This document shows, piece by piece, positions 1-41,432 of a stretch of 41,432 nucleotides of DNA; positions within the stretch are counted from its first letter, which is position 1; each line of letters begins with the position of its first letter. Below the pieces are notes generated by a model. It was not told the origin of the DNA, ran no database searches, and saw nothing but the letters and a program-made list of their open reading frames with translations. This DNA comes from Pseudomonadota bacterium (GTDB lineage: Bacteria; Pseudomonadota; Gammaproteobacteria; Burkholderiales; Thiobacillaceae). The DNA lies in the NCBI GenBank assembly GCA_030653935.1, contig JAURYL010000070.1, forward strand, positions 1 to 41,432. The letters are read 5' to 3'. Position numbers and translations under genes: made by a program.

Positions 1-114
1 CGCGATCTGTTGGCGCTGATCGCCAGACGGACGTACCCGCACCGGGAAAATCTCTCGAAACCGCGTAAACCGGGGAGAAAACCGCATAAATCCATGACGC
101 AGAAAAATTGCTGA
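1..114 (+). CDS. 3' end of an unidentified ORF, possibly a transposase tail
   Basis: An open frame enters from the left edge and ends at TGA 112-114, giving 37 residues rich in Arg, Lys and Pro (it includes RRTYPHREN and KPRKPGRKPH). Strongly basic Pro/Arg/Lys tails of this kind are common at the C-termini of IS4-type DDE transposases, and the neighbouring DNA is decayed, which fits an insertion-sequence end. No catalytic residue lies inside the window and I see no clear terminal inverted repeat after the stop, so the family is a guess. It could equally be the tail of another basic protein. Confidence 0.3.
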   Translation, partial: RDLLALIARRTYPHRENLSKPRKPGRKPHKSMTQKNC

Positions 115-290
115 TAGGGCTTAACTTGGGTGGATTGGGTGAACCCTCCCTCGTGTATCCCGGTTTTCCGGTTGTTTTCATGCTGCGTCGCAGTCTGGTT
201 CGACTTGGCGCGCGGCGGAATGATAAGCGCAAACCACGTCTCGCATCAATTTTGCCGATTCCACAATTCCAAACGTCAGTTCAGCCTAGC

Positions 291-323
291 AGGATGGGTT
301 GAGCGAGCGCGGAACCCACATCC
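291..323. repeat. Palindromic repeat, GGATGGGTT/AACCCACATCC type
   Basis: GGATGGGTT is followed after about 12 bases by AACCCACATCC, giving an imperfect inverted repeat. Elements with this GGGTT...AACCC form are scattered in many proteobacterial genomes. This is the only copy seen in the window. Confidence 0.45.
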
Positions 324-415
324 GAAATCGTGTATCGACCGCACTCCCCACCCCCCTCACCGCTCCCGCAAACTCTCTTCCCCATATGGAGCGGGCGGGA
401 ATGCAAGCGCGCCCT

Positions 416-438
416 GTAGCGCAGGCTTCCAGCCTGCG
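416..438. repeat. REP-like palindrome, GTAGCGC-GGCTTCCAGCC family
   Basis: GTAGCGCAGGCTTCCAGCCTGC has the arms GCAGGCT and AGCCTGC around a TCC loop. Related copies occur at 899-921, 25852-25925 (a pair inside a gene), 34600-34623 and 39487-39509, and a looser one overlaps the terminator at 16263-16285. Confidence 0.75.
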
Positions 439-508
439 GCCGTCCGGCCGAAGCGCCGACGGCTTCGCCGATTCGTTGGTCTGATAGAGGCATCACGCCA
501 TCTGCAAT

Positions 509-688
509 CGATGCCGCCGCTTTCAGGGTATCGACGCCGGACACCGCCTCCAGCAGAAACGCCTGATTCTCCGCGCCGCGATTGAATTTCTCGTTCAGGC
601 GGGCGTGTGAAAGCTGGGTGATGAGCAGGAAAATCAGGCCATACAACGGCAACGAAGCGAGCACCACCCGGGTGAACGACACGCTGTA
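509..688 (-). pseudogene. Fragment of an HlyB-type type I secretion ATPase (membrane domain)
   Basis: About 60 codons on the minus strand read as the ABC membrane-domain segment typical of HlyB/RTX-toxin exporters, including SLPLYGLIFLL, HARLNEKFNRGAENQAF and LLEAVSGVDTLKA. In intact transporters this block sits in the transmembrane domain of a roughly 700-residue protein. Here neither the N-terminal half nor the ATPase domain (Walker A, signature, Walker B) is present on either side, and the flanks are repeats, so it is a remnant. It belongs to a different subfamily from the intact exporter at 3780-5954, which suggests a second type I system once stood here and was lost. Confidence 0.75.
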
Positions 689-689
689 G

Positions 690-735
690 CGAGTAGGGTG
701 GAAAAGCGGTTTTATCGTGCCTTCCGCCGCCTGTC
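690..735. repeat. REP-like palindrome, GGAAAAGCGG...CCTTCCGCC family
   Basis: GTGGAAAAGCGG, then TTATCGTGCCTTCCGCC, closely matches the reverse complement of the stretch at about 34648-34684. The match of an ordered string of words at two distant intergenic sites marks a dispersed repeat. 736-1017 beyond it holds no gene that I can support. Confidence 0.55.
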
Positions 736-898
736 GCCCGAAGATAGCGGAAGGCGCCGGCAAAAAGCCGCCGGCTTTTCCAATGGGATGGACTCCCCCC
801 TGCCACGGCATAGAAGTGCCAGACTGGAGAAATCTCAACCAGTCACGAGAAGAAAGGAGCCAGAAATTGAACGTTACGTCCTACGCGGGTGTAAAGAC

Positions 899-921
899 GC
901 CGGCTGGAAGCCGGCGCTACA
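899..921. repeat. REP-like palindrome, GCCGGCTGGAAGCCGGCGCTAC
   Basis: GCCGGCT and AGCCGGC arms flank GGA, followed by GCTACA. It is the opposite orientation of the copy at 416-438 and matches 39487-39509 base for base over the core. It lies about 100 bases past the end of the TolC-type gene and could act as a transcription-end hairpin for it, although no T-run is present. Confidence 0.75.
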
Positions 922-1017
922 CGCGGTGCATCGGCCGTGTTTCTTTGGAACGATTTGTGGCGGCGGGTTAATTACTTCGCTCTTTACGCAATACCAGGCT
1001 AGACGCCAGCCCCGGTT

Positions 1018-2487
1018 TCATTTCCGTCGAATTTTTCTCGCTACCCTTGCGGTGCGTAGTGGAGCCGCCTTGGTCACTGTCGTCTCGGGGGTGACGATAA
1101 CGGGCTCGGCGGCCGCTTGTTGCTCGTGCTTCGGCGCGGTCAGCGGCGTGTCGTGGTAGCCGTTGGCGAGGGCTTGCCGAAGTTTGCCGATCATGCTGAG
1201 CAGGCGCGCTTGGTCGAGGAGTTGCAGGTTGCGGTTGTCGATCACGTCTCCGATTGCCGAGAAGCGTTCGTTCTGAGCGGTGGCGACGTCCAGTAGGGAA
1301 CGTTTGCCGGCATCGAATTGCAGCCGGTAGGCGTGATAGACACGGCTTGTGGTTTCCACCCGCTCGACCAGTTCCGGCTGAATCACCCGCGCTTCGGCCA
1401 GTTCCTGATGCAGCGCGCCGAGGTCTCCGGAGAGGTTGATCCGCAGGGAGTCGGCGGCGGCGCGGGCGGCTTTGTGGCGTTCCACGGATTCGTCGACGCG
1501 GGCGAACGTCCTGCCGCCCAGGGGAATCTCCAGGTTGAGGGAGATCTGGTTGGAGCGTTGGGTATCGGTGACGGCGGCGGGGGAGATGTCGGCGTAGAGG
1601 CGGCGGTTCAGTTCCAGGTCGAGACTGGGCCAGTATGCGCCACGGGCGGCGTTAACCTCGGCGGCGCGGGCGGCGACACGTTTCATGCCGGCGCGCAGCT
1701 GTGGGTTGTCGTTCTCCAGCAGGGCTTGCAATTGTTCCAGGCCGCGTGCGTTGTCGGGGGCTTCCAGCCAGGGTGCCGAGAGGTTCGCCGGCGGCTGGCC
1801 GGTGAGTTGCTGGAAACGATACTCGCCGCCGCCCAGTTGCCCGCGCAACTGGCTGCGTTGTACGCGGATGCGGATCAGGTCGGATTCGATCTGGTCGAGG
1901 TCGGCGGGTGAGACGCGGCCGGCGTCGACCCGGTTTTTCACCGACGCGCGCAAGGCTTCAAATTCCTTGATCAGAGTATCGGCGACTTCGAGGCGTTGGC
2001 GCAGGCGAACCAGTTCGGCATAGCGTTCGGTGACTTCCAGGGCGATGCGTTCGTGGGCGTCGTCGAGATCGGCCACGGCCGCTTCCTGGTTCAGTCCGGC
2101 CGAACGCAGCCGGTTGCTGTCGATCCGGCCATTGAACAGATTCCAGCGGAGCGTCGCATTGCCACGCTTGGTGTCGCGACCGACGGAAACGCCGGTTTGT
2201 GAGTCCTGGGCATCGACTTGCCGGTAGTTGAGGCCGAGCGTGGGGTAAAAGTCCGAACGAACCTGGCGCATCTGCGCTTGCGAGGCTTCCAGCAATGCCT
2301 GCGAGGAGCGGATGTCGGGATGGCGTTGGAGTACCTGATCAACCACGGCGGGCAGGGGTGCGGCGCCGAGCTGGGCGCTGAGCAGCAAAGCGAGTAGCGG
2401 GGTTGCTCGCGCGGTCCGGGTGTGAGCGGGTGATGTGGCCGCAACCTGGCCTACGGATTGTTGCGCGGGGGGGCGGATGCGGCTCAC
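1018..2487 (-). CDS. TolC-family outer membrane protein of a type I secretion system
   Basis: The 489-residue protein forms the outer-membrane channel through which type I cargo leaves the cell. It resembles TolC/LapE-type factors: a hydrophobic export segment (LLALLLSAQLGAAP, about residues 31-44), then long amphipathic helices with the family pattern VLQRHPDIRSSQA, a WNLFNG motif, and two outer-membrane-efflux repeats. The chosen GTG start abuts the stop of the HlyD-type gene (TGAGTG), so translation is probably coupled. It is the last gene of the ABC-adaptor-channel operon 1018-5954. The first 30 or so residues are polar and uncharged for a signal peptide, so a start further in is possible. 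The C-terminal 50 residues are basic and Ala-rich (ends ARKIRRK), which is unusual but not diagnostic. Confidence 0.9.
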   Translation of the reverse strand: MSRIRPPAQQSVGQVAATSPAHTRTARATPLLALLLSAQLGAAPLPAVVDQVLQRHPDIRSSQALLEASQAQMRQVRSDFYPTLGLNYRQVDAQDSQTGVSVGRDTKRGNATLRWNLFNGRIDSNRLRSAGLNQEAAVADLDDAHERIALEVTERYAELVRLRQRLEVADTLIKEFEALRASVKNRVDAGRVSPADLDQIESDLIRIRVQRSQLRGQLGGGEYRFQQLTGQPPANLSAPWLEAPDNARGLEQLQALLENDNPQLRAGMKRVAARAAEVNAARGAYWPSLDLELNRRLYADISPAAVTDTQRSNQISLNLEIPLGGRTFARVDESVERHKAARAAADSLRINLSGDLGALHQELAEARVIQPELVERVETTSRVYHAYRLQFDAGKRSLLDVATAQNERFSAIGDVIDNRNLQLLDQARLLSMIGKLRQALANGYHDTPLTAPKHEQQAAAEPVIVTPETTVTKAAPLRTARVARKIRRK

Positions 2488-3783
2488 TCAGCGTTCCCTC
2501 AAGGACTTGTCCAGCGTCTTGACCACCGGCTTCAGCAGATATTCCATCAGGGTGCGTTTGCCAGTGAGGATGCTGGCATCGGCGCCCATGCCGGCGGAGA
2601 TGGTGAGGCGTTCGGCGGCCGCGCCGAGGTAATTGTGCTCGGTTTCCAGGATGACCTCGAAATAGGATTCCTGCCGTTCCTTGTCCATCAGCGCGTCGGC
2701 GCCGACCCGTTTCACCTTGCCAAGGAGGGTGCCGAAAATCGAGGAATCGTAGGCGCTGACGCGGATTTTCGCATCCTGGCCGGGGTGGATGAAGGCGATG
2801 TCGGCGGGTTTGACGCGGACGCTGATCAGCAGCTTGTCTTCCGCCGGTACCAGTTCCATCAGGGTCTGGCCCGCCTGCGCGATACCGCCGACGGTGGTGA
2901 GCAGCAAGCGGTTGACGATGCCATCCATGGGCGCGCGCAGCTCGCGGCGGTCTACCCGGTCGGCCTGGGCGGTGATCTGCTGCGAGGTGGTGGCCGCTTT
3001 CAGCTCCAGTTCGCTGCGTTCGCGGCTGGCGTCGGCGTTGAAACGCGAGTCGATTTCCGCCAGCCGGGCGCGGGCCTCCTGAACGGCGGCCTGCAAGCGC
3101 TGCACGGACACCCGCGCCGCTTCCAGGTCGCCCCGCAGACTCGATACCTTCTGTTTGGCGATCAGGTAGTCGGCGCGAGCGCCGGCGCCCTGCTTCATCA
3201 GCTTCTCTTCCATCGCCAGGCTTTCTCCGGCATCGATCAGCAGCACATCCATGGTCGCGATGCGGGATCGGGTCTCGGCCAGTTCCTGTTCACGCTGGAT
3301 GACCTGCTTTCTCACGGTTTCGCTGGCATCTTGCCGTTCCAGTTTGCGCGACTGCCACAAGGCTTGTTGCTCGGCCACGTGGCGTGGCGCGGCTTCCTTC
3401 AATTCCTGGGGAAAAACCGGCGCGCGTCCGAGGATTTCCGCGTTCAGCCTGACCAGTGCCGCGCGCACGCCCCACCAGGTATGGCGCGATTCGCCCAGAT
3501 CGGAATTGAACTGGAGGTTCTCCAGTCGCGCCAGGAGGTCTCCGCGTTTCACCGTCTGGCCTTCCTTGACCGCGATGGCCTGGATGATGCCGCCTTCCAT
3601 GCTCTGGATTTCCTGTACCCGGCTCGTGGGAATAACCTTGCCGCTGGCCTGCACGGCGATGTCCAGTTGCGCCCAGGACATCCAGGTTACGGCGAACAGC
3701 AGGAATAGAACGATGCCGCCGACCAGGGCAAACACCGCGCGGCGTGGGCCCCGATCATGATCGGGGTGTGGGATGTGGCTCAT
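2488..3783 (-). CDS. HlyD-family type I secretion periplasmic adaptor
   Basis: The 431-residue membrane-fusion protein links the inner-membrane ABC transporter to the TolC-type channel. It has one N-terminal membrane span (about residues 16-38, VFALVGGIVLFLLFAVTW). It then has a biotinyl-lipoyl-like half motif (GKVIPTSRVQEIQSMEGG), long coiled-coil hairpin helices rich in Glu, Arg and Ala (about 95-270), and a second lipoyl half with ELRAPMDGIVNRL. The C-terminal beta domain carries VRVKPADIAFIHPGQ. This order and length are standard for HlyD/LapC proteins. Its ATG overlaps the stop of the ABC gene by four bases (ATGA, 3780-3783), and its TGA touches the TolC-type start, so the three proteins are made together. 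Confidence 0.95.
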   Translation of the reverse strand: MSHIPHPDHDRGPRRAVFALVGGIVLFLLFAVTWMSWAQLDIAVQASGKVIPTSRVQEIQSMEGGIIQAIAVKEGQTVKRGDLLARLENLQFNSDLGESRHTWWGVRAALVRLNAEILGRAPVFPQELKEAAPRHVAEQQALWQSRKLERQDASETVRKQVIQREQELAETRSRIATMDVLLIDAGESLAMEEKLMKQGAGARADYLIAKQKVSSLRGDLEAARVSVQRLQAAVQEARARLAEIDSRFNADASRERSELELKAATTSQQITAQADRVDRRELRAPMDGIVNRLLLTTVGGIAQAGQTLMELVPAEDKLLISVRVKPADIAFIHPGQDAKIRVSAYDSSIFGTLLGKVKRVGADALMDKERQESYFEVILETEHNYLGAAAERLTISAGMGADASILTGKRTLMEYLLKPVVKTLDKSLRER

Positions 3784-5954
3784 GCCGCTTGCTCCATCAC
3801 GGTTTTCGCGCCCTGCAACTGCTTGAGCACCGCGTCGCGCGGGCCATCCAGCACCACGCGGCCCTGGTCCATCACCACCAGGCGGTCGACCAAGGGCAGC
3901 ATCGCGGTGCGGTGAGTCACCAGCAGCAGGGTCACGTTCTGCAGGCGGCGCAGGTTCTGGATGAGGGTCTGCTCCGTCGCCGGGTCCATCATGCTGGTTG
4001 GTTCATCCAGTAGCAGCACATTGGGTTGGTGCGCGACGCCGCGGGCGATGCACACCGCCTGGCGCTGACCGCCGGAAATCCGCTCGCCGCGTTCGCCGAC
4101 CTGGGTGCCGAGGCCGTTGGGCATCTGTGCCAGGGTTTCCTCAAGGCAGGCGAAGCGGATGGCGCCGAGCAGTTGCTCGTCGGCGATGTTGGTGGCGCCG
4201 AGCAGGATGTTTTCCCGGATATCACCATGGAACAACACGATGTCCTGCGGCACATAGCCGATGCGACGGCGCAGGCTCAGCGGTTCGATCTGGCCCACGG
4301 AAAGCCCGTCGATCAGCACCGTGCCTTGATCCGGGCCATAAAGATTGACCAGCATCCGCAACAAGGTGCTTTTGCCGGAGCCGATGCGGCCGATGAAACC
4401 GATCTTCTCGCCCGGCGCAATCTTCAGGTTGAGCCCCTTGAGCAGCGGGGGCGAATCCGGGTAGGCGAAGTGCACGTCGCGGAATTCGATCTGCCCACGC
4501 AGGCCGGAGACATGCAGGCTGTCCACCTGCTCATCCACCGGCGAGGCCATCACCTTGTCCAGTGCGGTGAGCGCCAGCTTGGTCTGCTCGTAGCGGATGA
4601 TCAGGCCGGCGATCTGCCCCGCCGGCGCCATCGCCCGCGCCGCCAGCATGGACACCGCGATCAACTGGCCCATGGTGAGTTGCCCCTCGGCGATCATCAG
4701 GGCGCCGAATACGATCAGCAGCACGGTGGTGAGGCCCGTGAGTGTGGCGGAGAGGTTGGTGCCGAAGGTCGACCATTCGCGCATGCGCACCGCGTTCTCG
4801 GAAATCTTTACCGTCAGCATTTCCCACTTGCGCCGCGCCCAGGCATCCGCGCCCAGGCATTTCACGGTATCCAGCCCGTTCATGGTCTCGAACAGATGGG
4901 CGGTGCGCTGCGCGGTTTCCTTCATGTTCTCGTTTAATACCTTGCCGATCGGACGGCGCAGCAGCAGGGCGGCAATCAGGATGATCGGCACCATCACCAG
5001 CGGCACCAGCGCCAGCCAGCCGCCCACCAGCGCGATCACCCCTATATAGAACAGCATGAAGGGCAGATCACCGAGCAGGGTGAGGGTGGTGGAGGTGAAG
5101 AACTCGCGCACCGATTCGAAATCGCGCACCACATTGGCCAGCACGCCGCCGGAAGCGGGACGCGAGGCGGCGCGCAATTTCAGGCTGTGCGCGAAGATGT
5201 GCGAGGACATGGCGACATCGGCGCGGCGCCCGGCCGCTTCCAATAGATAACTGCGCAACATCTTGATGAACAGGTCGAAAAAAGTGACCACCACCACCGC
5301 CGTGGTCAGCACCCAGAGGCTGTCGAGGGCGTTGTTCGGCACCACACGGTCGTACACCGCCATGGTGAAGAACGGAATCACCGCGCCGAACAGGTTGATC
5401 ACGGCGGTGGCCAGCAACGCCCAGCCGTAGATCGAACGATTCTCCAGAAACACATCCCAGAACCAGCGACGCGGATGCGCCTTCTGATAGAGCAGGCTGC
5501 GCGCGTCAAAGTAGAACACCGGGCGCGCGTAAAACCAGTCCGCGTCCTTGTATTCCGCCGCCACCGAGGCCAGCGGCAGCCAGGTGAGGCCGTCGATGCC
5601 GGCCTGGGCGCATTCCAGGCGGTCGCCCTCCTTCTTCAGAACCACCAACGCGTCACCCGCCGGCGTCATCGCCAACGCGGGCAGGGCGGATGCGCGCAAA
5701 TGACCGGGCTCGGCCTTGCATGGGGTCAGGCTTAGCCCCGCGCGCCCCGCGCACTCGGCGAGTTCTACGGCCGTGATCCTGCCCGCAGGCAAGGGCACCC
5801 CCGCCACGATCTGGTCCGGATCGATGCCGCGGCCAAAGAAGCGCGCAAGAAAGAGCAGCCGATCCAGTGTGGCGTCAACCGCCGGATTGGCTGGGTTTGC
5901 GGAGAGCGTGGCGGTTGAGTGCGTGGTCATGGAGCTGATTGACAAGGATTTCAT
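3780..5954 (-). CDS. Type I secretion system permease/ATPase (LssB/LapB type)
   Basis: The 724-residue ABC transporter powers export of unfolded cargo. The N-terminal 150 residues form a C39-peptidase-like domain. At the place where processing transporters carry the catalytic Cys the sequence reads RLLFLARFFGRG with no Cys, so it should bind cargo without cutting it, as in LapB- and HlyB-type exporters. A membrane domain follows (about 170-460; FFTMAVYDRVVPN is a family signature). The ATPase domain has Walker A GRIGSGKST (near 520), signature ISGGQRQ (near 622), Walker B VLLLDEPTS (near 645) and H-loop VTHR. It starts the operon and is transcribed away from the giant adhesin. No strong ribosome binding site precedes either ATG (5954 or 5930), so the exact start is uncertain. 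Confidence 0.95.
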   Translation of the reverse strand: MKSLSISSMTTHSTATLSANPANPAVDATLDRLLFLARFFGRGIDPDQIVAGVPLPAGRITAVELAECAGRAGLSLTPCKAEPGHLRASALPALAMTPAGDALVVLKKEGDRLECAQAGIDGLTWLPLASVAAEYKDADWFYARPVFYFDARSLLYQKAHPRRWFWDVFLENRSIYGWALLATAVINLFGAVIPFFTMAVYDRVVPNNALDSLWVLTTAVVVVTFFDLFIKMLRSYLLEAAGRRADVAMSSHIFAHSLKLRAASRPASGGVLANVVRDFESVREFFTSTTLTLLGDLPFMLFYIGVIALVGGWLALVPLVMVPIILIAALLLRRPIGKVLNENMKETAQRTAHLFETMNGLDTVKCLGADAWARRKWEMLTVKISENAVRMREWSTFGTNLSATLTGLTTVLLIVFGALMIAEGQLTMGQLIAVSMLAARAMAPAGQIAGLIIRYEQTKLALTALDKVMASPVDEQVDSLHVSGLRGQIEFRDVHFAYPDSPPLLKGLNLKIAPGEKIGFIGRIGSGKSTLLRMLVNLYGPDQGTVLIDGLSVGQIEPLSLRRRIGYVPQDIVLFHGDIRENILLGATNIADEQLLGAIRFACLEETLAQMPNGLGTQVGERGERISGGQRQAVCIARGVAHQPNVLLLDEPTSMMDPATEQTLIQNLRRLQNVTLLLVTHRTAMLPLVDRLVVMDQGRVVLDGPRDAVLKQLQGAKTVMEQAA

Positions 5955-6223
5955 GAAGCGGATTGGAGCGCGATAAGTGCGCCTGCAGGCGCATTAGAAC
6001 ATGTGGGCGTCAATGTGAGTGCCCACGCGCAAACCAGGCTGTGATGTCCCTCATACACATCAAGGATGGTCTTGTCGAATTCCTGGCAGTGGCGCCGAGA
6101 AATTGACATTATTCCGGCGAAAAAAGTTATCCACAGGAGAAGCGGTTGAATTCATAAGGAAAGAAGGTGTCGGGAATGTTTACACATTGAAAGCGATTCT
6201 CAACAACCTACATACGAAAAGGA

Positions 6224-6241
6224 CAGGAATGACCATTCCTG
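6224..6241. promoter_or_regulatory. Perfect 18-bp palindrome, candidate operator
   Basis: CAGGAATG-AC-CATTCCTG is an exact 8+2+8 inverted repeat. Its centre lies about 40 bases upstream of the -24 element of the sigma-54 promoter. That is close for a typical enhancer but compatible with a dimeric activator or repressor site. PEP-CTERM genes are commonly controlled by the sigma-54 activator PrsR (known for the family). That PrsR is the protein bound here is inference. Confidence 0.5.
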
Positions 6242-6271
6242 GTCGCTTTCTTTGAATGCGGTTTTGACAAG

Positions 6272-6287
6272 TGGCATGCCCCTTGCA
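6272..6287 (+). promoter_or_regulatory. Sigma-54 (RpoN) promoter
   Basis: TGGCATGCCCCTTGCA matches the consensus TGGCACG-N4-TTGCW at all but one of the defined positions, with GG and GC separated by exactly ten bases. It would start transcription near 6298, about 45 bases before the ATG of the PEP-CTERM peptide and after no other gene. The AAGGGG ribosome binding site lies at 6333-6338. Confidence 0.85.
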
Positions 6288-6344
6288 GTTGGTGATTGCA
6301 GAAAGTTCTGCATTTTTTCACTTTTGCCATTTAAGGGGCCTTCC

Positions 6345-6491
6345 ATGCGCACTCTACTTTCCATTGCCGTGTTGCTATCTGTGGCGGCGCCGGCATTCGC
6401 CGATCCCAATTTTGTTCCCGAACCCGAATCGCTGTCCTTGCTCGCCATTGGCGCGCTTGGCCTTCTGGTTGCGCTTCGCCGCAAAAAGTAA
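6345..6491 (+). CDS. Minimal PEP-CTERM sorting-signal peptide (48 residues)
   Basis: The peptide has a textbook signal peptide ending in AAPAFA (residues 1-19). Only four residues (DPNF) come before a PEP-CTERM signal: VPEPESLSLL from residue 24, a hydrophobic span AIGALGLLVAL and a basic end RRKK. PEP-CTERM tails are recognised by exosortase, which cleaves at the PEP site and releases or transfers the N-terminal part. Here signal peptidase plus exosortase would leave a product of only about seven residues. AAGGGG six bases before the ATG supports the start, and a sigma-54 promoter upstream and a strong terminator downstream frame it as a complete gene. It may be a functional micro-substrate, a regulator or decoy of the sorting system, or the remainder of a larger PEP-CTERM gene after a clean internal deletion. 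No exosortase lies in the window. Confidence 0.85.
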   Translation: MRTLLSIAVLLSVAAPAFADPNFVPEPESLSLLAIGALGLLVALRRKK

Positions 6492-6495
6492 GTCC

Positions 6496-6525
6496 AAAGA
6501 GAGCCGGGTAAAACCGGCTCTCTTT
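6496..6525 (+). terminator. Rho-independent terminator of the PEP-CTERM gene
   Basis: AAAGAGAGCCGG and CCGGCTCTCTTT form a perfect 12-bp stem around GTAAAA, followed by GTATTTATATTT. It begins five bases after the stop codon. Confidence 0.9.
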
Positions 6526-6852
6526 GTATTTATATTTCGTGGCAAGCCGAAGTGTTTTTAACGTCAAGTCGATGTAAGGCGTTTTTTCGACTGATTTTTG
6601 GGTCACCTGGCCGCAGGTGCGTCGATTTGATTTGTCTTGAATCAATGTGTAAATGGCCTAGGTCATGTCTTTGACTCTCGATATGCAGGAACAGAATAGC
6701 GAACTGTCGCTGACTGTCTGTTTCGATAATAAAATCAATAACATAATTAATATATTTTCTCGCCATTGCCAGCGCGCTTATGGGCACGTAATGCGGGTGC
6801 CGGTATTCAGCCAAGTCCCTCTCTGTCATCGATAAATATCCAGGAGATAATC
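6526..6852. other. Upstream region of the giant surface-protein gene
   Basis: There is no gene here. It contains a perfect palindrome CACCTG-GCCG-CAGGTG at 6604-6619 and an AT-rich stretch at about 6724-6762 that would suit promoter opening or nucleoid-protein binding. TTGACT at 6671-6676 with a weak -10 (GAATAG) 17 bases on is the best sigma-70-like match but is poor. No sigma-54 site is present, so the adhesin is probably controlled separately from the PEP-CTERM peptide. Confidence 0.45.
6604..6619. promoter_or_regulatory. Perfect palindrome, possible operator upstream of the adhesin gene
   Basis: CACCTG-GCCG-CAGGTG is a 6+4+6 exact inverted repeat about 235 bases before the adhesin ATG. 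It has no T-run, so it is not an obvious terminator. A regulator site is possible but unsupported by any second copy. Confidence 0.3.
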
Positions 6853-7410
6853 ATGTCACAGCCTCCCGTTGTCACCATCAAGGTCAACTATCCTGGATCC
6901 ATCCCGGACCCGAGCCTGTTCGATATCCAGTTTCTGAGCAGTTCCGTCTTCGGCTTCAATCATTACGATGCATGGTGTGCCGACCGGGATATCGGCATCG
7001 ACCTCTATCCTCAGAGCGACGGAACCTATTCGAGCGGGAGCGTGCAGGCTTCTGTTTATTCGACCTATGAGTTGAGTATTCTGGGCGCCGCGATCCCCAC
7101 CATTGAAAACCCTGGCAATCTGGATGTAGTCAATTGGTTGCTGAACCAGCATTTCTCGGTCAATGGTTATACGCTTGGCGAAGTCCAGGCCGCCATCTGG
7201 ACATTGCTTGGCGACGATTACACCACCAGCACAATCATTTATCCCCGCGATCCTGTCAAGGTTGCCCAATTGGTCGCTCTGGCCAATCAGCACGATGGTT
7301 TTGTGCCGGATATAACCGACAACGATCCGAGCAACGACGATATCGCGGTGATGCTGTTCCCGCACTTGTCCAACGGCACGGCGCAACAACCGACGATCAT
7401 TCAGGTGAAA
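6853..7410 (+). other. Thioester-domain-like N-terminal region of the giant surface protein
   Basis: These 186 residues precede the repeats. Cys42 lies in AWCADRDIGID and Gln112 in EVQAAIW. Gram-positive thioester adhesin domains form a Cys-Gln thioester using a hydrophobic-Cys motif and a (T/hydrophobic)-Q-x-A-(hydrophobic)-W motif, both of which are matched. The 70-residue spacing is shorter than in streptococcal examples. Bond formation is inferred, not shown. Confidence 0.6.
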
Positions 7411-10400
7411 TCCGCCGCCTTGGGTGATTATGTCTGGGCGGACAGCAATGCCGATGGCGTCCAGGATGGCAATGAGTATGGCGTGCAGGGCGTCATCGTC
7501 AATTTGTGGCGTGATCTCGACGACGATGCAACCGTCGATGCCAATGAAATACTCGGTACCACCACGACCGATGCAACGGGCTATTACAAATTCTTTGGCC
7601 TGACTCCGGGTCTGCAATATCAACTGCAATTCATCAAGCCAGACAATTATTCCGGTTTTACGCTTCAGGATCAGGCAGCTGATACCACTGATAGCGACGC
7701 TAATGCGAATGGCATTACCGCCGCCGTCACGCTGGCGCCGGGTGAATTCAATACCAGCATCGACGCGGGTCTTGTCCAGTTTCAGCCGGCCAAGCTCTCC
7801 GGCTACGTCTACGAAGACAGCAACAACGACGGCAGCCGCGCGGGTGAAACCCCGATCCCCGGCACCACCGTCACCCTGAGCGGCACCGACGACCTCGGCA
7901 ACCCGGTGACCGCCAGCACCACCACCGACGCCAACGGCTACTACGAGTTTGTCGGCCTGCGTCCCGGCACCTACAGCGTTGCCGAGACCCAGCCCGCCGG
8001 CTATCTGGACGGCAAGGACACCGCTGGCAGCACAGGCGGCGTGGTCACGAACGACCTGCTCTCCAGCATCCCGCTCGCCGCCGGCCAGCACAGCGAAGAG
8101 AACAACTTTGGCGAACTGAAGCCCGCCAGCATTGCCGGCTTCGTCTACGGCGACGCCGATAACGACGGCATCAAGGATGCTGGCGAAACCGCGATCCCCG
8201 GCGCCACGGTCACCCTGACCGGCACCGACGACCTCGGCAACCCGGTCAGCGCCAGCACCACCACGGCCGCCGACGGCAGCTACAGCTTCGACAACCTGCG
8301 CCCTGGCAGCTACACGGTCACGGAAACCCAACCGGCCGGCTGGCTGGACGGCAAGGACACCGCCGGCAGCACCGGCGGCACGGTCAGCAACGACCAGATC
8401 GCCGCGATCACCCTCAACGCCGGCGACGCCAGCGTCAACAACAACTTCGGCGAACTGCTGGGCGCCAAGCTCTCTGGCTACGTCTACGAAGACAGCAACA
8501 ACGACGGCAGCCGCGCCGGCGAGACCCTGATCGCCAATGTCAGCATCACGCTGACTGGCACCGACGACCTGGGCAACCCGGTCACGGCCAGCACCACCAC
8601 CAACGCCGCCGGCTACTACGAATTCATTGGCCTGCGTCCCGGCAGCTACAGCGTCGCCGAGACCCAGCCCGCCGGCTACCTGGATGGCAAGGACACCATC
8701 GGCACCACCGGCGGCGGCGTCGCCAACGACCTGTTCAGCGCCATCCCGCTCGCCGCCGGCCAGCACAGCGCCGAGAACAACTTTGGCGAACTGAAGCCCG
8801 CCAGCATTGCCGGCTTCGTCTACGGCGACGCCGACAACGACGGCATCAAGGACGCGGGCGAGACCCCGATCCCCGGCGCCACGGTCACCCTGACCGGCAC
8901 CGACGATCTTGGCGCCCCGGTGAGCCTCACCACCACCACGGCCGCCGACGGCAGCTACAACTTCGGCAACCTGCGTCCCGGCAACTACACGGTCACTGAA
9001 ACCCAACCGGCCGGCTGGCTGGACGGCAAAGACACCGCCGGCGCGCCTGGCGGCGGCACGGCCGGCAACGACGTGATCAGCGCGATCACCCTCAACGCCG
9101 GCGACGCCAGCGTCAACAACAACTTCGGCGAACTGCTGGCGGCCAGCCTGGGCGACCGCCTCTGGGTGGACAGCAACGGTGATGGCATCCAGAACGACGG
9201 CGCCACCGGCATCAGTGGCCAGACCCTCACCCTGATCGGCGGCGGCGCCGACGGCCTGATCGCCACCACTGGCGACAACACCACGGCCACCACCACCACC
9301 GGCGCCGACGGCTACTACCAGTTCACCGGCCTCAACGTTGGCGAGGAATACCAGGTCCAGTTCAGCAAGCCCACCGGCACGGTGTACACCGGCCAGAACC
9401 TGGGCGGTGACGACACCCTGGACTCCGACGTCAACGCGGCGGGCCTGAGCCAGATCGTCACGCTCACTTCCGGTGAAAACAACCCGACGCTGGACGCCGG
9501 CGTCTACACCCCCGTCAGCATTGGCGACCGCGTCTGGGAAGACAGCAACGGCGACGGCGACCAGGACGGCGGCGAACCCGGCATCGGCGGCGTCAAGGTC
9601 ACCCTGATCAACTGCGCCACCAACGCCATCGTCGCCAGCACCACCACGGCCGACGGCACGGGCGCCGACCCGATGGGCTGGTACAACTTCGCCGGCGTCC
9701 CGCCCGGCACCTACCACGTCGTGTTCGAGACCCCGAGCGGCTACGTCGCGACCACCGCCAACGTTGGCGGTGATGACAGCACCGACAGCGACGCCGTGGG
9801 CGGCGTCACCGGCTGCTACACGCTCAATAGTGGCGACAGCAACACCACGGTCGACGCCGGCTTCCTGCGCACCGCCAGCCTGGGCGACCGCCTCTGGGTC
9901 GACAGCAACGGTGATGGCATCCAGAACGACGGCGCCACCGGCATCAGTGGCCAGACCATCACCCTGATCGGCGGCGGCGCCGACGGCCTGATCGCCACGG
10001 GCGGCGACAACACCACGGCCACCACCACAACCGGCGCCGACGGCTACTACCAGTTCACCGGCCTCAACGTCGGTGAGGAATACCAGGTCCAGTTCAGCAA
10101 GCCCATCGGCACGGTGTACACCGGCCAGAACCTGGGCGGTGACGACACCCTGGACTCCGACGTCAACGCGGCGGGCCTCTCGCAGATCGTCACGCTCAGC
10201 TCCGGCGAACACAACCCGACCCTCGACGCCGGCATCTACACCCCGGTCAGCATTGGCGACAAGGTCTGGGAAGACAGCAACGGCAACGGCAAGCAAGATG
10301 ATGGCGAGCCGGGCGTCGGCGGCGTCAAGGTCACGCTGGTCAACTGCGCGACCAATGCCATCGTAGCCACCACCACCACGGCGGACGGCACGGGCAGCAA

Positions 10401-13400
10401 CCCGATTGGCTACTACAACTTCGCCGGCGTCCCGCCCGGCACCTACCACGTCGTCTTTGAAACCCCGAACGGCTATGTGCAGACCACGGCCAATGTTGGC
10501 GGCAACGGTTTCGACACGACCGACAGCGACGCCGTCAATGGCGTCACCGGCTGCTACACCCTGAACAGTGGCGACACCAATACCACGGTGGACGCTGGCT
10601 TCCTGCGCAGCGCCAGCTTGGGCGACCGCCTCTGGGTCGACAGCAACGGTGACGGCATCCAGAACGACGGCGCCACCGGCATTGCCGGCCAGACCATCAC
10701 CCTGATCGGTGGCGGCGCCGACGGCCTGATCTCTACCCTCGGCGACAACACCACGGCGACCACTACAACCGGTGCCGACGGCTACTACCAGTTCACCGGT
10801 CTAAACGTCGGTGAGGAATACCAGGTCCAGTTCAGCAAGCCCACCGGCACGGTGTTCACCGGCCAGAACCTGGGCGGCGACGACACGCTCGACTCCGACG
10901 TCAACGCGCTGGGTTTGTCGCAGATCGTCACGCTCAGCTCCGGTGAGCACAACCCGACCCTCGACGCCGGCATCTACGTGCCCAATATCGGCATCGATAT
11001 CGAAAAATATGTGCGCGGCGAATACACGAACAGCAGCAATGAGGGCGGCGAGGGCCTGACCCCGGGCTACTGGAAAAACCATACTTCCGGCAAGAAAGGC
11101 CAGCCCAGCGAATGGGTCAAGACCGGCTTCAGCCCGAGCGACAGCTATGAGTCGATTTTCGGTGTCGATGTGCCGGGTAACCCGACCCTGCTGGATGCGC
11201 TGAAAGCCAAGGGGGGTGGCGTCAATGCCTTGATGCGCCACTCCACGGCGGCGCTGCTGAACGCCTCTCATGGCTATGTCGACTATCAGTACAGCGCGGC
11301 CGAAGTCATCGCCATGACCCAAGCGGCGATTGCCGGCGCCGATTACGAGCCGACCAAGGACCTGTTCGATCACCAGAACAACATGGGCGCCGACCTGACC
11401 ACGCTGGCGACGACGACGACAACCGTCGTCACCGACTGGTTCGACGCGGATACACCGACCGGCCCGTACATCCCCGTCGGTGGCGTGGCGCAGTTCAAGT
11501 ACGAAATCACCAATACCGGCTCGGTTGCCCTGAGCAACATCCAGGTGATTGATGACCGGATCGCCAGCCTCATCTTTGTCGGGGGCGATACCGACAACGA
11601 CGGCATGCTCGATGTCGATGAAACCTGGACCTATCTCGCCAGTGAGTTCGTGACGATGGCGGGCCTGCACACCAATATCGGCACGGTGACCGGCTTCGAC
11701 GCCAACACCGGCAGCATCGTCTCCGATTCGGACGCGGCGAATTACACCACCAGTGAGCTGATCGCCAGCATCGGCGACCGCGTCTGGCTGGACGCCAATG
11801 CCAACGGCATCCAGGATCTCGGCGAGGAAGGCATCGAGGGTGTTGCCGTGAATCTGCTCGACTCGCTTGGCGCGCTCATCGCCAGCACGGTGACCGATAC
11901 TGATGGCGAGTACCTGTTCGATGACCTGCCTCCCGGTGATTACATCGTGGAAGTGATCACGCCCACGGCTTACTTCGTTACGCAGAAGGATGCCGGCAGC
12001 AATGATGCCAAGGACAGCGACATCGACCCGCTGACCGGCAGGACCATCGTCACCACCCTGAGTGGCGGCGAATACGACATGACCTGGGACGCCGGCCTCT
12101 ACCAGAAGGCTTCCATCGGCGACAAGGTCTGGCTCGACTGCAATGCCAATGGCATCCAGGATGCAAACGAAATCGGCCTTTCCGGTGTCACGGTGAAACT
12201 GCTGAGCGGCACCGGCGCGGAACTGGCGACGACCACGACCGACTTCCAGGGTAACTACCTGTTCAACAACCTCGTTCCGGGTGATTACGCCATTCAGGTG
12301 ATCGCACCCACGGGCTACGGCTATACCGCCAGGGACCAGGGCGGCGACGACACGCGGGATTCCGACGTTGACGCCAGCACCGGCAAGACCATCACCACCA
12401 CGCTGACTTCCGGCGAGAACGACCTGTCCTGGGATGCCGGACTGACCACGGTCGGCGCCTGCGTCGACATGGTGTTTAGTGGCAGCAGCGCGACCGACGG
12501 CAGCGACGGCAATATTCGCACCTACAGCCAGAACGGCCTCTCGGTGAACGTCAGTGCCTTCAGCCGTGACAAGAGCACGGGCGCCTGGGCGGATGCCTGG
12601 CTGGGCACCTATGGCGGCGGTCTCGGCGTGACCGACAGCAGCGAAGGCAGCGGCAGCGGCAACACCCATACCGTCGACAACGTCGGTGGCCGCGACAACT
12701 ACGTGATGTTCGAGTTCAGCCAGTTCGTGATGCTGGACAAGGCCTACCTGGGCTACGTGGTTGGCGACAGCGACATGCAGCTGTGGATCGGCAACTTCAA
12801 CACGCCCTTCACCAGCCACATCGGCCTGAACGATGCCGTGTTGTCGCAGATGGGCTTCATGGAAGTGAACACCACCACTTTGTCCTCCGCGCGCTGGGCC
12901 GACCTCAACGCGGGCGAGTACCTCGGCAACGTCATCGTCATGGCCGCCGACACCACCGACATGTCGCCGGAGGACTACTTCAAGATCCAGACGCTGTCGG
13001 TCTGCACCCCGGCTTGTGGCCTCAATGCCAGCATTGGCGACAAGGTCTGGCTGGATGCCAATGCCAACGGCATCCAGGACGCGGGTGAAGCCGGCCTCAG
13101 TGGCGTCAGCGTCAAGCTCCTGAACAGCGCCGGCGCGGTTGTGAGCACCACCACCACGGATGCCAACGGCAACTACCTGTTCAGCAACCTCACCCCGGGC
13201 GACTACGCCGTGCAGGTCATGGCGCCCAATGGCTACCTGATTTCGGCGAAGGATCAGGGCGGCAACGATGCCACCGATTCCGACTTCGACCCGACCACCG
13301 GCAAGACCACGCTGACCACCCTCACCGGTGGCGAGAATGACCTGTCCTGGGATGCGGGCTTGTACCAACTGGCTTCCATCGGCGACAAGGTCTGGCTGGA

Positions 13401-16182
13401 CAGCAACAAGAACGGTATTCAGGACGCGGGCGAAACAGGGCTGAGCGGCGTCACCGTCAACCTGTTGAACGCGTCCGGCGCGGTCGTGGCCACCGCCACC
13501 ACCAATACCAGCGGCAACTACCTGTTCAGCAACCTGGCCCCCGGCGACTATGCCATTCAGGTCGTCGCCCCCAATGGCTACGCCTTCTCGGCGAAGGATC
13601 AAGGCGGCAACGACGCGCTGGATTCCGATGTCGATGGTGTGACCGGCAGGACCATCACCACCACGCTGACTTCCGGTGAGAACGACCTGAGCTGGGATGC
13701 CGGCCTCTACCTGAACAAGGCGCGCATCGGCGACACCGTCTGGGAAGACCTGAACTACAACGGCATCCAGGATGCCGGTGAAGCGGGCATCGCCAACGTC
13801 ACCGTCAAGTTGCAGAACTCCTCCGGCACGACGCTGCAAACCAAGACCACGGACGCCAACGGCAATTACTTCTTTGATGTCGATGCCGGCACTTACCGGG
13901 TACAGATGGTCAAGCCTACTGGCTACTTCATCACCAAGCAGGACCAGGGCGGCAACGACGGCGTCGATTCTGACATCAACAGTTCCGGTATCAGCGGCCT
14001 CTATACCGTGAGCGCCGGCCAGGAAAACCTGACCGTGGACGGTGGCCTGTACAAGAAGGCCTCGATTGGTGACAAGGTGTGGCTGGATGCCAACGGCAAC
14101 GGCGTTCAGGATGCGGGCGAAGCGGGCCTCAGTGGCGTCAGCGTCAAGCTGCTCAATAGCGCGGGCACGACCTTGTCCACGACCACGACCGATGCCAATG
14201 GCAATTACCTGTTCAGCAACCTCAACCCCGGCGACTATGCCGTGCAGTTGGTCGCGCCTAGCGGCTACGTCTTCACCGGCAAGGACCTGGGCGGCAACGA
14301 CGCTACCGACTCCGACTTCGACCCGGCTACCGGCAAGACGGTGCTGACCAGCCTGACTTCCGGCGAGAACGATCTGAGCTGGGACGCGGGCCTCTACCAG
14401 AAGGCTTCCATCGGCGACAAAGTTTGGCTGGATAGCAACAAGAACGGTATCCAGGATTCCGGTGAGGCCGGCATGAGCGGCGTCAGCGTCAACCTGCTGA
14501 ATGCGGCCGGCGTTGTCGTGGCCACCGCCACCACCAATGCCAGCGGCAACTACCTGTTCAGCAACCTGGCCCCCGGCGATTACGCCATTCAGGTCGTCGC
14601 CCCCAACGGCTACGCCTTCTCGGCGAAGGATCAAGGCGGCAACGATGCGCTGGATTCCGACGTCGATAGCGTGACCGGCAAGACGGTGCTGACCAGCCTG
14701 ACCTCCGGCGAGAACGATCTCTCTTGGGATGCGGGCCTCTATCTGAACAAGGCGCGCATCGGCGATACCGTCTGGGAAGACATGAACTACAACGGCATCC
14801 AGGATGCCGGTGAGGCGGGCATCGTCAACGTCAAGGTTTACCTGCGCAGCACGGCGGGCACGATCTTGCAGACCACCTACACCGATACCAACGGCAAATA
14901 CGGTTTTGATGTGGATGCCGGCACCTACCAGGTGCAGGTGGTCAGACCCAGCGGCTACTTTGCCACCAAGCAGGATCAGGGCAGCAACGATGGCTCCGAT
15001 TCCGACATCAACAGCTCGGGTTACACCGGCCTCTACACGGTCACCACCGGCCAGCAGAACCTGACCGTCGACGGTGGCCTGTACCGGAAGGCGAGCGTCG
15101 GCGACAAGGTGTGGGACGACATGAACCACAACGGTTTGCAGGATGCCAACGAGCCGGGCATTGCCGGCATCAAGATCACCCTGAAGACCTCGTCGGGGTC
15201 CACCGTCGCCAGCACCACCACGAACAGCACCGGCAACTACAACTTCGCCAACCTGAATCCGGGTGACTACTACCTGGTGTTCGATAAGACCAACGTCATG
15301 CACTACAACTATGGCGCTTGGTACAACATGAACGATTGGAAGTGGGCGGTGAAGGATGTCGGCAGCAACGACAGCATCGATTCCGACGTGACCGGCGATG
15401 GCAAATCGAAGACCAACGTCACCCAGACCAGCGTCTTCAATCTTGAGTCCGGCGAGAACGACATGAGCTGGGATGCGGGCATCACCCCCATCGCCATCGA
15501 CCTCAACGGTGACGGCATCCAGACCATTTCCCGCGCCAACGCCGGCGGCAGCTTCGATCTGCTCGGCACCGGCAAGGCGATCCAGTCCGGCTGGTTGTCC
15601 GGTGAAGACGGTTTCCTGGCGTTCGACCGCAACGGCAACGGTCGCATCGACGACATCAGCGAACTGTTCGGTGGCTACAACAAGGGTGATGGCTACGCCA
15701 AACTCGCCGCCTTCGACAGCAATGGCGACGGCGTGGTGGATGCCAACGACGCCGCTTTCGCCGATCTGCGCGTGTGGAAGGATGGCAACGGTAATCACCA
15801 GACCGACGAGGGTGAACTGCTGACCCTGGCCGAAGCCGGCGTCGCCAGCCTCAGCCTGGCCTACCAGGCCCTGCCGCTGATGGACGGCAACGGCAACCTG
15901 CACCTGGAGCGCGGCAGCGCGACGATGGCGGATGGCAGCGAGGTCGACATGACCGACGTCTACTTCGGTATCGCCGCCGCCGATGCGGCCGACGCCGGCA
16001 TCGAACTGCCCAACCTGGCGGACCTGCTGTCCGACAGCGGCAGCCTCGATGGGCTGGTGGGTAGCGCGGCGCCGATGCTGGCACCGGTCGACTACGCCGC
16101 CAACGATGCCTGTGGCGGCAGTGGGCTGGAGGCCATGAAGCAGCTCGCCGACCTGATCGATCAGCAGGCGGCTTATGCCTGA
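6853..16182 (+). CDS. Giant type I-secreted SdrD-B-repeat surface protein (3109 residues)
   Basis: AGGAGA a few bases before ATG 6853 fixes the start, which gives no signal peptide, as expected for type I cargo next to its exporter. The N-terminal domain (about 1-185) has AWCAD (Cys42) and EVQAAIW (Gln112), resembling thioester (TQXA/TED) adhesion domains. Nineteen SdrD-B-like modules follow, each opening like SIGDKVWLDANANGIQDAGE, at residues 189, 313, 425, 538, 650, 764, 888, 1008, 1132, 1254, 1638, 1753, 2059, 2174, 2290, 2403, 2518, 2634 and 2747. After module 10 comes a GLTPGYWKNH domain (from about 1402) and a DUF11-like domain (about 1530-1636). After module 12 comes a domain like exosortase-dependent surface proteins (about 1867-2056). 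The tail (about 2880-3109) has EF-hand-like loops (DLNGDGIQT, DRNGNGRIDD, DSNGDGVVDAND). Classical RTX nonapeptides are absent. The role is probably adhesion or matrix formation. Confidence 0.9.
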   Translation: MSQPPVVTIKVNYPGSIPDPSLFDIQFLSSSVFGFNHYDAWCADRDIGIDLYPQSDGTYSSGSVQASVYSTYELSILGAAIPTIENPGNLDVVNWLLNQHFSVNGYTLGEVQAAIWTLLGDDYTTSTIIYPRDPVKVAQLVALANQHDGFVPDITDNDPSNDDIAVMLFPHLSNGTAQQPTIIQVKSAALGDYVWADSNADGVQDGNEYGVQGVIVNLWRDLDDDATVDANEILGTTTTDATGYYKFFGLTPGLQYQLQFIKPDNYSGFTLQDQAADTTDSDANANGITAAVTLAPGEFNTSIDAGLVQFQPAKLSGYVYEDSNNDGSRAGETPIPGTTVTLSGTDDLGNPVTASTTTDANGYYEFVGLRPGTYSVAETQPAGYLDGKDTAGSTGGVVTNDLLSSIPLAAGQHSEENNFGELKPASIAGFVYGDADNDGIKDAGETAIPGATVTLTGTDDLGNPVSASTTTAADGSYSFDNLRPGSYTVTETQPAGWLDGKDTAGSTGGTVSNDQIAAITLNAGDASVNNNFGELLGAKLSGYVYEDSNNDGSRAGETLIANVSITLTGTDDLGNPVTASTTTNAAGYYEFIGLRPGSYSVAETQPAGYLDGKDTIGTTGGGVANDLFSAIPLAAGQHSAENNFGELKPASIAGFVYGDADNDGIKDAGETPIPGATVTLTGTDDLGAPVSLTTTTAADGSYNFGNLRPGNYTVTETQPAGWLDGKDTAGAPGGGTAGNDVISAITLNAGDASVNNNFGELLAASLGDRLWVDSNGDGIQNDGATGISGQTLTLIGGGADGLIATTGDNTTATTTTGADGYYQFTGLNVGEEYQVQFSKPTGTVYTGQNLGGDDTLDSDVNAAGLSQIVTLTSGENNPTLDAGVYTPVSIGDRVWEDSNGDGDQDGGEPGIGGVKVTLINCATNAIVASTTTADGTGADPMGWYNFAGVPPGTYHVVFETPSGYVATTANVGGDDSTDSDAVGGVTGCYTLNSGDSNTTVDAGFLRTASLGDRLWVDSNGDGIQNDGATGISGQTITLIGGGADGLIATGGDNTTATTTTGADGYYQFTGLNVGEEYQVQFSKPIGTVYTGQNLGGDDTLDSDVNAAGLSQIVTLSSGEHNPTLDAGIYTPVSIGDKVWEDSNGNGKQDDGEPGVGGVKVTLVNCATNAIVATTTTADGTGSNPIGYYNFAGVPPGTYHVVFETPNGYVQTTANVGGNGFDTTDSDAVNGVTGCYTLNSGDTNTTVDAGFLRSASLGDRLWVDSNGDGIQNDGATGIAGQTITLIGGGADGLISTLGDNTTATTTTGADGYYQFTGLNVGEEYQVQFSKPTGTVFTGQNLGGDDTLDSDVNALGLSQIVTLSSGEHNPTLDAGIYVPNIGIDIEKYVRGEYTNSSNEGGEGLTPGYWKNHTSGKKGQPSEWVKTGFSPSDSYESIFGVDVPGNPTLLDALKAKGGGVNALMRHSTAALLNASHGYVDYQYSAAEVIAMTQAAIAGADYEPTKDLFDHQNNMGADLTTLATTTTTVVTDWFDADTPTGPYIPVGGVAQFKYEITNTGSVALSNIQVIDDRIASLIFVGGDTDNDGMLDVDETWTYLASEFVTMAGLHTNIGTVTGFDANTGSIVSDSDAANYTTSELIASIGDRVWLDANANGIQDLGEEGIEGVAVNLLDSLGALIASTVTDTDGEYLFDDLPPGDYIVEVITPTAYFVTQKDAGSNDAKDSDIDPLTGRTIVTTLSGGEYDMTWDAGLYQKASIGDKVWLDCNANGIQDANEIGLSGVTVKLLSGTGAELATTTTDFQGNYLFNNLVPGDYAIQVIAPTGYGYTARDQGGDDTRDSDVDASTGKTITTTLTSGENDLSWDAGLTTVGACVDMVFSGSSATDGSDGNIRTYSQNGLSVNVSAFSRDKSTGAWADAWLGTYGGGLGVTDSSEGSGSGNTHTVDNVGGRDNYVMFEFSQFVMLDKAYLGYVVGDSDMQLWIGNFNTPFTSHIGLNDAVLSQMGFMEVNTTTLSSARWADLNAGEYLGNVIVMAADTTDMSPEDYFKIQTLSVCTPACGLNASIGDKVWLDANANGIQDAGEAGLSGVSVKLLNSAGAVVSTTTTDANGNYLFSNLTPGDYAVQVMAPNGYLISAKDQGGNDATDSDFDPTTGKTTLTTLTGGENDLSWDAGLYQLASIGDKVWLDSNKNGIQDAGETGLSGVTVNLLNASGAVVATATTNTSGNYLFSNLAPGDYAIQVVAPNGYAFSAKDQGGNDALDSDVDGVTGRTITTTLTSGENDLSWDAGLYLNKARIGDTVWEDLNYNGIQDAGEAGIANVTVKLQNSSGTTLQTKTTDANGNYFFDVDAGTYRVQMVKPTGYFITKQDQGGNDGVDSDINSSGISGLYTVSAGQENLTVDGGLYKKASIGDKVWLDANGNGVQDAGEAGLSGVSVKLLNSAGTTLSTTTTDANGNYLFSNLNPGDYAVQLVAPSGYVFTGKDLGGNDATDSDFDPATGKTVLTSLTSGENDLSWDAGLYQKASIGDKVWLDSNKNGIQDSGEAGMSGVSVNLLNAAGVVVATATTNASGNYLFSNLAPGDYAIQVVAPNGYAFSAKDQGGNDALDSDVDSVTGKTVLTSLTSGENDLSWDAGLYLNKARIGDTVWEDMNYNGIQDAGEAGIVNVKVYLRSTAGTILQTTYTDTNGKYGFDVDAGTYQVQVVRPSGYFATKQDQGSNDGSDSDINSSGYTGLYTVTTGQQNLTVDGGLYRKASVGDKVWDDMNHNGLQDANEPGIAGIKITLKTSSGSTVASTTTNSTGNYNFANLNPGDYYLVFDKTNVMHYNYGAWYNMNDWKWAVKDVGSNDSIDSDVTGDGKSKTNVTQTSVFNLESGENDMSWDAGITPIAIDLNGDGIQTISRANAGGSFDLLGTGKAIQSGWLSGEDGFLAFDRNGNGRIDDISELFGGYNKGDGYAKLAAFDSNGDGVVDANDAAFADLRVWKDGNGNHQTDEGELLTLAEAGVASLSLAYQALPLMDGNGNLHLERGSATMADGSEVDMTDVYFGIAAADAADAGIELPNLADLLSDSGSLDGLVGSAAPMLAPVDYAANDACGGSGLEAMKQLADLIDQQAAYA
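7789..9141 (+). repeat. Tandem two-module repeat, 675-bp period, two copies
   Basis: Modules 2-3 and 4-5 of the surface protein (KLSGYVYEDSNNDG then SIAGFVYGDADNDG) recur exactly 675 bases apart, with long runs of identical DNA. This points to a recent unit duplication or ongoing gene conversion. Confidence 0.85.
9142..10980 (+). repeat. Tandem two-module repeat, 732-738-bp period, two and a half copies
   Basis: Modules 6-7, 8-9 and the single module 10 alternate SLGDRLWVDSNGDG and SIGD(R/K)VWEDSNG types. Starts at 9142, 9874 and 10612 give periods of 732 and 738. The six-base difference reflects one small in-frame indel. Confidence 0.85.
13027..15090 (+). repeat. Tandem three-module repeat, exact 1032-bp period, two copies
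   Basis: Modules 13-14-15 and 16-17-18 start at 13027/14059, 13372/14404 and 13720/14752, each exactly 1032 bases (344 codons) apart. The third module of each copy (RIGDTVWED) is shorter and divergent but is conserved between copies, so the whole triplet was duplicated as one block. Confidence 0.9.
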
Positions 16183-16189
16183 TGATGAT

Positions 16190-16251
16190 GGCGCCGGGCG
16201 TGTGTCCCGGCGCCGGGATCGGTAGGAAAAATGGGGCCTCGCGCCCCATTT
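16190..16251 (+). terminator. Two tandem hairpins directly after the surface-protein gene
   Basis: GGCGCCGGG/CCCGGCGCC (16190-16214, 9-bp stem, 7-base loop) starts seven bases after the stop. AAATGGGGC/GCCCCATTT (16229-16251) follows and ends in TTTGT. Together with the next hairpin they form a triple terminator, fitting for a very long transcript. Confidence 0.65.
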
Positions 16252-16262
16252 GTACTTGTAGC

Positions 16263-16285
16263 GCCGGCGTCTCGCCGGCTTTTTT
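16263..16285 (+). terminator. Rho-independent terminator GCCGGCG-TCT-CGCCGGC-T6
   Basis: A perfect 7-bp GC stem with a three-base loop is followed by six T residues. It is built from a GTAGCGCCGGC-type repeat (the GTAGC word precedes it), so a dispersed palindrome seems to serve as the terminator. Confidence 0.85.
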
Positions 16286-16286
16286 G

Positions 16287-16392
16287 ACTTGCTCCCACGC
16301 TCCAGCGTGGGAGCAAGTGCCGACGCTCCAGCGTCGCGTTCGTCTGGACGCTGGAGCGTCCAAGATCTGCTCCCACGCTGGAGCGTGGGAGC
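16287..16392. repeat. Nested palindrome array, GCTCCCACGCTCCAGCGTGGGAGC family
   Basis: ACTTGCTCCCACGCT/AGCGTGGGAGCAAGT (16287-16318) is followed by GACGCTCCAGCGTC (16322-16335) and GGACGCTGGAGCGTCC (16346-16361), then a second GCTCCCACGCT/AGCGTGGGAGC (16368-16392). Four hairpins share the core word CGCTCCAGCG or its complement, so they look like one element duplicated and inverted. Confidence 0.8.
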
Positions 16393-16455
16393 GAGTGGGG
16401 TCAGATGAACACGCCTACGCCATAATCCGCCCCATTCCCGCAAAGTCACTCGCCC

Positions 16456-17682
16456 ATGCTGAACGCCCTCTGGATCGGCTTCTTTCTCACCGCCTTCGGC
16501 GCCGCCGTGTTGCAGTTCCTCGGCGGCGATCAAGGCGTGTTCGCGGCGGTGATGAAGGCCGCCTTCGATGGCGCCAAGACCGCGTTCGAGGTGGCGCTGG
16601 GGCTGACCGGGGTGATGTGTTTGTGGCTGGGGGTAATGAAGATCGGCGAGCGCGCCGGCTTTCTCGCGCTTCTGGGGCGCTGGCTGGCGCCCTTGTTCGC
16701 GCGCCTGTTTCCCGAGGTGCCGCGCGGGCATCCGGCGTTGGGTTCGGTCACCATGAACATGGCGGCCAATATCCTCGGCCTCGATAACGCCGCCACCCCC
16801 ATCGGCCTCAAGGCCATGCGCGAACTGCACGAATTGAACCCGGACAAGGACACGGCGAGCAACGCGCAGATCCTGTTCCTGGTGCTCAACGCTTCCTCGG
16901 TCACCCTGCTGCCGGTGACCATCTTCACTTACCGCGCGCAGATGGGCGCGGCCGACCCCACCGACGTGTTTATCCCGATCCTGATGGCCACCTATGCTTC
17001 CACCCTGGCCGGCTTCCTGTTCGTGGCGACGGTGCAGCACATTCGTCTGGATGGCGTGGTGCTGGCCTGGCTGGGGGGGCTGAGCGTCGTGGTGGGTGGC
17101 CTGGCCTGGCACTTCGCGCACCTGCCGGCCGCCGCCATGACCGCGCAGTCGTCGCTGCTGAGTAATTTTCTGCTGCTGGCGCTGATCGTGACCTTCCTCA
17201 TCGGCGCCGCCGTGAAAAGGGTGAATGCTTACGAGGCTTTCATCGAGGGCGCGAAAGAAGGCTTCAACACGGCGGTGACCATCATTCCCTATCTGGTCGC
17301 CATGCTGGTGGCCATCGCCATGTTGCGCGCCAGCGGCGCCCTGCCGGCCTTCGTCGAGGCGGTGCGCGCCGGGGTGCTGGCGCTGGGCTATGACGCGGCC
17401 TGGGTGGACGGCCTGCCGACCATCCTGATGAAGCCGCTGTCCGGATCCGGGGCGCGGGCGATGATGGTGGAGACGATGCAGGCATCCGGCGCCGACTCCT
17501 TCGCCGGCCGCCTGGCCAGCATCGTCCAAGGCAGCACGGAGACGACGTTCTACGTGCTGGCGGTGTATTTCGGCGCGGTCGGTATCAAGCGTGTGCGCCA
17601 CGCCGTGGCCGGCGGCCTGGTGGCGGACCTCGGTGGTTTCGTCGCGGCGGTGCTGGCGGCGTATCTGTTTTTTGGTGGGTAA
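16456..17682 (+). CDS. SpmA/SpmB-type nucleoside-recognition (Gate) domain membrane protein
   Basis: The 408-residue inner-membrane protein combines what in Bacillus are two spore-maturation proteins, SpmA (first half) and SpmB (second half), in one chain. The first half has the conserved segment SVTMNMAANILGLDNAATPIG (about residues 95-115) and LNASSVTLLPVTIF. The second half has GAKEGFNTAVTIIPYLVAML and the C-terminal GSTETTFYVLAVYFGAVGI. Both are Gate-domain signatures, and about ten membrane spans are visible. In non-sporulating proteobacteria the substrate is unknown and a transport role is presumed. The ATG at 16456 has no clear ribosome binding site. It ends 54 bases before the DUF748 gene and may be co-transcribed with it. 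Confidence 0.85.
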   Translation: MLNALWIGFFLTAFGAAVLQFLGGDQGVFAAVMKAAFDGAKTAFEVALGLTGVMCLWLGVMKIGERAGFLALLGRWLAPLFARLFPEVPRGHPALGSVTMNMAANILGLDNAATPIGLKAMRELHELNPDKDTASNAQILFLVLNASSVTLLPVTIFTYRAQMGAADPTDVFIPILMATYASTLAGFLFVATVQHIRLDGVVLAWLGGLSVVVGGLAWHFAHLPAAAMTAQSSLLSNFLLLALIVTFLIGAAVKRVNAYEAFIEGAKEGFNTAVTIIPYLVAMLVAIAMLRASGALPAFVEAVRAGVLALGYDAAWVDGLPTILMKPLSGSGARAMMVETMQASGADSFAGRLASIVQGSTETTFYVLAVYFGAVGIKRVRHAVAGGLVADLGGFVAAVLAAYLFFGG

Positions 17683-17736
17683 GCCAAGCGGTCGGGGCGC
17701 GCCGCCTGCGGCGCACCCCGTGAGAGGAGAAGAAAC

Positions 17737-20700
17737 ATGTCGTTTCGTCTGCGTACCCTGTTTCTGAAGACGCCGATCAAGATCGCGCTGGGCCTGGTCG
17801 CGGCCTGGTTCCTGTTCGCCTGGTTCGGTTTCGAGCCGCTGCTGAAGTGGGCGGCGCCGAAGTACATTGCCGACAAGAGCCGTCACGCGCTCAGTCTGGA
17901 AGCGGCGAAATTCGATCCCTTGCGGCTCTCGCTTGAGCTCAAGGGACTGAAATTAAGCGAGCCGGACGGCAAGCCCCTACTGGCATTCGACGAACTGTTC
18001 ATCGATTTCGCCGCCGCCAGCCTGTTCAACCGGGCCTGGACCTTCGACGACATCCGCTTGCTGGCGCCCAACGCGCGGGTCGAGTTGCGCGCGGACGGCA
18101 GCCTCAACTGGAGTGCGCTGATCGAGGCGCTGAAAAGCAAGGAGGAGGATACGGACGAGCCGCTGCCTCGCCTGTTGATCCGTCGAATTGCCCTGGAGCG
18201 GGGCCGGCTCGCATGGGCCGATCAGCGTGTGGGTTACGAAACCACGCTGATTCCGCTCGACCTGACGCTGACCGATCTTTCCACACTGCCTGACGACAAG
18301 GGCGCCTACACCCTGGCCGCCACCACCCGGATGGGCGCGCGCCTCCGCTGGAAGGGGGATATGACACTGCAACCGGTGGCGGCGAGTGGCGAAATCGGCG
18401 TCGACAATCTCGCGCCGGCGAGATTCTGGCCCTATCTCGACGCGAAGCTGAACCTGGCGCCGCCGGCCGGTACGGCCACCCTGACCGCGAATTACCACCT
18501 GGCTTATGCCGACAAGCGTTTGTCACTGCTGTTGGACAAGATCGATCTCAACCTCGATGGCTTGGTCCTGCGCGGCCGCGGCGCCGCGCGGGACACGCTT
18601 GCCCTGGACAAATTGACCTTGAGCGGCGGCCACTTCGATCTGGAAAAACGGCAACTCGATCTCGGCAAGATCGCCTTGAGCGGCGGCAAGGTGGCGCTGC
18701 GGCGAGACAGCGCGGGGCGGCTGGACGTGATGGACTGGTTTCCCGCGCCCGGCGGCGAGCCTGAAACAACGGCAAAGGCCAAGGTGGCGCCCCCCTCGCC
18801 CTGGCGCGTGAACCTCGCCAATCTTTCCCTCAACAGCTTGGCTGTTCAGTTCACCGATGCCGGTTTTGTCACCCCGCTCGATGCCGAGATCGGCAATCTC
18901 CAGCTGGGGTTCGCCGCCCACGCTGAAGTTGGCGGCGCGCAAACCCGGGCGACGCTGGAGGAATTGGCGGTGTCTCTGTCCGGTATCCGCCTGGCTTCGG
19001 GCAGCAAGCCGTTGCTGGTGCTGGGCGGGCTCAATCTGGAAGGCGGGAATCTCGACCTGGCGACGCGCGCGGTGCGTGTCGGCAAGGTGTCCCTGGCGAA
19101 CGGCCGGATCGACGCGGTGCGCGACGCCAAGGGCCGCATCGCCCTGCTGGATGCGTTCAAGCCGGTCGCCGCCAAGCCACTGCCCGCGCGCCGGGGCACG
19201 AATAACGAAGCGCCCGGCTGGCGCTATCAAGTGGATCAGGTCGGCCTGTCCGGCTTCCAATTCGGTCTGCGTGACGAAACCGTTCGGCCCGTCGGCGGCC
19301 TCACCCTGCAAGACATCGAAGCGACGGCGCGCGGTTTCAGTGAAAACCTGAACCAGTCCCTGCCGGTGACACTCGGCTTCCGGGTCAAGGAAGGCGGCCG
19401 CTTCCAGGCCGAAGGCAAGGTCATTCCCGAGCGCCTGCGCGCCGACATCAAACTGAAACTCGACGGCCTCGCCCTGGCGCCTGCACAACCCTGGCTGGCC
19501 CAGGCCGCGAATTTGACACTGCTGTCCGGGCGCGCCTCCAGCCAGGGGCGGGTACGCTTCGACGGCAAGGCGGCCAGCGCCCGGCAACTGGATTTCAAGG
19601 GCGGCTTCGTGGTTGACGATCTGCTGCTTAAAGAAAGCGAAACCGGTGACCGCTTCCTGGCCTGGAAGCGTTTGAGCAGCGACACGGTCAGCGCCACAGC
19701 GGTTGGCCTCGCCATCGAGGAACTCAAGCTCGACGGTCTCGGCGCCAAGCTGATCATCTATCAGGACAAGTCGGTCAATCTGAAGAAGATCTTCCGGACC
19801 ACATCCCCCGGAGAGGGTGCGACGGTGGATGCATCGAAGTCCTCCGCCAAGACCCACCCGACTTCCCTCACCCCCGGCCCCTCTCCCGGCGGGAGCGGGG
19901 AGAAAACCTTCCGTCTCGATATCGACCGGGTTCGCGTCGAGCATGGCGAGGTGGATTTTGCCGATCTCTCGCTGGCCTTGCCCTTCGGTACCCGCATCCG
20001 CGATTTCAAGGGCGCCCTCAACGGCATCTCCAGCCAGCCCGGCGCGGTGGCGGAACTGGAACTGGACGGTCGCGTGGATGAGTACGGCCTGGCGCGCGTG
20101 GTGGGCCAGGTCGACTTGTTCGATCCCACCGGCTTCATGGACATCAAGACCGTGTTCCGCAATGTCGAGATGGTCAATCTCACGCCCTATACCGCCACCT
20201 TCGTCGGCCGCAAGATCGAGTCCGGCAAGCTCTCGCTGGACCTGGAATACAAGATCATCAAGCGCCAGTTGCTGGGCGAGAACAAGATCATCATGGACAA
20301 GCTGACCCTGGGCGAGCGCATCCAGAGCTCGACCGCGAAGGATTTGCCGCTGGACCTGGCCATCGCCATCCTGCAGGACTCGGATGGCCGCATCGATCTC
20401 GGCCTGCCCGTCTCCGGCAGTCTCGACGATCCACAGTTCAGCTATGGCCGCATCATCTGGAAGGCCATCGGCAACATCCTCACCAAGATCGTCACAGCAC
20501 CGTTCCGGGCGCTGGCCGGTTTGTTCGGTGGCGATGGCGAGAAGCTGGAGAAGATCGCCTTCGAAGCCGGTGAACCCGGCCTCACGCCACCGGAGAAGGA
20601 GAAGTTCAAGCAGATCGCAACCATCCTCGGCAAACGGCCGGGGCTCGCGCTCGGCGTGCATGGCGCCTGGTCGGCGACCATCGACCGGCCGGTGCTGAAG

Positions 20701-21213
20701 GAACGGCAACTGCGCCGCGCGGTGCTCGAGCGGATGGGAGTGAAACTGGCGGCGGACGAGGATGCCGGCCCCATCTCCACGACCAACACCAAGGCGCGCA
20801 CCGCCCTGGAGTTGCTCTATGCCAGCCGCTTCGGCGAGCAGGACTGGAAAACGCTGCAAACCAGGTGGCTACAGGCCAACCCCGAGAAAGCACGGGAGGC
20901 GGGGATGGGCAGGATGCTGTCGCGGTTGCAGGGCTTGCCCAAAACCGAGGCGCCCCTGGCCGAGGCTGACGGGAACGCCCTGAAAGGAAGCGACCTGTAC
21001 GCCATGCTTTACGCGCGTTTGCTCGAACAGGAAAGCGTCGGTGATGACGCCTTGCGGCAACTGGCGGAGCGGCGGACGCGGGCCATCATCGAAGGCCTCG
21101 TCCAGGCGGGCGCGCCGCGCGAACGTCTCCAGGCCGCCGCGATCAGCGACTACCAGGGGGAAGGGAAGGAAGTGCCGGTGAAGCTGGAACTGGGCGTGGC
21201 GGGAAAACGCTGA
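17737..21213 (+). CDS. DUF748 domain protein, AsmA-like envelope protein (1158 residues)
   Basis: One N-terminal membrane span (about residues 13-31, KIALGLVAAWFLFAWFGF) is followed by a very long periplasmic part. That part is rich in beta-strand repeats with alternating hydrophobic residues (LSLELKGLKL, LDKIDLNLDGL, VEHGEVDFADLSLALPFGT). This is the pattern of DUF748/AsmA-related proteins, which are thought to form hydrophobic grooves between the two membranes for lipid movement or envelope maintenance. The segment GRIDLGLPVSGSLDDPQFSYG (about 888-908) is highly typical of the family. GAGAGGAGAAG precedes ATG 17737. A palindromic repeat is inserted in frame at about residues 710-723. The exact function is not established. 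Confidence 0.85.
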   Translation: MSFRLRTLFLKTPIKIALGLVAAWFLFAWFGFEPLLKWAAPKYIADKSRHALSLEAAKFDPLRLSLELKGLKLSEPDGKPLLAFDELFIDFAAASLFNRAWTFDDIRLLAPNARVELRADGSLNWSALIEALKSKEEDTDEPLPRLLIRRIALERGRLAWADQRVGYETTLIPLDLTLTDLSTLPDDKGAYTLAATTRMGARLRWKGDMTLQPVAASGEIGVDNLAPARFWPYLDAKLNLAPPAGTATLTANYHLAYADKRLSLLLDKIDLNLDGLVLRGRGAARDTLALDKLTLSGGHFDLEKRQLDLGKIALSGGKVALRRDSAGRLDVMDWFPAPGGEPETTAKAKVAPPSPWRVNLANLSLNSLAVQFTDAGFVTPLDAEIGNLQLGFAAHAEVGGAQTRATLEELAVSLSGIRLASGSKPLLVLGGLNLEGGNLDLATRAVRVGKVSLANGRIDAVRDAKGRIALLDAFKPVAAKPLPARRGTNNEAPGWRYQVDQVGLSGFQFGLRDETVRPVGGLTLQDIEATARGFSENLNQSLPVTLGFRVKEGGRFQAEGKVIPERLRADIKLKLDGLALAPAQPWLAQAANLTLLSGRASSQGRVRFDGKAASARQLDFKGGFVVDDLLLKESETGDRFLAWKRLSSDTVSATAVGLAIEELKLDGLGAKLIIYQDKSVNLKKIFRTTSPGEGATVDASKSSAKTHPTSLTPGPSPGGSGEKTFRLDIDRVRVEHGEVDFADLSLALPFGTRIRDFKGALNGISSQPGAVAELELDGRVDEYGLARVVGQVDLFDPTGFMDIKTVFRNVEMVNLTPYTATFVGRKIESGKLSLDLEYKIIKRQLLGENKIIMDKLTLGERIQSSTAKDLPLDLAIAILQDSDGRIDLGLPVSGSLDDPQFSYGRIIWKAIGNILTKIVTAPFRALAGLFGGDGEKLEKIAFEAGEPGLTPPEKEKFKQIATILGKRPGLALGVHGAWSATIDRPVLKERQLRRAVLERMGVKLAADEDAGPISTTNTKARTALELLYASRFGEQDWKTLQTRWLQANPEKAREAGMGRMLSRLQGLPKTEAPLAEADGNALKGSDLYAMLYARLLEQESVGDDALRQLAERRTRAIIEGLVQAGAPRERLQAAAISDYQGEGKEVPVKLELGVAGKR
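19866..19904. repeat. In-frame palindromic insertion within the DUF748 gene
   Basis: CCTCACCCCCGGCCCCTCTC-CCGGCGGGAGCGGGGAG is a GC-rich imperfect palindrome. It encodes TPGPSPGGSGE in a Ser/Thr/Pro-rich linker, between the FRTTSPGEG segment and the next beta domain. The composition differs sharply from the flanking protein, and the frame is kept. Confidence 0.6.
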
Positions 21214-21231
21214 TATGCGGTTGGTGAGAGG

Positions 21232-21260
21232 GTAGGGGCGGGTTTCAAACCCGCCCCTAC
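21232..21260. terminator. Perfect palindrome between convergent genes, probable bidirectional terminator
   Basis: GTAGGGGCGGGTTT-C-AAACCCGCCCCTAC is an exact 14-bp stem with a one-base axis. It sits between the converging DUF748 gene and the small gene at 21307-21801. The sequence is of the dispersed GTAGGGGCGGG repeat type. No long T-run is present, so a terminator role is inferred from position. Confidence 0.6.
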
Positions 21261-21306
21261 GGCATTCCATACAGAGCCGCACAACCCCGGCACTGGGAAC
21301 GGCCCA

Positions 21307-21801
21307 CTACATCCTGGGCGTGCTGTAGCAGAGGTTGTTGCTGTCGAAGGACAAGCTCATCTGCTCGGCACTGGGCAGGACGATGTATTTCACGCCGATG
21401 GTGTCGACGCCGTTTTTCCAGAACATCGCAAATACCGCTTTTTCGCCGTTGCTGACGATGTGGGTGTTGGAATAGACGCGTGACGGCTGGCCGTACTTGT
21501 TGTTGTAGTTGTTGGTGGTGATGATCAGCCCTTTGAGCGAGGGCCGCACATCCTGTTCGAAACCGGTCAACTTGCCTTTGCAGAATCGGAACTGATAGCG
21601 CCGGGCGACGCTGGGATCGTTGTCATAAGCCAGGATCACATCGTCGGAGATATCCACCACCATGTCGAAGTTCCAGTTGGCGATGAGCAGGGTTTTGACC
21701 TCGCTTTGCGCCATGCCGCTTTTGAACTCGGCGACATCGAAGGCGTGGGCGGCGGGGCCGATCAGGCAGGCGGCAAACAGAAGTGGGCGGGCAAGCTTCA
21801 T
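21307..21801 (-). CDS. Small exported protein of unknown function
   Basis: I do not recognise the family. From ATG 21801 the 164-residue product opens with a clear signal peptide (MKLARPLLFAACLIGPAAHA, cut after about residue 20). The mature part begins FDVAEFKSGMAQSEVKTLL, which resembles the start of small periplasmic proteins with an N-terminal SmpA/OmlA-like turn (few residues, Q/E before VK). It contains two Cys (FRFCKGKL and NNLCYST) that could pair. A TTG seven codons upstream is possible but would spoil the signal peptide. It ends facing the DUF748 gene and lies 68 bases downstream of the chemoreceptor on the same strand. Confidence 0.65.
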   Translation of the reverse strand: MKLARPLLFAACLIGPAAHAFDVAEFKSGMAQSEVKTLLIANWNFDMVVDISDDVILAYDNDPSVARRYQFRFCKGKLTGFEQDVRPSLKGLIITTNNYNNKYGQPSRVYSNTHIVSNGEKAVFAMFWKNGVDTIGVKYIVLPSAEQMSLSFDSNNLCYSTPRM

Positions 21802-21869
21802 GGTGGCGTTCGGTTCGGTCAATGGCTGCCATGATAGCCGGCCCGCGTGCCGGCATGGCGACGCATCCC

Positions 21870-23498
21870 TCAGCTGCGAAAACGGCCCACCGTTCCAGTG
21901 AGCTGATCGGCGAGTTGGCGCATTTCCTGCACCGTCTGGTCGGATTGGCTGATGGCGTGTTCGGTGCCCGAGGCAAGGTTGGCCAGGCGCTCGATGTTGT
22001 TGGAAATCAGGTGGCTGGCACGTGACTGTTCCTGCATCGAGTGGCTGATTTCCGCGATGCCCCGACGTGCTTCGAGTACGGCGCTGTGGGCCTGGGCCAC
22101 GATGCGGGAAACCTCGCTGCCGCGGCTGGAGCCTTCTTCCAGTGCCGCCGCGCCCTGTTTGATCGCGGCTTCGACCTGGCCCGATTGGGCGTTGAGGTCG
22201 GCGGTGACGCGGGTGATTTCATTGGCGTGCTGCGCGGTCTTCTCCGCGAGTTTTCGCACTTCATCGGCGACCACGGCAAAGCCGCGGCCCTGTTCGCCGG
22301 CGCGGGCGGCCTCGATGGCGGCGTTCAGCGCCAGCAGGTTGATCTGCTCGGCGATGTCTTTTACATGCTGGGTGGCGCCGATGATGGCCTGGGTGCTGCC
22401 GAGGAATTTCTCGACCGAATCGGACATGCCCTTGACCGCGCTCTGCACGCTGCCCATGGCCTGGTCGAGATCCTTCATGCGCGCCAGTCCCTGATCGGAG
22501 TATTCGGCGCTGCGCGTGGAAACCGACTCGACCTGACTGGCGTTGTCGGCCACCGAGGCGATGCTGGCCGACATTTCTTCCACCGCGGCGGCGGTTGAAG
22601 TGACGGCGCCGGTCTGGTCGGCGGTTGCGACACGTAAGCCGGAGGAGGCTTGCGCCAGGTTGGCGGAGAGCGCGTGCAGTTGCCCGGCGTTACCCTTGAC
22701 GCCGTTGACCAGGGTTTGCAGGCCGGAGATGAAGTTGTTGAAGCCGACAGAAATGCGGCACAGCTCGTTGTCGCCCTGGATTTGCAGGCGCACGGTGAGA
22801 TCGCCCTCGCCGGCGGCGAGTGACTCGATCGATTGTCCGAGCAGGTTGAGTTGGGAAAGGATGTTTCTGACGATGGTCAGGGCGATGCCGAGGCCGACCA
22901 GGACCGCGATGATGGTCAGGATCAGGGCGATGGTCTGGGCGTTCTCGGTGTTCTGCTGGACCGCCACCTCGCGCGCGTCGATCACGGCCTTTTGCTCCTT
23001 GATCAAATCCAGCAGGGCTTGCCGGATTTCCCGCCAGACCGGGGTTTCACCCTTGTTCAGGCGCTCCTTGGCGGCTTCGATGTCGGCCTGTTTCACCAGG
23101 TCGCGGACTTCGACCTGGAGCGCTTGCTGGCGTCCGCGCGCTTCCGCGACCTTGCCCAGCGCTTCCGCCTGTTGCTTGCCTTCACCCACCAGCGCCCGGG
23201 TCTCTTCCAGCAACTTGTCCATCGTGGTGCTGGCTTTGTCGAAGTTTTCGTAGGCCTTGGGGTTGGCCGGGTCAAGGATGATGTTGCGCAGCGCCTGGCC
23301 CATTTGCAGGCCGTTGGCGTAAAGCTCGGTGTAGTTGAGCAGAACCCGCTGCTCCTGGTTGATGAAGCTGGTGAATTCGGATTTCGCCTGGTTCAGCGCC
23401 TGCCAGGAGACCAAAGTGGAGACCAGGAACAGGGTGACGACGGATGCCAGCAAGATGATCAGTTGGGTGCGAATCTTGTATTTGCGCAGGTTCAGCAT
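21870..23498 (-). CDS. Methyl-accepting chemotaxis protein
   Basis: This is a 542-residue transmembrane chemoreceptor. From ATG 23498 (AAAGG upstream on the minus strand) it has a first span ([20 protein letters not shown], about residues 11-30). A roughly 160-residue helical periplasmic sensor of four-helix-bundle type ([16 protein letters not shown] onward) follows, then a second span ([21 protein letters not shown], about 188-208) and a HAMP linker ([17 protein letters not shown]). The cytoplasmic helical hairpin carries the invariant tip [20 protein letters not shown] (near 388), which contacts CheA and CheW. No C-terminal CheR-tethering pentapeptide is seen. The ligand cannot be told from sequence, and no che genes are nearby. 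Confidence 0.95.
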
Positions 23499-23601
23499 GA
23501 CGGGCCTTTCTTGGAACGGACGTGGTGCCGACGGCGCCACTTCACGCTGCTTTACGGCACTTCGGCCGCAAACTTAAGGGCACTTTGATAAACCCCTGAT
23601 T

Positions 23602-23700
23602 CGTCATTCCCGCGCATGCGGGAATCCAGGTTGTGTATCTGATTGATTTTCAAGGAAGTCAGCCCTGTGAACTGGATTTTCGCCTGCGCGGGAATGACGG
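23602..23700. repeat. 99-bp composite repeat with paired dRS3-like palindromes (copy A)
   Basis: It opens with CGTCATTCCCGCGCATGC-GGGAATCCAG and closes with CTGGATTTTCGCCTGCGCG-GGAATGACGG, so its ends are inverted copies. ATTCCC-N8-GGGAAT is the form of the neisserial dRS3 element. The left palindrome is exact and the right one has two changes in the left arm. The 99-base length and much of the interior (CTGATTGATTT) match copy B at 33197-33295. Confidence 0.85.
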
Positions 23701-23734
23701 TCATGGTGGGTGCCGGAGGTTTTTCACAGCACGC

Positions 23735-24373
23735 TTATTGCTCGTCCTTGTCGCCCGGCAGGCTGAACACCGGCAGGGTCCAGTTCCAGAAGATGGCGCC
23801 CAGGCGCAGGGCGGCGATGCAGGCCATGCCGAGCAGGGCGGCCAGGGTGCGGTCGATGACGAGTTGCAGGAGCAGGTAGATGGCGATGCCGACGATGGCC
23901 GCCGTGGCGTATATGCGGCCGCGGCGCAGGATCAGCGGCACCTCGGCGCACATCATGTCGCGCAAGACGCCGCCGGCGGCGCCGGTGAGTGTGCCCATGA
24001 TGATCGCGACGATGCCGCCGTGGCCGGCGTGTTCGGCGATCTGGGCGCCGCTGATGCTGAACAGCGCCAGCCCCAGCGCGTCGGCGATCAGGATCAGGCG
24101 CGCCGGTGGATGCCGCCAGCGCGCGTAGACCACGGTGAGCAGGGCGGCGATCAGGCTGACATAAATGTAGGTGGTGTCTTTGATCCAGAACACCGGGTGG
24201 CGGTCGAGCAGGATGTCGCGCAGGGTGCCGCCGCCGGTGGCGGTGACCAGGGCGGTGACCAGGGCGATGACCACCACGCCGAGCAGATCGAAATGGCGCC
24301 GCCCAGCCGCCAGCGCGCCGCTGATGGCGAAGACGGCGACGCCGAGCAGGGCGATGGTGTGCAGCAGGGTCAT
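23735..24373 (-). CDS. TRIC-family trimeric intracellular cation channel homologue (YicG/UPF0126)
   Basis: The 212-residue inner-membrane protein has seven hydrophobic segments in two related halves. Each half carries the family glycine motif: [12 protein letters not shown] and [12 protein letters not shown], followed by the VFWI and VPLIL segments. Bacterial and archaeal TRIC homologues conduct monovalent cations. The exact physiological role in proteobacteria is unclear. Its ATG overlaps the stop of the 5-oxoprolinase gene by four bases (24370-24373, ATGA), so it is translated from the same transcript. Upstream in-frame codons are shadow sequence of that gene and were not used. Confidence 0.9.
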
Positions 24374-27300
24374 GATTTCCCGAAGCCGCCGCCGCCGGGT
24401 GTTTCCAACACAAAGAGATCGCCGGGCTGTAACTCGAAGGTGCTGATGCCGGCGAGTTCTTGCCGCGAGCCACCGGTGTTGCCATCCACGCGTTCGATCC
24501 ATTGCCGTCCGTTCGCGCCCGCTTCGCCCCCTTCCAGGCCGAAACCGCCAACTTCGCGGCGCAGGGCCAGCAGGTTGGCGCGCATCGGGGCGAGGAAACG
24601 AATCCGCCGCTCGACCCCCGCGCCGCCGGGATAGCGGCCGGCGCCGCCGGAACCCCGGCGGATGGCGAAGTGCTCCACCCGCACCGGGTAATTCAGCTCC
24701 ATGACTTCCGGATCGGTCAGGCGCGAGTTGGTCATGTGGCTGTGCACCGCATCGGCCCCGGCAAAGCGCGGCCCGGCGCCGCAGCCGCCGCACACGGTCT
24801 CGTAATACTGGTGGCTGGCGTCGCCGAAGGAGAAGTTGTTCATGGTGCCTTGCGATGCGGCCAGGGCGCCCAGCGCGCCGTACAGCGCATCGACGATGTT
24901 CTGCGAGGTTTCCACATTGCCCGCCACCACGGCGGCGGGCCAGACCGGGTTGAGCAGGCAGGCTGGCGGCAGGCGTATTTCCAGCGGCCGTAGCACACCG
25001 GCGTTGAGGGGAATGTCGGAGTCGATCAGGGTGCGGAACACATACAGCACGGCGGAATGGGCAATGCTGGCCGGGGCGTTGAGGTTGCCTGGCTGTTGCG
25101 GGCTGGTGCCGGCGAAGTCGATGACGGCGCGTTGGGCTGCATGGTCGATGCGGATGCTCACGTCGATATGGCTGCCGTCGTCCAGCGGCAGGCTGAACGC
25201 GCCGTCTTTCAGTTTCCCCAACAAGCGTTGCACCGCCGCTTCCGCGTTGTCCTGCACGAAGCCCATGTAGGCCAGCACCGCCTCGGCGCCGACTTCGCCT
25301 TCCAGTTGCCGCAGCAGGCGCGCGCCGAGATGACAGGCGGCGACCTGGGCTTGCAGGTCGGCGAGGTTCTGTTCGGGGTTGCGGGCGCCCAAACTCCCCC
25401 CTTTCTTAAAGGGGGGCTGCGGGGGGATTTCAGCAGGTGGTGGCATTCCGTGCTTCGCCAAATCCCCCCCGGCCCCCCTTTGAGAAAGGGGGGAGGCGCG
25501 CTCGCCGGCGGGGTTATAAGACGCCGGCGAGGACGCCGGCGCACCAGGTCGCGGCGGGTTGGCGACATCACCTTCCAGCCAATCCCGCACCGCCTCTTCC
25601 AGCATCCGCCCTTCACGCACGATGAGCATGCCACCGGAAAGGCAGCCTTCCTGATTGATGTGGGTGCTGTCGGCGGGCATCGAGCCGGGGGCGATGCCGC
25701 CGACATCGGCGTGATGGGCGCGCGCGGCGGTGAAGTAGCGCGGGGTCGTGCCCGCCGCGTCGAACACCGGCATGACCACGGTGATGTCCGGCAAATGGGT
25801 GCCGCCGGCATAGGGCGAATTGATCAGGTAGGCGTCGCCTGGGCGCATCACTTGTAGCGCAGGCATCCCTGCCTGCGAGCGTGCTGATCGGGGGGCGTCA
25901 AGTGCAGGCTGGAAGCCTGCGCTACAGCCGCTTTGAAGTGTCGGTTGCTCGCCGGTGAGTGGTCCAAAGCGTGCCAGGATCGCCCGCACCGAGTCGCCCA
26001 TGCTGCCCAGGTGCACGGGAATGTGCGGAGCGTTGGCGATGAGGTCGCCTTGGGCGTCAAACAAGGCGCAGGAGAAATCCAGGCGCTCGCGGATGTTCAC
26101 CGAACGGGCGGTCATTTGCAGGGTACGGCCCATGTCCTCGGCGATGCTCATGAAGCGGCGGTTGAACAGGGTGAGCCAGGTGGGGTCGGGGCGGCGGCAA
26201 TCGGGGCGGCGGCCTTGTGGTTCAAGCGCGGTGAGCAGGAGATCGCCGCGCGTGGTCATTTCCACCTGCCATCCCGGTTCCACCACGGTGCTGCCGCCGG
26301 CTTCGACGATCAGCGCGGGGCTTGCGACGGTCTGCCCGGCGCACAAGGTTTCGCGCCGGTAGATCGGGGTGGGGCGCCACTCGCCGCGCAGGAAAATCGG
26401 GCGAACCGCCAGCGCCTGGCCCGCTTGCAACGCGGCGGGCGGGAAGGGCTGTGGCGCATCGCCGCCGGAGACGGTTTCCGTTTCCAGCGCGGCGCAGATC
26501 AGAGCGCGCTTCGGGTCGGCGAAACCAAAGCGGGCCTGGTGTTCGGCGTGGAAGGCATCGGTCATGTCCTCCAGGCTGGCGAGGGGGATGGCGAGGGTGG
26601 TGTCGGAGCCGGTGTAGCGGAGGAGGAGGCGGTGCGTCTCTTGGACGGGAGTGGAAATCCCCCCCAGCCCCCCTTTTTCAAAGGGGGGGGCTTCCGTGCC
26701 AGGACGGCCAGCTTGGCGCAAAGGCCGCTCTTTCCACTCCCCCCTTTCCCAAAGGGGGGCTGGGGGGGATTTCAGCAACGTCTCATTCAGCGCCCTCTCC
26801 ACCGCCACCAGTTTCACTTCCCGCCGTTCCGCCAGGCCGATGCCATAAGCCGACAGCACCGAGGCGAATGGCGAGATCAGCACCCGGCCAATGCCGAGCC
26901 GTTGTGCCACCGCGCAGGCGTGTTGGCCGCCGGCGCCGCCGAAGCTCATCAGGGTGTAGTCGGTGGGATCGACGCCGCGCGCGAGGGTGATGTGGCGGAT
27001 GGCGTCGGCCATGTTTTCCACGGCGATGTCGAGAAAGCCCTCGGCCAGGTGCTCCGGACTGTAGGCAAGGCCGATGCCGGTATTGACCCGCGCGGCCAAT
27101 GCAGCGAACCGGGTATTCACCGTCTCCTTGTCCAGTGCCTGCTTGCCGTCCGCGCCGAACACGGCGGGGAAGCAATCGGCCTGGATGCGACCCAACAGCA
27201 GGTTGGCGTCGGTCACCGCCAGCGGGCCACCGCGCCGGTAGCTGGCCGGCCCCGGTACGCTGCCGGCGGAGGCGGGGCCGGCGAGCAGGCGGCTGCCGTC

Positions 27301-28305
27301 GAATTCGAGTAGGGAGCCGCCACCCGCCGCCACGGTATGCACGCCGAGCATGGGCACGCGGATGCGATGGCCGCCGCCTTTGCCACCCACGCGGGTGTCC
27401 AGGCTGCGCTCGAATTCCCCCGCATAGAGCGAAACGTCAGTGGAGGTGCCGCCCATGTCGAAGCCGATCAGCTTGTCGAAACCGGCGGCGAGACCGGCCT
27501 TGGCCATGCCGATGAGGCCGCCAGCGGGGCCGGAGAGGACGCTGTCCTTGCCCTGGAAATGCGCGGCGTCAGTCAGGCCGCCATTCGATTGCATGAATTC
27601 CAGCCGGGTATCGGCGGGCAGGGCGGTCGCGACCTGGGCCACATAGCGCCGCACCGGTGGCGACAGGGTGGCGTCGAGTACGGCGGTTTCCGCGCGCGGC
27701 ACGAACTTGATCAAGGGGCTGGCCTGGTGCGACAGGCTGATCTGGGTGAAACCCGCGATCCGCGCCAGTTCGCCGGCGGCGAGTTCGTGCGCGGGGTTCT
27801 TCCAACTGTGCAGAAAGGCGATGGCACAGGCATTCAAGCCGCCGCTGCGGGCGCTGCGCAGTGCTGCGAGCAGCGTGTCGGCATCCATGGGGGTGAGCAC
27901 TTCGCCGCTGGCCGCCATACGTTCGTCGGCTTCGGTCACCTGGGCATGCAGTGGTGCCGGTTTGCGGATATCCAGGGCGAAGATGTCGGGCCGCGCCTGG
28001 TCACCGATTTCCAGCGCGTCGGCAAAGCCCCGGGTGGTGACCAGCAGCGCGGGCTCGCCATTGCCGGTGAGCAGGGCGTTGGTGCCCACGGTGGTGCCCA
28101 TCTTGACCGCCGCGATCAGGCCGGGCGGAATCGGGTCGCCATCGCGCAAATCGAGCTGGCGACGAATACCGGCGATGGCGGCGTCCTGGTAATGCTCGGG
28201 GTTTTCAGAAAGCAGCTTGTGCTGGCTCAGATGGCCATCCGGCGCGCGCGCGATGATGTCCGTGAACGTGCCGCCGCGGTCGATCCAGAACTGCCACAAG
28301 CTCAT
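24370..28305 (-). CDS. 5-oxoprolinase / hydantoinase A-B fusion (1311 residues)
   Basis: This is an ATP-dependent ring-opening enzyme of the 5-oxoprolinase family, converting 5-oxo-L-proline to glutamate (known for the family). The N-terminal HyuA half shows the ATP-grip motifs [10 protein letters not shown] (near residue 9) and [12 protein letters not shown] (near 280). The HyuB half starts near 705 with [17 protein letters not shown] and [16 protein letters not shown] and ends in [11 protein letters not shown]. Overall order is as in single-chain eukaryotic and bacterial enzymes. Three segments do not fit the family: about 511-551, 794-818 and 916-971. All are Pro/Gly/Arg-rich and encoded by palindromic repeats inserted in frame. 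It overlaps the upstream cyclase gene and the downstream TRIC gene by four bases each. Hydantoin rather than oxoproline as substrate cannot be excluded. Confidence 0.9.
25393..25495. repeat. In-frame paired CCCCCCTTT/AAAGGGGGG repeat in the 5-oxoprolinase gene (first)
   Basis: CTCCCCCCTTTCTTAAAGGG-GGGCTGCGGGGGGATTTC (25394-25431) faces an inverted partner AAATCCCCCCCGGCC-CCCCTTTGAGAAAGGGGGGAG (25460-25495), separated by about 28 bases. On the minus strand it encodes Pro/Gly/Lys segments such as [10 protein letters not shown] and [11 protein letters not shown] further GC palindrome (GACGCCGGCGAGGACGCCGG, about 25522-25541) lies alongside and extends the foreign segment to about 25560. Confidence 0.85.
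25852..25925. repeat. In-frame pair of GTAGCGC palindromes in the 5-oxoprolinase gene
   Basis: GTAGCGCAGGCATCCCTGCC-TGC at the left and GCAGGCTGGAAGCCTGCGC-TAC at the right form inverted ends of a 74-base element. It encodes roughly [20 protein letters not shown] and MPALQ in the HyuB half. This is the same family as the intergenic copies at 416, 899, 34600 and 39487. Confidence 0.85.
26653..26774. repeat. In-frame paired CCCCCCTTT/AAAGGGGGG repeat in the 5-oxoprolinase gene (second)
   Basis: GAAATCCCCCCCAGCCCCCC-TTTTTCAAAGGGGGGG and CTCCCCCCTTTCCCAAAGGG-GGGCTGGGGGGGATTTC stand as inverted partners, with the arms in the opposite order to the pair at 25393-25495. It encodes [11 protein letters not shown] and [12 protein letters not shown], about residues 511-551, between conserved HyuA blocks. 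Confidence 0.85.
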
Positions 28306-30653
28306 GCGCCGGTTTCCGCCTGATAGACCACCACCCGGTCGCGGCCGGCCGCCTTGGCCTGGTAGAGCGCGGTATCGGCGGCGCTGATGAGGGCGTCGCC
28401 GGTCTCCGCGTGTTCCGGCAGCTCGGCCACGCCCAGCGAAACGGTGATGCGGCCCAGGGGGCGTTGCTGATAAGTGAGTTCCAGTGCGTGCACTTTGAGG
28501 CGCAAGGCCTCGGCACGTTCGGCGGCGGTTTCCAGGGTGGATTCCGGCAATAACAGCAGGAATTCCTCGCCACCATAGCGGCAGGCCATGTCGGTCTCCC
28601 GTACCTGGCTGGATAGCAGCTTGCCGACTTCGCGCAGCACATCGTCGCCGGCCTCATGGCCGAATTGGTCGTTGAAGCGCTTGAAGTGGTCGATGTCGAG
28701 CATGATGGCGGTGAGGCTGCGCCCCTTGCGTCGCGCCAGTTGCACTTCGTGGAGCAACACTTCATCCATGTGGCGGCGGTTGTAGAGGCCGGTCAACGGG
28801 TCGTGCAGCGACAGGTAGCGTAGTTCCTCGGTGCGTGTGAGCAGGGCGTTCTGGGCCGCGCGTTGGGCGCTGATGTCGAGCAGGATCCAGATCGAGCCGC
28901 CTTTGGGGTCATTCGGGTCGAGCAGCTTGCCCGAGAGGTAGACCCAGAAGGCGCTGCCGTCCTTGCGCCGCAGCCGCCGCTCGGTCTGGTAATGCTCGCC
29001 GCGCATCAGTGCGGCATAGCCTTCGCTGCCGACTTCATCCGCGTCTTCCTGGTTGAGATAGAGCAGCCTGGTGGTCTGTCCGGAGAGTTCGTCGGAGGTG
29101 TAGCCGAACATCTGCTCGAACTTCGGGTTGATCCAGACGAAACAACGATCACGCAAATGGGCGATGCCGACCACGGCGTTATCCAGCAGGGCGTGTTGTT
29201 CCGCCAGTGCCCGGTTGCGCTCGGTGACGTCATGGATGACGGAATAGAGCAGGGTGCGTTCGCCCTCGCGCACCGGCCCGGTGAACACTTCCACGTCGCG
29301 GATCTCGCCGCTTGCGAGACGGTGTTTGAAGTTGAAGTGCAGCCGTTGCTCCGCTTTCGCCGCCACCATTTCCGCGGCCAGTTCCGGCGCGGGCAGGGTA
29401 TTGATCTCGCTAATCTTCATGCCGACAAACCGTTCGAGCGGGTAGCCGTAGTAGGTGGCGGCGGCCGGATTGGCCTGGACGATATGGCCGTCGGCCGGGT
29501 CGACGATCAGTTTCACCGACTGATTGCTCTCGAACATCTGGCGATAGCGATATTCGCTTTCAGCCAGGGCCGCGGTCATATCGTAGGCCAGTGCCTCGGC
29601 GCGCGCGCGGGTGTTGGTGAGGTTGCGCGTGAGCAGGAACAGCAGCAGGCTGAACAGCAAGCCGGCGAGCAAGACCAGTTGCGGTTGCCGTGAGTGGATT
29701 TCTTCTTCTATTCCGGGCAGGGAGTGCATGACCAGGGTCCAGGCGCGGCCACCAATTTCGATCCGGCTGGTCTTGCTGGCGAACGGGGTATGTGCGTGTT
29801 TCTGGAACAGACGGCCGGACTGGTCGGAGTCATAAAGCTCCGCCGACTTGCTGATCGCCTCGCCGTCGAATATTTCCAGATCCAGGGCTGGGTTGGCGTC
29901 ATTGCCCAAGACGCCGCGCATCAGATCCTCCATGAGGAAGGGTGCGTACACCCAGCCGTTCAGCGCGGCGTGGCGTTGCTCCGGGGTGTTCACCGGCGCG
30001 CCACGCCGGTAGGTCGGAACATAGAGCAGAAAACCATGCTGTTCAGGCGAGCGGTTATCCCGCAACAGCCGAACTTTTCCCGACAGGCTGTGCAGGCCGC
30101 TGTCACGCGCGCGCCGCATGGCGGCCTGGCGCGCCGGATCGGTTTGCATGTCGTAGCCGAAAGCGCGCCGATTGCGCGCGTTGAAAGGCTCCAGGTAGAT
30201 GACCGCGCTGTATTCGCCGCGCTCGCCCTCTGGCCAGATCTGGTAGTGGGGAAAGCCCTCGGCGCGCAGGGCGCGGGTATGCGCTTCGCGTTGCGACGCG
30301 GGAACGAGGTGGGCATAGCCCATGCCGACGATGCCCGGGTAATGCACAGGTAAGTTCAGGCTTTCGACGTAAGCGCGCCACGCCTCGCGGCTGACCTCGT
30401 TCGATGCGGCGAACAGGCCGGCGCCACCTTGCAGAAGCACTTGATAGGCCTGCATGCGGATGCGGATGGCGGTTTCGACCTGTTCGGCGCGGTGCTCGAA
30501 GTGATCGCGTGCTTCATGTTCGACCGCCGCGACGTTGAGCCGCCATACCAGGAATGTCAGGCCCAGCGTGGCCGCCAACACCAGCCAGGGCAACGCCGCG
30601 CCCGGCCGCCGAAGGGTGGCAAGAATGCTGGAGTTTGATGTTGGCAGTGGCAT
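28302..30653 (-). CDS. Membrane diguanylate cyclase: CHASE-like sensor, two PAS domains, GGDEF
   Basis: This 783-residue enzyme makes cyclic di-GMP from two GTP. It has an N-terminal membrane span ([17 protein letters not shown], about residue 21). A roughly 280-residue periplasmic CHASE-like domain follows ([20 protein letters not shown], then [12 protein letters not shown] and LNGWVYAPF), then a second span ([17 protein letters not shown]). Next come a PAS domain ([16 protein letters not shown]), a second PAS-PAC ([14 protein letters not shown] to [10 protein letters not shown]) and a C-terminal GGDEF domain with [20 protein letters not shown]. The active site is GGEEF at 694-698, preceded by an I-site RETD, so it should be active and product-inhibited. 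ATG 30653 is preferred over an upstream GTG that lies inside a repeat. Its stop overlaps the 5-oxoprolinase start by four bases. Confidence 0.92.
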
Positions 30654-30686
30654 GGGCCTGGGTGTCGTTGCTGGCAAAGAACCGCT

Positions 30687-30799
30687 GGGCACCTCGAAAA
30701 ACCCCTAATTCGTCGTTCCCGCGAATGCGGGAACCCAGTGAAATCTACACACTAGATTCCCGCATTCGCGGGAATGACGGGTTTTTCGATGCGCCCCGC
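30687..30799. repeat. Composite dRS3-like repeat with longer terminal inverted repeats (copy C)
   Basis: The core 30711-30780 has GTTCCC-N8-GGGAAC and ATTCCC-N8-GGGAAT palindromes. Outside them GGGCACCTCGAAAAACCCC at the left is an inverted match to GGGTTTTTCGATGCGCCCC at the right, which gives an element of about 113 bases with MITE-like ends. The left flank AAACCCCTAATTCGTC also resembles the flank of copy A (AAACCCCTGATTCGTC). Confidence 0.8.
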
Positions 30800-30887
30800 T
30801 ATGGCCGAATTCCGCCGTGGCTGTTGATCCGGTGTGGCCCCATGAGCCTACAGGTAATAAGTAACAGCGGATATCCGGGCGATGACC

Positions 30888-30910
30888 GGGGGCCGACTCT
30901 GTCGGCCCCC
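30888..30910 (-). terminator. Strong hairpin after dapD
   Basis: GGGGGCCGAC-TCT-GTCGGCCCCC is a perfect 10-bp GC stem with a three-base loop, 44 bases past the dapD stop. No T-run follows on the minus strand, so termination would rely on stem strength or Rho. Confidence 0.6.
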
Positions 30911-30953
30911 ATTCCTGCTCACGCAGATGCCAATCCTTGCCCGGCCAGGCGAA

Positions 30954-31778
30954 TCAGATCCCGCGCAGCAACTCGTTGATGCCGACCTTGGAGCGGGTCT
31001 TGGCATCCACCTGCTTCACGATCACCGCGCAGTAGAGGCTGTACTTGCCGTCGGCGGAGGGCAGGTTGCCGGATACCACCACCGAGCCGGCGGGCACGCG
31101 GCCATACATCACTTCGCCGGTCTCGCGGTTGTAGATGCGGGTGGACTGGCCGATGTAGACGCCCATCGAAATCACGCAGTTGTCCTCGACGACAACGCCT
31201 TCAACCACTTCCGAGCGAGCGCCGACGAAACAGTTGTCGCCGATGATGGTGGGGCCGGCCTGCACCGGCTCCAGCACGCCGCCGATGCCGACGCCGCCGC
31301 TCAAATGCACGTTCTTGCCGATCTGCGCGCAGGAACCGACCGTGGCCCAGGTATCGACCATGGTGCCTTCGTCGACATAGGCGCCGATGTTCACGTAGGA
31401 GGGCATCAGCACCACGTTCTTGGCGATGTAGGAACCCTTGCGCACGGAAGCCGGCGGCACCACGCGGAAGCCGCCTTCGCGGAAATCGCGGCTGTTGAAG
31501 TCGGCGAACTTGGAGGGCACCTTGTCGTAGTAATTGGTGAAGCCGCCCTTGATGAAGGCGTTGTCTTCCAGGCGGAAGGAGAGCAGCACCGCCTTCTTGA
31601 TCCACTGGTGGGTGATCCAGTTCTGGCCTTCGCTGCGCTCGGCCACGCGCAGTTCGCCCATGTCGAGCAGGTCCATCACGGCCATGACCGCATCCTTGAC
31701 CTTGGGTTCGACGTTGCGCGGGGTGATGTCGGCGCGGCGCTCGAAGGCTTCTTCGATGATTTGTTGCAGTTCTTGCAT
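30954..31778 (-). CDS. dapD: 2,3,4,5-tetrahydropyridine-2,6-dicarboxylate N-succinyltransferase
   Basis: DapD transfers succinyl from succinyl-CoA to tetrahydrodipicolinate in the succinylase branch of lysine and diaminopimelate synthesis, in the cytoplasm as a trimer. From ATG 31778 (AGAGGAACC upstream) the product has 274 residues, the usual DapD length. The helical N-terminal domain ([20 protein letters not shown]) is followed by hexapeptide repeats of a left-handed beta helix ([20 protein letters not shown], then [20 protein letters not shown]). The conserved [20 protein letters not shown] follows, and the chain ends with NELLRGI. It lies just downstream of dapC on the same strand, separated by a palindromic repeat. 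Confidence 0.97.
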
Positions 31779-31804
31779 GGTGGTTCCTCTTACAAGTTGA
31801 AAAG

Positions 31805-31876
31805 TAGGTTGGGCAAAGCGAAGCGTGCCCAACACGCGGTGGCAATGTTGGGCACGCTACGCTTTGCCCAACCTAC
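31805..31876. repeat. Palindromic repeat GTAGGTTGGGCAAAGC...GCTTTGCCCAACCTAC
   Basis: Exact 16-base inverted ends enclose inner arms AGCGTGCCCAACA and TGTTGGGCACGCT, making a 72-base near-perfect hairpin. It fills the dapC-dapD gap and could attenuate transcription between the two genes. Confidence 0.9.
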
Positions 31877-31881
31877 GCCGG

Positions 31882-33159
31882 CTATGAAACAGACACGGTA
31901 TTCACGAAATCCACGATCCGCTGCGCCGCTTCGATGCACGGCTCCAGCCCATCGACCAAAGCGATGCGGATGAAACCCTGGCCAGGATTCACGCCTTTTG
32001 CCTCACGCGCCAGATAGGAACCAGGCAGGACGGTGACGTGCTTGTCGCGGTACAGGTCTCGTGCGAAAGCCATGTCGTCACCGCCGGGCACTTTCGCCCA
32101 GAGGTAGAAAGCGGCATCCGGCGCCTCGAACTCCAGGGTGCCGTGCAGCATGGGCATCACGGCGGCAAACTTCTCGCGGTACTGGCGGCGGTTTTCATGG
32201 ACATGGCCTTCGTCGCGCCAGGCGGCGGCGGAGGCAGCCTGCACGGCGGGGTTCATCGCGCTGCCGTGGTAGGTGCGGTAGAGCAGGAATTGCTTGATCA
32301 ATTCGGCATCGCCGGCGACGAAACCGGAACGCAGACCGGGGACGTTGGAGCGCTTCGACAGGCTGTTGAACACCACCAGATTGCGGAAGTCGCGCCCCAG
32401 TTCCTTGGCCGCCGTCAACGCGCCCAGCGGTGGCTGCCCTTCGTGGAAATAGATCTCGGAATAACACTCGTCGGAGGCGATGACGAAGCCGTGGCGGTCG
32501 GAAAGTTCGAACACTTCACGCCAGTCGGCCAGGCTCATGACGCGGCCGGTGGGGTTGCCGGGCGAGCAGACATAAGCCAGTTGCACCGTCTCCCACAGGT
32601 CCTCGGGAAGGCTGGTGAAGTCGCAGCGGTAACCGTTTTCCGGCAGGGTGTTGAGAAAGAACGGCTTGGCCCCGGCGAGCAGGGCGGCGCCTTCGTATAT
32701 CTGGTAGAAGGGGTTGGGCGCGAGTACCCGCGAGAGATGGCCCCCTTGCTCGCATTCGCTCGCGTCCCCCCGGGGGGGAGCAGTCGTCGCCTCGGGGCGG
32801 CCCAGCGGCTTGACATGCTTGCTCGGGTCGATCACCGCCTGGGCGAAGGCGAACAACGCCTCGCGGCTGCCGTTCACCGGCAGAATCTGGGTGGCCGGGT
32901 CGAGATCGACGCCATAGCGCATGCGGCCCCAGCCGGCGATGGCTTCGCGCAACTCCTCGCTGCCCTGGGTGACCGGATAGCTGGACAGACCGTGCAGGTT
33001 GGCGGTGAGCGCATGTTTGATGAATTCCGGCGTTGCGTGCTTGGGTTCGCCGATGGAAAGATTCACGGCCCGCAGCTCGGGATTCGGCGTCACGCCGGCG
33101 AATAATTCGCGCAAACGCTGGAACGGATAAGGCTGAAGTTGATTCAGACGCGGGTTCAT
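31882..33159 (-). CDS. dapC: N-succinyl-L,L-diaminopimelate aminotransferase
   Basis: This PLP aminotransferase forms N-succinyl-diaminopimelate from the product of DapD. The start MNPRLNQLQPYPFQRLRELF at 33159 matches the usual betaproteobacterial DapC N-terminus, and an upstream ATG (33189) adds ten unrelated residues. Visible fold-type I features are LSIGEPKHATPEFI, the PVNGSREALFAFAQAV cofactor loop, CSPGNPTG, SDECYSEIYF and the PLP lysine in NSLSKRSNVPG (Lys269). The C-terminal RIALV arginine region is intact. An odd segment at about residues 115-142 (GRPEATTAPPRGDASECEQG) lies between the glycine-rich loop and PNPFYQIYEGAALLAG. It is encoded by an inserted palindromic repeat, so the chain is about 28 residues longer than expected. 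Confidence 0.93.
   Translation of the reverse strand: MNPRLNQLQPYPFQRLRELFAGVTPNPELRAVNLSIGEPKHATPEFIKHALTANLHGLSSYPVTQGSEELREAIAGWGRMRYGVDLDPATQILPVNGSREALFAFAQAVIDPSKHVKPLGRPEATTAPPRGDASECEQGGHLSRVLAPNPFYQIYEGAALLAGAKPFFLNTLPENGYRCDFTSLPEDLWETVQLAYVCSPGNPTGRVMSLADWREVFELSDRHGFVIASDECYSEIYFHEGQPPLGALTAAKELGRDFRNLVVFNSLSKRSNVPGLRSGFVAGDAELIKQFLLYRTYHGSAMNPAVQAASAAAWRDEGHVHENRRQYREKFAAVMPMLHGTLEFEAPDAAFYLWAKVPGGDDMAFARDLYRDKHVTVLPGSYLAREAKGVNPGQGFIRIALVDGLEPCIEAAQRIVDFVNTVSVS
32735..32815. repeat. In-frame GC palindrome inserted in dapC
   Basis: GGCCCCCTTGCTCGCATTCG-CTCGCG is followed by CCCCCCGGGGGGG, then GAGCAG. Words of this element (TTGCTCGCATTCGCTCGCG beside a CCCCCGGGGG palindrome) recur between genes in many Burkholderiales genomes (recalled, not searched). 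In this window it occurs only here, and it preserves the reading frame. Confidence 0.65.
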
Positions 33160-33196
33160 AAGGTTTTCGTAGGCGCGGACGGTATCCATTCACTAC

Positions 33197-33295
33197 CGTC
33201 ATTCCCGCGAAAGCGGGAATCCAGTTCGTTCAGCTGATTGATTTCAAGGGCAATCAGGCCTGCGCACTGGATTCCCGCCTGCGCGGGAATGACGG
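33197..33295. repeat. 99-bp composite repeat with paired dRS3-like palindromes (copy B)
   Basis: Exact ATTCCC-GCGAAAGC-GGGAAT and ATTCCC-GCCTGCGC-GGGAAT palindromes at the ends are enclosed by CGTC and GACGG. It has the same 99-base length as copy A (23602-23700) and a similar interior (CTGATTGATTTCAAGG). It lies in the dapC/eamA divergent gap, where the promoters should be. Confidence 0.9.
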
Positions 33296-33346
33296 CCCGT
33301 ATCATTCGCGGCCATCTCACCACTATGCAAAAAGGGCGCGAATTAT

Positions 33347-34219
33347 ATGCCTTCGAGTCGTTGGCTGGCCCCGCTGGCTTTGCTCGCCGCTGCGACCACC
33401 TGGGGATTGATCTGGTATCCCTACCGCATCCTGGAACAGGCAGGCCTGAGCGGCAGCGTCGCATCGGTACTGACCTATCTGGTGGCGCTGCCGCCGCTGT
33501 TGATCCTCGCCATGCGCCAGCGCCTGGCCGATCCCGAGGAACGCCGTCTGCTGCTGGCGCTCGCCCTGGTCTCCGGCTGGACCAATCTCGCCTACGTGCT
33601 GGCGGTGATCAACGGCGAGGTGATGCGGGTCATGCTGCTGTTCTATCTGGCGCCGTTGTGGACCGTGCCGTTCGCGCGCCTGCTGCTGAACGAGCACGCC
33701 AGCCGCGTTGCCCTGCTGGTGATCGCCCTGGCGCTGGCGGGTGCCTGGGTCATGCTGGCGGGGGAGGGCGGCTTTCCCGTGCCGCATAACGCCGCCGAGT
33801 GGCTGGGATTGTCGGCGGGTATCGGCTTCGCCCTCGCCAATGTGCTCACGCGGCGGCTCAAATCCGCGCCCATCGCCTTGCGTTCGCTCTGGGTATTCGC
33901 CGGCGTGGTGACGGTTTCCACGATTTACGCCACCGCAGAAGGCGCCGCGCCGGGAGCGGTGCGCGTGCTCGATGGCAACGGCTGGTGGCTGGTAGCGGCC
34001 ATCGCCCTGGCGCTGTTGTTCGCCACCTTCACCATGCAATACGGGCTCTCCCACACCCCCGCCAACCGAGCCGTCGTCATCCTGCTGGCGGAACTGGTGG
34101 TCGCCGCGATCTCCAGCCGCTGGCTGGCCGGCGAAGTGATGGACGCGCACGAATGGATCGGCGGCGGCATGATCATCGCCGCCACCCTGTTTTCCGGAAG
34201 GATGGAAAAAAATGTCTGA
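33347..34219 (+). CDS. EamA-family (DMT) membrane transporter
   Basis: The 290-residue protein has ten hydrophobic segments in two EamA repeats: the first from LAPLALLAAATTWGLIWYPY, the second from AAEWLGLSAGIGFALANVL. The typical end of a repeat is visible in FARLLLNEHASRVALLVIAL and LLAELVVAAISSRWLAGEV. DMT proteins export amino acids or other small metabolites, and the substrate is not readable from the sequence. AAGGGCG lies before ATG 33347. Its last eight bases overlap the start of the VOC-protein gene, so the two are co-translated. It is divergent from dapC, and a link to amino-acid export is only suggestive. Confidence 0.9.
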   Translation: MPSSRWLAPLALLAAATTWGLIWYPYRILEQAGLSGSVASVLTYLVALPPLLILAMRQRLADPEERRLLLALALVSGWTNLAYVLAVINGEVMRVMLLFYLAPLWTVPFARLLLNEHASRVALLVIALALAGAWVMLAGEGGFPVPHNAAEWLGLSAGIGFALANVLTRRLKSAPIALRSLWVFAGVVTVSTIYATAEGAAPGAVRVLDGNGWWLVAAIALALLFATFTMQYGLSHTPANRAVVILLAELVVAAISSRWLAGEVMDAHEWIGGGMIIAATLFSGRMEKNV

Positions 34220-34586
34220 ACTGGTCTCCTTGCTGCATGCCTCCCTGATGGTCACCGATCTGGCGCGCGCCCGCGCTTTCTACGAAGGTGTGCTCGGCCT
34301 GAAACCCAACCCGGCGCGCCCCGACATGAGTTTCGCCGGCGTCTGGTACGACGTCGGCGCCGGCCAGATCCACCTCATCAACCTGCCCAACCCCGACCCG
34401 GTTACGGGCCGCCCGGAACACGGTGGCCGCGACCGCCACACCGCATTGGGTGTGAGCGACTTCGCCGCCCTGCAAGCCCGCCTCGACAGCGCCGGCCTGC
34501 CCTACACCCTCAGCCGCTCCGGCCGCGCCGCCCTGTTCGTACGCGACCCGGACGGCAATGCGCTGGAGTTGGTTGAGGTGGGCTGA
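34212..34586 (+). CDS. VOC-family (glyoxalase/dioxygenase fold) protein
   Basis: The 124-residue protein consists of a single vicinal-oxygen-chelate fold: two beta-alpha-beta-beta-beta modules, opening LLHASLMVTDLARARAFYEG and ending VRDPDGNALELVEV. Candidate metal ligands are His9 in LHASLM, the His-rich EHGGRDRHTALGV region and the final Glu in NALELVE. That suggests metal binding, but the reaction (lyase, dioxygenase or antibiotic-binding) cannot be decided. ATG overlaps the EamA stop by eight bases, with GGAAGGATGG upstream serving as ribosome binding site. Confidence 0.85.
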   Translation: MSELVSLLHASLMVTDLARARAFYEGVLGLKPNPARPDMSFAGVWYDVGAGQIHLINLPNPDPVTGRPEHGGRDRHTALGVSDFAALQARLDSAGLPYTLSRSGRAALFVRDPDGNALELVEVG

Positions 34587-34599
34587 CTTGGGAAGGTTT

Positions 34600-34684
34600 T
34601 GTAGCGCCAGCTTCCAGCCGGCTGTCCGCCATCATCAGGCAATGTGTGGCGGAAGGCGCGATAAGGCCGCTTTTCCGGCCTACG
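34600..34684. repeat. Two adjacent repeats: GTAGCGC palindrome and GGAAGGCGCGATAAGG element
   Basis: TGTAGCGCCAGCTTCCAGCC-GGCT (34600-34623) is a family member of the copies at 416 and 899. The next stretch, GGCGGAAGGCGCGATAAGG-CCGCTTTTCC (34648-34677), is the inverted counterpart of 690-735. Both occur together again in the 416-735 region, in the same decayed zone. They separate two convergent transcription units. Confidence 0.7.
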
Positions 34685-34713
34685 CACTTCCACAGCGCCT
34701 TGAGTGACCTCAC

Positions 34714-35127
34714 TTAATTGGCCACACAGCGATCAAGCTCACGATCAAATCGTTTCCCCGGGGAGCAATTTGCTACCGGCCGGCACTGATTCAAGCGCTC
34801 ATTCCAATAGAAGTTATTGTGGCATTCGCAGCGGTTCTCCACCCAGAATTGGCCGCCGGTGCAACTGTCGGCGGATACGCTTTCCGCGGGAGTCTTTCTA
34901 TCACGCGGCTTTGCAGGTTCAGTGGATGTTGCTTCCTTTTGTGCCGTAGCGTCACGTTTTGTCCGCCCCCGCTCGGTATCCGTTGTCGCGCCACGGTCTG
35001 ATTGGATCGACTGGTCGCTGGCTCGATCACCGCTTCGGGTCTTTGAACCATGCTGTCCGGTTGTGACGCAGCCCGTGAATATGACGCCCATTAAGATCAG
35101 CCCGGACATCACAATAACTTTTTTCAT
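34714..35127 (-). CDS. Cysteine-rich putative lipoprotein
   Basis: I do not recognise the family. The 137-residue product starts MKKVIVMSGLILMGVIFTGC, a lipoprotein signal with Cys20 as the lipid site. AAGGAGG eight bases upstream of ATG 35127 supports the start. A charged, low-complexity linker rich in Ser, Thr, Asp, Arg and Lys (about 25-85) leads to a compact C-terminal module with six Cys (CTGGQFWVENRCECHNNFYW, then NQCRPVANCSPGKRFD and DRCV). Six Cys suggest three disulfides, a small extracytoplasmic domain. It follows two exported proteins on the same strand after a 130-base gap. Confidence 0.75.
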   Translation of the reverse strand: MKKVIVMSGLILMGVIFTGCVTTGQHGSKTRSGDRASDQSIQSDRGATTDTERGRTKRDATAQKEATSTEPAKPRDRKTPAESVSADSCTGGQFWVENRCECHNNFYWNERLNQCRPVANCSPGKRFDRELDRCVAN

Positions 35128-35257
35128 TTTTCCACCCTCCTTGAGGATGTGGGGATCTCGCAGTCATGCCATCAAGTCGACGTCATGTGTTGCCTCAATG
35201 CCTCACGTCCGTGCCGCGGTAGCTTGGTGTGCCGCCGTGGGAGCGGCGGCTTCCGCA

Positions 35258-35569
35258 TCAACGGCCGAGTGCCGGTCGTGGCTCGCCGGCCGGAGCGCGC
35301 GCCGGGTCAGGGCGCCGCGCCGGCTTGGAATTGACCGGGTTGGGACGCATCTCTTGGGTCTCCTCTCCGGGATCTTGCCCATAGCCCGTCACCGAGACCC
35401 GATCTCGATTGCTGGTGGCTTGCGGTTTCTCCGCCGGTTTGGCCCGGAGAGGCTGGACTGCGGCGGGGTTTTTCACCTGTCGCGGTGGTTCGGTTTGCGC
35501 GGCATCCGCCCGCGCGCCCAGTAGCAGGGCGCAGAAAACAATCAGCGCGCCGGATTGGTTCATCGTCAT
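35258..35569 (-). CDS. Small exported Pro/Arg-rich protein
   Basis: The 103-residue product from ATG 35569 has AAAGGAG seven bases upstream. A signal peptide (QSGALIVFCALLLGARADA) precedes a basic, disordered-looking mature chain rich in Pro, Arg, Ala and Gln with no recognisable domain. The gene begins 25 bases after the stop of the 613-residue exported protein, so they should form one operon. Longer upstream frames overlap that gene and are shadows. No function can be given. Confidence 0.65.
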   Translation of the reverse strand: MTMNQSGALIVFCALLLGARADAAQTEPPRQVKNPAAVQPLRAKPAEKPQATSNRDRVSVTGYGQDPGEETQEMRPNPVNSKPARRPDPARAPAGEPRPALGR

Positions 35570-35594
35570 CGCTTCGCTCCTTTGGATAAGTGCA

Positions 35595-37436
35595 TCACCG
35601 TGGCAGCAGGATGTTGCTCCGTTGCCGCATTCCAGCCGGGGCGGACGGCTCGCGCGTTTCCTTGTGGAAGATGCGCACGCCCTCGTTCCATTGGTAGGCG
35701 TCACGGGTGCCGGCATGGGGTGGCAGCGTGATCTGGCCGAGTGGATGCGAGATGAGGTCGAACCAGTCGGTTCGGATGCCGCGCCTGAACTCGCCGACGC
35801 CGATGTCCATCCCGACCTGCAACTGCGGCACAACGCTCAGATTCATCTGATACTGCGGCGCAGCGATGCGCAGACCATAACGCTGGCGCTGGACGCCGGC
35901 GGCGAGGGGGTGCAAACGCAGGGTCTCGGTGATGCCGCCGGTGTCGCGCAGTGGCAGCGGGCGAACCTCCCGCGGCGCATCGTCCACCAGCAGGCTGACC
36001 TGGCTCAACGCGGCCCCGTCGCCGCGCAGGGAGAAGCCCAGTGTCAGGTCGCCCCTGAGCGCGCCCAACTCCAAAGTGGTATTGGTCAGTTCGGGAGGAA
36101 TGGCGATGGTGGGGAAAATCTCCCGCGCGGTTCCGCCCAGCGGCGGCGTGAAATCGCGGCTTTGCACTAACGACGGCGATGGGAGCGTTCCCTTCGCCCG
36201 GTCTTTTCCCAGGAGATACAACTTGTAGTTGAGACTGGAACCGACTTCCAGCACGAATTCATTGCCGTCGAATACCTGCGTCGGATCGAGGCCGGCCGCG
36301 AGGTAGTACTCCGGACCGGCATTGAAGGCGGTGGCGCGTAGTTGCAGGGTCAGATCGTGGCCTGGATCGTCGGGTGCGCTGCGTTCGATACTGATCGGCG
36401 TCAGGCTCCCTTCCAGCCGCAGTGGAATGCGCAAGCCGACACCGTAACCCATGCTGTAGGTGAGGCGCAGGAAGCCCACGTTGAACTTCCATTTTCTCTC
36501 CCATTTCAATTCCTGGCCCAGCGTAAAACCAGCCAGGAACGGTTCGTTGAATTCCAGCCGCCCGCGACCGTCCTGTTTCGCGGCGGTGGCGGTTAGCGGC
36601 TGCGCCGGGCGCAACGCCCGCCTGACCACCGGCGTGAAAATGAGGGGCCGCGCCATCGGACGCAGGCTCATTGGCAGACGCGGGCCGCCGTCATTGAACA
36701 GGCGCCGCTCCACCACCACCTCATCGGTTACCTCGAACTCGCCGGCCCCGCTCAGAACCGCGCGCAGCACCGCATCCTCGCCGCCGCTCGCCAGAGCTTC
36801 CCGCAGTGGATCATCCGCCTCCAGCTGGGGCAGTTCCTCGGCGAGAAAACGGCGGAAATCGGCTTGCTCATCGGACGGCAATTCCGCCACGCGCGCTCGC
36901 GCCGCAGCGGCTTTGTCCACCGGTGCCAGGAATGCGGCGAATTCGGGTGAGTCCGCAGCGGCCTGGCGCGGATCGCGTACCACCATGCGTACCTGACGCG
37001 CCAGCAGCAGCCGATCCGGAAACTCGACCACCACCTCGTTGATTTGTGGCCGCTTCACCAGCGCCTTGTCGGAGATGCGGCTCAGTTGCTGTCCCAGCGC
37101 GCGCTGGGCGGTGAAGGTCTGGTCGAACAGGGCCGCCATGTCCACCTGCTCGCCGGTGCCGGTGTCAACCCGGGTACGGCGCATCGCCGCCCGGTTCAAC
37201 ACCTGAGTGGGCTTCTGTCGCGCCACTTCAATGGCGAGTGCCGATTGGCTGTCCCAATCACGCAGCAGCGAGGCCAGTTCCGGCGAGTTTTTCAGCACCT
37301 GGGGAGCCGCTAGCGCACCCGCCGCGGCGGGGCCGGAGATGCCGGCTGGCGGCGCGGCCAGCACGGGAAACCCCGCCAGCAGCAACAGGAACAGCGACAC
37401 GGAAAAATAACGCAAGGGTAAAAGTGCCGGGCTCAT
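35595..37436 (-). CDS. Large exported protein of unknown function (613 residues)
   Basis: I do not recognise the family. A signal peptide (YFSVSLFLLLLAGFPVLA, cut near residue 27) is preceded by a GGAGGA ribosome binding site eight bases before ATG 37436. The N-terminal third (about 50-240) is helical and charged (SPELASLLRDWDSQSALAIE, FRRFLAEELPQLEADDPLRE). From about residue 300 the chain turns to alternating hydrophobic/polar strands with aromatic residues (KWKFNVGFLRLTYSMGYGVG, LTLQLRATAFNAGPEYYLAA), a beta-sheet-rich and possibly beta-sandwich or barrel-like half. It has no Cys. It heads a run of exported proteins (35258-35569 and 34714-35127), which suggests an envelope role. Confidence 0.75.
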   Translation of the reverse strand: MSPALLPLRYFSVSLFLLLLAGFPVLAAPPAGISGPAAAGALAAPQVLKNSPELASLLRDWDSQSALAIEVARQKPTQVLNRAAMRRTRVDTGTGEQVDMAALFDQTFTAQRALGQQLSRISDKALVKRPQINEVVVEFPDRLLLARQVRMVVRDPRQAAADSPEFAAFLAPVDKAAAARARVAELPSDEQADFRRFLAEELPQLEADDPLREALASGGEDAVLRAVLSGAGEFEVTDEVVVERRLFNDGGPRLPMSLRPMARPLIFTPVVRRALRPAQPLTATAAKQDGRGRLEFNEPFLAGFTLGQELKWERKWKFNVGFLRLTYSMGYGVGLRIPLRLEGSLTPISIERSAPDDPGHDLTLQLRATAFNAGPEYYLAAGLDPTQVFDGNEFVLEVGSSLNYKLYLLGKDRAKGTLPSPSLVQSRDFTPPLGGTAREIFPTIAIPPELTNTTLELGALRGDLTLGFSLRGDGAALSQVSLLVDDAPREVRPLPLRDTGGITETLRLHPLAAGVQRQRYGLRIAAPQYQMNLSVVPQLQVGMDIGVGEFRRGIRTDWFDLISHPLGQITLPPHAGTRDAYQWNEGVRIFHKETREPSAPAGMRQRSNILLPR

Positions 37437-37490
37437 GGTGCCATCCTCCGATTTATTGAAGTGATGGTTTCGGTATAAGCCAACAAACGG

Positions 37491-37527
37491 ACTCGGGCCA
37501 GTCAGAACTTGCCCTGACCAGCCCGAG
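37491..37527 (-). terminator. Hairpin after the DUF3617 gene
   Basis: CTCGGGCCAGTCAG and CTGACCAGCCCGAG pair over 14 positions with one or two mismatches around AACTTGCC. On the minus strand it follows the stop of the DUF3617 gene by two bases and leads into a T-containing stretch (TCCGTTTGTT). Confidence 0.6.
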
Positions 37528-37529
37528 CG

Positions 37530-38057
37530 TCAGCGTTTCGCCGCCGCTTGCACCTTGCCGCAGTCCGGCCCCAGCCACCTTCCGGATGAATCGCTGGTCA
37601 CCGTTTGCGGCTTGCCGTCTACCTGAGTGTGCATCTTCACGCTGGTCCGCCAGTGTTTGGGGCTGACGATCTCCATCCAGCCCTCGCCGCGTTCGTTGGG
37701 CTGGGTGCAGATCAGTTGGTAAGTCGTGCGCTTTGGCGTTTTCTTCTGCCAGGTCAGCTTGCAGCGTTTGTCAGCTTGCACCGGGATGTCGTTGCGCAAC
37801 GCCTGCTCGGCCGTCACGCAAACCTGAATGCCGGAGGGCGACATGCCCACGCCCTGCTTGTTCATCATCGCCTGCATCTGCTTGCGCATTTCCGGCGGCA
37901 CCTCCTTCATCATCTCCGCCATGTCCGGCATGGCCTGGCCGTCGACGGACGCCTTGCCCTGTATCTCCCAGAGGCCGGGCAGGATGGATTGGGCCAACAC
38001 CGGAGTGGCGAACATCATCCCGATCAGCAACATCGGCTTGCGCAAATTGGAGCTCAT
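37530..38057 (-). CDS. DUF3617 domain exported protein
   Basis: The 175-residue protein has a signal peptide (KPMLLIGMMFATPVLA, cut near residue 22) followed by SILPGLWEIQGKA, the standard opening of DUF3617 proteins (ten to twelve residues after cleavage, LPGLWE). A Met-rich stretch (MPDMAEMMKEVPPEMRKQMQ, then AMMNKQGVGM) is also usual in the family. Four Cys (QVCVT, KRCKLT, LICTQ, PDCGK) sit at family positions and may form two disulfides. GGAGG seven bases before ATG 38057 supports the start. The family function is unknown, and periplasmic location is inferred. A terminator separates it from the genes downstream. Confidence 0.88.
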   Translation of the reverse strand: MSSNLRKPMLLIGMMFATPVLAQSILPGLWEIQGKASVDGQAMPDMAEMMKEVPPEMRKQMQAMMNKQGVGMSPSGIQVCVTAEQALRNDIPVQADKRCKLTWQKKTPKRTTYQLICTQPNERGEGWMEIVSPKHWRTSVKMHTQVDGKPQTVTSDSSGRWLGPDCGKVQAAAKR

Positions 38058-38238
38058 GTCATTTCCTCCATGGATGACGGGAAAAACCGGGTATTCACAA
38101 TGATCAAGTATATGCGTTGCGGGTGGGCGCGGCCGGCGTACCCGTTGCGATGCGGGCGCCCCATTCGCTGATCTCCGGTAATCGAGTGGATTGAAAATTC
38201 GGATTGCTTATCGGGTGGTCATGCCGTCTTTTCGCCGT

Positions 38239-39438
38239 TTATTTCTCGCGGTGTCGCCGAAACGCGGCCAGCAGCGCCAGGTCGTAGACGATCTTGAGGA
38301 CGCCGCAGGCGACCAGGGGCGCGGCGAGCCAGCCGGCTGCGAACAGGGCGCCGCCGAGCGAGGGGCTCAAGGCCGCCGCGAGGCTGCGCGGGGCGGAGGT
38401 GAAGCTGGCGGCGGCGGCGCGTTCCGCGGGAGTGACCATGGCCATGACGAAGGCGCTGCGGGTGGGGACGTCCATTTGCGAGAGCAGGGCGCGCGCCAGC
38501 AGGAAGCCCAGCGCCAGCGGCAGGCTAGGGGCGAAGGCGGCGAGGATGAGGAAAATGCTGGAGGGAATGTGGGTGAACACCATGGTGTTCAGCAGGCCGA
38601 TGCGTTTGGCCACCCAGGGCGCGGCCAGTTGCGAGGCGGCGGTGAGCAGGCCGGCCCAGAAGAAGAAGGCGCCGGCGGCGGCGAGCGAGAGTCCGAAGCG
38701 CTGGAACAGCCAGAGCGACATGAGGGCGTTGACCACCAAACCGCCGGCGAAGGCGTCGAGGGAAAACAGCGCCGCCAGTTTCAGGACGATGCCGCGCGAG
38801 GGGCCGAGCGGCGCGGGTGGTTCGGGGCGCGCATGCGGCGGCGGTTCCGGCAGGCGGCGATAGAGCAGCCAGACGACGCCGCCGATGCCGGCGTAGAGCA
38901 CGAACATGGCGCGCAGGGCGGTGAGATGCTCCACTCCCAGGCTCGTCAGCCAGTCCGGCACGCCGGCGGCCAGAGCACCGAAGGCGGCGAACAGGGCGCC
39001 GGTGAGGCTGTAGCGGGCGAACAGGGAAGTGCGCGTGTTGCCTTCGGCGGCTTCGGCGAGGCGCGCGTGTTCCAGCGGCAGAAACACGCTGACATCGCCG
39101 GAACTGGGGTTGAGCGTGCCGATGAAGGCGATCAGCAACAGCGGCCAGAAGCCATCGAGGCCGGCGAAGAACAGGCCGGTGGCGGTCATCAGCAGCGCCG
39201 CGCCGAGCAGCAGGTGGCGATGATGGAAGTGGTGGCCCCAGGCGCCGACCGCCAGAGTGGCGAAGGCGGAACCGAGCAGGGTTGCGCTGCTGAGCACGCC
39301 GACCTGCCAGGTGCCCATGCCCAGGGCCAGCAGATAGGCCGGCAACAACACCGCGACATAACCATCGCCCAGTGCGCGCAGAGCGCGGGCGATGATCAGG
39401 AAACGCACCTCGGGGGCGACGCCGGGCGGGAGAATCAC
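38239..39438 (-). CDS. Major facilitator superfamily transporter
   Basis: The 399-residue protein has about 12 membrane spans in two halves separated by a cytoplasmic Pro/Arg-rich loop (RRLPEPPPHARPEPPAPLG, about 197-215). Helix 1 LIIARALRALGDGYVAVLLP and the LDAFAGGLVVNALMSLWLF segment at the start of the second half are typical of a DHA-like MFS group of unknown substrate found in proteobacteria. The start is GTG at 39438 with AAAGGG upstream. It could export drugs or metabolites, but the sequence does not tell. It is the only gene between the rhodanese and DUF3617 genes, with repeats upstream. Confidence 0.85.
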   Translation of the reverse strand: MILPPGVAPEVRFLIIARALRALGDGYVAVLLPAYLLALGMGTWQVGVLSSATLLGSAFATLAVGAWGHHFHHRHLLLGAALLMTATGLFFAGLDGFWPLLLIAFIGTLNPSSGDVSVFLPLEHARLAEAAEGNTRTSLFARYSLTGALFAAFGALAAGVPDWLTSLGVEHLTALRAMFVLYAGIGGVVWLLYRRLPEPPPHARPEPPAPLGPSRGIVLKLAALFSLDAFAGGLVVNALMSLWLFQRFGLSLAAAGAFFFWAGLLTAASQLAAPWVAKRIGLLNTMVFTHIPSSIFLILAAFAPSLPLALGFLLARALLSQMDVPTRSAFVMAMVTPAERAAAASFTSAPRSLAAALSPSLGGALFAAGWLAAPLVACGVLKIVYDLALLAAFRRHREK

Positions 39439-39486
39439 GTGAATCGCCCTTTAGCGCCGACTTCCTTACCGGCGTCTGTTAAAAGA

Positions 39487-39509
39487 GCCGGCTGGAAGCC
39501 GGCGCTACA
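39487..39509. repeat. REP-like palindrome GCCGGCTGGAAGCCGGCGCTAC
   Basis: Same core as 899-921, in the gap between the rhodanese and MFS genes. With no T-run its role as terminator for the rhodanese is uncertain. Confidence 0.75.
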
Positions 39510-39559
39510 GGGCGGGTTCAGCGCGAGAAGCCGCCCGGCGTGGGGCATCTTGCCGGCGC

Positions 39560-39874
39560 TTACTTGCCGACTACCGTGCCGCCCGCCGCTTTCCAGCCTT
39601 CGATGCCACCTTCGATGAAGCGGGCGTTCAATCCCCTGGCCTGGAGCGCGTCGACCACGCTGTTGGAGACGCCGCCGCCGCGCACGCAGTAGAGGACGAT
39701 TTCCTGGGCTTGCGGCAGGCTGTCGACCCAGAGGTCGAGCTTTTCCGGGTCTTTCCAGTGGGCGCCGGCCAGTTGATCGGTGGCGGCGTGGTGGTCGCCG
39801 ACCCGGCGCACATCGAGAACAAATTTTCCGGCGAGTTCGCTTTTCAGGGTTTCGGGTTTGATGGTGCGATCCAT
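39560..39874 (-). CDS. Single-domain rhodanese-like sulfurtransferase
   Basis: The 104-residue cytoplasmic protein has one rhodanese fold (LAGKFVLDVRRVGDHHAATD, then EIVLYCVRGGGVSNSV and FIEGGIEGWKAAGG). Cys63 is the expected persulfide-forming residue, and its loop reads CVRGGGV rather than the classical C-X5-R form, as in a rhodanese subgroup often found beside chromate genes. Its ATG comes two bases after the chrA stop, with TTGGAG as ribosome binding site, so it is translationally linked to chrA. Likely roles are sulfur or thiol metabolism tied to chromate handling; catalysis is inferred. Upstream in-frame codons belong to chrA sequence. Confidence 0.9.
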   Translation of the reverse strand: MDRTIKPETLKSELAGKFVLDVRRVGDHHAATDQLAGAHWKDPEKLDLWVDSLPQAQEIVLYCVRGGGVSNSVVDALQARGLNARFIEGGIEGWKAAGGTVVGK

Positions 39875-39876
39875 GT

Positions 39877-41208
39877 TCAGGCTCCAATGAGGAAGGTGTA
39901 AACCAGGCCCACCGCCGCGCAGGCGGCGATGACCCGCATGATGTCCTGCTTGTATTTCCACAGCGCCAAGAAGGCGGCCACGGACATGAGGGCGTAGAAC
40001 CACTCGAAGCCGCCCTCGAAGCCGGTCGGCCAGAGGACGTGGTAGCCGAAGAATAGCGCCAGATTGAGCACCACGCCGACCACGGCGGCGGTGATGCCGG
40101 TGAGCGGCGCGGTGAATTTGAGGTCGCCGTGGGTGGCTTCCACCAGCGGGCCGCCGGCGAGGATGAACAGGTAGCCGGGCAGGAAGGTGAAGAAGGTGGC
40201 GACCGAGGCGCCGGCGAAACCGGCCAGGAGCAGGTTTTCCGGGCCGAACACTTCCTTGGTCCAGCCGCCGATGAAGCCGACGAAAGCCACCACCATGATC
40301 AGCGGGCCGGGCGTGGTTTCACCCAGGGCGAGGCCGTCGATCATCTGCGTGCCGGTGAGCCAGCCGTAGGTTTCGACACCGCCCTGATAAACGTAGGGCA
40401 GCACGGCATAGGCGCCGCCGAAGGTGACCAGGGCCGCCTTGGTGAAGAATTCGCCCATGTCGGCGAGCACCGGCACGCCCAGGGTGGCCCAGATGCCGAC
40501 GGCCCAGATCGCGATGAAGACGATGGTCATGATGACCAGGCGCGAGGCCTTGAACTTCGCGTGTTCCGGCGGTGGCGTGTCGTCGTCGATCAGGGCCGGG
40601 CCGTAATCCTTGTTGGATGCGCCGTGGCCGCCGCCGACCTTGAAGATGTCGGGGGCGAGCTTGCTGCCGATGAAGCCGAGCACGCCGGCGGTCAGGACGA
40701 TGATCGGGAAGGGGATTTTCAGGGCGAAGATGGCGATGAACGAAGCCGCCGCGAAACCCCACAGTACCTTGTTCTTCAGCGCCCGCGAGCCGATGCGCCA
40801 GGCCGCGAACACGACGATGGCGACCACGGCGGGCTTGATGCCGGCGAACACGCCCTGGACGAATTGCACATCACCATAGGCGAGATAGATGTAGGTCAGC
40901 GCCGAGAGGATGAACAGCGAAGGCAGCACGAACAGGGTGCCGGCGATGATGCCGCCCCAGGTGCGGTGCATCAGCCAGCCGATGTAGATGGCGAGCTGTT
41001 GCGCTTCCGGCCCGGGCAGCACCATGGCGTAGTTGAGGGCGTGCAGGAAGCGGCGCTCGGAGATCCAGCGGCGTTTCTCCACCAGCTCCTGGTGCATCAT
41101 GGAAATCTGCCCGGCGGGGCCGCCGAAGCTGATGAAGCCGAGTTTCAGCCAGTAGACGAAGGCTTCCCAGAAGGTGGGTTGGGCGGGGCGCTGCATGTTC
41201 TCGTTCAT
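39877..41208 (-). CDS. chrA: Chromate transporter
   Basis: ChrA proteins export chromate from the cytoplasm, driven by proton-motive force (known for the family). The 443-residue product is a long-chain type with two chromate-transport repeats. The first carries KLGFISFGGPAGQISMMHQE and NYAMVLPGPEAQQLAIYIGW. The second carries FTKAALVTFGGAYAVLPYVY and GLALGETTPGPLIMVVAFVG. About a dozen membrane spans are visible, and the two halves are joined by a charged loop (ASNKDYGPALIDDDTPPPEH). No strong ribosome binding site precedes ATG 41208, and a second ATG lies four codons on. It is the first gene of a two-gene operon with the rhodanese. Confidence 0.95.
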   Translation of the reverse strand: MNENMQRPAQPTFWEAFVYWLKLGFISFGGPAGQISMMHQELVEKRRWISERRFLHALNYAMVLPGPEAQQLAIYIGWLMHRTWGGIIAGTLFVLPSLFILSALTYIYLAYGDVQFVQGVFAGIKPAVVAIVVFAAWRIGSRALKNKVLWGFAAASFIAIFALKIPFPIIVLTAGVLGFIGSKLAPDIFKVGGGHGASNKDYGPALIDDDTPPPEHAKFKASRLVIMTIVFIAIWAVGIWATLGVPVLADMGEFFTKAALVTFGGAYAVLPYVYQGGVETYGWLTGTQMIDGLALGETTPGPLIMVVAFVGFIGGWTKEVFGPENLLLAGFAGASVATFFTFLPGYLFILAGGPLVEATHGDLKFTAPLTGITAAVVGVVLNLALFFGYHVLWPTGFEGGFEWFYALMSVAAFLALWKYKQDIMRVIAACAAVGLVYTFLIGA

Positions 41209-41240
41209 TGGGCGGCTGCTCTTTGTTGGTAATGGAGTTC

Positions 41241-41313
41241 GTAGGAGCGGGCTTGCCCGCGAATGGCAACGGTTCCACAGGCACGACCGTTATTCGCGGG
41301 CAAGCCCGCTCCT
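41241..41313. repeat. REP palindrome GTAGGAGCGGGCTTGCCCGCGAA
   Basis: GTAGGAGCGGGCTTGCCCGCGAA at the left is inverted as TTCGCGGGCAAGCCCGCTCC-TA at the right, with shorter GGCAACGG/ACCGTT arms between. It resembles the common Pseudomonas REP. The group II intron begins directly after the right arm. Confidence 0.9.
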
Positions 41314-41314
41314 A

Positions 41315-41432
41315 GTGCGCCCGTGAAGGCGCACACACAGCACGGTGTAAGTCCGTGTCGGGGTAAGCCAAGGCCCCGTAGCTGAAGGTAACTGCGTCGC
41401 TGCGAAGCGGGGTGGAGAGCAACCGGAAGCGA
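41315..41432 (+). ncRNA. 5' end of a group II intron (truncated by the window)
   Basis: GTGCGCCCGTGAAGGCGCAC opens with the conserved 5' GTGCG. It is followed by a GTGTAAGTCCGTG segment, GGGGTAAGCC, CTGAAGGTAACTGCG and GCAACCGGAAGCGA, the ordered words of bacterial group II intron domain I. The reverse transcriptase ORF and the 3' domains V-VI must lie to the right of the window. It starts immediately after a REP hairpin, as is known for class C introns, which home downstream of terminator-like stems. The class cannot be fixed from 118 bases. Confidence 0.8.

Follow-up and report, generated by a model that had tools for sequence, protein, structure and literature searches.

PEP-CTERM tails are held to be signals for exosortases, and the locus described here raises the question of what a protein can do that consists of such a tail, a signal peptide and little else. 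The mini PEP-CTERM gene, as we call it, lies on the forward strand of the window, i.e. the whole stretch of 41,432 nucleotides that was analysed, together with the following features:

6168–6184, + strand: PrsR-type enhancer box TGTCGGGAATGTTTACA of the Haft motif 1 type, the sole match to the box pattern in the window
6272–6286, + strand: sigma-54 site TGGCATGCCCCTTGC (-24/-12), recognised in the sequence
6297–6312, + strand: hairpin TGCAGAAAGTTCTGCA at the predicted transcript start (shuffle p 0.003)
6333–6338, + strand: ribosome binding site AAGGGG, recognised in the sequence
6345–6491, + strand: mini PEP-CTERM gene, 48 amino acids (open reading frame, tail profile matches, orthologues, purifying selection)
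6345–6401, + strand: signal peptide, residues 1–19, with an AFA site (read by eye)
6414–6488, + strand: PEP-CTERM sorting tail (PF07589, above cut-off)
6495–6526, + strand: 13-bp hairpin after the stop codon, terminator-like, with a broken T-run (TATTTATATT; folding, shuffles)

The mini protein is laid out as MRTLLSIAVLLSVAAPAFA (signal), DPNF (a joint of four residues) and VPEPESLSLLAIGALGLLVALRRKK (tail), and this reading, already given in the preliminary description of the locus, holds: the frame is present, and the tail (the last 25 residues) lies above both curated cut-offs, with 27.3 bits for PF07589 (cut-off 20.7) and 26.1 bits for TIGR02595 (cut-off 16). The N-terminus (MRTLL...AFA) resembles a signal peptide by eye and is conserved among the orthologues; AFA is, in our reading by eye, the putative signal-peptidase site. 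The figure of about seven residues remaining after both cleavages assumes a particular exosortase cut site.

Orthologues of the mini were sought in 101 related genomes, including that of the window (G000). Whole-length relatives were found within the genus in G006 (90% identity), G019 (85%), G002 (67%) and G022 (44%), and weaker relatives in G057 (57%) and in G010 and G025 (47%). A scan of one genome per species yielded at least four matches, among them a Thauera MAG (61%), Ca. Accumulibacter aalborgensis (67%) and L072, which is a long protein. A close orthologue is present in at least five of the 23 genus genomes, each time at the locus of the giant gene described below, and counterparts occupy the same place in other genera, other families and one other order. 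All 12 syntenic copies are 47–62 residues long, and the length differences among copies are whole codons. Short proteins that combine a signal peptide with a PEP-CTERM tail, as envisaged in the preliminary description, thus occur in related genomes, with a recurrent sigma-54 site; a full-length PEP-CTERM gene at this place, which had been named as the observation that would speak against such a gene, was seen in none of the 12 syntenic copies.

Selection was estimated by the Nei-Gojobori method for six copies, those of G000, G006, G019, G002, G022 and Accumulibacter, without that of Thauera. Between G000 and G006, 29.5 of 41.8 synonymous sites and 8.5 of 102.2 nonsynonymous sites differ, a ratio of 0.04; the nonsynonymous to synonymous ratio was 0.04–0.27 in 10 of 15 pairs, and the synonymous distance was saturated in the other five. 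Compared with G000, the copy of G006 is identical at 16/19 positions of the signal, 2/4 of the joint and 25/25 of the tail, and that of G019 at 16/19, 2/4 and 23/25, respectively; the copy of G022 is far more diverged (tail 9/25). One full-size PEP-CTERM orthologue from the same three genomes (G000, G006, G019) retains 13–15 of 21 signal and 20–23 of 25 tail residues, and by this single comparison the two signals of the mini appear to be conserved at least as well as those of a full-size protein. The joint reads DPNF, DLVF, DGNL, GPGGFNS, GPNDPVS and so forth, depending on the species; it varies in length and shares 0–2 of 4 residues in nine of the ten genus pairs and 3 of 7 in the tenth. Judged by these comparisons of coding sequence, the mini is a maintained gene under purifying selection and not debris. 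With orthologues in several families, its earlier characterisation as complete and maintained stands.

The predicted transcript start derived from the sigma-54 site (6298) agrees with that given in the preliminary description. A relaxed sigma-54 pattern matches nine times in the window and is therefore by itself of little meaning, but the box pattern searched (TGTCG-N4-7-TT(T/A)AC) has one match on both strands of the window, and the only pair of box and sigma-54 site on either strand is that of the mini. The 87 bases between the two fall within the range reported by Haft 2006, who described, in the parts of the paper drawn upon here, a 17-nt motif that ends in TTTACA, lies about 63 nt (32–92) before the -24/-12 site and precedes 99 of the 167 PEP-CTERM genes considered from proteobacteria, with PrsR as the proposed activator (PMC1569441). 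Likewise, pepA of Aquincola was shown to be RpoN1-dependent (PMC9850573). Of 26 other PEP-CTERM frames from G000, G006, G019 and G022, 16 have the same box pattern in the 350 nt before them. This set holds one frame per PEP-CTERM match, with start codons chosen by rule, and covers part of the PEP-CTERM genes of those four genus genomes; a promoter special to the mini was rejected on this ground. The genome of the window encodes one exosortase match (TIGR02602, 249.2 bits; cut-off 105.55), one PrsR above cut-off (735.6 bits; cut-off 502.6) and six PEP-CTERM matches above cut-off, including the mini. The sigma-54 promoter that had been singled out is thus present as a sequence, but does not mark anything unusual: to judge from these motifs, the regulation of the mini looks ordinary for its class, with a sigma-54/PrsR promoter of a type already published.

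The promoter recurs with the gene. TGGC-N7-TTGC lies 66–94 nt before the start codon of the mini in seven of eight syntenic loci compared, and the eighth carries a GGGC variant. When 12 mini loci are considered, eight have the motif (127 nt before the ATG in G075 and 66–94 nt in the other seven), three have a one-base variant of the site, and G378 has neither the box nor a strict sigma-54 site near the mini. The box pattern is matched in nine of these 12 loci; the G019 box deviates from it at a single position (TTCTTACA), and G364 and G378 lack a box. The distance from box to site, start to start, is 79–105 nt in most mini loci, 180 nt in Thauera and 135 nt in G075. The G075 locus (L128 1–1474) contains the box twice. 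Upstream of the box, positions 6126–6135 (GTTATCCACA) are conserved in G000, G006, G019 and G022; we take this stretch to be DnaA-box-like.

Two hairpins flank the gene. When the 60 bases past the stop codon were put through 300 plain shuffles, none of the resulting sequences folded as well as the 13 pairs at 6495–6526; the hairpin had been called a perfect terminator, and the pairing 3' of the stop is indeed there, but the T-run is interrupted and the adjective was too generous. At seven other mini loci the post-stop hairpin was significant in four and not in three, mostly without a T-run. The hairpin at the transcript start reached p ≤0.05 in four of eight mini loci and in two of seven control sites (other PEP-CTERM sigma-54 sites), which leaves it as a candidate conserved 5' element. 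Hairpins of altered sequence occur at the position of this palindrome in several relatives.

The preliminary description overlooked the linkage to a neighbouring giant gene, which lies beside a type I secretion operon:

1018–2487, - strand: outer membrane efflux (TolC-type) protein (PF02321)
2488–3783, - strand: HlyD-type membrane fusion protein (PF13437)
3780–5954, - strand: type I secretion ABC transporter, divergent (PF00005, PF00664)
6853–16182, + strand: giant protein of 3109 amino acids with a predicted N-terminal thioester-domain-like fold (about residues 1–187) and 19 SdrD_B repeats (domain searches, structure model)

The giant gene begins 361 bp downstream of the mini. Linkage was tested with the giant's N-terminus, not the mini, as query. 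Matches were obtained in 7 of 117 genomes of the family and in at least 5 of 399, 4 of 369 and 3 of 398 genomes of the order, class and phylum, respectively; these sets overlap, and with the giant alignment (A3) at most seven or eight candidates per genome were scored at the levels of order, class and phylum (at most 17 when the order was surveyed with the mini alignment, A2). Together they give at least 13 distinct loci of the giant domain. The gene immediately before the giant, in the same orientation, is a mini in G000, G006, G019, G022, G002, G030, G378, G364 and G630, and a variant with PIP in G075, i.e. in 10 of the 13 loci found (nine PEP, one PIP), or in 10 of 11 if loci of the same layout alone are counted. 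The ten genomes belong to five families, with G630 in another order. Two of these minis score below the PF07589 cut-off of 20.7 bits (G378, 18.9; G075, 12.9), and that of G022 is just at it. The remaining loci include G004, which has a giant without a mini, and G603, in which the thioester-like domain belongs to a short protein that reads as Sec-exported and lacks the giant layout. In G953 (L136) the domain ends a long frame with repeats instead of starting it. From mini stop to giant start the distance is 102–443 bp, including the Thauera and Accumulibacter loci, which were found by the mini itself. In G075 (L128 1–1474) the PIP motif occupies the place of PEP. Two further candidates were rejected: an RNA element between mini and giant, as eight intergenic stretches do not align, and the mini as a detached tail of the giant, as the ends of the long PEP-CTERM proteins of G001 (2008 aa) and G088 (2153 aa) are, by eye, unlike the SdrD_B giant.

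In the giant's N-terminus (window positions 6853–7413), C42 and Q112 are invariant in nine of nine loci, and Trp replaces [YFL] before the Cys in seven of nine. The structure model of the domain has a mean pLDDT of just 66; a Foldseek search with it yielded nothing of significance (E 0.89 for the highest-ranking thioester row), and sequence searches of the PDB gave no useful match. No member matched the Pfam thioester domain (TED, PF08341) at E 0.001 or better, and one of nine matched at E 0.014, which is why we call the fold thioester-domain-like and do not assign it to Pfam TED. The N-terminus is a predicted thioester-domain-like fold, in which the Cys and Gln could form a thioester bond. 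Type I secretion genes lie near the giant in six loci; none like those of the window were found in the 19.9-kb stretches of G378 and G075 or in the stretches of G002, Thauera and Accumulibacter. A signal peptide of the giant, looked for by eye, was not seen.

Because the mini is kept by selection and stands in front of the giant gene in distant species, it is probably a working accessory and not debris. We propose that it belongs to the PrsK/PrsR-sigma-54 PEP-CTERM regulon as a minimal exosortase substrate and serves the neighbouring giant adhesin-like protein as a dedicated, membrane-anchored companion, a reading to which we assign a probability of roughly 0.55. What carries it at the level of sequence is a conserved coding gene, a regulon-type promoter, the recurrence of the giant as its neighbour, and the presence in the genome of one match each for exosortase and PrsR. 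Taken separately, companionship with the giant is very probable, and handling by the exosortase is predicted with good, if somewhat lower, confidence.

Sec signal peptides are cut by signal peptidase, and substrates of type I secretion leave the cell with their C-terminus first. The mini would accordingly be exported by Sec and trimmed, leaving a membrane-spanning stub of 29 residues whose PEP motif, at the periplasmic face, would be engaged there by the exosortase. In the giant, presumably a type I substrate, the N-terminal thioester-like domain would be the last part to leave and would lie nearest to the cell, so that a sorted stub made in step with the giant would most likely assist in holding, docking or displaying the adhesin, either on the cell surface or within the exopolysaccharide matrix. 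Linkage together with selection on both signals, but not on the joint, makes a companion that holds or displays the giant the most economical reading; the docking role itself is tentative.

Four other explanations were weighed. The mini could be a leader cistron, i.e. a short frame that, together with the hairpin behind it, adjusts the level of transcription or translation of the giant gene, with a peptide of little import. The post-stop hairpin in five of eight loci (0 of 300 shuffles equally stable), the mini–giant intervals of the eight loci scanned, all of them free of boxes and strict sigma-54 sites, and the promoter-type signals directly before the giant in G004, which has no mini, agree with this, whereas the spacer (102–443 bp) is unalignable and it is the amino-acid sequence that is under selection, the signal peptide and the PEP tail being retained; we regard it as improbable. 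A decoy or load sensor for the exosortase, an inexpensive substrate that would compete with the PEP-CTERM traffic or report on it, is an equally improbable account. It would fit the box shared with 16 of 26 larger PEP-CTERM frames and the one exosortase found in the genome, but a general sensor need not precede one kind of giant gene, and the orthologue, in at least five of 23 genus genomes, is always at the giant's locus, although PEP-CTERM proteins are general in the genus. The anatomy of the mini also permits the release of a short peptide, the residues between the signal-peptidase and exosortase cuts, which would then be sensed. This peptide signal, one of the interpretations offered in the preliminary description, does not hold up well, as the residues to be released are less conserved than any other part (in nine of the ten genus pairs 0–2 of 4 agree, in the remaining pair 3 of 7) and vary in number, while signal peptide and tail are better kept; we consider it very unlikely. 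Debris, be it a PEP-CTERM gene that lost its interior by deletion or a frame that arose by chance, could be suspected from the very small size and from a close orthologue in at least five of 23 genus genomes among the matches listed, but is rejected with near certainty in view of intact copies of 47–62 residues in five families, ratios of 0.04–0.27 in 10 of 15 pairs, and the recurrent promoter type and place.

Minis also occur away from giants. In g6, another genus of the family, a second mini group (L074, L075, L076, L078, L079) comprises those of G111, G117, G123 and G142 and one G057 copy, which stand beside frames that look ispH-, pilin- or PilY1-like by eye, with no box-paired sigma-54 site upstream. 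The other G057 copy lies beside a transporter-like gene and has TTTACA and the relaxed site TGGAACAGGGATTGC 87 nt before its ATG, and the G146 mini, located elsewhere, has TTTACA and TGGCGCGTTGCTTGC. Mini PEP-CTERM genes thus form a broader class, and within it the evidence gathered here is strongest for those linked to a giant. In G010 and G025 the mini precedes yet another gene; these two loci (L042, L044) come from different genera and have the mini and flanking frames of equal start and length in common, so that either recent transfer or assembly contamination may account for the shared stretch. The genus search also returned other short open frames.

With PEP-CTERM/exosortase substrates as described in the consulted parts of the literature (TIGR02595, PF07589; PMC1569441) the mini shares the signal peptide, PEP motif, transmembrane helix, basic end and sigma-54 site with upstream box. 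It differs in being nearly bodiless, whereas 28 other PEP-CTERM-type frames of four genus genomes measure 151–390 aa (the one of 151 aa looks like an out-of-frame artefact). PepA of Aquincola, which acts in floc formation, has the common tail, an RpoN-type promoter with an upstream enhancer sequence and, like the mini, a stem-loop before the next gene, but that gene is prsT and not an adhesin-like one, as far as described in the parts of the report used (PMC9850573). With the floc_PepA model NF033554 the mini scored 27.8 bits, by its tail only, which is below the full-length equivalog cut-off of 80. The giant resembles the thioester-domain adhesins SfbI, Cpa and TIE in a fold that is predicted, in an invariant N-terminal Cys and Gln and in subsequent Ig-like repeats, with those adhesins described from Gram-positive bacteria in the parts of the source consulted (PMC8092201); it differs in being proteobacterial, in the absence of a signal peptide visible by eye, in the type I secretion genes nearby in six loci and in the Trp before the Cys in seven of nine. 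No report that links a mini PEP-CTERM protein to a thioester or SdrD_B giant was found among the listed titles and abstract openings in PubMed Central, outside which most subscription papers lie.

The action of exosortases on their substrates and the purpose of PEP-CTERM proteins are largely open, and a nearly bodiless natural substrate that goes with a single partner gene offers a test object of minimal size: as the mini has almost no body, any phenotype must stem from its two sorting signals. Through this locus, the PEP-CTERM/exopolysaccharide system is also connected with giant adhesin-like proteins that have type I secretion genes in their vicinity. A bolder, rather doubtful idea is a two-part covalent anchoring in Gram-negative bacteria, in which the exosortase would mount the head of the mini on a surface or exopolysaccharide carrier and the cell-proximal thioester domain of the giant would bond to the stub or to the same carrier; if true, two unrelated export routes would meet to anchor one adhesin. 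The finding also suggests that adhesins of the thioester type exist in Proteobacteria that live in wastewater flocs, Accumulibacter and Thauera among them.
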